The notes under the pieces: model-generated
What the model saw: the letters and a program-made list of their open reading frames with translations, nothing else
Database searches by the model: none
Told to the model about the DNA's origin: nothing
Assembly: GCA_028351415.1 (NCBI GenBank)
Contig: JAOMJV010000004.1
Coordinates: forward strand, 1 to 60,204
DNA: 60,204 nucleotides
Direction of reading: 5' to 3'
From: Candidatus Nitrosopumilus sp.
GTDB taxonomy: Archaea > Thermoproteota > Nitrososphaeria > Nitrososphaerales > Nitrosopumilaceae
In this document: positions 1 through 60,204 of the stretch, in pieces
How the letters are laid out: each line of letters opens with the position of its first letter
How positions within the stretch are numbered: position 1 is the stretch's first letter
Made by a program: the position numbers and the translations under genes

Positions 1-964
1 TTTCACCCTGAACTCCAGATGTACCAGTTGGACCTTTCGATCCTGGAACTCCAACAGGACCAGTTAGTCCTTTGTCACCAATAGTACCTTGTGGACCTTT
101 GTCACCAGAGGGTCCAGGTGGGCCACGAATTCCAGAAAGTCCTTTGTCACCAGATAAACCAGTTGGACCTTTTTCACCAGAGGGTCCAAGAGTTCCTTTT
201 AATCCAGAAAGTCCTTTGTCACCAATAGTACCAGTTGGACCTTTGTCACCTTTGTCACCTGTTGGACCAGCAGTGCCTTTGTCACCTTTGTCACCTTTGT
301 CACCTGTAATTCCTTTGTCGCCAGAAAGTCCTTTGTCACCTGTAATTCCTTTGTCACCTTGTGATCCTTTGTCACCTGTAGCACCTTTGTCACCAATAGT
401 ACCAGTTGGACCAATTGGTCCCTTACCACCAAGTGGTCCTTGTTGTCCAGGCGGACCAGGTGGACCTTTGTCACCAGACGGACCTTGTGGACCAGCAGTG
501 CCTTTGTCACCAGATGGACCTCGTTCACCAGATGCACCAGTTGTTCCTTTAGAATTAAAATTAGAAGTAGTTTTAGAAGTAGATTTAGATTTTACATTAT
601 TGTTAGATGTTTGATTTTTTTCTTTTTTAATAGAAGGTTTAGTAGTAGATGGTTCAGAAGATTTTCTTAACCTGACATCAAAAATAGAGTATAGTGAAGA
701 GAATAAGTCATTTACAACAACCCAAACAACATCTACATCATCGATAGATTTAGGAAGAGGGTTTTTAGAGTCGCCTACTACTTCAGAAAAAATACCATCC
801 TTGACCCTAAGATGAAAATTTCCTGTCCATAAAGGAGAAAAGGTTTTTCCACGAATTTCCTCATCAGATGGTTTAACATCAATTAGAGAGATTTGAGCTT
901 CATAAACACCAGATTGCTTAAATGGTGACTGTCCCTGTATTTCAATTCGTGGCTGAGATGACAC
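1..964 (-). CDS. Collagen-like (Gly-X-Y repeat) protein, GTG start, C-terminus runs off the left edge of the window
   Basis: Reverse-complement reading from GTG at 964 (in-frame TAA 12 nt upstream) gives [57 protein letters not shown]...[20 protein letters not shown]..., then a K/S/T/N-rich linker, then about 60 GXY triplets ([28 protein letters not shown]...). Not in the ORF track, which shows only antisense/shadow ORFs here. Confidence 0.9.
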
Positions 965-1089
965 AGTGGTTGGTTAATGTTTGAAGTATTTCAGGATTTG
1001 GATCGCTAAATCTAACCAAAATGCCAAATTACGAAGAATAATCTCAATTAAAATGGTATTTATCTAGATGAAGATAAAAAATTGACAAG

Positions 1090-2214
1090 ATGTTTGGTAA
1101 AAAAAATAAAAAAGTAGAAGCAAAATTAGATAAAAAAGGATCAGACAGCCCAGTTACCAAAGAAACCAGTTTAGTGGATCCAAGTTATAATATTAAAAAA
1201 TTATTTAAAAAAGGCATCAATTTAATGGCAGATGAAAAATTAGACGACGCCATAGAAGTGTTTGAGCAAGCATTACGAATTGAACCAGACAACATTGAAA
1301 TTTTAATGAAATTAGGATATGCAAGATTTCATCTAGAGGATCACAATGATGCACTAAAAGTATATGATAAAATTTTAGAAATAGATGTAACAAATCCAGA
1401 AGCATGGAATCTTAAAGGATTAGTTCATTACGAACAGAGAAAATATTCACAAGCATTAGATGCAGTCAACAAAGCAATAGATTCAGATAAGACATACGGA
1501 ATGGCATGGTACAACAAGGCATGTTTCTTATCATTGTTAAATCAAGTACCAGAATCACTGCAAGCACTAAAACATGCCATAGAAATTGATGTTAAAAATG
1601 CTAGAAAATCAATTAGAGATAAAGACTTTGTTAACGTAAGGATTGAAGAAGGATTCAAAAGAATTGAAGAAGTTGTTGTTCTAGAATCAGTCAAACAGGG
1701 ATACCATACAATAGGAGCAATTGTTTGGACAACATTCTTAGATAAAATTGATGCAGAAAAAGCTTTAAGAAAATTACTAGAGAAAGGATTAATTGTACAA
1801 AATGAAAAACGTGATGGCCTAAGTAAAATACCAATTTATGATCTTTCAGATAACTTTGCAGAAAAAGTGGGTAAAGAAAAAATAGGATTATTTGGAATTA
1901 AAAGAAAGAAACTTCCAAAGCCAGTTAAAAATTTGAAAATAATGAGTCAAGCAATTCAATCGGCAAAAGAAGCAATTGAAGAAGCAGACATAGAGAAAGC
2001 AGTAGAGGCTTTTGATCAATTCATTGATCCAGCAAAATCAGGAGAGCAAATGATAGAGAATTTCTTTGAAGCTCACAGGGAAATAAGATTATGGAAAATA
2101 AGATTAAGTGATAGAGGAGCAGATTACATGATTGATAACAAAGACAAGATGATAGAGGTTTTAGAAAATGTTGAAGTTACGATTACTAAAAAACTTAGAG
2201 ATGAAATAGCCTAG
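1090..2214 (+). CDS. TPR-repeat protein with C-terminal wHTH-like/helical region
   Basis: Repeated TPR signatures (INLMADEKLDDAIEVFEQALRIEPDN, AWNLKGLVHYEQRKYSQALDAVNKAI, AWYNKACFLSLLNQVPESLQALKHAIEID). Confidence 0.85.
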   Translation: MFGKKNKKVEAKLDKKGSDSPVTKETSLVDPSYNIKKLFKKGINLMADEKLDDAIEVFEQALRIEPDNIEILMKLGYARFHLEDHNDALKVYDKILEIDVTNPEAWNLKGLVHYEQRKYSQALDAVNKAIDSDKTYGMAWYNKACFLSLLNQVPESLQALKHAIEIDVKNARKSIRDKDFVNVRIEEGFKRIEEVVVLESVKQGYHTIGAIVWTTFLDKIDAEKALRKLLEKGLIVQNEKRDGLSKIPIYDLSDNFAEKVGKEKIGLFGIKRKKLPKPVKNLKIMSQAIQSAKEAIEEADIEKAVEAFDQFIDPAKSGEQMIENFFEAHREIRLWKIRLSDRGADYMIDNKDKMIEVLENVEVTITKKLRDEIA

Positions 2215-2273
2215 ATCATTCTACACGTAAATTCCAGCAACTAGTTTTATTTTTGAGCACAGATATTTCTAAA

Positions 2274-3080
2274 TTATTCAGCAGATAAATCCCAATAATT
2301 TGCATCTGCTTGTTTGTCAGTAGGTTTTTCTAAATTTTTCCATTCCTTAAATGATCTAACGTATAATTTTGCATTAGGTATTCCCGTAGATTTAAGGGCA
2401 TAGTATGCCAATCCAGATAAAGTACCCACACTGCCGCAATAAGTAATTATTTCAGAATCACCAGAAATACCCCTGTTATCAAATAATCTTTTCATGTCTT
2501 CTTTTGGGCGAAGGATCCCATCATTACTTGACAGTGTACGATAAGGAAGATTAACAGCACCAGGAATATGCTGTTCAAGATAATTCAATCGCTCTCTATT
2601 ATCAATTAAAATTACATCGTCTCGCAATTTTGCAGATTCTAAATAATCAGAAGTCGCCAAAATATTAGATTGTAAATTCATAGAGTGTTCTTTGTTAGAT
2701 ATTTCAGGAGTTAGTGAGTCAATTTCTAATCCTAATGATTTCCAATTACCAAAAGTTGTTTCAAGTAAAGTTACATCAGAGTGTCCAATCCATTCTAACG
2801 TCCAAGCTACACGAGATGCCAATGCACCAAAAGTATCATCGTAAACAACAACAGGAGTTTCATCGTCTATGCCCAAAGAATTTACAAGTTTCAAAACACG
2901 TTCAGGGCTATCATCAGATAAGAGAGTAGCTAAAGGTAAATTTACAGAATTTGGAATATGATCTTGTTTGTAATCACCTTCACGTCTAACATCAATGACT
3001 CTAACACTCTTGTCTCGAATTTCAGAACGTAGTGAATCAATATCAGTAGTAACTTTAACAGCTTCAGTCAAGCTGCACAT
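2274..3080 (-). CDS. Thiosulfate sulfurtransferase (tandem rhodanese domains)
   Basis: Two rhodanese domains; VIDVRREGDYKQDHIPNSVNLP, VILIDNRERLNYLEQHIPGAVNLP, active-site ITYCGSVGTLSG. Overlaps the upstream reductase by 13 bp. Confidence 0.88.
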   Translation of the reverse strand: MCSLTEAVKVTTDIDSLRSEIRDKSVRVIDVRREGDYKQDHIPNSVNLPLATLLSDDSPERVLKLVNSLGIDDETPVVVYDDTFGALASRVAWTLEWIGHSDVTLLETTFGNWKSLGLEIDSLTPEISNKEHSMNLQSNILATSDYLESAKLRDDVILIDNRERLNYLEQHIPGAVNLPYRTLSSNDGILRPKEDMKRLFDNRGISGDSEIITYCGSVGTLSGLAYYALKSTGIPNAKLYVRSFKEWKNLEKPTDKQADANYWDLSAE

Positions 3081-4876
3081 TCACCCTTACCAGTTTTTGT
3101 ATGATAACTAGTATCGCTGCCATAATCAAGATAGAAATCAGGATCATCCTCTTTGGTCGGAGGAACAACAATAGGTTCCAATACTTTTTTGATATCTCCA
3201 ACAGATTTAATGTTAGAATCCTCACTATCATTTACAATTCGATGAATCCAAGATTTCAATGTGTCACCAGATTGTTTATTTTCTTTAAACATTTCAATTA
3301 TTTTTAAAATAACAGGAATGACTCGTTTAGCTGGTACCCTAAGACATGTTTGACCCAACGTAGTGTCAGCGTCAAAACGACCACCAAGAGACATTTGATA
3401 ATTTGGATACATGTCTTTTCCCAAACGACCACCACCTCCAAAGAAACCAATTGTTGCAATACCATGTTGTGCACAGGAGTTTGGGCATCCACTAATCTTA
3501 ATTGAAGAATCAGTGAGATCTTCATCCTCATCAAGTTTTAATTCAAGAAATTTTCTTTGGATTTCTTTTGCAAGTCTGTGAGAATTAGTTAATGCCAAAT
3601 TACAAGAAGTGGTTCCAGAACAACCAACAGGCGTAGTCATAGTTAAGCCGCCAGATTTGGCCAAGCCAGTTTCAAGAAGTTTAGAATATAATTTGACCAA
3701 ATCGTCTTCATGGACATATCGTAATGCCACATTTTGAACAAATCCAGATCTAGCCTTACCCTCAGAAGAGAATTCGCGAATAAGAGTAGCCATAGAATTT
3801 AATTGGTTTGAAGTAATATCACCAGCTTCTAAAGTAATAAACACAGAATAGTATTCAGACTGTTTTTGTTTCATGGTATTTGTTTTAAGCCATCTAGCAT
3901 ATCCATCAGGAACTGAACTTCCACTTTCGTCACTGATTTTCAGTGGACGTGTGATTTTATCAGGAGTTGTATCAACTTTTAATTTAGTAACTACAGATTG
4001 AGTAGCTCTAACAATTGCCCTTTCTTTTAATACAAGGTTTTGGAATTTTTCCCAACCCATATCATTAACAAGATAACGCATTCTGTTTCTTGCTAGATTT
4101 TTTCTATCACCCAATCTATCAAATATTCTCATGACAGCAATTGAAGTGTAAAGTAAATCTTCTTCAGGAGTAAAATCTTCTAACTGATGTCCAATAAAAG
4201 ATCTATTTCCCAAACCACCACCAAGGAAAATTTTGAAACCTTTTTGTTCAGAACCATTGATTTGTTGAATTTCTGGAATTAATCCAACATCAACCATTCT
4301 CACCATCCCATGTTTCTCACAACAAGTAAAATTAAATTTAAATTTACGTGGAAGACTTTGTGCCATAGGATTTCGTAAAAAGAATTTTGCAGTTGCAAGA
4401 GCATAAGGTGTAGAATCAAATTTCTCATCAGAGCAAACACCAGATAATGGACTGCACATTACATTTCGTACAGAATTTCCACATGCCTCTCTTGAAGTTA
4501 AGCCAACTTCAGCAAGAGACCTAAAGATTTCCGAAACATCCTCAAGAACTACCCAGTGTAATTGAATATTTTCTCGTGTGGAAAAATGTGCACTACCTAT
4601 AGAATATTGTTCACTAAGTCTAGATAGTGTTTCAAATTGTTTAGGATAGATTTCACCAGCAGGTAATTTAACACGAACCATAGCATAGTCACTAGTCATT
4701 CTAGTACCGTATGCGCCATGTTGAAGTCTAAAGCGTCTGAAACTATCCTCATCATATTTTCCTTGACGATATAGTTTTACAGTATTGGCAAAATTATCAG
4801 CCTCATCAACTCTAGCCCAATTAATTTTAGGTTTAGCAGAATCAGATGAAGATGGCGTTAATTTAGAAATGCTCAA
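3068..4876 (-). CDS. Ferredoxin-type nitrite/sulfite reductase (siroheme, 4Fe-4S)
   Basis: Siroheme/4Fe-4S ligand motifs TTPVGCSGTTSCNLALTNS and KISGCPNSCAQHGIATIGFFGGGGR; half-domain repeats typical of NiR/SiR. Confidence 0.9.
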   Translation of the reverse strand: MSISKLTPSSSDSAKPKINWARVDEADNFANTVKLYRQGKYDEDSFRRFRLQHGAYGTRMTSDYAMVRVKLPAGEIYPKQFETLSRLSEQYSIGSAHFSTRENIQLHWVVLEDVSEIFRSLAEVGLTSREACGNSVRNVMCSPLSGVCSDEKFDSTPYALATAKFFLRNPMAQSLPRKFKFNFTCCEKHGMVRMVDVGLIPEIQQINGSEQKGFKIFLGGGLGNRSFIGHQLEDFTPEEDLLYTSIAVMRIFDRLGDRKNLARNRMRYLVNDMGWEKFQNLVLKERAIVRATQSVVTKLKVDTTPDKITRPLKISDESGSSVPDGYARWLKTNTMKQKQSEYYSVFITLEAGDITSNQLNSMATLIREFSSEGKARSGFVQNVALRYVHEDDLVKLYSKLLETGLAKSGGLTMTTPVGCSGTTSCNLALTNSHRLAKEIQRKFLELKLDEDEDLTDSSIKISGCPNSCAQHGIATIGFFGGGGRLGKDMYPNYQMSLGGRFDADTTLGQTCLRVPAKRVIPVILKIIEMFKENKQSGDTLKSWIHRIVNDSEDSNIKSVGDIKKVLEPIVVPPTKEDDPDFYLDYGSDTSYHTKTGKGECAA

Positions 4877-5031
4877 TATAATAAAATTGAAGTTAGTTTG
4901 GTTATAAATTTTTTATATCAAGGCATTTTTGGATAAAAAAATCAAAATATAAACAAAATTTTCCCATTTATTTACGCATGATAATTAAAAATAATTATTA
5001 GAACCTGATTTTAAAATGTGCGAAAGTATTA

Positions 5032-5874
5032 ATGGATAATAAAAATATCTACATCATGCAAGAGCCAACATTAGCGGAACAATCTACAAAAATATTCACG
5101 GATGTTCGTGAAGTTGTAATTACACGTGCTATTGCAAACGAATTTCATGAAGTTTTAGATGATAGAGCGGAATCAGACGTAATAATTATCGGTGCAGGTC
5201 CTGCAGGATTAACAGCCAGTAGGGAGCTTTCAAACATGGGTTACAAAGTTTTAGTTATTGAACAAAATAATTACCTAGGCGGCGGATATTGGTTAGGAGG
5301 ATACATGATGAATCCAGTTACAGTTAGAGAACCTGCACAAAAGTTTTGGGACGAATTAGGAATTCCATACAAAAAAGTTGCAGATGGATTATACTTGACA
5401 CCAGGACCACATGCAGTATCAAAATTAATTGGAGCAGCATGTGATTCAGGGGTAAAATTTCTACAACTTACAAAGTTTGATGATTTAGTCTTAAAGAACG
5501 GAAGAGTTGCAGGAATCGTAGTCAATTGGATGCCAGTTTCAGCATTACCACGTAACATCACATGTGTTGATCCAATAGCATTAGAAGCAAAAATAGTAGT
5601 TGACGCATCAGGTCATGATTCAGTAGCAGTGAAAAGATTAGTGGATAGAGGATTAGCAGAATGGAAAGGAATGGAACCAATGCACGTCAATGACGGAGAA
5701 GAACACGTAGTCAATAAAACAGGTGAAATTTATCCAGGATTGGTTGCAGCAGGAATGTCAGTTACTGAAACTTATGGGTTAGCAAGAATGGGACCAACGT
5801 TTGGTTCAATGCTATACTCAGGAAAGAAAGCAGCACAAATAGTAGCTGAGAAACTAAAAGAGTTAGAGAGATAA
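5032..5874 (+). CDS. thi4: Thiamine thiazole synthase Thi4 (Cys-type)
   Basis: N-terminal FAD/NAD Rossmann DVIIIGAGPAGLTASRELSNMGYKVLVIEQ, GGGYWLGGYMMN, NITCVDP, DASGHDS, MGPTFGSMLYSGKKAA. Confidence 0.9.
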   Translation: MDNKNIYIMQEPTLAEQSTKIFTDVREVVITRAIANEFHEVLDDRAESDVIIIGAGPAGLTASRELSNMGYKVLVIEQNNYLGGGYWLGGYMMNPVTVREPAQKFWDELGIPYKKVADGLYLTPGPHAVSKLIGAACDSGVKFLQLTKFDDLVLKNGRVAGIVVNWMPVSALPRNITCVDPIALEAKIVVDASGHDSVAVKRLVDRGLAEWKGMEPMHVNDGEEHVVNKTGEIYPGLVAAGMSVTETYGLARMGPTFGSMLYSGKKAAQIVAEKLKELER

Positions 5875-5900
5875 GTAATTAATTAAATAACTAGACCATA

Positions 5901-6695
5901 GTGAAAATTTCAAAAATAATACTATACAATGAACCTTCAGTTCCAAAAATAGATATTAACAATATAGAAAAATTTATTGAAAATACATTTCAAATTAAAA
6001 CGGAAATAAGAAATAACATTTTTGAAAATTTAAATGAAAAAATGTGCAAAAATATCGCTAGTAGTAGAATCTTTAACTTAAAAAAAATATTTCAAAAACA
6101 TATTCCATCGATCGAAGAAATTTTAATTGAATCAGAGAATAAAGACATGTCAAATAGAGAAGAAATGATACTCTACGATGGAATTGAATTAAATAAAATA
6201 ATTGCAGAATTAATTCCAAGTGAGGAAAAAAATCAAGATACTTTAAACATAATTTTTACAAATAAACTCACATGTACATTTGATGAAAATGATTTCAGAT
6301 ATCATGCAAGAGCATGGGTTGGATCAAATCCAATAATAATTTCAACTACAGGCATAATTGAAGCTCCTGCCAAACCCAAACAATACTATCTAGATCTAAT
6401 GACCAATTTTTCAAAAGAAGAAATTGAAGAAATTAAGAAAAAATACAAAGGTCAATTTTTAGAATATGGGGATTCCAGAATGCCAGAGATAGTTGAAGGA
6501 TATGCATTACAAGCAATATTTTACTTTGAAACAGGAGATGCTTTTTGTGACAATAGTCAATGTAGGTTATTTAATGCCCATTGGCAAAAAGATCTTTTCA
6601 TTTCACAAATAGATAATAAAAAAATGTGTAAAAAACATGAAGAGTACATGATAAAAATTAGAAACAAAAAATGTCAGAATGATATCTTAGAATAA
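5901..6695 (+). CDS. Conserved archaeal hypothetical, archaemetzincin-like C-terminal Cys motif (putative degenerate metallopeptidase), GTG start
   Basis: EGYALQAIFYFETGDAFCDNSQCRLFNAHWQKDL resembles the C-terminal zinc/structural Cys segment of archaemetzincins, but lacks a clear HExxHxxGxxH. Confidence 0.5.
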   Translation: MKISKIILYNEPSVPKIDINNIEKFIENTFQIKTEIRNNIFENLNEKMCKNIASSRIFNLKKIFQKHIPSIEEILIESENKDMSNREEMILYDGIELNKIIAELIPSEEKNQDTLNIIFTNKLTCTFDENDFRYHARAWVGSNPIIISTTGIIEAPAKPKQYYLDLMTNFSKEEIEEIKKKYKGQFLEYGDSRMPEIVEGYALQAIFYFETGDAFCDNSQCRLFNAHWQKDLFISQIDNKKMCKKHEEYMIKIRNKKCQNDILE

Positions 6696-6735
6696 TATAT
6701 TGACTTAAATTATTGAAATAAAGACGTTATACACT

Positions 6736-7734
6736 ATGATGTCAGCAGATTCAGGAGCAGCAGTATTACAAACTAATAATGACGGCCCAAAAATACCAGA
6801 TGCAAAGAAAACTAAATTTGATGTGATCATTGTTGGTGCAGGACCATCAGGATATACTGCAGGAATTTATTGTTCAAGAGCAGGTTATGATACTTTAATT
6901 TTATCAGGATTACTACCGGGAGGACAGCTAGTCAACACTACAGAAGTTGAAAACTATCCAGGATTTGAGAATGGGATAATGGGTCCAGATTTAATGATAG
7001 AGATGAGAAAGCAATCTCAAAGAATGGGAACCACTATTGTTGATGATGTAGTAGTGGACACAGATTTTAGACGTGCACCTTACAAAGTATTAACAAGTTC
7101 TGAAGAATATGAAGCAGGAGCAGTGATTATTGCAACAGGTGCAAATCCAAGAAAAATGGGAATTGAAGGAGAAGAGGAATTTTCAGGTAAAGGAGTATCA
7201 TATTGTGCAACATGTGATGGGCCATTCTTTAGAAACATGGAACTTGTTGTGGTAGGCGGTGGAGACTCAGCAATTGAGGAGGCAACATTTCTAACAAAAT
7301 TTGCAACCAAAATCCACGTAGTGCATAGAAGAGGAGAATTGCGTGCAAGTAAAGTAATGCAAGAAAGAGCCATGAATAATGAAAAAATACAATTTCATTG
7401 GAATTCAGAAGTCATTCAGATTAAAGGTGATCAGAAAATGCAGCAAGCAGTATTAAAAAATCTAAAAACAAATGAAGAAAAAACAATAGACGTAGGAGGA
7501 TTGTTTGTTGCAATTGGACACATACCAAATACACAATTATTCAAAGGTCAAATAGATTTAGATGATGAAGGATACATCATATTAAAAAATAAAACACATA
7601 CAAACATGGAAGGAATTTTTGCAGCAGGAGATGTACACGATAGAAGTTACAGACAAGCAATTACAGCTGCTGGCTTTGGATGTATGGCTGCAATAGATGT
7701 GGATAAATTTTTAACAGAAAATGCAGACAAGTAA
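6736..7734 (+). CDS. trxB: Thioredoxin-disulfide reductase
   Basis: FAD motif DVIIVGAGPSGYTAGIYCSRAGY, redox CATCDG, NADPH motif VVVGGGDSAIEEA, C-terminal GIFAAGDVHD. Confidence 0.95.
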   Translation: MMSADSGAAVLQTNNDGPKIPDAKKTKFDVIIVGAGPSGYTAGIYCSRAGYDTLILSGLLPGGQLVNTTEVENYPGFENGIMGPDLMIEMRKQSQRMGTTIVDDVVVDTDFRRAPYKVLTSSEEYEAGAVIIATGANPRKMGIEGEEEFSGKGVSYCATCDGPFFRNMELVVVGGGDSAIEEATFLTKFATKIHVVHRRGELRASKVMQERAMNNEKIQFHWNSEVIQIKGDQKMQQAVLKNLKTNEEKTIDVGGLFVAIGHIPNTQLFKGQIDLDDEGYIILKNKTHTNMEGIFAAGDVHDRSYRQAITAAGFGCMAAIDVDKFLTENADK

Positions 7735-7954
7735 AAAAGTACAATGTAAGAAATGTTTGAATAAGTTTTATCAAAAAGAAATATACACAATTCAACAATT
7801 TCAATATAAAAAAGAACCCAAATACAAATGGACGTTAGTTTTTTTTAAAAAATTAAAAATAGATGAATGGGACTCATTTTGTGAAGAATGCATTATGAGT
7901 TATTCAAAAAAATTAGATGATGTTTGGAATAAGCAAAAAGGTCAAGTTCTTTAG
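7721..7954 (+). CDS. Small zinc-ribbon-like hypothetical protein
   Basis: CKKC...CEEC spacing; 14-bp overlap with trxB end. Confidence 0.6.
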   Translation: MQTSKKVQCKKCLNKFYQKEIYTIQQFQYKKEPKYKWTLVFFKKLKIDEWDSFCEECIMSYSKKLDDVWNKQKGQVL

Positions 7955-7977
7955 TACGAATCAAGAATAATTAATTA

Positions 7978-8454
7978 ATGAGTGATGATTCTAAAAAATT
8001 TAAAAATATTATTGATAAAAAAAGTAAAAGACTAGCAGAACTAGGTTCAATTCTAGCAAAAAATCAATTTACATACAAAATTCAAGAAAAAACAACAAAA
8101 GAGTATTGGGAGGAAAGAGTCCAAGAATTAAAAAAATATGACGAAACAAGTTTAGCATATTATAATGAAATACAAAATATAATGAATTTAGTCAACAAGG
8201 ACGAAGCACAAACATACCTGCTACATATCAGTAAATTTTGTCAATTATCAGCAGACCTGATAAAAATAATGGAAAAAATTAAAGAAAATCCCTCAATCAT
8301 AGATTCTAAAGATAAGCAGCAAAGTCTTTGGAGCAAGGAAGTTAAAAAGAAAATACTAGAAATAAGTAAAAATTGTGTAGAACATGAAAAATACATGAAC
8401 GGTATTTTTAGAAAATTTTATGAAGCAAACATAAAAGAAATATTAGAAAAATAA
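7978..8454 (+). CDS. Hypothetical helical protein
   Basis: Intact 158-aa ORF, Lys/Glu-rich helical composition, typical codon usage. Confidence 0.6.
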   Translation: MSDDSKKFKNIIDKKSKRLAELGSILAKNQFTYKIQEKTTKEYWEERVQELKKYDETSLAYYNEIQNIMNLVNKDEAQTYLLHISKFCQLSADLIKIMEKIKENPSIIDSKDKQQSLWSKEVKKKILEISKNCVEHEKYMNGIFRKFYEANIKEILEK

Positions 8455-8456
8455 AA

Positions 8457-8693
8457 TTATTTCATTTTTTTGATTTGAAGTGTAGTTGTACTGCCATCTT
8501 TAGTCAAATTTAATAATTCATGACCATTTCGGGTAACCCATCTAGAAATATCTTCTTCAGCATCAGGGTCATCAGCAGAAACACTGATGATTTGTCCAAC
8601 TTGCATTCGTTCAATTTCAATTTTAGTTCTAAATACAGGTTCAGGACAAAACAATCCTGTTGCATCTAATTTTTTTTCATCAAATTCAGACAT
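8457..8693 (-). CDS. TusA/SirA-like sulfur carrier protein
   Basis: DATGLFCPEPVFRTKIEIERMQVGQIISVSADDPDAEEDISRW; CPxP motif. Confidence 0.9.
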   Translation of the reverse strand: MSEFDEKKLDATGLFCPEPVFRTKIEIERMQVGQIISVSADDPDAEEDISRWVTRNGHELLNLTKDGSTTTLQIKKMK

Positions 8694-8800
8694 TTTTACC
8701 TATAGATAAAGAATGATTTGTCATATTAAAATCTAATTAAGAAATAACGAATTAAATTAATATTTTTTACACATACATAATAAAAAATAAAATTAAAATA

Positions 8801-9526
8801 TTATTTAAAAAGATCTTCGTTTTCAGGACGAATTAAATCATGAATTGTATTAGATCCAACTTTAAATGAATAATTACGAACTATAGCTACAGGACATTTT
8901 TTTGTTTTACCCATAACAAGTTCTGTAGCAGAAGAAAGTTCATCAGCAACAGCAATGGCCGTAATACGTAAAATGCGTTTAAAAGAATCCAAAGTTCCAG
9001 CATAATCCAAAATAGGATTTAAACCAGAAATTCCGATAGCACAGTTAGTTTGTCCCATTCTAAAAGGTCTTCCAAAAGTATCAGAAATAATTACAGCAAC
9101 ATTCTTACCAGTTTTATTCAAAATATTTGTTCTAATTACCTCCGCAGATTTATCAGAATTTAGAGGCAGTAATGTTGCAAATCCATCAAGAACATTACTT
9201 TCATCAATTCCAGCATTTGCACAAATAAATCCACTATTAGTTTCTACAATAATTAAACCATTTTTTAGCCTAACAATTCTTTTTGATTCTGATAAAATTA
9301 ATTCAACGAGCGCAGGATCTTTATTGTATTGAGAACTAATACCTTGAGCTAGTAAAGACGGGGATACAGTAGATAATTCAATCATCCGACCTTCTTGCTT
9401 TGAGATAATTTTTTGAGCAATTACAAGGACATCACCATCAAGTATATGACCAGAATTTAAAATGAGTTTGGATAAATCATCATCGGGAGTAATTTCTTTT
9501 TCAATTGGAATTGGGATAATTTGCAA
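8801..9526 (-). CDS. cofE: Coenzyme F420-0:L-glutamate ligase
   Basis: GDVLVIAQKIISKQEGR, ICANAGIDESNV, VIISDTFGRPFRMGQTNCAIG, LDYAGTLDSFKR. Confidence 0.92.
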   Translation of the reverse strand: MQIIPIPIEKEITPDDDLSKLILNSGHILDGDVLVIAQKIISKQEGRMIELSTVSPSLLAQGISSQYNKDPALVELILSESKRIVRLKNGLIIVETNSGFICANAGIDESNVLDGFATLLPLNSDKSAEVIRTNILNKTGKNVAVIISDTFGRPFRMGQTNCAIGISGLNPILDYAGTLDSFKRILRITAIAVADELSSATELVMGKTKKCPVAIVRNYSFKVGSNTIHDLIRPENEDLFK

Positions 9527-9560
9527 TTACAATATTTAAGAAGTAGGACTAAAAAATTGT

Positions 9561-10202
9561 TTAGACAGTAGGAAGTTCTAACTTTAGATGTTTATTAATA
9601 ATACCCAAAATTTTAGATAAATCTTTTTCCTCTAACGTAGTAGTAGCCAAGTCTTTAACTAAATCCTGTGCTCTATATGCAATACCAAGACCACAAATGT
9701 CAAATAATTTAATATCATTTGCGCCATCTACAACACAAACAATATCTTCTTTATTTTCGCCCCATTCAGCAATTTTTATTTTTGCAGATTTTGATTTATC
9801 AGAATCAACAAGAATGTTGACACCATCAAGTTTGCCATCCTTAAAAATTAAATCATTGCAATAAACATAATCAAAATCCAATTCTTTTTGTAATTTATCC
9901 ATCATCAATGTAAAACCACCAGAAACAGCCATAATTTTCCAACCTGCAGCTTTTAAGATTCTACATGCTTCTTTTGCGCCAGGCATTATGGGTAAACTAT
10001 CAGCAACTTCCTGGCATACTTTTTCATCCAGTCCCTTTAATGCAGCAACTCTAGTTCGAAGTCCCTCTTCCCAATTTATTTTACCTTGAATTCCTTGTTT
10101 TGTAATCGCCCAAATTTCATCTTCTTTATTTAATTTTTCTGCAAGAATTGGAAGGTATTCTTCATCATACAAAACCCCCTCAACATCAAAAATTATCAAC
10201 AA
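9561..10202 (-). CDS. HAD-family phosphoserine phosphatase-like protein
   Basis: FDVEGVLYDEEY (HAD motif I), VSGGFTLMMDKL (motif II), VDGANDIKLFDICGLGIAY (motif IV). Confidence 0.8.
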   Translation of the reverse strand: MLIIFDVEGVLYDEEYLPILAEKLNKEDEIWAITKQGIQGKINWEEGLRTRVAALKGLDEKVCQEVADSLPIMPGAKEACRILKAAGWKIMAVSGGFTLMMDKLQKELDFDYVYCNDLIFKDGKLDGVNILVDSDKSKSAKIKIAEWGENKEDIVCVVDGANDIKLFDICGLGIAYRAQDLVKDLATTTLEEKDLSKILGIINKHLKLELPTV

Positions 10203-10348
10203 AATATTTCTAAATTAAAAAAAAAATTCTAATTATATTAAAGTAGTGACTATTATGCCCAGAATTTGTAAAATTTTCTCATTCATCGTATTAAAGTTTA
10301 AAAAAAATAATTGCGAATAGTTAGGGATAAATCACGGAATAACATGGA

Positions 10349-10642
10349 ATGTTTATGGGTGAACTCGAGAGAAAATACGATGTAAAAATTCAAACTACTG
10401 AAGACAAAGTAAAGTTCCCAGATGAACTCAAAACAGAATTGAAAGCACAAGGAATGATGGACGATAAAGGAAAACTAAAACTAAAAGGCGTCAGTCCAAA
10501 AATGTTGAAAAGAATGAAACAAGAATATGTAGAATGCCCAGTTATGAAAGAAGATATTCAATTTGTACAATGTTTCATATGTCCAAATTTTCAAAGTAGG
10601 GTTATGGGCGAAGTTTTATGCAAAGGCGAACCACTAAAATAA
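10349..10642 (+). CDS. Conserved hypothetical protein with four-Cys C-terminus (start may be the ATG at 10355)
   Basis: CPVMKEDIQFVQCFICPNFQSRVMGEVLCKGEPLK; intact ORF. Confidence 0.65.
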   Translation: MFMGELERKYDVKIQTTEDKVKFPDELKTELKAQGMMDDKGKLKLKGVSPKMLKRMKQEYVECPVMKEDIQFVQCFICPNFQSRVMGEVLCKGEPLK

Positions 10643-10706
10643 CATAATAAATTTTAAAAAAATTCACGAAAGGCTCATTAGTTAAATTAATTCTTAAACA
10701 ATTAGT

Positions 10707-12149
10707 TTGGGAAAACAAAACGTAGGAATCACAGTTTCAAAAGAAGAGGATTTCAGTGAATGGTATACACAAGTAGTCTTAAAGGCAAAACTTGCAGATT
10801 ATGCACCAGTTAAAGGATTAATTGTTCTCAGACCTGACGGATATTCAATCTGGGAGTCATTAAGAACTACATTTGATAAAAAATTTGCACGTAACGGAAT
10901 TAGAAATGGATTTTTACCAATACTAATTCCAGAGTCATTATTAGGAAAAGAGCAAAAACATTTCGCAGGTTTTAATCCAGAAGTATTTTGGGTGACGCAT
11001 TCAGGCACCAATGAAATAGGAGATAGATTAGCATTAAGACCAACATCAGAAACATTGGCATATACATTATATTCAAAATGGATTCAAAGTTGGAGAGATT
11101 TACCACTAAAAATGAATTTTTGGAATACAGCGTTAAGAGCTGAAATTAAAGCAACAAAACCATTTCTTAGGACATCAGAATTCCTATGGCAAGAAGGACA
11201 CACAGTACATTCAACAAAAGAAGAAGCTGAAAAAGAAGTAATAAAAATTTTAGATATTTATAAAAATACAGTGGAAGAAGAGCTTGCAATCCCAGTAAGT
11301 ACAGGGAAGAAAAGTGAAAAAGAAAAATTTGTCGGCGCGATATATACAACAACCATGGAATCAATAATGCCAGATGGAAAAGCATTACAAATGGGCACAT
11401 CTCATTTCTTGGGACAAAATTTTTCAAAACCGTTTGAAGTTAAATTTGCAGATAAAGACAACGTAGAACATTTTGCATGGCAAACATCATGGGGTGTATC
11501 TTGGAGATTAATTGGTGCAATGATCATGATTCATGGGGATGACAAAGGTTTGGTATTACCACCAAAAGTAGCTCCAATGCAAGTAGTAATTGTACCAATT
11601 TACAAAAATGATGAAGGTAAAAATAGCGTATTGTCTAAAGTGGAAGAAATTCAAAACAAATTGGAATCAAAGGATATCAGAGTTCATGTTGATGACAGAG
11701 AAGGAATGTCACCAGGATACAAATTTAATGATTGGGAATTAAAAGGAGTTCCTTTACGTATAGAAATAGGACCTAAAGATATAGAGAATCAAAATATAGT
11801 TGTTGCAAAAAGATACAATCTAGAAAAAATAAGTTTGGGCTTTACTGAAATTGAAAAAATACCAATAATTTTAGATGAAATTCAGACACAGATGTTAAAA
11901 AAAGCCAAAGAACAAACAGAAACTATTACACTAAATATTTCAGATTATTCAGAATTTAAATCAAAAATAGAAAAAGGAGGATTCTTCAATTCCCCATGGT
12001 GTGGAAAAGTTGAATGCGAAGATAAGATCAAAGAAGAGACAGGTGCAGAAATCAGAGTGATACCATTTGGCAGTGAAAATATCAATCAAAAGTGCATTTA
12101 CTGTAATGAGCAGAGCGTATCAACCCCTATTTTTGCAAGAGGGTACTAG
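10707..12149 (+). CDS. proS: Prolyl-tRNA synthetase (archaeal/eukaryal type), TTG start
   Basis: LRPTSETLAYTLYSKWI, FLRTSEFLWQEGHTVH, TSWGVSWRLIGAMIMIHGDDKGLVLPPKVAP, C-terminal RGY. Confidence 0.95.
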   Translation: MGKQNVGITVSKEEDFSEWYTQVVLKAKLADYAPVKGLIVLRPDGYSIWESLRTTFDKKFARNGIRNGFLPILIPESLLGKEQKHFAGFNPEVFWVTHSGTNEIGDRLALRPTSETLAYTLYSKWIQSWRDLPLKMNFWNTALRAEIKATKPFLRTSEFLWQEGHTVHSTKEEAEKEVIKILDIYKNTVEEELAIPVSTGKKSEKEKFVGAIYTTTMESIMPDGKALQMGTSHFLGQNFSKPFEVKFADKDNVEHFAWQTSWGVSWRLIGAMIMIHGDDKGLVLPPKVAPMQVVIVPIYKNDEGKNSVLSKVEEIQNKLESKDIRVHVDDREGMSPGYKFNDWELKGVPLRIEIGPKDIENQNIVVAKRYNLEKISLGFTEIEKIPIILDEIQTQMLKKAKEQTETITLNISDYSEFKSKIEKGGFFNSPWCGKVECEDKIKEETGAEIRVIPFGSENINQKCIYCNEQSVSTPIFARGY

Positions 12150-12197
12150 TAGTAATTTAGCCGCAACATAATAATACAAAAAAAATATTTTTTAAAC

Positions 12198-13508
12198 ATG
12201 ACAGTTAACCTAGAATTACAAGAAAACAGAGCATTGGTAGAACAATTTAGGGAGACTAGAAGTAGAACATTGGAATTAGTAAAAAATTTAAAAAAAGATG
12301 ATTTTGTGGTTCAAACTGCATCATATATGAGTCCGCCTAAATGGCATATTGGCCACGTAAGTTGGATTTATGAAGCAATAATGAGTAAATTAGATAAAAA
12401 TTATGAATTTCATTCAAAAGAATTCTCAGAGTATTTGAATTCCTATTATCAACAATTTGGCGTTCCACATGATAAAAAATTAAGAGGGGTTACATCAAGA
12501 CCAACAGTTGATGAAATTTTTCAATATTTTAATACAATCAATCAAAAAGTAGAAAAATTTATTGGATCCCGACAATTAAGTGAAGATGAAAAAAAATTAA
12601 TTATCATTGGATTTCATCACGAATGCCAACATCAAGAATTGTTAGTGTATGATTTGCAGCATCTTCTTGCAGAACAATATTTGCCGGTAAGAAAAAATAA
12701 AATTGTAAAGCAGGAAGAAAAACAAAAAGAATTTGTGGAGATCAATGGCGGGCTATACACTATGGGGTACAACGGAAAAAAGTATTGTTACGATATTGAA
12801 TTACCAGAACATAAAACATATCTCAAAAATTTTAAAATGGGAGTTTTTCCAGTAACCAATCAAGAATATTTACAATTTATGAATGACGGAGGGTATCAAA
12901 CTTACAAACATTGGTTATCAGACGGATGGGAAAAAGTAAAATCAAATAAATGGGACTCGCCAATGTATTGGGAAAAAGTTAACGATGAATGGCATGTAAG
13001 AGATTTCTTAGGAATTAGAAAAATTAACCCAAATGAACCAGTGTGTCATGTAAGCTACTATGAGGCAGACGCATATTGTAAATGGGCAGGAAAAAGACTC
13101 CCAACAGAAGCAGAATGGGAAAAAGCATCGTGTTGGAATGAAGAGAAACAGGAAAAAACAGTATTTCCATGGGGAAATGAAAGTCCATCAGAAGAAAAAT
13201 GTAATTTACTAGAATCACATCATTGGGGATGTACAGAAATAGGAACATATCCAAATGGTACTAGTCCAGCAGGATGTCAACAAATGATTGGGGATGTATG
13301 GGAATGGACTACTTCAGAATTTATGGGTTATCCAGGATTCAAGTCAGGATTTGATGAGTATAATGATAAATGGTTTACAAATCAAAAAGTTTTGAGAGGA
13401 GGGTCATTTGGAACTCCAAAAATGTCAATTAGAGGAAGTTATAGAAATTTCTTCAGATTAGATGAGAGATGGCTATTTTCAGGATTCAGATGTGTGGAAG
13501 ATATTTAA
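12198..13508 (+). CDS. egtB: EgtB-like hercynine/sulfoxide synthase (DinB + FGE-sulfatase domains)
   Basis: PPKWHIGHVSW and HHECQHQELL (His iron ligands of the DinB-like domain); FGE domain WAGKRLPTEAEWEKAS, GDVWEWTTSEF, RGGSFGTPKMSIRGSYRNFF, SGFRC. Confidence 0.9.
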   Translation: MTVNLELQENRALVEQFRETRSRTLELVKNLKKDDFVVQTASYMSPPKWHIGHVSWIYEAIMSKLDKNYEFHSKEFSEYLNSYYQQFGVPHDKKLRGVTSRPTVDEIFQYFNTINQKVEKFIGSRQLSEDEKKLIIIGFHHECQHQELLVYDLQHLLAEQYLPVRKNKIVKQEEKQKEFVEINGGLYTMGYNGKKYCYDIELPEHKTYLKNFKMGVFPVTNQEYLQFMNDGGYQTYKHWLSDGWEKVKSNKWDSPMYWEKVNDEWHVRDFLGIRKINPNEPVCHVSYYEADAYCKWAGKRLPTEAEWEKASCWNEEKQEKTVFPWGNESPSEEKCNLLESHHWGCTEIGTYPNGTSPAGCQQMIGDVWEWTTSEFMGYPGFKSGFDEYNDKWFTNQKVLRGGSFGTPKMSIRGSYRNFFRLDERWLFSGFRCVEDI

Positions 13509-14527
13509 TTTTTTGAAACTAATGTTAATGAAAAATATTTTTTGTCATCTAACCACATGTTTTTAATTTTAAATCCAACATCAACCAATAAGCTCTTAAT
13601 TTGAGAGGGCTTGTATTTATGAGAATATTCAGTATGAATTAATTCACCTTCATCTAAATTCAAAGATAAATTAGATTTTTTAATTATTACAGATTGAGAG
13701 ATTAGAGATTTTAAATTCATTTCAATTCGTTGTTCATTTTCATTGTATATAGAATAATGTGAAAAATTATCAATAATAAAATCGGCATCAAGTTCATCAT
13801 TAATCCTAGACAGTACATTGAGATTGAATTTTGCAGTTACACCCTGAGAATCATCATATGCAGATTCTAAAATTTTTTTATTCTTGACCAAATCCAAACC
13901 AATTAAAAAAAGATCACCCTGCTTCATGGTGGAAAATATTTTTTTTAAAAAAATCTTTCCATCATCAGGTGAAAAATTACCAAAACTAGAACCAAGGAAA
14001 ATGATTAGATTTGTTTTATCATCATAATTTTGAAGAAATTCCAAACCCCCTTCATACGTATCAATTATACCAGTAATGTTCAAAGTGGCATAATCTTTCA
14101 ATAATTGTTCAGAGCTTTCAGTGAGAATTTCAGATATATCAATAGGAAAATATTCGGTTTTAGGCTGTAATTTAGTAAAAACATCAAGAATTAATCGAGT
14201 TTTAACCGATGCACCACTTCCAAGTTCAACTAAACGAACATTTTCGTTAAGATAGGATGGTAAATCATTTTTCAGTTTTTTTAAAATACTAATTTCGGTT
14301 CTAGTAGGATAGTATTCAGGAACTGAACAAATGGATTCAAATAAATTCGAACCTTTATTATCATAGAAAAATTTAGGACTGATAAATTTGTAATCTCGAT
14401 TTAAACTAAAAGCAATTTCTTCCGCAAAAGATTTTTCAATATTACTTGCATGTGGTTTAAAATAACGAAGTTGGGAATCTACAACATATTGTTTATAATC
14501 AATTTTTTTATCCTTAAATTTATTCAA
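13505..14527 (-). CDS. egtD: L-histidine N-alpha-methyltransferase (EgtD)
   Basis: KFFYDNKGSNLFESICSVPEYYPTRTEISIL, LVELGSGASVKTRLILD, FLGSSFGNFSP; convergent with and 4 bp overlapping egtB. Confidence 0.92.
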   Translation of the reverse strand: MNKFKDKKIDYKQYVVDSQLRYFKPHASNIEKSFAEEIAFSLNRDYKFISPKFFYDNKGSNLFESICSVPEYYPTRTEISILKKLKNDLPSYLNENVRLVELGSGASVKTRLILDVFTKLQPKTEYFPIDISEILTESSEQLLKDYATLNITGIIDTYEGGLEFLQNYDDKTNLIIFLGSSFGNFSPDDGKIFLKKIFSTMKQGDLFLIGLDLVKNKKILESAYDDSQGVTAKFNLNVLSRINDELDADFIIDNFSHYSIYNENEQRIEMNLKSLISQSVIIKKSNLSLNLDEGELIHTEYSHKYKPSQIKSLLVDVGFKIKNMWLDDKKYFSLTLVSKN

Positions 14528-14622
14528 TTATTAATTCGATAGTCATTCAACATAAATTTCTTATCATAATTTTTACGCATAAAACATATTTCTTGATATA
14601 GTTGATAAATAACAGATAACTG

Positions 14623-15597
14623 TTGATCGAAATATTAAAAATTGAACATTTAAAAAAATATTTTGTAAAAAAGAAAATATTTAGTTCAACAGTTTCTAGC
14701 GTAAAAGCAGTAGATGACGTGTCATTTTCAATTAAAAAAGGTGAAGTGTTTGTTTTAGCAGGAGAGTCAGGATCAGGGAAATCAACAATTGCAAAATTAA
14801 TTTTAAAATCAATTCAAGCAGACTCGGGTAAAATTATTTTTGAAAATCAAGAAATTGATAATCAAAATATAAACATAAAAAAAATTAGAATGAATTGTCA
14901 AATGATTCACCAAGATCCATATGACTCGATAAACCCTAGAATGAAAATAGAAGACATAGTACTAGAGCCACTTGAAATTCACAATATTGGAAATAAGAAA
15001 GAAAGGGATAGAAGAATGATCGAAGTGTTGGAAGAAGTCAAACTAGAGCCTGCCAAAGAAATTTCCAAAAAATATCCACATATGTTGTCAGGAGGTCAAA
15101 GACAAAGGGTGGTATTAGCAAGAGCACTAGCATTAAAACCAAAAATAATACTAGCTGATGAACCAGTTTCAATGCTAGATGTGTCAATTAGAGCTGAAAT
15201 GCTAGAATTAATGAAGGAATTACAAAAAAAATATAATATTTCATTTATTTACATCACTCATGATTTAGCAACTGCAAAGTATTTTGGTCAAAGAATTGGA
15301 ATTTTGTACTTAGGAAAAATTGTAGAAACAGGTCCAATTAATGAAGTATTAGAAAATCCAAGACATCCATACACTCAAGCACTAATAGATGCCATCTCAG
15401 AACCAAATCCAAATAATTTACACATGAAAAAAGAAATTAGAATTAAAGATCCGCCAGATATAGGCGAGTTTGAAGGGTGTAGATTCAAACCAAGGTGCAC
15501 ATACGCAATTGAAAAATGTAGTAAAGAACCGGATTTAGAAAAAGTTGGCGATAATCATTATTCTGCATGCTATGTTAAATTAGAACAATCGGACTGA
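14623..15597 (+). CDS. ABC transporter ATP-binding protein, oligopeptide/dipeptide (OppF/DppF) type, TTG start
   Basis: Walker A GESGSGKST, ABC signature LSGGQRQRVVLARAL, Walker B IILADEPVSMLD, C-terminal oligo_HPY-like GCRFKPRCTYAIEKCSKEP. Confidence 0.92.
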   Translation: MIEILKIEHLKKYFVKKKIFSSTVSSVKAVDDVSFSIKKGEVFVLAGESGSGKSTIAKLILKSIQADSGKIIFENQEIDNQNINIKKIRMNCQMIHQDPYDSINPRMKIEDIVLEPLEIHNIGNKKERDRRMIEVLEEVKLEPAKEISKKYPHMLSGGQRQRVVLARALALKPKIILADEPVSMLDVSIRAEMLELMKELQKKYNISFIYITHDLATAKYFGQRIGILYLGKIVETGPINEVLENPRHPYTQALIDAISEPNPNNLHMKKEIRIKDPPDIGEFEGCRFKPRCTYAIEKCSKEPDLEKVGDNHYSACYVKLEQSD

Positions 15598-15791
15598 CGG
15601 GTCTAGCAAAATAGTAAGTTTACTGTGAACGAATAAATCAATAATATTGATATCATAGGAATAAAAAGCGCGATTGAAAGATGGCGAAATCTTCCAATCA
15701 CTAAAAAATCGAAAGAAATTGCAGAATACAATTTCATTTCAAAATTCTAACTATGCTATTTATTTTAGACATATAAATCTCAGAAATTAAA

Positions 15792-16346
15792 TTAAACCTT
15801 GAATGGTTGTAGTTTGTGAGTATGATTTTGAAATCTTTCCATGATTAATTTTTCATTTTTTAATACTTCCAAGTCTTTCAACACATTATCAATAAATTTT
15901 TGAATACTGTTCACTCTTTTGTTTCCAACAGAATAAGGTAAAAGTTTCAATGTTTGCTGATACTTTACTCGGGTCATGAGCATAAACGGTCTATCTAATA
16001 ATTCAGTTTGAACATAGTCCAACAATTCTTCTCCTTTTCTTGTCAATATTCCTATTTTTGTTGCAATAGAATAATCTAAACGTTTCATTTCTTTTTTTGC
16101 AATTTCTTTATTCAAATCAAAAGTAGCCATCATAACATCAAATTGATTATTGCTTGGTGCCTTGTCGATTCGTCTATACTGAATTACATAGCCATCTGTT
16201 TTAGTTTCCAGGTAACCCAAATCCAACAGTTCCTTTATTGCAGGAATTACACCTGATTTGCTACCATGTACGAGCCTACAAAGATCATTGGTTGTAATCC
16301 ATTCAGCAGTAAAAGCCAATATTCTGTCATCATATGTTCCTGTCAA
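15792..16346 (-). CDS. Winged-helix DNA-binding protein adjacent to smc, TTG start
   Basis: wHTH pattern NDLCRLVHGSKSGVIPAIKELLDLGYLETKTDGYVIQYR; minus strand, 38 bp downstream of smc. Reading frame is open upstream to a TAA (KWSSKEYR...). Confidence 0.7.
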   Translation of the reverse strand: MTGTYDDRILAFTAEWITTNDLCRLVHGSKSGVIPAIKELLDLGYLETKTDGYVIQYRRIDKAPSNNQFDVMMATFDLNKEIAKKEMKRLDYSIATKIGILTRKGEELLDYVQTELLDRPFMLMTRVKYQQTLKLLPYSVGNKRVNSIQKFIDNVLKDLEVLKNEKLIMERFQNHTHKLQPFKV

Positions 16347-16384
16347 GCGGTATTCTTTAGAAGACCATTTATTATATTAGTTTA

Positions 16385-19300
16385 CTAACTCGATTTTACA
16401 GAAGGCATTCGTTTATCTTTATACGTAACAACGTGTGAAACACCATTTTTTGGAAAGACACCGTAAATTAATTTAGCTTTTTGAATTACAGAATCTTTTA
16501 AAGATACCATGATAAATTGACTTTCTTTAGATCTTTCTTCCAAGATTGTGGAAAGTCTTTCGGCATTTGGTGCATCAAGGTGTGCATCAACTTCATCAAA
16601 CAAATAGAATGGAGAAGGTTTGAGTTTTTGTAATGCAAGTACAAATACAATTGCAGCAAGTGTTTTTTCACCTCCACTAATTGAAGTGGACTCTCTTTTG
16701 GGCTTATTTGGAAATTGAATTAGATATGAAATTCCAGAATTAAATATATCGTCTTCATTTTGTAACTCCAACCAAGCATGGCCACCAGTCATTTTATTAA
16801 AAATTAACCTAATTTCTTTATCAACTTTATCAAATGCATCAAGGAACGTTTGTCGTTTATCTCGTTCAATGCTTTCTATGAAGGCAACAATTGAATTTCT
16901 TTCTTCTTCCAGAGAATTCTTTCTAGTAGACATAGATCTATAGCCATATGAGACTTCAAGGTATGTTTCAGGAGCTTTTGCATTTAATGCGCTAAGGGAA
17001 GTTAATTCAGAATTCAAACCTTGAACAATAGTTTCAACATCAAATGTTTCCATGTTTTTATCAAATCCAAATGCAGAAAGAATGTGCTGTAGTTTAACTT
17101 CATTTTCGACTAAATCACGTAAATCACGAGTTAGTGAATCAGATTGACGCGCCAAATTATTAATTTTTGTAGTATGGATTTTATCATTTTCAGATAAAAC
17201 TTTTAATTTATCATCTATTTCTTGAACTTCTCCAATTGAAGAACCAGAAGTTGAAATTAAAACCTGTTCCCGCTCTCTTAATTTTTCCAAAATTTGTCTT
17301 TTAGGATCTTTTTGTTTTTCTAAGTCTTGAATTTTTGTTTCAACTTCCAAATATTCAGAATGTAGGGAATCTTCTTCATCACTTAATCTACTGACTTGAG
17401 ATTTTTCACGATTATCCTGAGTTTGCATTGCAGTTAGCTGTGAAGATTTATCTCGATATTCATTCATGATTGTGGTATAATGTTTTTCAATATCAGATTT
17501 TTTACTATTCATTTTTAATAATTCACTTGCAATTCTAGTTTGTTCTCCACTAGCATAATTTTGCTCAACAATTGCAATTCTATCAAGTAATGATTCAACA
17601 TGAGACTCATTGGTAGAAACTTCAGATTCAATAATATTGTTTCTTGAAGTTAAATCAGAAATTCTTGTTATCAATTGATCTTTCATAATTTTTGCAGAAG
17701 TAATTCTAGACTTAAGATTAGAATAGTTTTCAGTTGCAGATGTAAAATTATTTTCAGATAGAGAAAGACGGTCAGAATAAGATTGGATAGAATCATCTAA
17801 TTTTTTTAAAGAGTGTTTTTTCTTTAACATGTATTTTTTAATCAAACTAATTGATTGGAATAATCCATCAATATCACTGCTCATAGAAATTAATTTTGTA
17901 AGCTTAGAAATTTTTGAATTAATATCAATTACAACCGTTCCATTTTTAGCTTCAAAATATTCGCCACTGAGAGTTACAGATTTGTAACCTAATTGGGATA
18001 GATTGTAGGCAGATTCACGGGTTTCAGTTAGAACGATATTTCCAAAAAGGAATGTTTTAAGTGCAGAATAGACATCATCTGCAGTCACGAAGTCAGATAA
18101 TATGCCAATTATTCCAGGCTCCTTAGGCAAGGTAAGTTTGAATTTTGGAATAGCATCAAGTGGTATTATTTTTAATTTTGGGAGTTTTTTAGTTCTTGCA
18201 ACCTCAGCAATTCCAAGTAACGTTGCAAAATCTTTTACAACTATTGCCTTTATCCAATCAGAGCTAACTGCAAGAACAGAACGCTCATATTTTTTATCCC
18301 AAGAAATCATTTCATAAACTAATCCATCAATACCCAACTTATCAGCATCCTCTTTTAATTTTGCAACAGTATAGTCTTCATGCATAAAACCTTTAACAGT
18401 TTTAATTTTTGATTCATATTGATTTGCAGCTTTATCAGATTTTTCTAAAATGAATCCTAACTCATCCATATCAGTATTAATTTTTAATTTTCTAGTTTTT
18501 AATTTTGTAATTCTAGATTTTAATTCAGAAATACTAGCACGGTGATTATTTGTTAAGGATTCTAATTTAGATTCTATACTAGTTAATTCCACAATATCTT
18601 TTTCTAATTGAGTAAACTTTTCAGAGTTTGATTTTATTTTTAATATAGATTCATCCTTTTCGTTTTGCACTTTAGATAGTTTTAGCCTAACATCATTCAA
18701 TTGACCTGTAAGAACTTTAATTTTACTATCAATTTCAGATTGTTTTGCTGCTGCTTCAGATTGTTCGGTAAGAATTTTATTTCTATCCGAATCAATTATC
18801 TCTAAATCAGTGTTGATTTTATTTTTTTGTTCATTTGTAGATTCAATTGAGTCTTTTATTTGTTGAATTTTAATATCGATGTCTTCTCGTGCAGTGGTGA
18901 TATCACCTAGTTCAATTTTAATTTCAGGAATGCGCGTATTGATTTGTTCAAGTCTTTTCTTTGATGCAGATATTGCACTGTTATCAATCTCATATTGTTC
19001 CATTGCAGAACTAATTTCAACATCAAGTGAAGCCTTTGCTTGACTATAATCATTTGCAGATTTCATTAATGTTGATTTTTCAGCATCCAAAATACCGATT
19101 TCACCCCTCAAAATAGTTCGTTCACCATCAAGAGATGTCATTTCTTGATTTAATTCATGCAGTGTTGTCTCTTTAGTAGATTTTTTGGCAGATATTACCT
19201 TCATTTTATTAGCAGCGGCTATTGCTTTGTATCTATTTAGTTCACGCTCCAAAATATCATGTCGTAATTTTTGATTTCTTTCTTCTTCAAGTTCATCAAT

Positions 19301-19909
19301 TCGTTTTTTAATTTCACCCATTTTAGCAAGTGCGATTTCAAGTCGTCTGTCTGCCTCATCAAGTTGTTTAATTGATTCAGATTTTTTCTCATCAAAATAT
19401 GAAAGTCCAATTAAATCTTCAATTGTTTTTCTTTTTTCTTCAGATGTAAATTCAGATATTCTAGTTACAGTTCCTTGTTGAACAGCATTAAGTTGTCCTA
19501 AACCAGCGTTTGCCATGTCAAGTAAATCAAGAACATGGCTTCGTTGTGTTTTCTTTTTATTTAGATAGTAGGTGTTTTCGCCAGATTCATCTAGTTCTCT
19601 AGTTATCTCAACTATATCAGAATCAACAGGGATTTTTCTGTCAGAATTATCAAAGTGTACACTTGATCGTGCCATTTTAGGTCCACGACGAGTCCCTTCG
19701 ATATCATGAATTAAAGATCTTAGTTTATCAACTCGCATTACTTTGGGTTTATTTTCACCCATTGCAAAAATTATTGCATCTAAAATGTTACTTTTGCCAG
19801 ATCCGTTTGGACCAGAGATCGATACAAGTCCAGGTTCAAACTGAACTGTAGTATTTGTAAATCCAAATGATTTGAAACCAAAAATCTCTACTTTTTTTAC
19901 ATGTACCAA
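16385..19909 (-). CDS. smc: Chromosome segregation protein SMC, TTG start
   Basis: Walker A GPNGSGKSNILDAI, hinge region, long coiled coils, signature SISGGEKTLAAIVFVLALQKLKPSPFYLFDEVDAHLD. Confidence 0.97.
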   Translation of the reverse strand: MVHVKKVEIFGFKSFGFTNTTVQFEPGLVSISGPNGSGKSNILDAIIFAMGENKPKVMRVDKLRSLIHDIEGTRRGPKMARSSVHFDNSDRKIPVDSDIVEITRELDESGENTYYLNKKKTQRSHVLDLLDMANAGLGQLNAVQQGTVTRISEFTSEEKRKTIEDLIGLSYFDEKKSESIKQLDEADRRLEIALAKMGEIKKRIDELEEERNQKLRHDILERELNRYKAIAAANKMKVISAKKSTKETTLHELNQEMTSLDGERTILRGEIGILDAEKSTLMKSANDYSQAKASLDVEISSAMEQYEIDNSAISASKKRLEQINTRIPEIKIELGDITTAREDIDIKIQQIKDSIESTNEQKNKINTDLEIIDSDRNKILTEQSEAAAKQSEIDSKIKVLTGQLNDVRLKLSKVQNEKDESILKIKSNSEKFTQLEKDIVELTSIESKLESLTNNHRASISELKSRITKLKTRKLKINTDMDELGFILEKSDKAANQYESKIKTVKGFMHEDYTVAKLKEDADKLGIDGLVYEMISWDKKYERSVLAVSSDWIKAIVVKDFATLLGIAEVARTKKLPKLKIIPLDAIPKFKLTLPKEPGIIGILSDFVTADDVYSALKTFLFGNIVLTETRESAYNLSQLGYKSVTLSGEYFEAKNGTVVIDINSKISKLTKLISMSSDIDGLFQSISLIKKYMLKKKHSLKKLDDSIQSYSDRLSLSENNFTSATENYSNLKSRITSAKIMKDQLITRISDLTSRNNIIESEVSTNESHVESLLDRIAIVEQNYASGEQTRIASELLKMNSKKSDIEKHYTTIMNEYRDKSSQLTAMQTQDNREKSQVSRLSDEEDSLHSEYLEVETKIQDLEKQKDPKRQILEKLREREQVLISTSGSSIGEVQEIDDKLKVLSENDKIHTTKINNLARQSDSLTRDLRDLVENEVKLQHILSAFGFDKNMETFDVETIVQGLNSELTSLSALNAKAPETYLEVSYGYRSMSTRKNSLEEERNSIVAFIESIERDKRQTFLDAFDKVDKEIRLIFNKMTGGHAWLELQNEDDIFNSGISYLIQFPNKPKRESTSISGGEKTLAAIVFVLALQKLKPSPFYLFDEVDAHLDAPNAERLSTILEERSKESQFIMVSLKDSVIQKAKLIYGVFPKNGVSHVVTYKDKRMPSVKSS

Positions 19910-20051
19910 TATAGATCAGTTCCAATTACATAGGATAATCGATGCTTAACAATTTTTGTTGACTCTATTGATTAATTTTTCTTGTTACATTATGAAATTT
20001 TTCGTAGTGGAGGTAATTATGAAATAACTTATAAAAAAATATGAAATTAAA

Positions 20052-20806
20052 ATGAGCCTAAATATAATTACTAAGAATATAATTAAAACATGCACGACAA
20101 ATGTTGGGTTAATTCAAACAAGATCGTTTCAAAACAACAAAAAAGAAATTCAAAATATCTCAAAATTATTAGAAAAAATAGGTAGAGTGGAAACAGAGAT
20201 CGTTTGTCTACCAGAACAATGGCTTCCAAACAATCAGATAGAAAATTACAATCAAGAATTTTTTGAATTTAAAAAATCATTCAATGACAACAGTTCTAGG
20301 CATGCTTTATGAAAAAAATAGGGAAAAATATCAATTAATTCACAGATCATGTGGCCAGAAGTAAAAATAGTGGGAAAACAAGAAAAAACACCCGTATGAC
20401 TATGAAAAAAAGATAGTTACTTCAGGAACTGAAGCCAAATTTTTCAACATATCATGTTAATTTGGAATAACCATTGCTATGACACATCACTTTTAGGAAT
20501 AGCAGACGCATTAACCAAAAAGGAGCGGAAATGATATTTTCTCCAAATAGAATTGTAAAAGAAGGAATTGAGTCATGGAGAATGTATGTTCAAGTAAGAT
20601 CTTTAGAAAATAGAATCACCATCGTCGCACCAAATGTTGAAAATATTAGGGTTGGAGGAAATAGCTTCATTGTCAAACTGACAAAAGAAGTAGTAGAAAC
20701 TAGAATAACTTAACTAAAGGAAAAATGAGAAGAAGTAGTAAATATTACATTTTCAAATTATCAAGTAATTAGAAAACAAATTGTAGAAGATAAGAATAAT
20801 TTTTAA
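20052..20806 (+). pseudogene. Nitrilase/carbon-nitrogen hydrolase family pseudogene
   Basis: Fragments in different frames: TNVGLIQTRSFQNNKKEIQNISKLLEKI...IVCLPEQWLP; HPYDYEKKIVTSGTEAKFFNISC*FGITI[frameshift]YDTSLLGIADALTKK[frameshift]GAEMIFSPNRIVKEGIESWRMYVQVRSLENRITIVAPNVENIRVGGNSF...VNITFSNYQVIRKQIVEDKNNF*. Several stops/frameshifts. Confidence 0.88.
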
Positions 20807-20809
20807 CAG

Positions 20810-21904
20810 TTACTCATTTGCAACAAACTTTTCACAGTCAAACTTTGCCTGAACATCAGAAGTTTGCTCGATTGGATGTTTCATCAAATATGCACTAGCA
20901 GGTTTAATTGGACCACCAATTTTTCTATCAAGAGCAATTTTTGCCAATCTAATTGCATCTATTACAATACCCGCAGAGTTAGCTTTGTCATCAACTTCTA
21001 AACGAACTTCCATATTGTATGGAATGTTTGCCCATTGACGACCTTCAATTCTCATAAACATTAATTTTGTATTACCTAAAAATGGAATAAAATCAGAAGG
21101 ACCCACATAGATTTGGTCATCATCTAATCTTTCTTTTAATTGACTTTGTACACTTTCAGTTTTAGAAATTTTCTTAGAAACAAGTCTATCTTGTTCTTTC
21201 ATATTTAGAAAATCAGTATTTCCACCAACGTTAATTTGATATGTTGAATCAATTTTTGTTCCTCTATCACTACATAATTTGGCTAAAGTTCTGTGAACAA
21301 TAGTTGCACCAACTTGTCCTTTAATATCATCACCAATACAAGGGATATTCTTTTCTTGGAATTTTTTTGCCCATGCTTCATCAGATGCAATAAAGGACGG
21401 AATACAATTAACAAATGCAGTATTAGTATCAAGACAGACTTGAGCCCAAAATTCAGTTACTTTGTCAGAACCTACAGGAAGATATGAAACAATAATTTCA
21501 ACACCAGTATCTTTGATTACTTGTTTTGCTTCAATAGTAAGTTGTTCAATAGTTTTAGTACTAGTCAGAGGATTAATTTTATTTTCAACCCAAATTCCAA
21601 CACCATCTAGTAAAGGGCTTTCATAGATCATTGCGTCAGTTTTTGGCATGTCATCTTTTGCAATCCAATCAACCATGTTAGGAGATTCATAAATTGCGCT
21701 CATCAAACGAGTTCCAACTTTATTTTCAGCAACATCAAAACCACAAACAAAATCAATATCATGAATACCATATCCGGCTAATTTATCGTGAATAATTCCT
21801 GTAACTTCCTGAGAAGGGTTTTTGTTGTAATATTCAATACCCTGAATTAGTCCAGAAAAACAATTACCAATACCAACCAATCCAACTTTAATTCTACCAG
21901 TCAT
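20810..21904 (-). CDS. ino1: Myo-inositol-1-phosphate synthase
   Basis: KVGLVGIGNCFSGLIQGIEYYN, VSYLPVGSDKVTEFWAQ, GDDIKGQVGATIVHRTLAKL, NVGGNTDFLNM, SKTESVQ. Confidence 0.93.
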   Translation of the reverse strand: MTGRIKVGLVGIGNCFSGLIQGIEYYNKNPSQEVTGIIHDKLAGYGIHDIDFVCGFDVAENKVGTRLMSAIYESPNMVDWIAKDDMPKTDAMIYESPLLDGVGIWVENKINPLTSTKTIEQLTIEAKQVIKDTGVEIIVSYLPVGSDKVTEFWAQVCLDTNTAFVNCIPSFIASDEAWAKKFQEKNIPCIGDDIKGQVGATIVHRTLAKLCSDRGTKIDSTYQINVGGNTDFLNMKEQDRLVSKKISKTESVQSQLKERLDDDQIYVGPSDFIPFLGNTKLMFMRIEGRQWANIPYNMEVRLEVDDKANSAGIVIDAIRLAKIALDRKIGGPIKPASAYLMKHPIEQTSDVQAKFDCEKFVANE

Positions 21905-21988
21905 GTTTAATCTAATAAAATAAGGCGGTTTAAAGTTTTCTTAAATAAATTAAAAAACCTATTATTCAATGTAAAATACAGTAAAACT

Positions 21989-22705
21989 ATGACGTCATCG
22001 GAAATAACAATTAAAGAATTCAAAGAATTTAATTTGGAAGGAGGTTATCTAATAGATGGTTTTCCATCAGTAGGATTTAGCAGTGCAATTGCAACAGAAT
22101 CGATGATAAATACATCACAGTTTGAATTAGGAGGTGTAATTGATTCGAAAATATTTCCACCAATCAGCGTCATAAAAGAAGGTAAACCAAATTATCCATC
22201 AAGGATTTTTATCAATGAGAATTTGAAAGTAGGAATATTTTCATCATATCTTAATTTAGATCAATCACTACACAGGCAAGTATCAGAATCAATGCTAGAA
22301 TGGTCAAAAAAACATAAAATCAAATTAATTGTAAGTAGTATTGCAGTAAAATCAGAAAAAGAAAATTCTCAAATGATGGGAGTTGGAAGTACAGACTCAG
22401 CTAGAGAAAAAATTAAAGATGCAGGATTGAAAGTTTTAGATCATGGAACCATACCAGGAATACCAGGAGTATTACTAAATGAAGGAAGCATTACAAATCA
22501 GGATGTAATTGTAATAATTTTTAATACGACTGGAGAAGGTCCAGATTTTAAATCAAGTGCAGAACTTTGTCTTGCAATGTCAAAATTAATTCCAGGTGCA
22601 TCATGCGATATTCCATCGTTACAAAAAGAAGCTCAAAAAGCTGAAGCCCTAATAAAAGAAACCCAAGAAGAATCAACACATCTAAAAGATTCAATGTACA
22701 GATAG
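21989..22705 (+). CDS. Proteasome assembly chaperone (PAC2) family protein
   Basis: LIDGFPSVGFSSAIATESMI, LGGVIDSKIFPPISVIKEGKPNYPSRIF, HGTIPGIPGVLLNEG. Confidence 0.85.
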   Translation: MTSSEITIKEFKEFNLEGGYLIDGFPSVGFSSAIATESMINTSQFELGGVIDSKIFPPISVIKEGKPNYPSRIFINENLKVGIFSSYLNLDQSLHRQVSESMLEWSKKHKIKLIVSSIAVKSEKENSQMMGVGSTDSAREKIKDAGLKVLDHGTIPGIPGVLLNEGSITNQDVIVIIFNTTGEGPDFKSSAELCLAMSKLIPGASCDIPSLQKEAQKAEALIKETQEESTHLKDSMYR

Positions 22706-22741
22706 ATTTTTTTTAATGCAGTCACAAGGTAGTTAAAAAAG

Positions 22742-23359
22742 ATGGTTCAGATAATAGAATTTGCAGTACTAGTAATAGTAATTTCAGCATCAGGTGTTAT
22801 GGCACCAGGGCCATTATTTGCAGCGAACATCACATATGGTTTAAGGGAAGGAGTAAAATCAGGAATTAAAATTGCAATTGGTCATTCAATTGTAGAATTA
22901 CCATTAGTAATTTTATTAGGAGTTGGAGTATTTTCCTTAGAAATATTTCCTGAATTTAGAACAATCATCTCAATTTTTGGTGCAATTACATTATTTGTGT
23001 TTGCAGGTATGCAGATTAAGACAATATTTACAAAAAATAATCTTATTTCAACAAAACCAAAACATGGCCCAATAATTACAGGAATTTTACTAAGTGCCTT
23101 AAATCCATTTTTTATCATATGGTGGTTAACAATAGGATTCAAATTAATTTCAGATGCCATGTTAGTATGGGCATTTACAGGAATACTAATTGTGTTTGTA
23201 TTACATATTTGGATGGATTTTGCATGGCTAGGAATTGTTGCATTTCTGGCATCAAAAAGTGTTAAAATAATTTCAAACAGAAATTATAAAATAATACTAT
23301 TAGGATTAAGTTTGATACTGATTTACTTTGGAATTACATTCTTAACAGACATATTTTGA
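22742..23359 (+). CDS. LysE family transporter
   Basis: Multi-TM; VMAPGPLFAANITYGLREGVKSGIKIAIGHSIVELPLV, ALNPFFIIWWLTIG. Confidence 0.88.
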   Translation: MVQIIEFAVLVIVISASGVMAPGPLFAANITYGLREGVKSGIKIAIGHSIVELPLVILLGVGVFSLEIFPEFRTIISIFGAITLFVFAGMQIKTIFTKNNLISTKPKHGPIITGILLSALNPFFIIWWLTIGFKLISDAMLVWAFTGILIVFVLHIWMDFAWLGIVAFLASKSVKIISNRNYKIILLGLSLILIYFGITFLTDIF

Positions 23360-23566
23360 ACTACAAACTAAAATTTTAAATGTAGTATTAAAAATATTGT
23401 TAACCAAATCAATAATTTAAAAAATACTTTACAAAATTTGGGATTAGATGTCATTCATAAATTAATATTTATTCAAAAAAGTTATTTTTTCTACAGTATA
23501 AAAAGAAATTTAAAAAATAACAGTAACAATAAAAATTATAAAAATAGTTAAAACAGTATTTGTTAA

Positions 23567-24001
23567 TTATTCTTTTGAAATATCAATTTCCATATTAGAA
23601 ACTTTACGTTCTTTTCCATCCTGCGATGTAAGCAACTCAGAAGAAATTCTAACATCGCTAATTACAAATCCGACAGCATCCATTCTTTTAGCAATCATTT
23701 GTGAAACGTCAACTGCTTGTGTAATTCGCTTGCCTCTAGCTTTTATTGTAATTGTAGGTCTAGTTGAAAGTTGAGTTAATGTTGCAGAAACATAGTCCAT
23801 TATTGGTTTAGTTCCAATAAAAATAACATTACGTTCTTCAGTAGTTTCAATTTTCGGTGTTGGTTCTGCTACAGGTTCCGGTGTTGGTTCTGCTACAGGT
23901 TCCGGTGTTGGTTCTGCTACAGGTTCCGGTTCTGAATTGGTTCTAGAACCAAATTCTGATAAAATATCCTCTGCATCATTTGATTTCTTATTACTGCTCA
24001 A
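23567..24001 (-). CDS. Alba-family nucleic-acid-binding protein with N-terminal PEP-rich repeat extension
   Basis: NVIFIGTKPIMDYVSATLTQLSTRPTITIKARGKRITQAVDVSQMIAKRM matches the Alba core; N-terminus EPEPVAEPTPEPVAEPTPEPVAEPTPK. Confidence 0.9.
   Translation of the reverse strand: MSSNKKSNDAEDILSEFGSRTNSEPEPVAEPTPEPVAEPTPEPVAEPTPKIETTEERNVIFIGTKPIMDYVSATLTQLSTRPTITIKARGKRITQAVDVSQMIAKRMDAVGFVISDVRISSELLTSQDGKERKVSNMEIDISKE
23862..23933. repeat. 24-bp tandem repeat (three units, last diverging at its end) encoding PEPVAEPT in the Alba protein
   Basis: ggttctgctacaggttccggtgtt repeated in tandem. Confidence 0.95.
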
Positions 24002-24041
24002 TTTTAAATTCCTATTATATGCAGATGATTTTATCGTTTAT

Positions 24042-24290
24042 TTAGTTTTTGAGGTGTTTTCCTTCTAAATAGTCTTGAAATAATTTTTCAAGGGCATCAT
24101 CTGAAGTGCATTTTTTAATTTGTTCAACCAGATCAGGTTGTTCAATTTCATAACAATTCATCATGTCTTGGGAATCTTTGAATACCAGCATAGCTTTATT
24201 CTTAAAAATACAGTGATAGAGTTTTTCTTTTTCCATGTTATTAGGATTGAAATTTACGCCATTTTCATCAGCAGATACAGGATAGTCCAT
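24042..24290 (-). CDS. Hypothetical protein, 82 aa
   Basis: Intact ORF; MDYPVSADENGVNFNPNNMEKEKLYHCIF... Confidence 0.55.
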   Translation of the reverse strand: MDYPVSADENGVNFNPNNMEKEKLYHCIFKNKAMLVFKDSQDMMNCYEIEQPDLVEQIKKCTSDDALEKLFQDYLEGKHLKN

Positions 24291-24396
24291 ACAGATAGTG
24301 AATCATCTCAATATTTAGATATTAACTTAGGAGTTTAAATTCAATTTTAAAATTCATGCAAAATACAATAATAATCGAATTGACATAGATCTAATA

Positions 24397-25488
24397 TTGG
24401 AAAGAATAGTTTTCCACATAGATTTTGATTATTTTTATGCACAATGTGAAGAAGTAAGAAACCCAGAATTAAAAACAAAACCAGTGTGTGTTTGTGTATT
24501 CTCAGACAGAGGCGGAGATAGTGGAGCAATTGCAACTGCAAATTATACTGCAAGAAAATACGGGGTTAAATCAGGCATACCAATATCATTTGCAAAAAAA
24601 AGACTTGAGCAAAGAGATGACGCAGTATTTCTGCCAGTGGATTTTGAATATTATTCTGAAATGACTGAAAAGGCAATGAAAATAATGAAAGGAAATGCAG
24701 ATATTTTTGAATATGTTGGAAGAGACGAGGCATATCTAGATGTTACAAAAAGAGTGGGAGAAGATTTTACAAAGGCAAAACACCTAGCCCAGCAAATCAA
24801 AAATGAAATTAAAACAAAAATTAAATTAAGTTGTTCAATAGGGATTTCTTCAAATAAATTAATATCCAAAATAGCTTCAGATTATCAAAAGCCAGATGGT
24901 TTAACAGTTGTAGAACCAAATAAAGTTAAAGAATTTTTAGAAGCATTAGAAATTAGAGTCATACCAGGTATTGGAAAAAAAACAGAAGAAAAATTTAGCG
25001 AAATGAATATGGAGACAATAAAAGATTTAAAAAAAATAGATGTGTTTACATTGAATAAAGAATTTGGAAGAAAAAATGGAACTTACATGTACAATGCTAT
25101 CAGAGGAGTGGATAACGAACCAGTAAAAGAAAAAGAAGATAGCACACAATATAGTAAGATGACAACTTTAAAAAAAGATTCAAAAAATTATGAATTTCTA
25201 TTAGAAAATTTAAAAGAATTATGTAAACAAGTACACGATGTAATTATCAAAAATAATAAAATGTTTAAATCGATTGGAATTTATTTTATACAGTCAGATT
25301 TAACAAATAAATCAAAATCAAGAATGTTAAGAAATTCAACTAATAATTTAGAAGAATTAGAAAGAAATTCAAGACAATTACTATTAGAAGCATTAGAAAA
25401 TCAGACAATTACTATTAGAAGATTAGGAGTAAAAGTTGCAGATCTTTCAGAAATTAAAGGACAAAGTAACATTACAAATTATTTTTAA
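24397..25488 (+). CDS. dinB: DNA polymerase IV (Y-family), TTG start
   Basis: ERIVFHIDFDYFYAQCEEVRNPELKTKPVCV, YSEMTEKAMKIM, YVGRDEAYLDVT, CSIGISSNKLISKIASDYQKPDGLTVV, C-terminal QSNITNYF resembling a PCNA-interacting peptide. Confidence 0.95.
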   Translation: MERIVFHIDFDYFYAQCEEVRNPELKTKPVCVCVFSDRGGDSGAIATANYTARKYGVKSGIPISFAKKRLEQRDDAVFLPVDFEYYSEMTEKAMKIMKGNADIFEYVGRDEAYLDVTKRVGEDFTKAKHLAQQIKNEIKTKIKLSCSIGISSNKLISKIASDYQKPDGLTVVEPNKVKEFLEALEIRVIPGIGKKTEEKFSEMNMETIKDLKKIDVFTLNKEFGRKNGTYMYNAIRGVDNEPVKEKEDSTQYSKMTTLKKDSKNYEFLLENLKELCKQVHDVIIKNNKMFKSIGIYFIQSDLTNKSKSRMLRNSTNNLEELERNSRQLLLEALENQTITIRRLGVKVADLSEIKGQSNITNYF

Positions 25489-25494
25489 AAAAAT

Positions 25495-26436
25495 TTAATT
25501 TTTAATATTTTTTGATTCTAATTTTTTTAGACGTCTAGATTCTATAACAATTACAACAAGAATGAAAGCAAACAACCAAGGCAAAAACATAATTTCACCT
25601 GCAATTTTATGATATTCTTCCCATGCAACAGGATCAGTAGTGACTTTAAGGGCATACCAGGATAAGGAAAAAATACGAATTAGATTAACAACTATAGTTC
25701 CAATAATACCTATAACAAAATAAATAATTTTACGGTTTCTTGGAATATTCATTTTTAACATAAATGCTCCAATTACAAGTGAAAAAATAATAATGCTATG
25801 AACACCTGCTGATGGCCAGAAAACTTGAAGTGCCATTGAACCATGATCACCACGTAAAAACATAATATTATCACGTGCAATTGCAGTTCCAAGATCAAGG
25901 AAGGTGATTATCCAAACATTAGCTTGAACAAAATATGGGACAATGTATTGTAATGGACCAAGTGTGTCATATGGAAAGAATGCATCCAATGAAAGAATTA
26001 TTGCAGTTCCAGCAAGAAATATTGGTCCAGCGGGAGCAATTCTAATCCAACGCTTTCCAAAGAAAATAGTTAATGCAGCAACAATAAAAATTGCCATTAC
26101 TACAAAATCCCACATCCAAGTCCAAGAATAAATTAATTGAACATCAAATTGTGTTGCAGATTCAATAATGTATTCTCTTAAACCATATTCTAATGAAAGT
26201 AAATAACCAATTGTCAATAATGCAAGAGGAATTACTGAAAGTAATCGTTTTTTAGAAATAACAATTTTCAAACCAATTAATTCAGCAATTACAAAAACAA
26301 GTGCAAAAAAGTAACCACCACGACCTTCATTCCAACTCCAAGCAATAGAATCAGGAAATGCGATTATTGCAAAAAGAATAGGACTAGAAATAATAAAAAT
26401 AGCAACGAAAAGATTCCAATTTTGCATACAAAACAA
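25495..26436 (-). CDS. Exosortase/archaeosortase family protein (thaumarchaeosortase-like)
   Basis: Multi-TM; WPSAGVHSIIIFSLVIG at the C-[ST]-G nucleophile position, NLIRIFSLSWYAL (Arg motif), EYHKIAGEIMFLPWLFAF (His motif). Confidence 0.75.
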   Translation of the reverse strand: MFCMQNWNLFVAIFIISSPILFAIIAFPDSIAWSWNEGRGGYFFALVFVIAELIGLKIVISKKRLLSVIPLALLTIGYLLSLEYGLREYIIESATQFDVQLIYSWTWMWDFVVMAIFIVAALTIFFGKRWIRIAPAGPIFLAGTAIILSLDAFFPYDTLGPLQYIVPYFVQANVWIITFLDLGTAIARDNIMFLRGDHGSMALQVFWPSAGVHSIIIFSLVIGAFMLKMNIPRNRKIIYFVIGIIGTIVVNLIRIFSLSWYALKVTTDPVAWEEYHKIAGEIMFLPWLFAFILVVIVIESRRLKKLESKNIKN

Positions 26437-26511
26437 TCCAAAAATGCTAAATAAATATCTGAACGCAATAATAAATTTTCAATAATTTTAAGATAAAATA
26501 GGAATAGAAAA

Positions 26512-26619
26512 TCAGTCTTCAGAATCGTCTATTTCATCAGGATCTGAATTTCTTCGGCTTGGACGAATTGGAACAAAAATTATTGTCACAATCAATAGTA
26601 TATTGACTTGATGATACAT
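26512..26619 (-). CDS. Micro-ORF, 35 aa, single hydrophobic segment plus acidic tail
   Basis: Reverse-complement ATG...TGA reads MYHQVNILLIVTIIFVPIRPSRRNSDPDEIDDSED; below ORF-track cutoff; upstream of and same strand as the archaeosortase-like gene. Confidence 0.5.
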   Translation of the reverse strand: MYHQVNILLIVTIIFVPIRPSRRNSDPDEIDDSED

Positions 26620-26668
26620 TCTAAGGTTACAAAAATTTACCTAAGTGGTAATTTCTAATTCATTAAAA

Positions 26669-27148
26669 CTAAAACTGGACTTTACATTCAGATTTGAGAG
26701 ATTTGATCGTTGTAAAATAAGTGATTACAAGAATTCCAATAGCAATTATTCGAATTGGGATTTCATAATTAGTTAGAAACGCAGTGGCAGTTGCACCAAC
26801 AGAGCCAAAAGTAGAGATGACAGCAAACCCAATAGGACCACAACTGCATGCGCCTGCAGCAGAACCCACAATAGTACCAAATATACTTCCACTCATTTTT
26901 TGTTTGGAATTTTTAAGATTAATTATTCTAAATAGATTCATAGGAATCACCAATGCAGATAATCCAGAAAGCACTACAATTAAAATAAATCCTAATTCAC
27001 TTCCAGAAGGAATATGACTCACAAAATAGGGTTCTAAAAAAATAAATTCAGAAATTAGTAATAAAATCGTCAACATAGATGAAAAAATAACTACAGATAA
27101 GATTAAAAATTTAAAATTAGAAAAAACAACTTTAAAGATTTCTATCAT
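26669..27148 (-). CDS. Integral membrane protein with intramembrane CSC motif
   Basis: Several TM segments; IVGSAAGACSCGPIGFAVISTFGSVGATATAFLTNYEIPIRI; start codon directly abuts the stop of the upstream DsbA-like gene. Confidence 0.7.
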   Translation of the reverse strand: MIEIFKVVFSNFKFLILSVVIFSSMLTILLLISEFIFLEPYFVSHIPSGSELGFILIVVLSGLSALVIPMNLFRIINLKNSKQKMSGSIFGTIVGSAAGACSCGPIGFAVISTFGSVGATATAFLTNYEIPIRIIAIGILVITYFTTIKSLKSECKVQF

Positions 27149-27814
27149 TTAGATCATGGAATCCAAAATTTTCTGGAATACAGAAAACGGTTGTGCCCCA
27201 CCAATTTGTGTTTGATTATAATCAGAATCTACTATAAAGAAACCAGGAGTGCCCCGGACACCGTTATCTCGTGCTTGTTGAGAATTATACTGAACACGTT
27301 TAGAATATTTTTCAGAATCAAGGCATTCATTGAATAAGTCCATATCAAGATTCAAATTAAATGCAAAAGCTTTCAATCTTTCAGAACTTGCCCACCCATT
27401 ATCAATTTTAGATTCTTGTGAAGTGTATAGTGAGTTATGATATTCCCAATACATATTTTGATCATCTGCACAATAAGTTGCCTGAGCTGCTTTTGGTGAA
27501 TCTTTACCTAAAAATGCAAAGTCAACAAAAACTAAATTTACTTTTCCAGTTTCAACATAGTCACGCATGATCATAGGCTTAGTATCATGAAACCAATTGT
27601 AGCATTGATGGCATTGATAATCACCAAATTCAACAATAGTGATTGGAGCTAGAGGATCACCCAAAATAGGAGAACCTAGTGCAGTAGAAATACTTCCATG
27701 AGTTCTAGTCATATCAACATCAAATGATTCATCAGTTGATGAAGACATAGATGTGATAATTACAGCAATTAGAGAGATTACAAGCATACCTAAGATTACA
27801 CCTTTTTTATTCAT
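27149..27814 (-). CDS. DsbA-family thioredoxin-fold protein, membrane-anchored/secreted
   Basis: N-terminal TM; ITIVEFGDYQCHQCYNWFHDTKPMIM (CHQC), GVRGTPGFFIVDSDYNQTQIGGAQPF (cis-Pro TP). Confidence 0.9.
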   Translation of the reverse strand: MNKKGVILGMLVISLIAVIITSMSSSTDESFDVDMTRTHGSISTALGSPILGDPLAPITIVEFGDYQCHQCYNWFHDTKPMIMRDYVETGKVNLVFVDFAFLGKDSPKAAQATYCADDQNMYWEYHNSLYTSQESKIDNGWASSERLKAFAFNLNLDMDLFNECLDSEKYSKRVQYNSQQARDNGVRGTPGFFIVDSDYNQTQIGGAQPFSVFQKILDSMI

Positions 27815-27986
27815 GAAATAAAATAAAAAAATGAGTTAAAAAAATGTATTCAAATTGTAAGAAGGTTTTTTCTAAATCAATTAACAAATTTATGAATTAT
27901 AATATCAGCAGAGAACATGTTACAAGAAAGTTAGATTAATCAGTATTGTGTAATTATTAAATTTCTCACGTAATTCTAAAATCAAA

Positions 27987-28358
27987 TTACATGTAATGAA
28001 TTCGCATGTGAACATTAAGTTCAACTTGATATTTAGTAATAAATCCACAATGAGTGCATGAAAACATGTTATCAGGGGATTTCTGAGGATCCCTCTCGAT
28101 TACTTTCCCAGAAATAGAAGTGATATTAATAAAATCATTATTTGAAATCACAGCAAAATTGGAACCTTCATGGATAGAATCAAAATATTCCTTGATTGCA
28201 GATATAACTAATTCAACATCCAAAATAGCATCATCATCAAAAGTCGATAGAGTGAATTGACGATTCTTCAAAGTAGGAATAGCTTCAACTTTATCTGCAA
28301 CGTAAACTAGTAATTCATTTTGAACAGATAATACTTCCTTGCAATCAATTGTTAGCAT
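27987..28358 (-). CDS. Hypothetical protein with C-terminal C2H2 zinc finger
   Basis: MFSCTHCGFITKYQVELNVHMRIHYM (C-x2-C-x12-H-x3-H type). Confidence 0.75.
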   Translation of the reverse strand: MLTIDCKEVLSVQNELLVYVADKVEAIPTLKNRQFTLSTFDDDAILDVELVISAIKEYFDSIHEGSNFAVISNNDFINITSISGKVIERDPQKSPDNMFSCTHCGFITKYQVELNVHMRIHYM

Positions 28359-28441
28359 AAAATTTCAGAGATTAATGAATATTTTAGTTTATCAATCATT
28401 TGAAAATGATTATTATGGATTAAAATTATAAATAAAAAGAG

Positions 28442-28828
28442 ATGGCAAATTCTGAAACATTTGGAGTCGAAAAAGGACACGGAAAACAAATAGTAGGATG
28501 GTTAAATGAACAATCAAAGATACAAAATATCAAACTAGAAGCAAGATTATACAATTATGAAGTTTCTACAAAAAACTTTGGACGTTTTGAAATGTTTTCA
28601 TGGATGGGAGATGTTCAAATTGCAAGAAAAATGATCATTAAAGCAAGTAAGAAATTTAAAATTAAAGTAATTGAAGGAGGATACAAGCCAAAAGAAAAAT
28701 TATTTAAATTAAAGAAATTTGATTTCGCCAAAGTAAAGAAAGGAGATAAAACGATTGGACAATTAGAATTTTCAGTATCAAGGTTGGGTAATTCTCAATG
28801 GGAAATACAAAATGAAGAACGCCATTAA
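28442..28828 (+). CDS. Hypothetical protein, 128 aa
   Basis: Intact ORF with Lys-rich C-terminus. Confidence 0.6.
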   Translation: MANSETFGVEKGHGKQIVGWLNEQSKIQNIKLEARLYNYEVSTKNFGRFEMFSWMGDVQIARKMIIKASKKFKIKVIEGGYKPKEKLFKLKKFDFAKVKKGDKTIGQLEFSVSRLGNSQWEIQNEERH

Positions 28829-28855
28829 TTTTAAAAATAATTTAGGAGTAATTCA

Positions 28856-29731
28856 ATGAAAGTAGGCATCATAGGAATTGGAATTTTAGGAAACGCTGTA
28901 GCTTTACGTTTACTAGATTTAGGATACGACGTTACAGTATACAATAGAACTCAAGGAAAAACAAATGAAGTTGAGAAAAAAGGTGCACGTGTTGCATTGT
29001 CACCAAAAGGGATGGCAGAAAAAGTAGAAATCATAATAATTATAGTGAAAGATGCAGAAGCTGTAAAAGAAATATCATTTGGAAAAAATGGAATCATAGA
29101 AGGCAAAAACAATAAATTAATTGTTGCAGATATGAGTACAATTGATCCAGTTGAATCAAAAAAAATTGCAAAAGAATTTGAACGATATCAAATTAAAAAA
29201 TTAGAAATTCCAGTTATGGGAGGCCCAAATGTTGCAATTACAGGAAAATTAGTGATGATGGCGTCAGGATCAAAAGATAGTTTCAATCAATGTAAAGAAG
29301 TATTTGAAAAAATTGCAAATAAAGTATTATTTCTAGGAGAACAAGGAGTAGCAAATTCAATTAAACTTGCAATGAATTTACAAATCACAATGTTAGCACT
29401 GTCATTATCGGAAGGCATTACATTGGTTAAAAAATCAAATGTAGATCCAAAGATCTTTTTGGAAGTGTTGAATTCAACATATTTTAAAACAGGAATGAGT
29501 GAAAATAAAGCATTTAAAATGATAGAAGGTAAGTATGATGCAACATTTACGCTAGCAAATTTAAAAAAAGACATTACAACTATGACAAATGCATCTATGA
29601 ATTTAGGAATAGAACTACCAATGATAACTAAGGCTGAAGAGATTTACGAAAATGCGATGAAAGAAGGATTAGGGGATTTAGACTATACAGGAATTATACA
29701 GCATATTAAAAAAATAAACAATATGTTGTAA
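28856..29731 (+). CDS. NAD(P)-dependent beta-hydroxyacid dehydrogenase family (3-hydroxyisobutyrate dehydrogenase-like)
   Basis: VGIIGIGILGNAVALRLLDLGYDVTVYNRT, VADMSTIDPVESKKIA, PVMGGPNVAITGKLVMMASG, GVANSIKLAMNL. Confidence 0.9.
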   Translation: MKVGIIGIGILGNAVALRLLDLGYDVTVYNRTQGKTNEVEKKGARVALSPKGMAEKVEIIIIIVKDAEAVKEISFGKNGIIEGKNNKLIVADMSTIDPVESKKIAKEFERYQIKKLEIPVMGGPNVAITGKLVMMASGSKDSFNQCKEVFEKIANKVLFLGEQGVANSIKLAMNLQITMLALSLSEGITLVKKSNVDPKIFLEVLNSTYFKTGMSENKAFKMIEGKYDATFTLANLKKDITTMTNASMNLGIELPMITKAEEIYENAMKEGLGDLDYTGIIQHIKKINNML

Positions 29732-29734
29732 AAA

Positions 29735-29851
29735 TTATAAAAAATGGTTATTTTTCTTTAAATATCTACGATAAGAAAATCCAACAACTAACATTGTAAT
29801 TCCCGTAATTACACTCCACATAAAAAAAGAAATAATATTAAATTCAGACAT
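29735..29851 (-). CDS. Micro-ORF, 38 aa single-TM peptide
   Basis: Reverse-complement ATG...TAA reads MSEFNIISFFMWSVITGITMLVVGFSYRRYLKKNNHFL; strong TM plus positive C-terminus; below ORF-track cutoff. Confidence 0.5.
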   Translation of the reverse strand: MSEFNIISFFMWSVITGITMLVVGFSYRRYLKKNNHFL

Positions 29852-29964
29852 AGATTACAGACAATATTGAAACATCTAAAGTTTAGGATTATGCATACAT
29901 ACAAGATAGATCAGCCATAAAATAATTCTGAAACATCTAAATAGATTTGAGATAGACAAGATTC

Positions 29965-30174
29965 ATGCCTGAATTTAGATGTGAAGATTGTGGAAAACGC
30001 CTATTTCATGAAAATGAAACAACATTAGAAGTTGAGAGAAAAATTCATTCGCAATTCTGTAGAAAAATAAAGGGTGAAACACACAGCTATATGCACAGAG
30101 ATCTAGCACACATGGAAACTTTTGATGTAGAAAGGGAAAATGACACTGCAGGCGAACCAGTGTTAAAAAAATAA
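29965..30174 (+). CDS. Small zinc-finger-like hypothetical protein
   Basis: MPEFRCEDCGKRLFHENETTLEVERKIHSQFCRKIKG; Cys/His spacing. Confidence 0.65.
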   Translation: MPEFRCEDCGKRLFHENETTLEVERKIHSQFCRKIKGETHSYMHRDLAHMETFDVERENDTAGEPVLKK

Positions 30175-30227
30175 CAATTACACATATTCCTCAAAATTAT
30201 ATCCTAGATAGTTATCATTGAATGTAA

Positions 30228-31439
30228 TTGCCTGAAGAATATAATTATGATTTAGTGGTGGTAGGAGGAGGACCAGCGGGATCATCAGCAGCATTTGCAG
30301 CTGCAAAGAATGGAATAAAGGTAGCATTAATTGAAAAAGAAAATTCAATTGCTGAAACAGTACGAACAAGTGGAGTTACATGGATTGAAAGTATCAAAGA
30401 ATTTGGAATTCCAGATGATTGTTACAATCCAATTAAGAATTTTTCGTTTGTCTCACCAAATAATGAAGTAACAATCAAGGATTCGATTGCAACAGCAGCA
30501 GTATTAGATGTAAGAAAAACATATCGATGGTTGGCGCATGAAGCTGAAGGAGAGGGAGCAGATATTTTTCTAAAAATTAGCATCAACGAAGTTATCAAAA
30601 ATGAAAACAATGACATCATAGGTGTAAGCGGTACAGGACCAAACGGGAAAATAACATTTAATTCAAAAATAGTTATTGATGCTACAGGATTTACTTCTAC
30701 AATTTCTAAAGCAATGGGTTTTGTCACACAATGGAAAAGATTTGGAGCAGGAGCAGAGTATGAAGCAACGGTAGAAAATGCGGATCCAGATACATGGTGG
30801 TTAATGGTAGGACAAGAATATACGCCTGCAGGATATGCATGGATATTTCCATTAGGAAATAATATTGTAAGAATTGGAGTAGGAGTAGGTAAACCAGAAT
30901 CAGATGTAGACCCAACTCAAAGACTTAAAGAAATTATTGATAAACAATTAGGGCCAATAAAAAAATTAGGAAAAATAACACCAATAGAATTCCATTATGG
31001 TTTAATTCCAAACGATGGTTTATCACGAAAAACTGTTTTTAATAATTTGATCTTAGTGGGAGATTCGGCAGGACAAGCAAACCCATTAGTTTTAGAGGGA
31101 ATCAGATATGCAATAAAATTTGGCAGAGTTGCAGGTAAAGTTGCATCAGATGCGATAAAAAATAAAAAGACAGACAAAGATGCATTGTACCCATATGAAG
31201 AAGAATGGAGAAATGCAATTGAATCAAAAATTAACTCTGCAGGAAAAGTTCAAGACCGATGGATTGGCTTATCAGATAAAGAATGGGATAAAGAACTAGA
31301 CATAATTAACGAATTAAAAACGGATGAATTTTTAGATTTTATAAAAGCAGATTTTGGATTATCAAACATGCTCAAATTAGCAATGAATCATCCAAAATTA
31401 GCAGTCAGACAACTTTTCAATTTAGTTAAAGGTAAATAA
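30228..31439 (+). CDS. Geranylgeranyl reductase family FAD-dependent oxidoreductase, TTG start
   Basis: YDLVVVGGGPAGSSAAFAAAKNGIKVALIEKE, GAGAEYEATVE, GYAWIFPLGNNIVRIGVGVGK, LVGDSAGQANPLVLEGIRYAIKFGRVAG. Confidence 0.87.
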   Translation: MPEEYNYDLVVVGGGPAGSSAAFAAAKNGIKVALIEKENSIAETVRTSGVTWIESIKEFGIPDDCYNPIKNFSFVSPNNEVTIKDSIATAAVLDVRKTYRWLAHEAEGEGADIFLKISINEVIKNENNDIIGVSGTGPNGKITFNSKIVIDATGFTSTISKAMGFVTQWKRFGAGAEYEATVENADPDTWWLMVGQEYTPAGYAWIFPLGNNIVRIGVGVGKPESDVDPTQRLKEIIDKQLGPIKKLGKITPIEFHYGLIPNDGLSRKTVFNNLILVGDSAGQANPLVLEGIRYAIKFGRVAGKVASDAIKNKKTDKDALYPYEEEWRNAIESKINSAGKVQDRWIGLSDKEWDKELDIINELKTDEFLDFIKADFGLSNMLKLAMNHPKLAVRQLFNLVKGK

Positions 31440-31473
31440 TTTACCAGTAAAAATTTTTAATAATTTTAAAAAA

Positions 31474-31689
31474 TCATGCCATGGAGACTGGAATAATACA
31501 GAATCCAGACATGATTTTAGGCACAGATACGGTCTGATTGGTCGATTTGGGAATACATAACGAATGAAATTGCTCACAAGTCAATGTAGCGCATGTCGTA
31601 CAAATCATGGATGTTGATTTGAAGCAATGTAAACAATTTGTTGCTTCAATAAGACATCCACCACAATTTCTACAAGATTCGTCAGGCAA
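31474..31689 (-). CDS. Small Cys-rich zinc-binding-like hypothetical protein
   Basis: MPDESCRNCGGCLIEATNCLHCFKSTSMICTTCATLTCEQFHSLC; multiple CxxC. Confidence 0.6.
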   Translation of the reverse strand: MPDESCRNCGGCLIEATNCLHCFKSTSMICTTCATLTCEQFHSLCIPKSTNQTVSVPKIMSGFCIIPVSMA

Positions 31690-31790
31690 TTTCTATTCAA
31701 GTTAATTTATTTAAAATTACTTATAACAAGCACGAAGAATTTATTCGAATCAATGATCAGTATCAATGATCTGTATCAAGAAGATTATAA

Positions 31791-32444
31791 TTGAATAAAA
31801 AAATTGAATTAATCATGGATAATGTAAGTAAAAAATTTGATGATTGGGCAATCAATGGAAAAGCCGAATCAATGGAAAAAGGACACGGCATAAATGTTTT
31901 AAAATTTTTGAAAAAAATTTCATTTGACAAACCTTTTTCATTTTTAGATGTAGGTTGTGGAAATGGATGGGTGATAAGATATGTATCAGATATGTCAACA
32001 TGCAGAAAAGCAATAGGTATCGATAAAAGTAAAAAAATGATCATACAAGCAAATAAGAAAATAAATAACAATAAAGAAAGTTTTGTGTATACAGATGTAG
32101 AGTCATGGAAATATACTGGAAAATTTGATTTTATTTTTGCCATGGAATCAATATACTATGCAGATTCAATGGAAAAAGCAATTGAGAAAATTTACAAATT
32201 ACTAAAGCCAGGAGGTAAATTCTTCTGCGGTACAGATTTTTACACAGAGAATAAAGCCACAACAAAATGGGCAAGTGTAATGAAAATTCAAATGCATTTA
32301 CATTCAAAAAAAGAATGGAAAGAATTTTTTAAAAATGTGGGTTTCATAACAACAACAAAACAAATCAAAGATTTGAAAAGTAATGAAAAATGGAAAAAAG
32401 AATTTGGGACATTATTCATCATAGGCACAAAACCTGCAAAGTAA
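31791..32444 (+). CDS. Class I SAM-dependent methyltransferase, TTG start
   Basis: FLDVGCGNGWVIRYVSD, AIGIDKSKKMI, LLKPGGKFFCGTDFY. Confidence 0.88.
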   Translation: MNKKIELIMDNVSKKFDDWAINGKAESMEKGHGINVLKFLKKISFDKPFSFLDVGCGNGWVIRYVSDMSTCRKAIGIDKSKKMIIQANKKINNNKESFVYTDVESWKYTGKFDFIFAMESIYYADSMEKAIEKIYKLLKPGGKFFCGTDFYTENKATTKWASVMKIQMHLHSKKEWKEFFKNVGFITTTKQIKDLKSNEKWKKEFGTLFIIGTKPAK

Positions 32445-32475
32445 TATTCAAATCACATTACAAAATACCAATAAC

Positions 32476-32759
32476 ATGTGAGCTGGAGCACGACACGCTG
32501 CTACGGCAGAGGAAACTCCTCCCTCCATACAGGAAATGTGATCTGGAGATAGATAACCAGAGATGGTTGGCAACGATGCAGAAAAGAATCCAATATGGCG
32601 CACAGTGATGGTGAAAACCTGAGGTTTCCATAAAAGGAATGAAACAGACGACCCACATGGAGCAAAGCCAAACAGAACCATAGGATCCTGTACCAGGTTC
32701 AGGTAGGCTGCAAAGCGAAATATCGTGAAAACAGAAGGAGGGTTACTCCCAGCACACAT
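32476..32759 (+). ncRNA. rnpB: RNase P RNA
   Basis: CR-I/P4-like gaggaaactcctccctcc, CR-IV-like acatggagcaaagccaaac, CR-V-like acagaaggagggttactcc; ends pair as P1: atgtg-a-gctgg with ccagc-a-cacat; followed by T-rich tract. Confidence 0.92.
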
Positions 32760-32818
32760 ATTTTTTATATTATTTTTTTTATATTATTTTAAAATTGAAT
32801 GACAGAATTGATAAAATC

Positions 32819-34243
32819 TTAACTCATTTCACGAACTTGTTCTTTACAAATATCTGCATTGCATTGACAAGTTGCATCACATAAACATGAACCATGCATC
32901 TCACAATCACACTCAGTTCCAATTTCTACAGATGCAGCACAACCGCATGCAGCATCTTCACCAGAAGAAGGCATTGTTTGTTCAGGAGTAGTTTCTTGTG
33001 GAACAGTATCTTGTGGTAGGGTTTCTTGCGGGAGGGTTTCTTGCGGGAGGGTTTCTTGCGGAGTATCCTCATAAACACTTCTTGTTTGTGCATAATCAGT
33101 GTCATCTTTCAAGTGAGCCTCACCTCTATTGGTTTGATATCCACCAGAAGATGCACTTGTTTGATATCCAACAAGATTTTCAGGGTCAATTCCTTGTTGT
33201 CCTTGTGATTGGTTTTTCATGGATCTGCTACTGATAATAAAGAATCCAATACCGCCAACAGCTGCCAATCCAGCCATGCCATAGATAATCATAATTGGAA
33301 AACCACCGGTGGATGTTGTCATGTAATCATCAGGAGGAGTTGGAGTGACACCAATAATTTCAACACCATCCAAAATATCTAAAGCACCAAATCCAACTGA
33401 AGACAAGTTTGCAGTATCAGTGGATTGAACACTTCTTATAGTATAAGTTTCATCTGCCATTACTTCAGCTTCGTAAATACGTTCAACTTGTCTGCCTTCT
33501 CTAATACTACTTTCACCCATAGTCCAACTAGATATAACAAATCCTGCAATTGATTCATCTAATCCGAATTGACTAGCATCTGCATTAATTCCAGTTGGGT
33601 CAAACAAGAAATGCCAATTAGTTAATGGTTGTTCTAAAATAAAATCAGCGTTAATTAATTCTCGATTAAGAACAGATTCAGCTTCAGTTCCTACAAATGT
33701 ATTATAGAGAATAGGTTCTTCAGTTTCAAGAACACCAAGAGGAATGTTAATTTCAATTCCATCAATCGTAATTGGGGATGTGGTTGTCAATCCCCTCCAT
33801 CCTAAATCAACTAATTTCTTTTGTGAATCTTCTGTAATAATATAATCAGTTATGGTTCCCTCTAAAACTACACGGTAATCAATAGATGTTTGAATACTTC
33901 TGCCTTTTAGTTGAAATTCATATGTAACATTCAAGTCAGAAACTCTTGCTTGACTCCCATCAGATTGAATTCCATTGTTTAGATCACGCATCAATTCTTG
34001 GACTCCAGGGTTTGTTGAGTCAGCAGTTCCAAATACAGTCCATTGACTTGTACTAAGTTCATCAAACAAAACACCGCCGTTTGGATATTCAATAAAGATA
34101 GTTTTGAGGTAACTCATCTTAAATGGAGATTCAAGATTATTTGGATTAATTCTAGTGTCTAATTGTGCACCAAAAGCAGGAGCACTTGTACCAACAACAA
34201 TAAGACCAGCAAGTAAAATAGTTAGGATAATAGCCTTAGCCAC
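32819..34243 (-). CDS. Secreted/membrane protein with single C-terminal TM, TLPQE repeats and Cys-rich tail
   Basis: Signal peptide MAKAIILTILLAGLIVVGTSAPAFGAQ; TM FPIMIIYGMAGLAAVGGIGFFII; repeat PQETLPQETLPQETLPQDTVPQE; tail CGCAASVEIGTECDCEMHGSCLCDATCQCNADIC. Confidence 0.85.
   Translation of the reverse strand: MAKAIILTILLAGLIVVGTSAPAFGAQLDTRINPNNLESPFKMSYLKTIFIEYPNGGVLFDELSTSQWTVFGTADSTNPGVQELMRDLNNGIQSDGSQARVSDLNVTYEFQLKGRSIQTSIDYRVVLEGTITDYIITEDSQKKLVDLGWRGLTTTSPITIDGIEINIPLGVLETEEPILYNTFVGTEAESVLNRELINADFILEQPLTNWHFLFDPTGINADASQFGLDESIAGFVISSWTMGESSIREGRQVERIYEAEVMADETYTIRSVQSTDTANLSSVGFGALDILDGVEIIGVTPTPPDDYMTTSTGGFPIMIIYGMAGLAAVGGIGFFIISSRSMKNQSQGQQGIDPENLVGYQTSASSGGYQTNRGEAHLKDDTDYAQTRSVYEDTPQETLPQETLPQETLPQDTVPQETTPEQTMPSSGEDAACGCAASVEIGTECDCEMHGSCLCDATCQCNADICKEQVREMS
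33008..33061. repeat. 15-bp tandem repeat encoding TLPQE units
   Basis: gggtttcttgcggga-type units in tandem. Confidence 0.85.
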
Positions 34244-34375
34244 GACTAAAAGCCTCCGAATAACCGTAATAAACTTATGCTAATTTCTAAGATAAATGCT
34301 AATTTAACGAAATAAGGATCTTGTAAAAAGTAATATGGAGTAACGGATATAGTATATCTGTTCTAGGGATATGAT

Positions 34376-35296
34376 ATGATTACAGTATTAGCAGGAGGTA
34401 CGGGTTCCGTCAAATTAGTACGGGGTTTAGTTGCACAACATGATAAAGTAAACGTCATTACAAATGTTGGAGATAATTATTGGCTATACGGACTATACGT
34501 ATGCCCAGATATTGATACAATAATTTACGGTTTAGCAGATCTACTTGATCAAGACAAGGGATGGGGAATTAAAAAAGATACATTCAACTTTTTACGTCAA
34601 ATGGAAGTGTTTGGTGAAGAGACATGGTTTGGCGTGGGAGATAGAGATGCAGCTACACATTTGATTAGAACAAATATGTTAAAAAATGGAAAAAACCTCA
34701 GCGACATTACAAAATGGATGTGTAAAAAATTTGCAGTTACTGCAAACATAATTCCAGTTACAGATAACACAGTAGAGACAAGAATTACTACAAACAAAGG
34801 AGAATTGCATTTACAAGAATATTGGGTAAAACATAGAGGAATGGATCCAGTAGAAGGAATTCAGTATATCGGATCAGATAAAGCAAGGCCAAATCCTGAA
34901 GCCATAAATGCAATACATGACGCAGACATGGTCATACTAGCACCAGGAAACCCGCTAACATCAATTGGACCAATGTTACAAATTAAAGGAATTAGAAAAG
35001 AATTATCAAAAATTAAGAAAAGAGTTGTTGCAGTAAGTCCATTAATCGGAGAGAACTCAATTAGTGGTCCGGCAGCAAAATACATGCAAGCAGCAGGAAT
35101 AGAATCAAACGCATACGGATTAGCAAAAATGTATTCAGATGTGTGCTCAAACGTAATTGTAGATACAAAAGATAAAGCGCTAGTTAGTAAAATTCAAGAC
35201 TTGGATATGAAAGCATATGATACAAAAATTACCATGAAGAATAAATTGGCAGAAGACGCATTAGCAAATTTCATTTTAAAACAAGTGCACGTTTAA
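34376..35296 (+). CDS. cofD: 2-phospho-L-lactate transferase
   Basis: ITVLAGGTGSVKLVRGL, NVGDNYWLYGLYVCPDIDTIIYGLADLLD, WFGVGDRDAATHLIRTNML, LAPGNPLTSIGPMLQIKGIR. Confidence 0.95.
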   Translation: MITVLAGGTGSVKLVRGLVAQHDKVNVITNVGDNYWLYGLYVCPDIDTIIYGLADLLDQDKGWGIKKDTFNFLRQMEVFGEETWFGVGDRDAATHLIRTNMLKNGKNLSDITKWMCKKFAVTANIIPVTDNTVETRITTNKGELHLQEYWVKHRGMDPVEGIQYIGSDKARPNPEAINAIHDADMVILAPGNPLTSIGPMLQIKGIRKELSKIKKRVVAVSPLIGENSISGPAAKYMQAAGIESNAYGLAKMYSDVCSNVIVDTKDKALVSKIQDLDMKAYDTKITMKNKLAEDALANFILKQVHV

Positions 35297-35297
35297 T

Positions 35298-35930
35298 TTG
35301 AAAACAGCAGCAGTTATTCCAGTAAAAACATTCTCAAATGCGAAAACACGTTTACAGTTACCTTCAGAAAAAATAGAAGAATTATGTAAAGTGATGTTAG
35401 AAGAAATATTACAAGTTTTATCAATATCGCCTAAAATTGAAAAAATAATCATAGTAACAAAAGAAAAAAAAGCCATAGAAATTGCTAAAAAATTTAATGC
35501 AGTAATAATAATTGATGAAAAAGAAGAGAGCGTAAATCAAGCAGTGTCTCTAGCTGAAGAATACCTATTAGAAAATAATTTTGTGGCGTCGATGATATTT
35601 CCCCAAGATATACCAGGTATCAAAACACAAGACATTGATTTTATGTTAAATTACAAAACACATCCAAATTTTGCAATAATAGTCCCATCACGTAAATTTG
35701 ATGGAACAAATGCACTTGTAAGAATGCCAGTAAATTTAATGGAGACACATTATGATGACGACAGTTATAGAAATCACATGGCTACAGCAAAGGAGCACAC
35801 ACGTAATGTTGCAATGGTATTTGTTAAACGAATAATGTTAGACATAGACGATAAAGAAGATTTAGAGTTGTTTTTAAAACAAAATGAAAAACCAGATCTT
35901 GTAGAAAAAATTAAAAAAATTCTAAATTAA
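35298..35930 (+). CDS. cofC: 2-phospho-L-lactate guanylyltransferase, TTG start
   Basis: AAVIPVKTFSNAKTRLQLPSEKIEELCKVMLEEIL, IFPQDIPGIKTQDIDFML, IVPSRKFDGTNALVR; directly follows cofD. Confidence 0.9.
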   Translation: MKTAAVIPVKTFSNAKTRLQLPSEKIEELCKVMLEEILQVLSISPKIEKIIIVTKEKKAIEIAKKFNAVIIIDEKEESVNQAVSLAEEYLLENNFVASMIFPQDIPGIKTQDIDFMLNYKTHPNFAIIVPSRKFDGTNALVRMPVNLMETHYDDDSYRNHMATAKEHTRNVAMVFVKRIMLDIDDKEDLELFLKQNEKPDLVEKIKKILN

Positions 35931-36902
35931 AGATTTTTTTAAATAAAATTTATTTAAAATCAAAATACAAGTTCCCAGTATTCCAGAAAACAAGAATATC
36001 CATTCCAAGGAGGACATTAGAGGGTTAGTAAAAGCAAGTTCTAAAGGAACATAATTAATTTGAGAAATAAAGTGGGCGTATGCAAAAATAAAATAATTTG
36101 TAGCCCAATGAATTAACAGAGAAGCAACAATACCATACCTAAGATACACCCAACCCAGAATTATACCGCCTGCAGTTGCCTGAGCAAACTTACCCTCACT
36201 CCAAGAATCACTAAACGCAATATGAGAAAATCCGAATAAAACACCGACAAAAATAATCAATAAAATTGCTTTTTTAGAATCAAGTATATTCAATGAAGAA
36301 GGAGCCCACAAACATTTTAAAAAATAACGTATTGAAGCTCGAGCAGAGTACAAGGCAAACAATGGAATTCCAATTAAAATTATACGAAAAACAAATTCCT
36401 CCAACAGAGGGGCAAGAGATACGTAGAAAAATTGAATCAAACTATTGCCTCCAAGAGGAGGGACAGTAACAATTCCAAAGGATTCCTGAATAAAATTAAT
36501 TATTGCAGAAATCAGAATCAGTATGGATAGCCATTTTGTCATAGCAAACATATAATTTAATTTGGCATCATATTTGCCCATAGAAATTAGAGCTGAAATA
36601 GATTTTAGAAAATGCTGCTTAGGTCCAAGAATTGCAATTACAAAAATAACCAGATAAAACATCCACAAAATAACAAACGCGTCACCTATGGTAACATCAA
36701 TTGAAGATTGATAAAAATCAGTTTGATTAAAAATATCTAAATGAGTTATAGGGTAATCATAATGAATGTCATCACCAATGTCACTTTCAAATACAACATA
36801 AATTCCAACAGGAAAAGAAATTAGAAGCAACCCAAAAATTATAGATAGTAAAGCAGTGAAAGGAATACCAAGTAATTGAATTATTTTATTTTGTTTTTGC
36901 AA
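35922..36902 (-). CDS. CPBP-family intramembrane protease
   Basis: Multi-TM; LAPLLEEFVFRIILIGIPLF (EExxxR), GVLFGFSHIAF (FxxxH). Confidence 0.85.
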   Translation of the reverse strand: MQKQNKIIQLLGIPFTALLSIIFGLLLISFPVGIYVVFESDIGDDIHYDYPITHLDIFNQTDFYQSSIDVTIGDAFVILWMFYLVIFVIAILGPKQHFLKSISALISMGKYDAKLNYMFAMTKWLSILILISAIINFIQESFGIVTVPPLGGNSLIQFFYVSLAPLLEEFVFRIILIGIPLFALYSARASIRYFLKCLWAPSSLNILDSKKAILLIIFVGVLFGFSHIAFSDSWSEGKFAQATAGGIILGWVYLRYGIVASLLIHWATNYFIFAYAHFISQINYVPLELAFTNPLMSSLEWIFLFSGILGTCILILNKFYLKKSLI

Positions 36903-36909
36903 TTTTGTT

Positions 36910-37218
36910 CTAATGAAGTTCTATGGTATCTTCTGCAAAACCTAAGTGAACAAGAGTCTCCTTGATTGTATCTCTATGATCACCTTGTAAGAAAATATAG
37001 CCTTCTTTGGCAGTACCCCCACAAGCATACTTGTTTTTAAGATCTTTTGCAACAGTTTCCAAATTATTTAATTTTGGATCTAACCCTTCAATCATAGTAC
37101 CTTTTTTCTTAAATCTTCTAGTTTCCAAACGAATTATAATTTTAGTACTATCTTTAGCAAGTTCTCCACATGCGCACAAGTCTTCAGGAAGACCACAAGT
37201 ATTACAAATTACTGCCAT
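36910..37218 (-). CDS. Translation initiation factor SUI1/aIF1
   Basis: ICNTCGLPEDLCACGELAKDSTKIIIRLETRRFKKKGTMIEGLD...LKNKYACGGTAKEGYIFLQGDHRDTIKETL. Confidence 0.93.
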   Translation of the reverse strand: MAVICNTCGLPEDLCACGELAKDSTKIIIRLETRRFKKKGTMIEGLDPKLNNLETVAKDLKNKYACGGTAKEGYIFLQGDHRDTIKETLVHLGFAEDTIELH

Positions 37219-37318
37219 ATGTTCGAAATTAATTCAAGGATACGGACTATTAAGCCTTCTTTGAACATAGAAAATCAAAACAATCAGATTTTTTAAATAG
37301 AAAAATAAGAAAAAAACA

Positions 37319-37648
37319 ATGTCAGAAGAACTTAGAAAGAAAGCTGCTGAAATGCTACTAAATGGGGCAACGCTGCTAAGCGAACCATGTCCATATTGTA
37401 AGGGAGTAAGAGTAATGAAAGATGGGCAGGCATTATGCACAAAATGTGGAAGGGCACCAGAAAAAAGAAAAATAGTAACTGAGAAAAATGAAGTAAAAAG
37501 TCAAAACCCACTAAAAAAAACACTAGAGAAAAAATTAGAAGTACTATCAAAAGAGCTAGAGAAAGAAATTGATCACGATAAACAGCAATCCATACTAAAA
37601 TCAATCAATCTAGTACTGGAAATGATGGAAAAAGTCAAAAAACAATAA
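37319..37648 (+). CDS. Autoantigen p27/SSSCA1-type zinc-finger protein
   Basis: LRKKAAEMLLNGATLLSEPCPYCKGVRVMKDGQALCTKCGR. Confidence 0.85.
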   Translation: MSEELRKKAAEMLLNGATLLSEPCPYCKGVRVMKDGQALCTKCGRAPEKRKIVTEKNEVKSQNPLKKTLEKKLEVLSKELEKEIDHDKQQSILKSINLVLEMMEKVKKQ

Positions 37649-37686
37649 TAAAGTTTATACGTTAAAATTTATTTTTCTGAATCATA

Positions 37687-37848
37687 ATGGCAGATAAAGC
37701 AGCTCCACTTCCAGCATCAAGTGGGGGTCTTATGAGATTCTTTGAAGACGAAACAAAAGGTTTCAAGATAGATCCAAAAATAGTAGTTTCAATTCCAATT
37801 GGCTTAATTGCAGTTTCATGGGTAATGGAATTATTTTTAACTCCGTGA
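37687..37848 (+). CDS. Preprotein translocase subunit Sec61 beta (SecG-like), 53 aa
   Basis: ATG at 37687 to TGA at 37848: MADKAAPLPASSGGLMRFFEDETKGFKIDPKIVVSIPIGLIAVSWVMELFLTP; matches archaeal Sec61beta pattern. Below ORF-track cutoff. Confidence 0.92.
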   Translation: MADKAAPLPASSGGLMRFFEDETKGFKIDPKIVVSIPIGLIAVSWVMELFLTP

Positions 37849-37855
37849 AAAAACA

Positions 37856-39601
37856 ATGGAACAAGAATCAGATGACGTTTCAAAAATACACGATAGATTT
37901 TCTCTTACTTTAGTAAATCCAGGATCCAAGTATTTTTCACTGGTGGGTTCATTAGTTGTAGGGATAGTGATTGTACTTGCAACGTATTTTGGATATCTTA
38001 ACTTAGAGTTCAATGAATTTTGGTACAGGATACCAATGGTATTAGGAATAATGGCTGCAATGCAATTACTAGATATAAAATTTGCAAAGAAAAAAGAATA
38101 TTCAAAATCACTGCATTCATCACTTTTTGGAAACATGCTTTGGGTAGTTACAATTCTAATGGGAATACTAGCAAGCGTAGTATTATCAAAAGACACATCA
38201 CTGTTTTTCATTACATTTGGAATGATACTTTTTGCAAGTTTTAGAATTGGCCTATACACAACAACATTGGGGGCAAGTCTGAAAAAAGCATGGGCAATTG
38301 CATTCATTCAACCACTAGCAATGTTTTTGGTATTGATTCCACAAGAATCATGGATTCCAATGCTGACTAACCCAATTGCGTTAGGGTATGGATTTACATT
38401 TTTAATTATTGCAACTGCATGGTCAGCAGTAACAGACAGAGCAGGAAGACCAGGAATGAAAAGTACACATAAAACTATTCAAGCATATCTTGCTTCACAG
38501 GGTAACGATGTTAGTGATGCTGAAGAACTGATGGGAGAACATGCAACTGAAACTAAAGTTGCAACATTTCAAATAAAATTATCGTCACAGGATGGAACTA
38601 AAGAATTTAGAATGGTATTACCTGAAATACATCCAGGACCATATCACCCAGTAGGAGGCAGCAACATCCCATACCTAATTTACAAAAATTTATCATCATC
38701 TGCAATGGTAATGCACAGCATATCAGATCATGCGTTAAATCTACCATCAAGAAATGAGGTAGATAATTATCTAAATAACTTGCAAAATTTTGACATAAAA
38801 GAAGAAGGCATGAAATGCACAGAACCGGTTGTGGTTCAAATTAACAAAGCAAGAGTTACAGGGATACTTTTTGGAAATAATCCACTATTGTTACTATCGT
38901 TATCACCATACGGAATGGAAGATATCCCTAATTACATAAAAAAAGAAATCGAGCAGTATGGGAATAATAGGAATTATACAAAAATAATGACTGTTGATTG
39001 CCACAATGCAATGGGTGAAGAAATTTCAAAAGAAGATGGAGAAGACATGTTAAAAGCTGCTAAATCATGTTTGGATTCATTAATTACAAAAGATAGTTTC
39101 CCAATAGAGTTTGGATATGCAAATACAGAAGAGATGGATGTATGGGCAGAAGATATAGGAATGGGAGGATTAGGAATTACATGTCTAAAAATTAACAATA
39201 AAAAATATTTTCTAGGATGGGCAGATGCCAACAACATGGAAAATGGAGTTAGAGAGAAAATCATAGATAACTTTTCAAATAACGGAAAAAATTTATTAGA
39301 AATCTGTACGTCAGATACACATTATGCAGCAGTTAAAGCAAGAAACAGAAATGGATACTATCAATTAGGATTGATTACAAGTTCAGATAAAATTTCAAAA
39401 TGGTTTAGTGAAATTGCAGAAAATTCACAATCAAACATCACACCAGCAAAATATGAAATTTTAGAAAATGAAACCAAAGTCAAAGTTATGGGTAAGAGCA
39501 TCTATGAAGATTATTCAAAAGCTTTAGACAATTCATTAAAAATTACTAAAATTTTTGTAATTGCCAGCCTAGGATTATTCATAACTAGTCTGTTTCTATA
39601 G
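37856..39601 (+). CDS. DUF2070 family membrane protein
   Basis: N-terminal multi-TM; MVLPEIHPGPYHPVGGSNIPYLIYKNL, TVDCHNAMGEE, TSDTHYAAVKARNRNGYYQLG. Confidence 0.8.
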   Translation: MEQESDDVSKIHDRFSLTLVNPGSKYFSLVGSLVVGIVIVLATYFGYLNLEFNEFWYRIPMVLGIMAAMQLLDIKFAKKKEYSKSLHSSLFGNMLWVVTILMGILASVVLSKDTSLFFITFGMILFASFRIGLYTTTLGASLKKAWAIAFIQPLAMFLVLIPQESWIPMLTNPIALGYGFTFLIIATAWSAVTDRAGRPGMKSTHKTIQAYLASQGNDVSDAEELMGEHATETKVATFQIKLSSQDGTKEFRMVLPEIHPGPYHPVGGSNIPYLIYKNLSSSAMVMHSISDHALNLPSRNEVDNYLNNLQNFDIKEEGMKCTEPVVVQINKARVTGILFGNNPLLLLSLSPYGMEDIPNYIKKEIEQYGNNRNYTKIMTVDCHNAMGEEISKEDGEDMLKAAKSCLDSLITKDSFPIEFGYANTEEMDVWAEDIGMGGLGITCLKINNKKYFLGWADANNMENGVREKIIDNFSNNGKNLLEICTSDTHYAAVKARNRNGYYQLGLITSSDKISKWFSEIAENSQSNITPAKYEILENETKVKVMGKSIYEDYSKALDNSLKITKIFVIASLGLFITSLFL

Positions 39602-40220
39602 TTTTCATTTGATCAACATTACCATAAAATTCATCAATAAATGAAGAAAATTGAAAAATAGGCACAATTGGAACTCTATCAACAAAGTCAATCTTATCTT
39701 GATGCAAAGTAACAATTACAGGTACAGCCGTAGATCCAGGAGTTTTAGCAACATATTGTTTGGTTCTTTCAATTTGTTTTTGAACAGCAGATGACAAAGA
39801 TGATTGACTATATGTTTTCCAATGCTTGCAATCAATCAATATTGCGATACCTAAACGAATTCCAACAACATCAATTTCCATTCTAGGTTTTGTTAGCATT
39901 AAATTTTTAATCACGGCAAAATTTTTTGAAGATAAAATTTCAGCAGTTAAACCTTCAAAATCCCTCCAATCCAATGCGATTGAAATTTCATCTAAAGGTA
40001 ATCCATTCTGGAGGAAAGAGATGGCAATTTTTAATTTATCTCCAGCTTCAAAATGATAGAAATTATCAGTTAGTGTTCCAATTCCATTGTCAATAAAATT
40101 ATTTAAAATATTTTCAGAGTCATCCATATTAATTTCAGTAACAGTAGAAAAATCCTTGACAGACACACCGCCTTGAATTATTCCATTTAAACTAGCAATC
40201 ATTTTTGGATAAATTTTCAA
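39585..40220 (-). CDS. PD-(D/E)XK-type restriction-endonuclease-like protein
   Basis: Region WRDFEGLTAEILSSKNFAVIKNLMLTKPRMEIDVVGIRLGIAILIDCKHWK fits a Mrr-like nuclease core; 17-bp convergent overlap. Confidence 0.7.
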   Translation of the reverse strand: MKIYPKMIASLNGIIQGGVSVKDFSTVTEINMDDSENILNNFIDNGIGTLTDNFYHFEAGDKLKIAISFLQNGLPLDEISIALDWRDFEGLTAEILSSKNFAVIKNLMLTKPRMEIDVVGIRLGIAILIDCKHWKTYSQSSLSSAVQKQIERTKQYVAKTPGSTAVPVIVTLHQDKIDFVDRVPIVPIFQFSSFIDEFYGNVDQMKTIETD

Positions 40221-40319
40221 TTATGATTTTTGCATAATACCTGAAATATAGGTTTTAGGTAATTAGAATATCAAAAAATTAGGATATAGGTTTTATTAGA
40301 AGTATTTGGAAACAACGGT

Positions 40320-42791
40320 ATGAAAAAAATGCTAGTAATCATACTAGCTCTTTCAATCACAATAATAACACATAATGAAGTATTTGCAGAAAAAAATACT
40401 TTTGTAGATTCAATAAAATTTATTCAGTATTTAGATGAAAATACAGCATTAGAAGAAGTAAGAAATGGTAATCTTGACATGTATTATTACAGAATTTCAT
40501 CAGATAGATTAGAAAGTAATCAATCAAGGGAAGGGTTGAAAGTTTTTGATTCCACGGGAGGATCATATAGTCTACTAGTGAATCCAGCAGAATCAGAAAA
40601 ATTCAATCCATTTTCAAGCAAAGATGCCAGATTTGCCTTGAACTATTTAGTAGATAGAAAAATGATTGTTAATGAATTGATGGGAGGCTATGGATCTCCA
40701 ATTATATCATATTATGGGCCAACTGATCCAGAATATCTTACAATAATAAAACAATTAGAGTCATTCAATTTTAAATATAATCCAACATTATCTGAAGAGA
40801 TTATTTCAAAGTCATTGATAGAAAAAGGCGCAGTAAAAATGAATAACAAATGGAAAATGGAAAATAATGAAATTGAAATAATAATTTTTATTCGAAGTGA
40901 TGATCCAGTTAGAAAATCAATAGGAGAGATATTGTCAGCTGAATTAGAAAATATGGGATTTACAGTAAAAAAAGAGTATGGTGATTTGAATAAAGCATTT
41001 GTTGTAGTCTATGGATCAAATCCAGCAGATTCAAAATGGAACATATACACAGAAGGATGGGGACGTTCTGCATTTGTAAAATATGATTCAATAGGATTAA
41101 GCCAAATGTATTCACCATGGTTTTCAAATATGCCAGGTTTTAACGATCCAGCATATTGGAATTATGAAAATAAAAAACTAGATAATTTAACTCAAGAAAT
41201 ATACAAAGGAAGTTTTGAAACAGTAGAAAAAAGAACACAATTAATTCAAGAAGCAGTAGTAGAAGGGATTAATGAGTCAGTAAGAATTTTCCTAGCAAGT
41301 AAAGTTGATCAATATGTTGTAAATCAAAATGTGGAAGGAGTGATTAATGATTTAGGAGCTGGCGTTCCAAGCAGATTTACTCCAATTAATGCAAAAAATA
41401 GTGATAATGAATTGGTAATTGCTGTAAAGCAAATTTATCAAGGAGCATGGAATCCAGTGATGGGTTTAACAGATACATACAGTAGACAAATCTGGGGAAT
41501 AATTTCAGACCCCATAACATTCAAGCATCCATTTACAGGAGAAACATTTCCAGTTAGAGCACAGTGGGAAGTTGAAACATTAGGATTAAAAGAAAAAATC
41601 AAAGTTCCAATTGAGGCTAAAATGTGGGATCCAGTATCACAAAAATGGGACAATGTTCCAATAAACACACTTGCAACAAGTAAAGTTACATTTGATTTTA
41701 AATTTAGTAATTGGCATAATGGGCAGTCAATGGATATGAATGATATTTTACATTCATTGTATTTTACAATTGAATGGGGAACACAAAATGATGAGAATGA
41801 TAAAACATTTGATACAGAGTTTACACCAAGAGCAGCACAGAGTATTGAAACAATTAAAGGAATAAATCAAATTGATAGCGATACAGTTGAAGTCTATGTA
41901 GATTATTGGCATTTTGATGAAAATGAGATTGCGGAATGGGCCGCTTTATGGAGTCCAATCCCATGGGAAATAACATCATCTATGGAAAAAGCAGTAACAG
42001 ATGGAAAGGTATCATTTTCAAGATCAGGAGCTACAGCTAAAAGTGTTAATTGGTTATCATTAATTGTTCCAAAAGATGCAGAAATAATTAAAGAAAATCT
42101 GCAAGAATATAAAAATAAAGGATTCATTCCAAATTCATTAAAACAAAATGAAAACACGGGGCAATATTATGAAAATAGATATGATTCATCAATTGAATGG
42201 ATTGAAAAAAACAATCACGCAGTAATTAGTAATGGTCCATTTTATTTAGAATCGTATTCTCCAGAATCAAGGACAATCATAGTAAAAACATTTGAGGATG
42301 AATCATATCCATTTAAAATTGGAAAATGGTCAGAGTTTGAGAACGCACAATTTCCAATTATTAAAAAAATTGAGATGGATAAAATAATTCAATATGGCGA
42401 AAAAGAAGATATTTTAATTGAAACAGAGAACACAGATTCAATATTATATTTTTTAACTGATACTAAAGGAAAAATTCAAGCCTCAGAAAAATTAAATGTT
42501 AAAGAAAATAAAATTACCATAAAAATAACATCAGAGATAACAAAAAAATTACAACCAGGGGCAAACAGTATCAAAGTATTTGCAATTTCAAATTCAGTTT
42601 TAAAACCAGATTTCTATGAATCAAGTTTTCTAGTTAGTAAAAATAACTCGGAATTACCAAGTGCAACGGTAAACACATCAAACATTGAAAATGAAGAAGA
42701 TCATAACGTGTGGATTATTCCAATTATACTAACCATAACAGTCATAGTAGTTATTGCATACGTAAAAATAAAATATCAAAGTAAACCGTAA
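40320..42791 (+). CDS. ABC transporter substrate-binding protein family 5 (peptide/solute), membrane-anchored
   Basis: Signal peptide; internal KDARFALNYLVDRKMIVNELMGGYGSPI; C-terminal TM VWIIPIILTITVIVVIAYVKIK. Confidence 0.85.
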   Translation: MKKMLVIILALSITIITHNEVFAEKNTFVDSIKFIQYLDENTALEEVRNGNLDMYYYRISSDRLESNQSREGLKVFDSTGGSYSLLVNPAESEKFNPFSSKDARFALNYLVDRKMIVNELMGGYGSPIISYYGPTDPEYLTIIKQLESFNFKYNPTLSEEIISKSLIEKGAVKMNNKWKMENNEIEIIIFIRSDDPVRKSIGEILSAELENMGFTVKKEYGDLNKAFVVVYGSNPADSKWNIYTEGWGRSAFVKYDSIGLSQMYSPWFSNMPGFNDPAYWNYENKKLDNLTQEIYKGSFETVEKRTQLIQEAVVEGINESVRIFLASKVDQYVVNQNVEGVINDLGAGVPSRFTPINAKNSDNELVIAVKQIYQGAWNPVMGLTDTYSRQIWGIISDPITFKHPFTGETFPVRAQWEVETLGLKEKIKVPIEAKMWDPVSQKWDNVPINTLATSKVTFDFKFSNWHNGQSMDMNDILHSLYFTIEWGTQNDENDKTFDTEFTPRAAQSIETIKGINQIDSDTVEVYVDYWHFDENEIAEWAALWSPIPWEITSSMEKAVTDGKVSFSRSGATAKSVNWLSLIVPKDAEIIKENLQEYKNKGFIPNSLKQNENTGQYYENRYDSSIEWIEKNNHAVISNGPFYLESYSPESRTIIVKTFEDESYPFKIGKWSEFENAQFPIIKKIEMDKIIQYGEKEDILIETENTDSILYFLTDTKGKIQASEKLNVKENKITIKITSEITKKLQPGANSIKVFAISNSVLKPDFYESSFLVSKNNSELPSATVNTSNIENEEDHNVWIIPIILTITVIVVIAYVKIKYQSKP

Positions 42792-43276
42792 TCACTAAGA
42801 ATAGTTTTAATTTGTTCTTCATTTTCGGCCTTTGAATAATCATTTAAAAGATTTTGATTTAATTCATAAAAAGTATGACCCCACTTGAATTTATTTAGTA
42901 ATTCCAAACTTTGTTCTTTAAAACCAAGAATAAACAATGAACCAGATAGGGCTTCAGCAGTAGTTAATTTATTTAATTTAGAATAATTTACAGGATTTCC
43001 AGCAAACAATGGAGGTAATTTTCTTTTAATGCCATTAAATTTTTGAGAAAAAGCATGATCTGCATGATTCCAAGAACAATCAATTCCAATAATAGAATTA
43101 ATCACAGATTTATCTTTTGGAAGTAAAGTTTTTTCTGAAAACGGATCTAAAACTAATCCCCTTGAACCAATTTTTTTTATATTTTTGGCAAGACCAAACT
43201 TAACCATTTTTGCAGCAGTGCATTTTTTTGGATCGTCTTGATAAAACATTAAAACTTGTAATTTCAATTTAATCAA
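42776..43276 (-). CDS. tsr3: Ribosome biogenesis protein Tsr3 (DUF367-type, rRNA acp transferase)
   Basis: DPKKCTAAKMVKFGLA, LVLDPFSEKTLLPKD, GIDCSWNHADHAF, RKLPPLFAGNPVNYSKLNKLTTAEALSGSLFILG. Confidence 0.92.
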   Translation of the reverse strand: MIKLKLQVLMFYQDDPKKCTAAKMVKFGLAKNIKKIGSRGLVLDPFSEKTLLPKDKSVINSIIGIDCSWNHADHAFSQKFNGIKRKLPPLFAGNPVNYSKLNKLTTAEALSGSLFILGFKEQSLELLNKFKWGHTFYELNQNLLNDYSKAENEEQIKTILSDYGLL

Positions 43277-43301
43277 GTATTAATTTATCAGTATTTTGAA
43301 T

Positions 43302-45314
43302 TTACTCTAAAGTTTTGTAAGTAATCTTATAGTAAAGTCTTGAAATTTCATCAGTTTTAATCACTTCAACATTCCAAGTGGTGTTAGGAAGAAATTCATC
43401 AGAGGAGGTAGGAAGAATGCTAAATTTCTCTAAAAGGACATCAGGTCCACTGTATCTCACATTAAGATTCAATCCATCTACTTGAACGACATCAAATATT
43501 TGACCAGGTTTTCTTGTAGATTCACTAACCAAACACTCAACATCAGGTCCAATTATACAAATTCCAGACTCAGACATGACTTGTAAATTAACATCAGACT
43601 GACCACCTTTGTCAATAGTAATCATAGAGCCAGATAGAACTCTAGGTTTAACAGATTCATTTTCAATTATTTTTTCTTCAGTATTAATTGAAACTAAAGC
43701 ATCAGAAATGCGATTCATTTTTTCAATAATTGTCCTCACACTAAAAATATCAGATGGTTTTTCAGAAATAGAAGGGGCAGGATTACCAGTGGAATCGGTT
43801 TGAACATCAGAGTCTATTTCAGAAACAATAGAAAAAGATTGATTTGCAATAAGGCCGCCATAATTTGCCTTTACAACATAATCATCCTCAGAGAATACAA
43901 TAGGAGGTATTCTAGCAGTGATAGAAAAGTTACCAGAATCATCAGGAATAGCAGTTAATTTGAATTCTACAGTTTCCCCAGTATTACTAGAAGTTTCCTT
44001 AGTATGACCTGTAAACATTGGAGAAGTTCCATCAGAGGCTGAGAAATTAAAGTATACAACTTGATAGTATATGGTATTACCAGAATCAAAATTGGCAATA
44101 GTTCCAGATAAAGTCATAGAGTCATTAAGCAAATATTTAGATTTATCAATATTAAAAACTATAGAATCTGAAACAAGAAGTATAGATTCAGATTCATCAG
44201 CAGAATCTTCAACCACGTTAAAAGTGGTAGATTCAACATGATCACCATACTCAATGTCAACAGTGTAAATGCCATAAATTGGATTTACGGTTGTTAGAAA
44301 AATACTAGTTTGAAATTGTCCATCAGATGCAAATAAATTTCCACTAGTAACCAAATTACCAATAGAATCAGTAATAGTGAATTGTATACTTTCAAAAGGA
44401 ATAATTTCAGAAGTACTTCCAGTAATAGTGATTAATTGGCCTGGGAAATAATCAGAATTCTCAGTCATCACAGTTAGTGAGGAGTCACTTTCTTGTGTTT
44501 CTTCAATTATTTTAGATTCAACAGAGAAACTAGTGTTTGTAGTTACACCAGCATAATTTACAGATACAAAATAATTGCCCTCTTCAATACCCAATACTTG
44601 AACTAATTTCAAAGTAGTTTCATAGTTTAGATTAGAATCAGGGTATAATGAAACTGCTTGTTCATAATTAGGTCCTGAAATATTTATCAAAATGGGTTCA
44701 GCTTGAAAAGAAGGTTTTTCAACAAAAACTCTTTCTGAAACAGTTCCTTGAAGTACCGCAGCATCATCAAAATTGTATACAGGTTTATCAGATGAAAGGG
44801 TAATCACAATGTCTGAAGAAATACCATCTTCAGTCAATTTGCCATTAGAACTACCAGCTGTAGAAGATGTAAATTTCCATCCAGAAGAACCATCATAGGT
44901 TCGCTGCCAAGATTTAAAATCATTTGCAAGATCAAAAACTTCACGAGTTTTATCAATTAGCAATCCGTCACTATTTTTTAGTTCAATTAATTCAGCAGTG
45001 TCAGTAAACCAAACTTTTTGATTAACAAATGTTAAAAAATCTCCAGAAGAAATCACAGTCCCTTCAGGAATAGTTAATGTTTTTTTCAATACTGTAGTGG
45101 ATGCAATTTTCCAGCCACTCAAGTCAACATCGTTATCAGTAGGGTTGTAAAGCTCTACCCACTCAGAAATAGATTGAGAATCATCACCAGGAGGATTAGT
45201 ATCAACCTCATTAATCACAACATGATCAGTAATTGTTTGAGCATATGCAGGAGCAGAAATTCCGACAATCAGTACCAAAGATAATAAAATAATAACAGAG
45301 TATTTCATTTGCAT
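43302..45314 (-). CDS. Secreted lamin-tail-domain (LTD) protein with Ig-like/MG2-like repeats
   Basis: Signal peptide; DHVVINEVDTNPPGDDSQSISEWVELYNPTDNDVDLSGWKIAST (LTD); repeated beta-domains with VTITGSTSEI / GTVSERVFV-type motifs. Confidence 0.85.
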   Translation of the reverse strand: MQMKYSVIILLSLVLIVGISAPAYAQTITDHVVINEVDTNPPGDDSQSISEWVELYNPTDNDVDLSGWKIASTTVLKKTLTIPEGTVISSGDFLTFVNQKVWFTDTAELIELKNSDGLLIDKTREVFDLANDFKSWQRTYDGSSGWKFTSSTAGSSNGKLTEDGISSDIVITLSSDKPVYNFDDAAVLQGTVSERVFVEKPSFQAEPILINISGPNYEQAVSLYPDSNLNYETTLKLVQVLGIEEGNYFVSVNYAGVTTNTSFSVESKIIEETQESDSSLTVMTENSDYFPGQLITITGSTSEIIPFESIQFTITDSIGNLVTSGNLFASDGQFQTSIFLTTVNPIYGIYTVDIEYGDHVESTTFNVVEDSADESESILLVSDSIVFNIDKSKYLLNDSMTLSGTIANFDSGNTIYYQVVYFNFSASDGTSPMFTGHTKETSSNTGETVEFKLTAIPDDSGNFSITARIPPIVFSEDDYVVKANYGGLIANQSFSIVSEIDSDVQTDSTGNPAPSISEKPSDIFSVRTIIEKMNRISDALVSINTEEKIIENESVKPRVLSGSMITIDKGGQSDVNLQVMSESGICIIGPDVECLVSESTRKPGQIFDVVQVDGLNLNVRYSGPDVLLEKFSILPTSSDEFLPNTTWNVEVIKTDEISRLYYKITYKTLE

Positions 45315-45452
45315 TTCCTATATTTATTGAGAAAAGGACTCATTTTAAAATCAAATGGAGAAAAAGTTGAGCTATTTGTTAAAGTCAGAGAGATTAAAAT
45401 CATAAAAAATAAAGGAAATTAGTAGATATTAAGAAATACGTAGAACTTGTTA

Positions 45453-45692
45453 CTAAGATTCATCACAATTTGGGCATTTTTTATCAATAATTCTAGAACC
45501 ACACTCCATACATATGCCCTCACCCACATCTTGCTGGATTAGTTGGTTTTTCTTAGCAACAAAGATCTTGATTCCAAAAAACAATCCAAGTACAATAATT
45601 GCCGAATAAGCAATACCCAAAAATGGGCTTATCCCAAGCATTACCAGTATCAACCCAGCAATTAAAATAATATCACGTCGTTCAAATTTCAA
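45453..45692 (-). CDS. Small membrane protein with C-terminal zinc ribbon
   Basis: TM segments IILIAGLILVMLGISPFLGIAYSAIIVLGLFFGI; CMECGSRIIDKKCPNC. Confidence 0.7.
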   Translation of the reverse strand: MKFERRDIILIAGLILVMLGISPFLGIAYSAIIVLGLFFGIKIFVAKKNQLIQQDVGEGICMECGSRIIDKKCPNCDES

Positions 45693-45727
45693 TAAAAATA
45701 AGTTAAATCAAATTCATAAAAACATGC

Positions 45728-45790
45728 CGAGCTCAGTATTAGTAGTATATTTCATTCAAAATCAATTCTCTAACTCATCCTCATTGCTCG
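45728..45790 (-). ncRNA. Candidate C/D-box sRNA
   Basis: Minus strand CGAGC-AATGAGGATGAG...TTGATTTTGAATGAAATATACTACTAATA-CTGA-GCTCG: terminal stem CGAGC/GCTCG, C-box-like ATGAGGA or AGGATGA, D box CTGA, internal TTGA/TGAATGA as D'/C'. Confidence 0.45.
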
Positions 45791-45834
45791 ACAATAAGGG
45801 TATCAAATAATTTGATAATAAGATAATGGTTAAG

Positions 45835-45908
45835 TGGGACCGGCGAAATTTGAATTCGCGACCTCTGCGTCCCAAACGCAGAATCATACCAAGCTAGACC
45901 ACGATCCC
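45835..45908 (-). tRNA. tRNA-Pro (UGG anticodon)
   Basis: Minus strand GGGATCGTGGTCTAGCTTGGTATGATTCTGCGTTTGGGACGCAGAGGTCGCGAATTCAAATTTCGCCGGTCCCA; acceptor GGGATCG/CGGTCCC, anticodon stem CTGCG/CGCAG, anticodon TGG, T loop TTCAAAT. Confidence 0.96.
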
Positions 45909-45971
45909 AGCGAAATACGAAAACGCCCCAATTTAAGCTTCACAGATAATAATTTTAAAGGCAGATATAGG

Positions 45972-46892
45972 ATGAAAATTATGCCATTGGAAGATTATAT
46001 CAAAGCAGGAAAAATTGCAGCAGAAATTAGAGAAATGGTAAGGGTCAAAGACTGGATAGGGAAAACAGTGTATGAAATTTGCGAAGAGGTTGAAAATGAA
46101 ATTATGAAAAGAGGTGCAAAGTGTGCATTTCCAGTAAATGCCAGCATTAATGAAATTGCAGCACACTATACAGCAGAGCCAAATGATCCAATTGTAATCA
46201 AAGATACAGATTTAGTAAAAATTGATCTAGGCGCACAAATCAACGGATACATTGCAGATACGGCAGTAACGGTTTGCTATGATCCGCAGTTTGATGGATT
46301 AGTTCAAGCAGCAGAAGAGGCATTAGGAAATGCAATGTCCATGATAAAAACAGGTGTAAAAGCAAGCGATATTGGAAGAACAATAGAATCCACAATTAAA
46401 CAAAAAGGATTCAAACCAATTGCAAATCTTAGTGGGCATTCATTAGAACAATATACAATTCATGCAGGAAGATCAATTCCAAACATTTGGTCAATTGGCG
46501 GATTTTCACTTTCAGAGAATACAGCTTATGCATGCGAACCATTTGTTACAACAGAACAAGGAGGAGGGTTTGTAAGAAATGGAACAATAAAAAATATTTT
46601 TGCCATAAATTCAAGAAAGAAAACAAAGAACGATGAAGCAGATAAATTATTAGATTTTATTTGGGAAAATTTCAACATGTTGCCATTCGCATTAAGATGG
46701 ATTACAAAAAAATGGGAAGAAAAAGAAGCTAGGGAATTATTAGATATTTTAATAAAGAAAAAAGCAGTACAAGCATATCCAATACTAATAGAGGTAAATG
46801 AACAAAGAGTGGCTCAGGCTGAACACACATTCATCCCAATGGAAAGCGGAGTTACTGTAACAACTAAAGCAATAACACAAAAAAATGAGTGA
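45972..46892 (+). CDS. map: Methionine aminopeptidase type II
   Basis: MKIMPLEDYIKAGKIAAEIREMV, AFPVNASINEIAAHYTAEPNDP, VKIDLGAQINGYIADTAVTV, LSGHSLEQYTIHAGRSIP, EPFVTTEQGGG. ORF-track start at 45834 lies in the tRNA; the true start is probably 45972 or 45981. Confidence 0.93.
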   Translation: MKIMPLEDYIKAGKIAAEIREMVRVKDWIGKTVYEICEEVENEIMKRGAKCAFPVNASINEIAAHYTAEPNDPIVIKDTDLVKIDLGAQINGYIADTAVTVCYDPQFDGLVQAAEEALGNAMSMIKTGVKASDIGRTIESTIKQKGFKPIANLSGHSLEQYTIHAGRSIPNIWSIGGFSLSENTAYACEPFVTTEQGGGFVRNGTIKNIFAINSRKKTKNDEADKLLDFIWENFNMLPFALRWITKKWEEKEARELLDILIKKKAVQAYPILIEVNEQRVAQAEHTFIPMESGVTVTTKAITQKNE

Positions 46893-46998
46893 AGAGATTA
46901 GAACGTGCCCAAAATGCGGTAACTTGATGTTTAAAGAGCAAGGTGAAACAGTTTCATGGTTTTGTCCAACATGCAATCTTAAATTTAGAACAAAGTGA
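46885..46998 (+). CDS. Micro zinc-ribbon protein, 37 aa
   Basis: ATG overlaps map stop by 8 bp: MSEEIRTCPKCGNLMFKEQGETVSWFCPTCNLKFRTK; CPKC/CPTC. Below ORF-track cutoff. Confidence 0.75.
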   Translation: MSEEIRTCPKCGNLMFKEQGETVSWFCPTCNLKFRTK

Positions 46999-47551
46999 TT
47001 TTTCTTTGATCATATTGATCAAGAACCAGATTCAACGAGGTTTCAGCCTCAAATAAATTAGGAATTTTGGATTTATTTTTTACAATTCCAGATTTAATTG
47101 CACCAAGGTATTTGATTTTATATTTAACTTGAATAATTTTTTCTTTTTTGGTTAATTCAGAATTTTTTAAATCAGAAATATTTGCCAAAATATCAGCAAA
47201 TTTGACAACTTTTGCTTGCCAAGAAGAAGCAGATAGTTGTAATAGATAATTTTTTTCCTGTTGATTTTTAGGTAAACGAGTTTCTTTTGTTAAATCAGAT
47301 ACAATTTGTGCAATTTTTTTACCAAAAGATTTTGAAATATCGTCAAAATCAGATGAAGTGTCCTCTATAGAATCATGTAGCCATCCAGCACATAAAATAG
47401 ATTCATCCTCAATTCCCATCATTTCAAGATTATTCACTACATCGCGTAAATGATACCAGTAAGGAGTTTTGTTATTTTTACGATATTGTCCTTTGTGTTG
47501 TTTTATAGCATATTGTTTAGATAGATTTATTTTATTTTTCATATCCAACAT
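46985..47551 (-). CDS. HD-domain protein, MESH1/SpoT-hydrolase-like
   Basis: YAIKQHKGQYRKNNKTPYWYHLRDVVNNL, CAGWLHDSIEDTSSDFDDISKSFGKKIAQIVSDLTKE. Confidence 0.85.
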   Translation of the reverse strand: MLDMKNKINLSKQYAIKQHKGQYRKNNKTPYWYHLRDVVNNLEMMGIEDESILCAGWLHDSIEDTSSDFDDISKSFGKKIAQIVSDLTKETRLPKNQQEKNYLLQLSASSWQAKVVKFADILANISDLKNSELTKKEKIIQVKYKIKYLGAIKSGIVKNKSKIPNLFEAETSLNLVLDQYDQRKITLF

Positions 47552-47608
47552 TCAATTAAGAAAATTAACTGTATTTATCCAATTACAAAATAAAAAAATT
47601 CATTAAAG

Positions 47609-47791
47609 TCATTTTTGTAAAATTTCACCAAATATTTTTTCAATGATAGTAATACCGTCACAAAAAGTACATTTTGAAGAAATGGTAAATAAAACATCAC
47701 CCTCAGAAAAATCTCGCTTGTGGGACTTTTCACATTTGGGACATTTTTCAACAGTATAGGCCAAAACAATTTCTTTCTTTGAAAATATCAT
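47609..47791 (-). CDS. Small zinc-ribbon-like protein
   Basis: YTVEKCPKCEKSHKRDFSEGDVLFTISSKCTFCDGI; overlaps start of the downstream frame's neighbour (ATG/TGA type overlap with 47788 gene end). Confidence 0.7.
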   Translation of the reverse strand: MIFSKKEIVLAYTVEKCPKCEKSHKRDFSEGDVLFTISSKCTFCDGITIIEKIFGEILQK

Positions 47792-48918
47792 TGTGGAACT
47801 CCAGCAGTGTTTCCAACACCAATTACTACAATAGATTGGCCTTCAGAAGTGTTTTCTAGAATCATTTCATATACTTGTGAGCGTACATTATCAGCCTGAT
47901 CAGCGATTTCTTTAGTCATCAAAGTAATCGCCTCTTTTACAGACTGTTTAACAACAATTGAAAAAACAGGAATGTTATTTTGAGTAGTAATGTGCTCGAT
48001 TTGGAATTTTTCAGTTCCAATTCCACCAATTGCCGCACCAAATCCACGTGCAACGGATGCAGAATCTTCACCCTCCATTTTCAATGCAGCGTCAACCATA
48101 ATTACGGCATCAATTTTATTATTATCAACAATTTTTTGTAATGCGTCATCAGGTCTACCAACAGTAGAACCAGGGCCTTCGGCTTTAAGCAAAAATAGTT
48201 TACGGTTTTCATATTGTACTTTTGAAAGAGATGTTTGGAATGAAATAATTTCTTTTTCAGAATTTAACATCATTTTTCCAACCACCATTGGTCCAATCCC
48301 ATCACCAAGAGGTTGTCCCAATTTGAATGCAGAAATTGCAGCATTCATTGCAGTTGCATGCTCCATAAGAAATGGAAGAATCATTTGTACAGGCAAAATT
48401 AAGGGATAGTTCTTTTGTTTTTTTGCAGTCAAAAACATATGATTAACGATTTTGTAAATCATTTGTAAAGAGGACGCAATTTCAAGTAAAGTTTGGATAC
48501 GACTTATTTCAATTTCACTAAGTTCAGGGGAAATAGATTTTACATGATTCCGAGTATATTCTTCTCTTGACCTAACAGTATGTCGTACTTTATCCACAAT
48601 TCCACTAGGATCCATGTCAACAGGCATTATTGTAAAATAATCTAAAAATTGTTCAATTTTTTTTGTAGGATCATTTTTAGAAGAAGTGCTCTTCTGGACA
48701 TAATCAATTAATTCTTTTTTAGAATTTGTTCTAAAGCCATCTAATTTTTTAATCCCTTTTTTAATTTCACCAGAAGTTACTAAAAGCTGAATGTGTTGTC
48801 CATAAAATACAAAAAGAACAATTGGAAGAATCCAAACCAACATCATCAAAGGATTTGTCTCATCACTCATTGAGAACATTTGATCAAAATCAAAATCCGT
48901 GAAATTCAATAAAAACAA
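47788..48918 (-). CDS. DUF1512 family archaeal protein
   Basis: N-terminal TM; LGDGIGPMVVGKMMLNSEKEI, KAEGPGSTVGRPDDALQKIVDNNKIDAVIMVDAALKMEGEDSASVARGFGAAIGGIG. Confidence 0.8.
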   Translation of the reverse strand: MFLLNFTDFDFDQMFSMSDETNPLMMLVWILPIVLFVFYGQHIQLLVTSGEIKKGIKKLDGFRTNSKKELIDYVQKSTSSKNDPTKKIEQFLDYFTIMPVDMDPSGIVDKVRHTVRSREEYTRNHVKSISPELSEIEISRIQTLLEIASSLQMIYKIVNHMFLTAKKQKNYPLILPVQMILPFLMEHATAMNAAISAFKLGQPLGDGIGPMVVGKMMLNSEKEIISFQTSLSKVQYENRKLFLLKAEGPGSTVGRPDDALQKIVDNNKIDAVIMVDAALKMEGEDSASVARGFGAAIGGIGTEKFQIEHITTQNNIPVFSIVVKQSVKEAITLMTKEIADQADNVRSQVYEMILENTSEGQSIVVIGVGNTAGVPQ

Positions 48919-48984
48919 ATATTTTCAAATCTAAATTAAATGATTCGTCAAAAAAGAGGGAAAAATCAAAAAACGGTAGCATAT

Positions 48985-49000
48985 TGTCCTTTTATATAGT
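48985..49000 (+). promoter_or_regulatory. TATA-box region of the TBP gene
   Basis: tccttttatatagtag about 25-30 nt upstream of the ATG at 49021, archaeal promoter-like. Confidence 0.5.
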
Positions 49001-49020
49001 AGAACGAAAAAAAACTGGAC

Positions 49021-49581
49021 ATGCCACAAACAAAACCAATGATAAGCATAGTTAACGTAGTAGCCTCAGCATCAGTAGATCAAAAAATGGATTTAAACGA
49101 CATTACAAGAAAATTTCCAGACGTAGAATATCATCCAGATGTATTTCCAGGCCTAGTTTTTAGATTAAAAGTTCCAAAAAGTGCAACCTTGATTTTCAGT
49201 TCAGGCAAAATGGTATGTACAGGTTCTAAATCAGAGGAATTGGCAAAAAAAGCAGTAAAGACAGTAGTTCAACAACTTCGAAAAGGAGGAATTAAAGTAA
49301 AAAAAGACGCAGTTGTTACGATTCAAAACATCGTGTCTTCAATTAACCTTGGCGGCAAAGTCAACCTGGAACAGGCTGCAAGAACATTGCCAAGAAGCAT
49401 GTACGAGCCAGAGCAATTCCCAGGTCTGATTCACAGAATGCTTGATCCAAAAACAGTCATTTTGATTTTTGCGTCAGGAAAGCTTGTCTGTGTCGGTGCT
49501 AAACTTGAAACGGAAGTATACAGATCTGTAAACAATGTTCATTCGTTGTTAGAAGAAAAAGATCTGATGGTTTACGATTAA
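49021..49581 (+). CDS. tbp: TATA-box-binding protein
   Basis: Two-fold repeat: IVNVVASASVDQKMDLNDITRKFPDVEYHPDVFPGLVFRLKVPKSATLIFSSGKMVCTGSKSEE / IQNIVSSINLGGKVNLEQAARTLPRSMYEPEQFPGLIHRMLDPKTVILIFASGKLVCVGAK. Confidence 0.98.
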   Translation: MPQTKPMISIVNVVASASVDQKMDLNDITRKFPDVEYHPDVFPGLVFRLKVPKSATLIFSSGKMVCTGSKSEELAKKAVKTVVQQLRKGGIKVKKDAVVTIQNIVSSINLGGKVNLEQAARTLPRSMYEPEQFPGLIHRMLDPKTVILIFASGKLVCVGAKLETEVYRSVNNVHSLLEEKDLMVYD

Positions 49582-49604
49582 TTAAAAAAATATCTATAAA
49601 AAAA

Positions 49605-49934
49605 TTATTTGATTGGGCTTCCCAACGCAACGTCTTCAGTGACAGTTAACCAATATGGTTTATCATCCACATCTGCAGCTAACAACATGGCATTGGATTC
49701 AACACCAGCCATAGTTTTTGGCTCCAAATTTGCAAGAACGATTACAGTTTTTCCAACAATGTCTTCAGGTTGAAAGTATTGTGCACCGCCAATGATTACA
49801 TCCCTTTGATCATCTCCACCCAGATCAATTCTACCTTTTATGATTCTAGATTTACCCTCAATAGATTCAGTTGCGATAATTTTTGCAACTCTAAGATCTA
49901 ATTTTGCAAAGTCATCATATGAAACAGTATTCAT
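49605..49934 (-). CDS. tRNA-binding OB-fold protein (MetRS C-terminal domain/CsaA-like)
   Basis: SYDDFAKLDLRVAKIIATESIEG, KTVIVLANLEPKTMAGVESNAMLLAA. Confidence 0.9.
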   Translation of the reverse strand: MNTVSYDDFAKLDLRVAKIIATESIEGKSRIIKGRIDLGGDDQRDVIIGGAQYFQPEDIVGKTVIVLANLEPKTMAGVESNAMLLAADVDDKPYWLTVTEDVALGSPIK

Positions 49935-49971
49935 AACATATCCAAGTTTATCGGTTTAAAATCAATTTGCA

Positions 49972-50169
49972 TTACTGTAATTCTTTTTTTGTGATTCCAC
50001 TAGTTTCAATATCGTATTTTAAAGCAGCTGGCAATTCCATGTATTTTTTGTTAACCATTTCAATAATTTGATCATCAGGGACACTAACTTTTTTTAACAG
50101 TTTCCCACGCTGATGTGCATATGCATTTTTCCAAAAAGTACTAGCGTCAAAAGTTTCAATTTTTGGCAT
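49972..50169 (-). CDS. Hypothetical protein, 65 aa
   Basis: MPKIETFDASTFWKNAYAHQRGKLLKKVSVPDDQIIEMVNKKYMELPAALKYDIETSGITKKELQ; intact ORF. Confidence 0.6.
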   Translation of the reverse strand: MPKIETFDASTFWKNAYAHQRGKLLKKVSVPDDQIIEMVNKKYMELPAALKYDIETSGITKKELQ

Positions 50170-50206
50170 ATGTGAAGTAAAAATGGTGTTCTTTTAAATT
50201 TTAAGG

Positions 50207-50309
50207 GACTGTGATGGAAGAATGGTCAAGGCCATTAGAACCGGAGTTAATGTTCTGGATTTTAGGCATTGGCCCACCACAGTCTGAATCAACAGCGGGT
50301 GGAATCTAA
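50207..50309 (+). other. Nested-stem intergenic element overlapping a 31-aa ORF (structured RNA or micro-protein gene)
   Basis: gactgtg(50207-50213)/cacagtc(50278-50284), ggcca/tggcc, ccgga/tctgg nested stems; ORF ATG 50214 - TAA 50309: MEEWSRPLEPELMFWILGIGPPQSESTAGGI. Confidence 0.4.
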
Positions 50310-50340
50310 TATATTTGATACAAAAAGGATCTAACTAAAG

Positions 50341-50757
50341 ATGGCAATAATTGTGGTTCAAGTAGAAGTTAATTCCACAGCAGGTAAGGTATGGGAAGTT
50401 ATTTCAGACATAGACAATGAACCAAGATTTTGGAAAGGTACCAAAGAAGTAAAGACATTATCAAAAGAAGGAAATGTTATCAAAAGAGAAATTACAATAG
50501 CATTCAGAGATCAAAAATGCCTTCAAGAAATTCAATTAAAACCTGAAGAAGAAATCAAAGCGACATTCACAAAAGGAATACTAGATGGAACAAAAATCAT
50601 CACGTTGATTCCTAAAAATAATACGGTAATCTTGGAAACAAAATGGGATATTAAATTATCAGGAAAGATGAACATGTTTACTGCGATAATAAAAAATCAT
50701 ATTAAAAGCGGAACAGAGCAAGCTATGAAAAGCATTAAAGAAGAAATTGAGAAATAA
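50341..50757 (+). CDS. SRPBCC (START/Bet v1-like) family protein
   Basis: VVQVEVNSTAGKVWEVISDIDNEPRFWKGTKEVKTL; polyketide cyclase/SRPBCC pattern. Confidence 0.85.
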   Translation: MAIIVVQVEVNSTAGKVWEVISDIDNEPRFWKGTKEVKTLSKEGNVIKREITIAFRDQKCLQEIQLKPEEEIKATFTKGILDGTKIITLIPKNNTVILETKWDIKLSGKMNMFTAIIKNHIKSGTEQAMKSIKEEIEK

Positions 50758-50760
50758 ATT

Positions 50761-51969
50761 ATGGAGTTAATTATAGATATAATCATTTATGCAGTTACAG
50801 CAATTTTAATTGGAATTTGTGGGGCATGGATATATCTAATTAAATCTATGATTGAAACATTCACATTAACACCGTACTTGGATAAATTTGAAAATACAAA
50901 TAATTTAACACCTAAAGTTTCAATTATTCTTCCTGCAAGAAATGAAGAAAAGTATTTAGGAAAATGTTTAGATTCGTTAATTGATCAGGATTATCAAAAT
51001 TATGAAATTATAGTAATCGATGATTCATCAGAAGATTCAACAGGAAAAATAATTGCAGAATATGCAAATAAAAACTCCAAAGTCATACATGTTTCAGCAA
51101 ATTCAAAACCAGAGGGATGGATGGGAAAGAATTGGGCATGCATGGAAGGGTATAGGAAGTCAACAGGAGAACTGCTACTATTTACAGATGCAGACACAAA
51201 GCATTCAAAACAAGTAATTTCATTAGCAGTTTCACATCTACATAGTTTAAAATTAGATGCATTGTCAGCGATTCCAAGATTACTTACATTTGATTTTTTA
51301 ACTAAAGTATCACTACCAATGATCTCAACATTTTTGCATACAAGATTTTCAGCAATTAATGTAAATAATCCAAAGAAAAAAGCAGCATACTTTTTTGGAA
51401 GTTTTTTCATCATTACAAAAAAAACATATGAGCAAGTAGGAATGCATGAAGGAGTTAAGCATGAAATAATTGAAGATGGAGCATTAGGTAAAAAAGTAAA
51501 AGAGGCAGGACATAAAATGAGAATTGTTCGAGGTGACCATCTCATAGATGCAGTATGGGCAAGAGATTCAAGTACACTATGGCATGCATTAAAAAGATTA
51601 ATGATTCCACTTTATTTGCAAAGTGAAAAAATTGCTATTGGAAGTTTTTTTGCAGTGTTATTTTTATTGTTTATCCCATTTCCAGTATTTGCAATTGTAA
51701 ATTTTATTCCAATAGATTCATTCCCAACAAAAATACTGTATGCTTCAGCAGCAGTTGCGTCGGGGTTAATTTACACAGGAGCTGTAATTGAAGTGAAAAT
51801 GGGATTGAAATTAAAACTCATTCATGCCCTATGTGCACCGCTAGGAGGATTAGTAGTAAGTTTAGGATTTCTTACAGGTCTGATTCAAGCTAAAGGGACA
51901 TCATCAGTATCATGGAGAGGAAGAAGTTATTCATTGAAAGACCATACACAAAGTTCTCTTAGCATATAG
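50761..51969 (+). CDS. Family 2 glycosyltransferase, membrane-associated
   Basis: VSIILPARNEEKYLGKCLDSLIDQDYQNYEIIVIDDSSEDSTGKI, LLFTDADTKHS, EIIEDGALGKKVKEAGHK, C-terminal TMs. Confidence 0.93.
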   Translation: MELIIDIIIYAVTAILIGICGAWIYLIKSMIETFTLTPYLDKFENTNNLTPKVSIILPARNEEKYLGKCLDSLIDQDYQNYEIIVIDDSSEDSTGKIIAEYANKNSKVIHVSANSKPEGWMGKNWACMEGYRKSTGELLLFTDADTKHSKQVISLAVSHLHSLKLDALSAIPRLLTFDFLTKVSLPMISTFLHTRFSAINVNNPKKKAAYFFGSFFIITKKTYEQVGMHEGVKHEIIEDGALGKKVKEAGHKMRIVRGDHLIDAVWARDSSTLWHALKRLMIPLYLQSEKIAIGSFFAVLFLLFIPFPVFAIVNFIPIDSFPTKILYASAAVASGLIYTGAVIEVKMGLKLKLIHALCAPLGGLVVSLGFLTGLIQAKGTSSVSWRGRSYSLKDHTQSSLSI

Positions 51970-52015
51970 AAAAACAAGTAATACCTTTACATAGAAATAG
52001 CAAAGTAACGATCGT

Positions 52016-53182
52016 ATGGACAAATCAGGCATATTTGTAGGCGCAACGGTAGGCAGTATTGCTGTATTAATCATATTTACATCAGTATTCATCATACCAG
52101 CAGAATCAGATGAAACTATAATGCAGATGCAAGATGAAATAAATGAAAACAAAATACAGATGCAAGATGAAATAAATGAAATTAACAACATAATTTTAAC
52201 AAAATCAAAAACACTATCGTTAATTGAAATTTTTGAAAAATCTGAACCAGGAGTGGTTAGAGTCAACATACAAAGAAATCAAACAGAAAATGAAACTGGG
52301 GGCGTAGGTTCAGGATTTGTGTTTGATAAGAAGGGACACATAATTACAAATGCACATGTAGTTAAAGATGCAACAAAAACAATTGTCACATTTTTAGATG
52401 GTAGATCATATAATGCAGAAATTATAGGAGTTGATGAATATACAGACATAGGAGTAATCAAAGTTAATGCAGATTTAAAATTATTAAATCCGTTATCACT
52501 TGGAGATTCATCTAATCTACAAGTAGGAGAACCAATAACGGCAATTGGAAATCCATTTGGATTATCAGGTTCTATGACATCAGGAATTATTAGTCAAATG
52601 GGAAGACTGCTTCCATCAGATTCAGGCTTTCAAATTCCAGATGTAATTCAAACAGACGCAGCTATTAATCCAGGAAATTCAGGCGGACCATTGTTGAATA
52701 TGAGGGGAGAAATTGTAGGAATTAACACAGCAATACAGTCAACAACAGGTGAGTTTACAGGGGTAGGATTTGCAATACCGTCACAAACAGTTGCAAAAAT
52801 TGTACCCACTTTGATCAGTGATGGTAAATACAAACATCCTTGGATTGGAATTTCAGGAACAGATATCGATTTAGAAATGGCAAATGTAATGGAATTAGAG
52901 AATACGTTAGGGTTCTTAATTATTACAGTGATAGAAGACAGCCCAGCATCAGATGCAGGTCTAATCGGATCAAATAAAATGATAGAAGTGGAAGGTAGAG
53001 AATATTCCATCGGAGGAGACATAATTATCTCAGTAGACGGAATAGATGTTAGAAAAATAGACGATATTTTGATACATCTTCAAAGAGGAAAAACAGTGGG
53101 AGATGAAATGGTTTTAGAGGTTTTAAGAGATGGTAGAACAACAAACGTTACAATTGTACTTCAAGAAAGACCAAATCAATAA
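52016..53182 (+). CDS. Trypsin-like serine protease with PDZ domain (HtrA/DegP family), membrane-anchored
   Basis: GSGFVFDKKGHIITNAHVV (His), YTDIGVIKV (Asp), QTDAAINPGNSGGPLLN (Ser), GGDIIISVDGIDVRKIDDILIHLQ (PDZ); N-terminal TM. Confidence 0.95.
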   Translation: MDKSGIFVGATVGSIAVLIIFTSVFIIPAESDETIMQMQDEINENKIQMQDEINEINNIILTKSKTLSLIEIFEKSEPGVVRVNIQRNQTENETGGVGSGFVFDKKGHIITNAHVVKDATKTIVTFLDGRSYNAEIIGVDEYTDIGVIKVNADLKLLNPLSLGDSSNLQVGEPITAIGNPFGLSGSMTSGIISQMGRLLPSDSGFQIPDVIQTDAAINPGNSGGPLLNMRGEIVGINTAIQSTTGEFTGVGFAIPSQTVAKIVPTLISDGKYKHPWIGISGTDIDLEMANVMELENTLGFLIITVIEDSPASDAGLIGSNKMIEVEGREYSIGGDIIISVDGIDVRKIDDILIHLQRGKTVGDEMVLEVLRDGRTTNVTIVLQERPNQ

Positions 53183-53227
53183 AAAAACGGATACAAGCAT
53201 AAATACATCCACAAAAAAATTATTTCG

Positions 53228-54397
53228 ATGACTAATCTGATATTAAAATCTGAGATCCTTAACAACGTCTTAGAAAATAAACCCATTGCTCGTCAAGAAA
53301 TTATAGATATTTATCAAAATTCAATAAAAAACTCAAATGACCTATTTTTAACTGCACAAAATTTAAGAATAAAAAATAAAAGCAATTCAGTTACATTTTC
53401 AAAAAAAGCATTTTTCAATATTGTTAATCTTTGTAAGGATACTTGTTCATATTGTACATACAAGGCAGAGCCAGGAGAAGAAAAAATATCGTTAATGTCA
53501 AAGCAACAAATTAAAGATTTGTTGGAATTATCAAAAAAATACAAATGTGTTGAGGCACTTTTTGTGACAGGAGAACAGCCAGAACAAAAATATCCAGAAG
53601 CACGAGAGTGGCTTAAAGAAAATGGATTCAAGTCAACTTCAGAATATCTAGTGCATTCATCAGAAATGGCGTTAGAATTAGGATTGTTTCCACATACAAA
53701 TGCCGGAAATTTGAACTTTGAGGAAATGAAAGAGCTCAAAAAAACAAACGTGTCAATGGGAATTATGCTAGAAAATGTTAGTGAAAGATTGACAAAAAAA
53801 GGAATGCCGCACCATTTGGCTGCAAGTAAGAAACCACAAACCAGATTAAAGATTTTAGAAAATTCAGGAAAATTAGGAATTCCAATGACCACAGGAATCC
53901 TTGTAGGAATTGGTGAAACGATAGAAGAAATCATAGACTCGATATTGGCAATTAAAGAATTACATGAAAAATATAAAAATATTCAAGAAGTGATTTTACA
54001 AAATTTTCATCCAAAACCAGATACAATAATGAAAGACACACCGTCAGCAAATGAAGAGTATTTTAAAAAAATTGTAGCATTGACAAGGATCATAATACCG
54101 CAAATGAATATACAAATTCCACCAAATCTATCCCCAAGATCATATCAAAGTTTCTTACAACTAGGGATAAATGATTGGGGAGGAATTTCACCACTGACAC
54201 CAGATTTTGTGAATCCTGAATTTTCTTGGCCAGAAATTAACAAAGTGGAAGAAAATTCAAAAAAAGCAGGATTTGATTTGAAATGCAGGTTTCCAGTATA
54301 CCCAGAATTCTTTTCTTTTATTAGTAAAAAGTTAAGAGATAAAATAGCAGTGATTGAAAACGAAGAAGGATACGTAAAAGAGGAATATTGGAAATGA
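53228..54397 (+). CDS. cofG: 7,8-didemethyl-8-hydroxy-5-deazariboflavin synthase subunit CofG
   Basis: Radical SAM CKDTCSYCTYKAEPGEEKISLMS, ALFVTGEQPEQKYPEAR, VILQNFHPKPDTIM, DWGGISPLTPDFVNPEFSWPEI. Confidence 0.94.
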   Translation: MTNLILKSEILNNVLENKPIARQEIIDIYQNSIKNSNDLFLTAQNLRIKNKSNSVTFSKKAFFNIVNLCKDTCSYCTYKAEPGEEKISLMSKQQIKDLLELSKKYKCVEALFVTGEQPEQKYPEAREWLKENGFKSTSEYLVHSSEMALELGLFPHTNAGNLNFEEMKELKKTNVSMGIMLENVSERLTKKGMPHHLAASKKPQTRLKILENSGKLGIPMTTGILVGIGETIEEIIDSILAIKELHEKYKNIQEVILQNFHPKPDTIMKDTPSANEEYFKKIVALTRIIIPQMNIQIPPNLSPRSYQSFLQLGINDWGGISPLTPDFVNPEFSWPEINKVEENSKKAGFDLKCRFPVYPEFFSFISKKLRDKIAVIENEEGYVKEEYWK

Positions 54398-55653
54398 CAA
54401 ATAATATAGAATCCCTGTTTAGAAATACAGACCCAATAGTAACAGAAATTTTAAACAAAGCACTATCAGAAAAAGAAATATCTGCTAAAGAAGGAATAGA
54501 GCTGTACAAAACAAAAGGAATTGAGTTTCATCTGGTAGGATTAGTGGCAAATGAATTACGAAAAAGAAGAGTAGGGAACACAGTATCTTATGTAGTTAAT
54601 AGAAATATCAATTTTACAAATGTGTGCATTAAGCAATGTGGGTTTTGTGCATTTAGTAGGGATTTTAGAGAAGAAGAAGGATATTTTCTACCAACAGAAG
54701 AAATTGTACGTAGAGCAAAAGAAGCTCATAGCCTAGGTGCAACAGAAGTTTGCATTCAAGCAGGATTACCACCAGACATGAAAGGAGATTTGTATGAAAG
54801 TATTTGCAGAGAAATTAAAAAAGAAATTCCAGATATCCATATTCATGGATTTTCACCTGAGGAAATTCTTTACGGGGCAACTAGATCAAATGTTTCAATT
54901 ATAGAATTTTTAAAAAGAATGAAGGATGCAGGGGTTAATACACTGCCAGGAACATCTGCAGAAATTTTGGATCAAAAATTAAGGGATAAAATATCTCCAG
55001 GAAGAATTACAGTAAAAGAATGGGAAGAGGTTATCAAAGGAGCTCACAAGATGGGAATAACTACAACATCAACTATGATGTTTGGTCATCTAGAAACACT
55101 TGAAGAAAGAGTAAATCACATTGTAAAATTAAGAGAAATTCAAAAAGAGACAGGAGGGTTTACGGAATTTGTTCCACTAAATTTTGTCCATACAGAAGCA
55201 CCAATGTACAAACATCAACTACATGAAGGAATACAGCAAGGTGGAAGTGGAAATGATGTTTTACTCACACATGCAATTGCAAGAATTATGTTCAATAATT
55301 CAATAGACAATATTCAAATGTCATGGGTAAAGGAAGGTCAAAAAATGTCACAACTGTTACTAATGTGGGGGGCAAATGATTTTGGCGGGACGTTAATGAA
55401 TGAGAGCATATCGACATCAGCAGGTTCAGAGCACGGGCAATTGATAAGACCAAAAGAAATAAGACGAATGGCACGGGAAATAGGAAGAATTCCAGCTGAA
55501 AGAAATACACAGTATAAAATATTAAAAAAGTTTGAAGCAGGAAATGAATCTGAAGAGGGATTAGACAAGATTACAGATTATTCACAATTTGGATCATATG
55601 CAGAATTAATTAAAATTAATGAATTCAGATACAAAAATCCAAGAGAAAAATAA
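54388..55653 (+). CDS. cofH: 5-amino-6-(D-ribitylamino)uracil-L-tyrosine 4-hydroxyphenyl transferase CofH
   Basis: Radical SAM CIKQCGFCAFSRDFREEEGYFL, CIQAGLPPDMKGDLY, HIHGFSPEEI, TLPGTSAEILDQKLRDKISPGRI, GANDFGGTLMNESIS. Confidence 0.94.
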   Translation: MEMTNNIESLFRNTDPIVTEILNKALSEKEISAKEGIELYKTKGIEFHLVGLVANELRKRRVGNTVSYVVNRNINFTNVCIKQCGFCAFSRDFREEEGYFLPTEEIVRRAKEAHSLGATEVCIQAGLPPDMKGDLYESICREIKKEIPDIHIHGFSPEEILYGATRSNVSIIEFLKRMKDAGVNTLPGTSAEILDQKLRDKISPGRITVKEWEEVIKGAHKMGITTTSTMMFGHLETLEERVNHIVKLREIQKETGGFTEFVPLNFVHTEAPMYKHQLHEGIQQGGSGNDVLLTHAIARIMFNNSIDNIQMSWVKEGQKMSQLLLMWGANDFGGTLMNESISTSAGSEHGQLIRPKEIRRMAREIGRIPAERNTQYKILKKFEAGNESEEGLDKITDYSQFGSYAELIKINEFRYKNPREK

Positions 55654-57015
55654 TTGTCACCCTTAGAGAGGGCACTAACTCATTCAAACAATATAGAAGT
55701 AGACGAATGCGAGGTGGTGGTTGTTAAAAAAAATATCACAACAGTTAGAATCACAGATTCAGAAATTGTAGAAATTAAACAAAATTTTGATGAAAATTAT
55801 GGGATTAGATTAATTCATCAGAAAAAAATAGCGTCAATACAAACAACCAACAAAGAAAAAATTACAGACTCAATAGATGAAGGATTAAAAATAGCACTAA
55901 AACTAAAATCAAGAGAATTTTGGAGAGGCTTGCCAGATAAAAAAGAGGTCACGCAGTTAGAAGGAACATTTGATCAAAAACTAAAGGACATTTCAGGCTC
56001 AAAAGCAGCAGATATTGCTCAAAATATGATTAATTCATCAGAAAATAAAAAAATAGACACAATCACGGGTTCGTTGAACATAGTTTGCGAAGATTTTGAG
56101 TTAGGTAATTCCAAGGGATTAAATTTTAATCATAAATCCACATACATTTCAGGGATCATCAATGCAGAGTCAGAACAGAGCACACTACCAGTATCAGGCA
56201 TAGGCCATGCATGTGGTAGAACATTATCAAAATTTTCTCCAGAGCAAATAGGAACTGATGCAAAAAAGATGTGCATAGAATCAATCAATCCACAAAAAAT
56301 TAATTCAGATAAATATTCGATAATTTTTGATCCTTATTCAGTAGGAGAGTTACTATCATTTGTAGTAGCATCCAATTTTAATTTCAAAACAATGTCAGAA
56401 AAGAAAAGTTGCTTTTTAAATAATTTTAAAAATAAAATATCTGTAGATGAATTTAATTTAATAGATGATCCACACACGCCAGAAGGGATTGGAACAAAAG
56501 CAATAGATGATGAAGGTGTCAAAACTAAAAAAATAAAATTAATTGAAAATGGAATTTTTGAAAATGTTTTTTCAAATAGTTATGATAGTTACAAAGAAGG
56601 GGGGAAAGAATCATCAGGTAATGCAATACGAATGGGATCTCCAATGGGAAGAAGCGCAGATCCAATTCCAATTTCTGCACCACACAATCTCACAGTTGCA
56701 CCAGGCAATACATCTCAAGAAGATATGATCAAAGATACAAAACATGGATTGCTAGTAGGAAGGTTATGGTACACATATGCAGTAAATCCAATAAAAGGAG
56801 ATTTTTCATGCACTGCAAGAAGTGGAATTAGAATAATAGAAAATGGGAAAATAAAGGGACCTGGAAAATCAGTAAGAATAGTGCATAATCTTACAACATT
56901 ATTAAAAAACATATCAAGTATTGGAAATGATCAAAGAAGAGTTATTCAGTGGGCATCATTGCCGTCAATCACCCCATCAATTAAAGTTGAAAATATATCA
57001 GTGAATTCAATTTAA
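55654..57015 (+). CDS. TldD/PmbA family metalloprotease-like protein, TTG start
   Basis: FDPYSVGELLSFVVASNF, DDPHTPEGIGTKAIDDEGVKTKKIKLIENG, VGRLWYTYAVNPIKGDFSCTARSGIRIIENGKI. Confidence 0.88.
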   Translation: MSPLERALTHSNNIEVDECEVVVVKKNITTVRITDSEIVEIKQNFDENYGIRLIHQKKIASIQTTNKEKITDSIDEGLKIALKLKSREFWRGLPDKKEVTQLEGTFDQKLKDISGSKAADIAQNMINSSENKKIDTITGSLNIVCEDFELGNSKGLNFNHKSTYISGIINAESEQSTLPVSGIGHACGRTLSKFSPEQIGTDAKKMCIESINPQKINSDKYSIIFDPYSVGELLSFVVASNFNFKTMSEKKSCFLNNFKNKISVDEFNLIDDPHTPEGIGTKAIDDEGVKTKKIKLIENGIFENVFSNSYDSYKEGGKESSGNAIRMGSPMGRSADPIPISAPHNLTVAPGNTSQEDMIKDTKHGLLVGRLWYTYAVNPIKGDFSCTARSGIRIIENGKIKGPGKSVRIVHNLTTLLKNISSIGNDQRRVIQWASLPSITPSIKVENISVNSI

Positions 57016-57033
57016 GGCTAACTTAGGCACGAA

Positions 57034-57975
57034 TTATTTCAAAAAGGTCGTTACCAAATACAACACATAACCAGTAGTCAAAATTATACCCATGGTTCTA
57101 TTGATTATTTGAGTTTTGAAACCAATTAACAAAGAAAGACCAAAAATAATCATTATGGCGTAATCAACATAAACATCAGTGGTAATCAAAATACCTCCAA
57201 GGGATGCACCAACACCCATTATCATTAAAACATTGTAGATATTACTTCCAATAATATTTCCAATTCCAATATCGCTGTGTCCTTTACGAATTGCAATGAT
57301 AGAAGTAATTAGTTCGGGAAGAGAAGTTCCAATCGCAATCACAGTAAGTCCAATAATTTTTTCAGACAAACCAAATTCAGCTGCAAGAACTACAGCATTA
57401 TCAACGGTAAGTATAGATCCAACATACAAAACAACAATACCAATTCCAATTAATCCAGCAGATTTTAGGTAGACGTTACTTTTATCAGAACTTGTGCTGT
57501 CTTCAGCAGCCCCTCTATGTTTTAATGCATTCCTAAATGTATAAAATCCAAATACACCCAATCCAATAAGAAGTAAAACTCCATCATATTGAGAAATTTC
57601 ACCATCAATGGAAATCAAAATAAGTAATACAGAAACACCCAGCATTATTGGAATTTCTTTTCGCAGTATAGATTTTTTAATTGCAAGGGGGGTAAGAATT
57701 GCAGCAAATCCAACAACCATTCCAATATTAGCAATATTACTTCCAACAATATTTCCTAAAATTATTGCACTATGATCTCCAGCAGCTGCAATACTTGCAG
57801 CAAGTTCAGGAGCTGATGTACCATATGCAATAATAGTCATACCAATTACAAGATTACTAATACGAAATTTTTTTGCAATTGTAATACCACCGCTAACTAA
57901 CCAATTTCCACCAAGACACAGCATAACTAATCCAATTATCAGCAAGGCAGCACTTAGTAAAACATCCATAATCAA
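57034..57975 (-). CDS. Calcium/sodium antiporter (CaCA family, YrbG-like)
   Basis: Two alpha repeats: IAYGTSAPELAASIAAAGDHSAIILGNIVGSNIANIGMV and IAIGTSLPELITSIIAIRKGHSDIGIGNIIGSNIYNVLMI. Confidence 0.95.
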   Translation of the reverse strand: MIMDVLLSAALLIIGLVMLCLGGNWLVSGGITIAKKFRISNLVIGMTIIAYGTSAPELAASIAAAGDHSAIILGNIVGSNIANIGMVVGFAAILTPLAIKKSILRKEIPIMLGVSVLLILISIDGEISQYDGVLLLIGLGVFGFYTFRNALKHRGAAEDSTSSDKSNVYLKSAGLIGIGIVVLYVGSILTVDNAVVLAAEFGLSEKIIGLTVIAIGTSLPELITSIIAIRKGHSDIGIGNIIGSNIYNVLMIMGVGASLGGILITTDVYVDYAIMIIFGLSLLIGFKTQIINRTMGIILTTGYVLYLVTTFLK

Positions 57976-58176
57976 ATTTTAGAGGATGGCTGTTTAAAGG
58001 AGATGATTTACTAAAAATTTACAAGTTTACCAATTCAAATTAAGTTCAGAAAAATACCAGATACGTCAAAATACATCATTATCATCAGATCCAATATTCA
58101 AAAAATACAAAATTAGGTGTAAAAAAACAACTTAGAAGGATTGGAAATAAACAAGTCAAAGACTAATAAGGTAACG

Positions 58177-58193
58177 TACCGTACTATACGGTA
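58177..58193. promoter_or_regulatory. Perfect inverted repeat (candidate operator) overlapping start codon
   Basis: TACCGTA-CTA-TACGGTA at 58177-58183/58187-58193, ending on the A of the ATG at 58193. Confidence 0.55.
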
Positions 58194-58540
58194 TGATGAA
58201 AGCAAGACTAACATATGTACCACTAGAAGTGGCAGATCAATTTGAAGACTTCATAATAAAACGAGAAGAACAAGTTTTAGATGCAGTAAAAGCAAGAACC
58301 AGAGATTTCAGCACGTTATCTTTGTTAAAGTTGTTATACCAACTTAAAGGAAATCCAATGACATTCACAAATCTATATTCAAAATCAAAAATTAGAATGA
58401 AAAGATCATTCTTGAATTATTTGCATCTATGTGTAGATTATAATTTCATTGAAAAAGAAGCAGTAGGACCAAATGTAATCTATACAATTACAGACAAAGG
58501 AAGATTAATGCTAAACCTATTCATGCAAAAGAATAATTAA
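58193..58540 (+). CDS. Winged-helix transcriptional regulator-like protein
   Basis: FSTLSLLKLLYQLKGNPMTFTNLYSKSKIRMKRSFLNYLHLCVDYNFIEKEAVGPNVIYTITDKGRLML. Confidence 0.75.
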   Translation: MMKARLTYVPLEVADQFEDFIIKREEQVLDAVKARTRDFSTLSLLKLLYQLKGNPMTFTNLYSKSKIRMKRSFLNYLHLCVDYNFIEKEAVGPNVIYTITDKGRLMLNLFMQKNN

Positions 58541-58562
58541 ATACAATATATCGAGGCAAACT

Positions 58563-59288
58563 GTGGAAAAAGAATTTCCAGAAGCACAAGTATTCCAAAT
58601 TAAAAAAATGGAATTAAAAAATCCGATAATATTTGCAGGGTTTGTCGGTGCAGGACTTGTAGGTCCTCTTTCAATCACTCATATGATTACAGAATTAAAA
58701 ATGGTAGAGATTGCAGTAATGAGATCAAAATACCTTCCACCATCAACGGTTTTCATGAGAGGAAGATTACGTCATCCGTTCAGATTCTATGCAAATCCAG
58801 AAGGAACAATTTGCGCAATAATTTGTGAAATAACATTACGAATGGAAGGGCTGTACACATTAGTGTCATCAATATTGGATTGGGCAGAAAAAAATGGATC
58901 CAAAGAAATAGTAATTCTGGACGGGGTTGCAAGTGCTGAACATGACGATAAAGCATATTGTGCAGCAGAAGAAGATTTAGTTAGAACAATGGCAGATAAA
59001 GATATCAGTTTAATTCCACAGGGATTCATTACAGGAATTCCAGGAGGGATACTAAATGAATGCCTAGTAAGAGAGATTCAAGGGTTGACACTATTAGCAA
59101 AAGCAAACAAAACAGAGCCTGATTCAGGCGCAGCTGCAACCCTAATTGAAGCATTAAACAGATTTTACGATATGGAAATTAACACGTCAGAACTTAAAAA
59201 AGACAAAGACAGAATCCATTCAGAATTTAACGAATTATCTCAAAAATATGTAAAGCATAGAGAAGAAATATCTGGAATGTATATGTGA
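58563..59288 (+). CDS. Proteasome assembly chaperone (PAC2) family protein, GTG start
   Basis: IIFAGFVGAGLVGPLSITHMITELKMVEIAVMRSKYLPPSTVFMRGRLRHPFRFY, PQGFITGIPGGILNE, SGAAATLIEALNRFYDMEI. Confidence 0.88.
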   Translation: MEKEFPEAQVFQIKKMELKNPIIFAGFVGAGLVGPLSITHMITELKMVEIAVMRSKYLPPSTVFMRGRLRHPFRFYANPEGTICAIICEITLRMEGLYTLVSSILDWAEKNGSKEIVILDGVASAEHDDKAYCAAEEDLVRTMADKDISLIPQGFITGIPGGILNECLVREIQGLTLLAKANKTEPDSGAAATLIEALNRFYDMEINTSELKKDKDRIHSEFNELSQKYVKHREEISGMYM

Positions 59289-59337
59289 TCTAAACTATAG
59301 GCAAAATCTTTTATTCATAATAAATACGGAACAAACT

Positions 59338-60204
59338 ATGGCTCTAACCTACAAAAAAACAGGTGTAGATATTTCAAAAATTAAACAAAGTCAAAAGGCA
59401 ATTGGAAAACTAATTGTATCAACACACAAACTTCAGAAAAAAGCAAAAATGACTCATGGGTTTGGACATTATGCAGGGATAGTTGAAATTCCAGGTGGAA
59501 AACTTTTAGCTACACATACAGACGGTGTTGGAACTAAAGTAGTAATTGCAAATATGATGAAAAAATACAACACGATAGGAATTGATTGTATTGCAATGAA
59601 TGTAAATGACATAATCTGTATCGGTGCAACACCAATATCATTTGTAGATTATATTGCTGCAAACAAAAATGATGTATCAATATTTAAAAAAATTGTAGAA
59701 GGATTGGTAAAAGGGGCAAAAAAATCAGCAGTGCCAATTGTTGGCGGAGAAACGGCAATCATGCCAGATGTAATTGAAGGTAAAGGGTTTGCATGCGATT
59801 TAGCAGGAATGGTTGTGGGATTATTAGATAAAAAAGACATGATTTTAGGAAATAAAATCAAAGCAGGAGATGTGATTATCGGAGTGAACAGTTCAGGAAT
59901 TCATTCAAACGGATATTCACTTGCAAGAGAAGCTTTGTTAACAAAATATTCAGTTAAAGACAAAGTAAAAGGAATTGGAACTATAGGAGATGCATTACTA
60001 ACACCTACAGAAATCTATACAAATCCAGTTCTTGAAATTAATCAAAAATGTAAGGTAAATGGATTAGCCCACATCACAGGAGGTTCGTTTACCAAACTAT
60101 TACGTCTCAAAAACATAGGCTATGAAATAGACTCACTTCCAAAAACACCTCCAATTATGGGACTAATAGAAGAACAAGGAGTGAAACCGGAAGAAATGTA
60201 CAAA
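59338..60204 (+). CDS. purM: Phosphoribosylformylglycinamidine cyclo-ligase (AIR synthetase), truncated by window end
   Basis: ATG at 59338: MALTYKKTGVDISKIKQSQKAIGKL...THGFGHYAGIVEIPGGKLLATHTDGVGTKVVIANM...GIDCIAMNVNDIICIGATPISFVDYIA, IVGGETAIMPDVI. Confidence 0.95.
   Translation, partial: MALTYKKTGVDISKIKQSQKAIGKLIVSTHKLQKKAKMTHGFGHYAGIVEIPGGKLLATHTDGVGTKVVIANMMKKYNTIGIDCIAMNVNDIICIGATPISFVDYIAANKNDVSIFKKIVEGLVKGAKKSAVPIVGGETAIMPDVIEGKGFACDLAGMVVGLLDKKDMILGNKIKAGDVIIGVNSSGIHSNGYSLAREALLTKYSVKDKVKGIGTIGDALLTPTEIYTNPVLEINQKCKVNGLAHITGGSFTKLLRLKNIGYEIDSLPKTPPIMGLIEEQGVKPEEMYK

Follow-up and report, generated by a model that had tools for sequence, protein, structure and literature searches.

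The left end of the stretch of DNA analysed here raises the question of what a long Gly-X-Y repeat on the minus strand of an archaeal contig encodes, and whether its product acts inside or outside the cell. The window of 60,204 bases is the whole of contig C34, which belongs to an incomplete (78% complete) Nitrosopumilus-type genome of 1.07 Mb. The collagen-like frame runs on the minus strand from position 964 to position 2, starts with GTG, is immediately preceded by an in-frame TAA, and is open for 321 codons up to the contig end. Residues 1–100 (665..964, minus strand) constitute an N-terminal domain that AF2 predicts to be a beta-sandwich and for which no Pfam or PDB relative was found. 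This domain is followed by a low-complexity, K/S/T/N-rich linker of residues 101–139 (548..664, minus strand), which evolves fast according to dN/dS, and, from residue 140, by the first 60 complete Gly-X-Y triplets (8..547, minus strand). The triplet run crosses the contig end (1..7, minus strand), which lies within the collagen gene at a DNA repeat. The Pfam Collagen model PF01391 was the sole Pfam match in this frame, with a score above its cut-off (101 bits, E 2.8e-29, cut-off 27.2), and the 60 uninterrupted triplets compare with a longest run of 8 when the residues of this protein were shuffled 2000 times. A preliminary description of this DNA had placed here an archaeal collagen-like protein on the minus strand that starts at GTG 964, downstream of an in-frame TAA, and has a globular N-domain, a K/S/T/N-rich linker and about 60 uninterrupted triplets. 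Each of these features was borne out, and intact orthologues of the protein were found in relatives.

The GTG start is supported by a conserved element with the core GAAATACTT just upstream of it. In the window, this promoter-like element reads CGATCCAAATCCTGAAATACTTCAAACATTAACCAACCACT and is located directly 5' of the GTG (965..1005, minus strand). The core is common to most Nitrosopumilus relatives, where the element has the form CGATCTAAATACAGAAATACTTGAA and is located in the gap that separates the collagen gene from the divergently oriented TPR gene. We infer that the element is a promoter, and it could be a shared or regulated one. The divergent neighbour in the window encodes a TPR protein of 374 aa (1090..2214, plus strand; identified by Pfam), whose synteny with the collagen gene is family-wide. 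Across the intact relatives, the collagen gene is embedded in a conserved chromosomal synteny block of housekeeping genes, and its neighbours (TPR, DRG-type GTPase, rhodanese, sulfite reductase) look cytosolic.

The gene had been described as leaving the window, and it does continue to the left of position 1; the edge itself marks where the contig stops, at a DNA repeat. The only other site with a collagen match in this genome was at the first bases of contig C14 (L008:2-631, plus strand), which begins in frame with 58 triplets, followed by the 34-residue tail GGMSSEQKAIFKELLEILTTKDIINTEEQIKLLSYLY and a stop codon. The flank of C14 carries an Ala/Lys/Arg-rich basic ORF and a DRG-type GTPase, which also come after the collagen gene in complete relatives, where it is intact. 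This synteny suggests that C34 and C14 carry two halves of one gene, which, joined in this way, would have at least 118 triplets in all. The intact gene of a close relative (L012) has 592 codons, with a 156-nt repeat in the collagen stretch; the 45 nt at the very end of C34 match it at two places. Other assemblies were also broken within the orthologue: G060 and G038 at contig ends, and scaffold G118 by N-gaps inside the collagen gene, with one collagen piece placed elsewhere. The collagen gene thus breaks assemblies and is probably under-reported. In the single-contig genome G135, the core gene (L102) seems to have a frameshift in its collagen repeats, which may be a sequencing error or the sign of a recent pseudogene. 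The short basic protein that adjoins the collagen gene on C14 (ATKRKAATRKAAPKRTATKKTA..., with histone-H1-like repeats; L008:760-920, minus strand) was found at the same place in L039, L111 and L117; it adjoins the collagen gene in many Nitrosopumilaceae, and its repeat number varies.

The distribution of the gene was determined with a profile of the N-domain as the search query. An orthologue was present in 206/250 Nitrosopumilaceae genomes, in 122 of the 131 good ones and in all 22 Nitrosopumilaceae genera sampled, nearly always in a single copy. The few good genomes without a match may lack the gene because of assembly losses at the repeat. The gene was retained in small genomes of 0.7–1.2 Mb. 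Outside Nitrosopumilaceae, the 44 genera sampled from the order yielded no orthologue (22/66 genera matched in the order-wide sample), and in a phylum-wide sample the matches listed were all within Nitrosopumilaceae. A scan of 84,980 species returned 136 relatives of the N-domain; the names of the 80 of these 136 that were listed were of Nitrosopumilaceae type or thaumarchaeal without further specification, apart from L179, which is oddly labelled 'Nitrososphaeraceae'. A search with a profile of the tail recovered the same genes and, elsewhere, weak partial matches only. Judged by these sequence searches, the collagen-like protein is a near-universal, single-copy core protein of Nitrosopumilaceae, and the earlier remark on the rarity of collagen-like proteins in archaea does not apply to this family. 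A separate open frame of 2518 residues with many collagen matches, distinct from the core gene, was observed in a complete Nitrosopumilaceae genome (G222:C1:1251841-1255236).

Comparisons of near relatives showed that changes in the collagen gene fall mostly at third codon positions. In pairs that include the gene of the window, dN/dS was 0.10–0.34 for the N-domain and 0.11–0.16 for the collagen part. Over all pairs, the N-domain ranged from 0.05 to 0.34 and the collagen part from 0.05 to 0.16, with a single pair at 0.33. The tail was the most constrained part (0–0.07 in most pairs, 0.21 in one), and the linker reached 0.19–0.84 in the pairs where it was defined. These ratios indicate that purifying selection is strong on the head, the collagen part and the tail.

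The AF2 model of the N-domain had a pLDDT of 93 and a pTM of 0.85. No significant match to this domain was found in Pfam, NCBIfam, PHROG or PDB sequences, and a fold search with Foldseek gave nothing significant; the best PDB fold match, the SgrA adhesin 5fce (E 0.33, TM 0.58), was not usable. In all 64 complete orthologues, the Gly-X-Y run was uninterrupted, with 84–163 triplets, and was followed by a tail of 33–37 residues. Across these 64 sequences, the X position was occupied by Pro (40%), Asp (17%) and Glu (12%), and the Y position by Lys (28%), Gln (16%), Thr (14%) and Pro (13%). In bacterial collagens, charge pairs take the place of hydroxyproline, and by analogy the composition of the archaeal repeats points to a reliance on such pairs in its place. 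Triple-helix formation and trimerisation are predictions from the sequence. With a triple-helix rise of 0.286 nm per residue, the 84–163 triplets would correspond to a rod of ~70–140 nm if they are triple-helical. The C-tail was predicted to be a two-helix hairpin (pLDDT 94). A C-terminal trimerisation-type element had been suggested as something to look for downstream, and this hairpin of 33–34 aa is what was found there, with a putative trimerising role. Assignment of the tail to the SHOCT domain (PF09851) was rejected, as isolated tails did not match this model, and its matches in the genome were located elsewhere and not at the tail.

The absence of a hydrophobic leader, noted initially for this gene, extends to the orthologues examined: neither a leader nor a membrane helix was detected by a hydropathy measure in 81 distinct orthologues, and no LPXTG motif was present in 104 family sequences. 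When this measure was applied to a secreted collagen of strain MY2, a leader was plainly evident. The lack of a recognisable export signal suggests that this collagen may act inside cells rather than outside, and this lack does not by itself establish a cytosolic location.

The reading that we prefer, and to which we give an even chance, is that the gene encodes a homotrimeric collagen-like rod, a core protein of the whole family, which is made and most likely kept in the cytosol as a scaffold or tether. The C-terminal helical hairpin would trimerise the chains and set their register; this role is suggested by its position, at the site where collagens commonly have a trimerisation domain, and by its being the most conserved part of the protein. 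The 84–163 triplets would then close into a triple helix, with Pro at X and Asp/Glu–Lys pairs as its stabilising elements, and we count the predominance of Pro at X over Y in favour of this. Three beta-sandwich heads on flexible linkers would be displayed at the end opposite the tail and could bind a putative partner. The rod itself would be a rigid spacer, a scaffold or a tether. That the gene is single-copy, evolves slowly, keeps its neighbours, is retained in small genomes and encodes no known export signal speaks for such a scaffold or tether inside the cell rather than for an adhesin at the surface. A cytosolic trimer was one of the options in the preliminary description; it is the candidate that fits best. 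Against a cytosolic location counts the fact that most characterised collagen-like proteins work extracellularly.

The main rival explanation, which we consider possible but unlikely, is a surface or extracellular fibre or adhesin that is exported without a classical signal peptide and is possibly associated with the S-layer. The spore-surface collagen BclA, which is synthesised in the cytosol before its deposition, makes such a route conceivable. Most collagens of prokaryotes are found at the surface (PMC8968730). Furthermore, an 'LPXTG-anchored collagen-like adhesin' was detected in the proteome of the related AOA Nitrosotenuis chungbukensis MY2, and a role in the S-layer was suggested (2026 paper, PMC13037477), which also counts against the cytosolic reading. 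The NCBIfam model behind this name, NF038329 (Scl2), matched the core gene of MY2 best among the MY2 collagen ORFs tested (167 bits vs 44–49 bits), at a cut-off of 325. However, MY2 contains the core gene as well as other collagen loci, one of which has a leader and is a separate, typical secreted collagen, and the detected 'adhesin' may be the product of any of them. Signal peptide, transmembrane segment and anchor were absent from all orthologues examined, and the single copy, the slowly evolving head and the conserved synteny are unlike variable adhesins. The additional collagen-like genes of MY2 are located on contigs C20 and C21 (L200, L204) and carry GATGPQGIQG repeats; one has a signal peptide and the other FN3-like and FG-GAP-like stretches, and they are possibly halves of one secreted protein split by assembly.

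The adhesin label itself can be traced to the repeats. The streptococcal adhesins Scl2/SclB and Scl1/SclA (NF038329, NF038330) resemble the core protein in their long Gly-X-Y stretch with charged triplets and in not needing hydroxyproline. Scores stayed under the curated cut-offs of these models: in the members tested, the Scl2 model matched the Gly-X-Y repeats at 110–245 bits, with the N-domain and the C-tail outside the match. The repeats thus pull automatic annotation towards the Scl models, whereas the core protein, which has neither a signal peptide nor an LPXTG anchor, does not support the label. Bacillus BclA-type exosporium collagens are made without a classical export signal and have a large C-terminal beta domain. 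They share with the core protein the order of an N-terminal part, a collagen-like region and a C-terminal domain. In contrast to them, the core protein has a globular head at its N-terminus and a 34-aa helical hairpin as its tail, and these archaea do not form spores; neither the C-terminal beta trimerisation domain nor the N-terminal exosporium targeting segment was found in it. Other archaeal collagen-like proteins also contain Gly-X-Y repeats but are sporadic, and those examined in MY2 have a leader or extracellular-type domains.

An improbable alternative is that the Gly-X-Y stretch is not triple-helical and that the protein is a disordered, highly charged one, acting in hydration or stress protection or as a phase-separating linker. 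The variable triplet number and the richness in D/E/K/Q would be compatible with this. However, the perfect register in all 64 complete orthologues and a collagen part that is under strong purifying selection argue against disorder, as does the conservation of a helical tail at the expected position of a collagen trimeriser.

We consider it very unlikely that the gene is a tail-fibre gene which the host captured from a virus or a mobile element. Collagen-like tail fibres of phages (PHROGs 5073, 6320, 819, 1806) are likewise collagen rods with globular ends, but their match to the core protein was limited to the repeats. The N-domain had no match in IMG/VR contigs, phage records or PHROGs and no significant viral fold match, and the locus belongs to a conserved chromosomal housekeeping block. 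The particle-associated fibre offered earlier as an alternative was therefore not borne out. Finally, an artefact, i.e., a chance repeat or a wrong strand with the proline-rich plus-strand ORF 72..614 as the real gene, is refuted for practical purposes, because this ORF is open in the window but, in relatives, stop codons interrupt the frames antisense to the collagen stretch, which marks it as an antisense shadow rather than the translated gene it might have been, and because the codon-position pattern, dN/dS and the intact orthologues agree with the minus-strand frame.

Two candidate partners of the collagen-like protein were considered. A signal-less protein of 94–101 aa (EFKMLDYxRLENDFVSFELEDGTIVKVKVDLDRVG...), which looks cytosolic, was found directly 3' of the collagen gene in four genera (L105:4159-4443, minus strand; L106:7851-8135, plus strand; L190:4363-4668, plus strand), in one case starting at the base right after the collagen stop codon. 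It was rejected as an obligatory partner since it was absent from the Nitrosopumilus genomes checked. Lysyl oxidases have been reported in Thaumarchaeota (PMC4448552). Cross-linking of the Lys-rich collagen by these enzymes was rejected as a general partnership, as PF01186 is sporadic (18 matches in 300 genomes, 14 being Nitrosopumilaceae genomes). The PF01186 proteins (L207-L218) occur sporadically in AOA genomes and are unlinked to the core collagen gene.

Collagen-like proteins were already known in bacteria, phages and other archaea. The new elements here are the occurrence of one such protein as a core component across a whole family, its orphan head, its short tail of helices and the fact that known export signals are missing from it. 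The head and the tail were not found outside Nitrosopumilaceae, either in the order-wide N-domain search or in the tail-profile search, apart from weak partial matches of the latter. No publication on this family was found in the literature searched, which included few subscription papers. A bolder idea, which we regard as doubtful, is that an intracellular triple-helical rod of 70–140 nm is a structural part of Nitrosopumilaceae cells (cytoskeleton-like, shape-related or nucleoid-tethering) that is absent from the rest of the order, to which the coccoid Nitrososphaera-type AOA belong. Nitrosopumilaceae have been described as rod-shaped, compared to these coccoid AOA (PMC13037477), and this correlation of cell shape with the collagen gene is weak, as it represents a single evolutionary event. 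Nitrosopumilaceae are ammonia-oxidising and among the most abundant archaea of the sea and of aquifers. A single, slowly evolving, signal-less collagen rod in these organisms would run counter to the notion that collagens of prokaryotes are optional adhesins of the cell surface, and the core collagen would provide Nitrosopumilaceae with a testable structural protein of their own.
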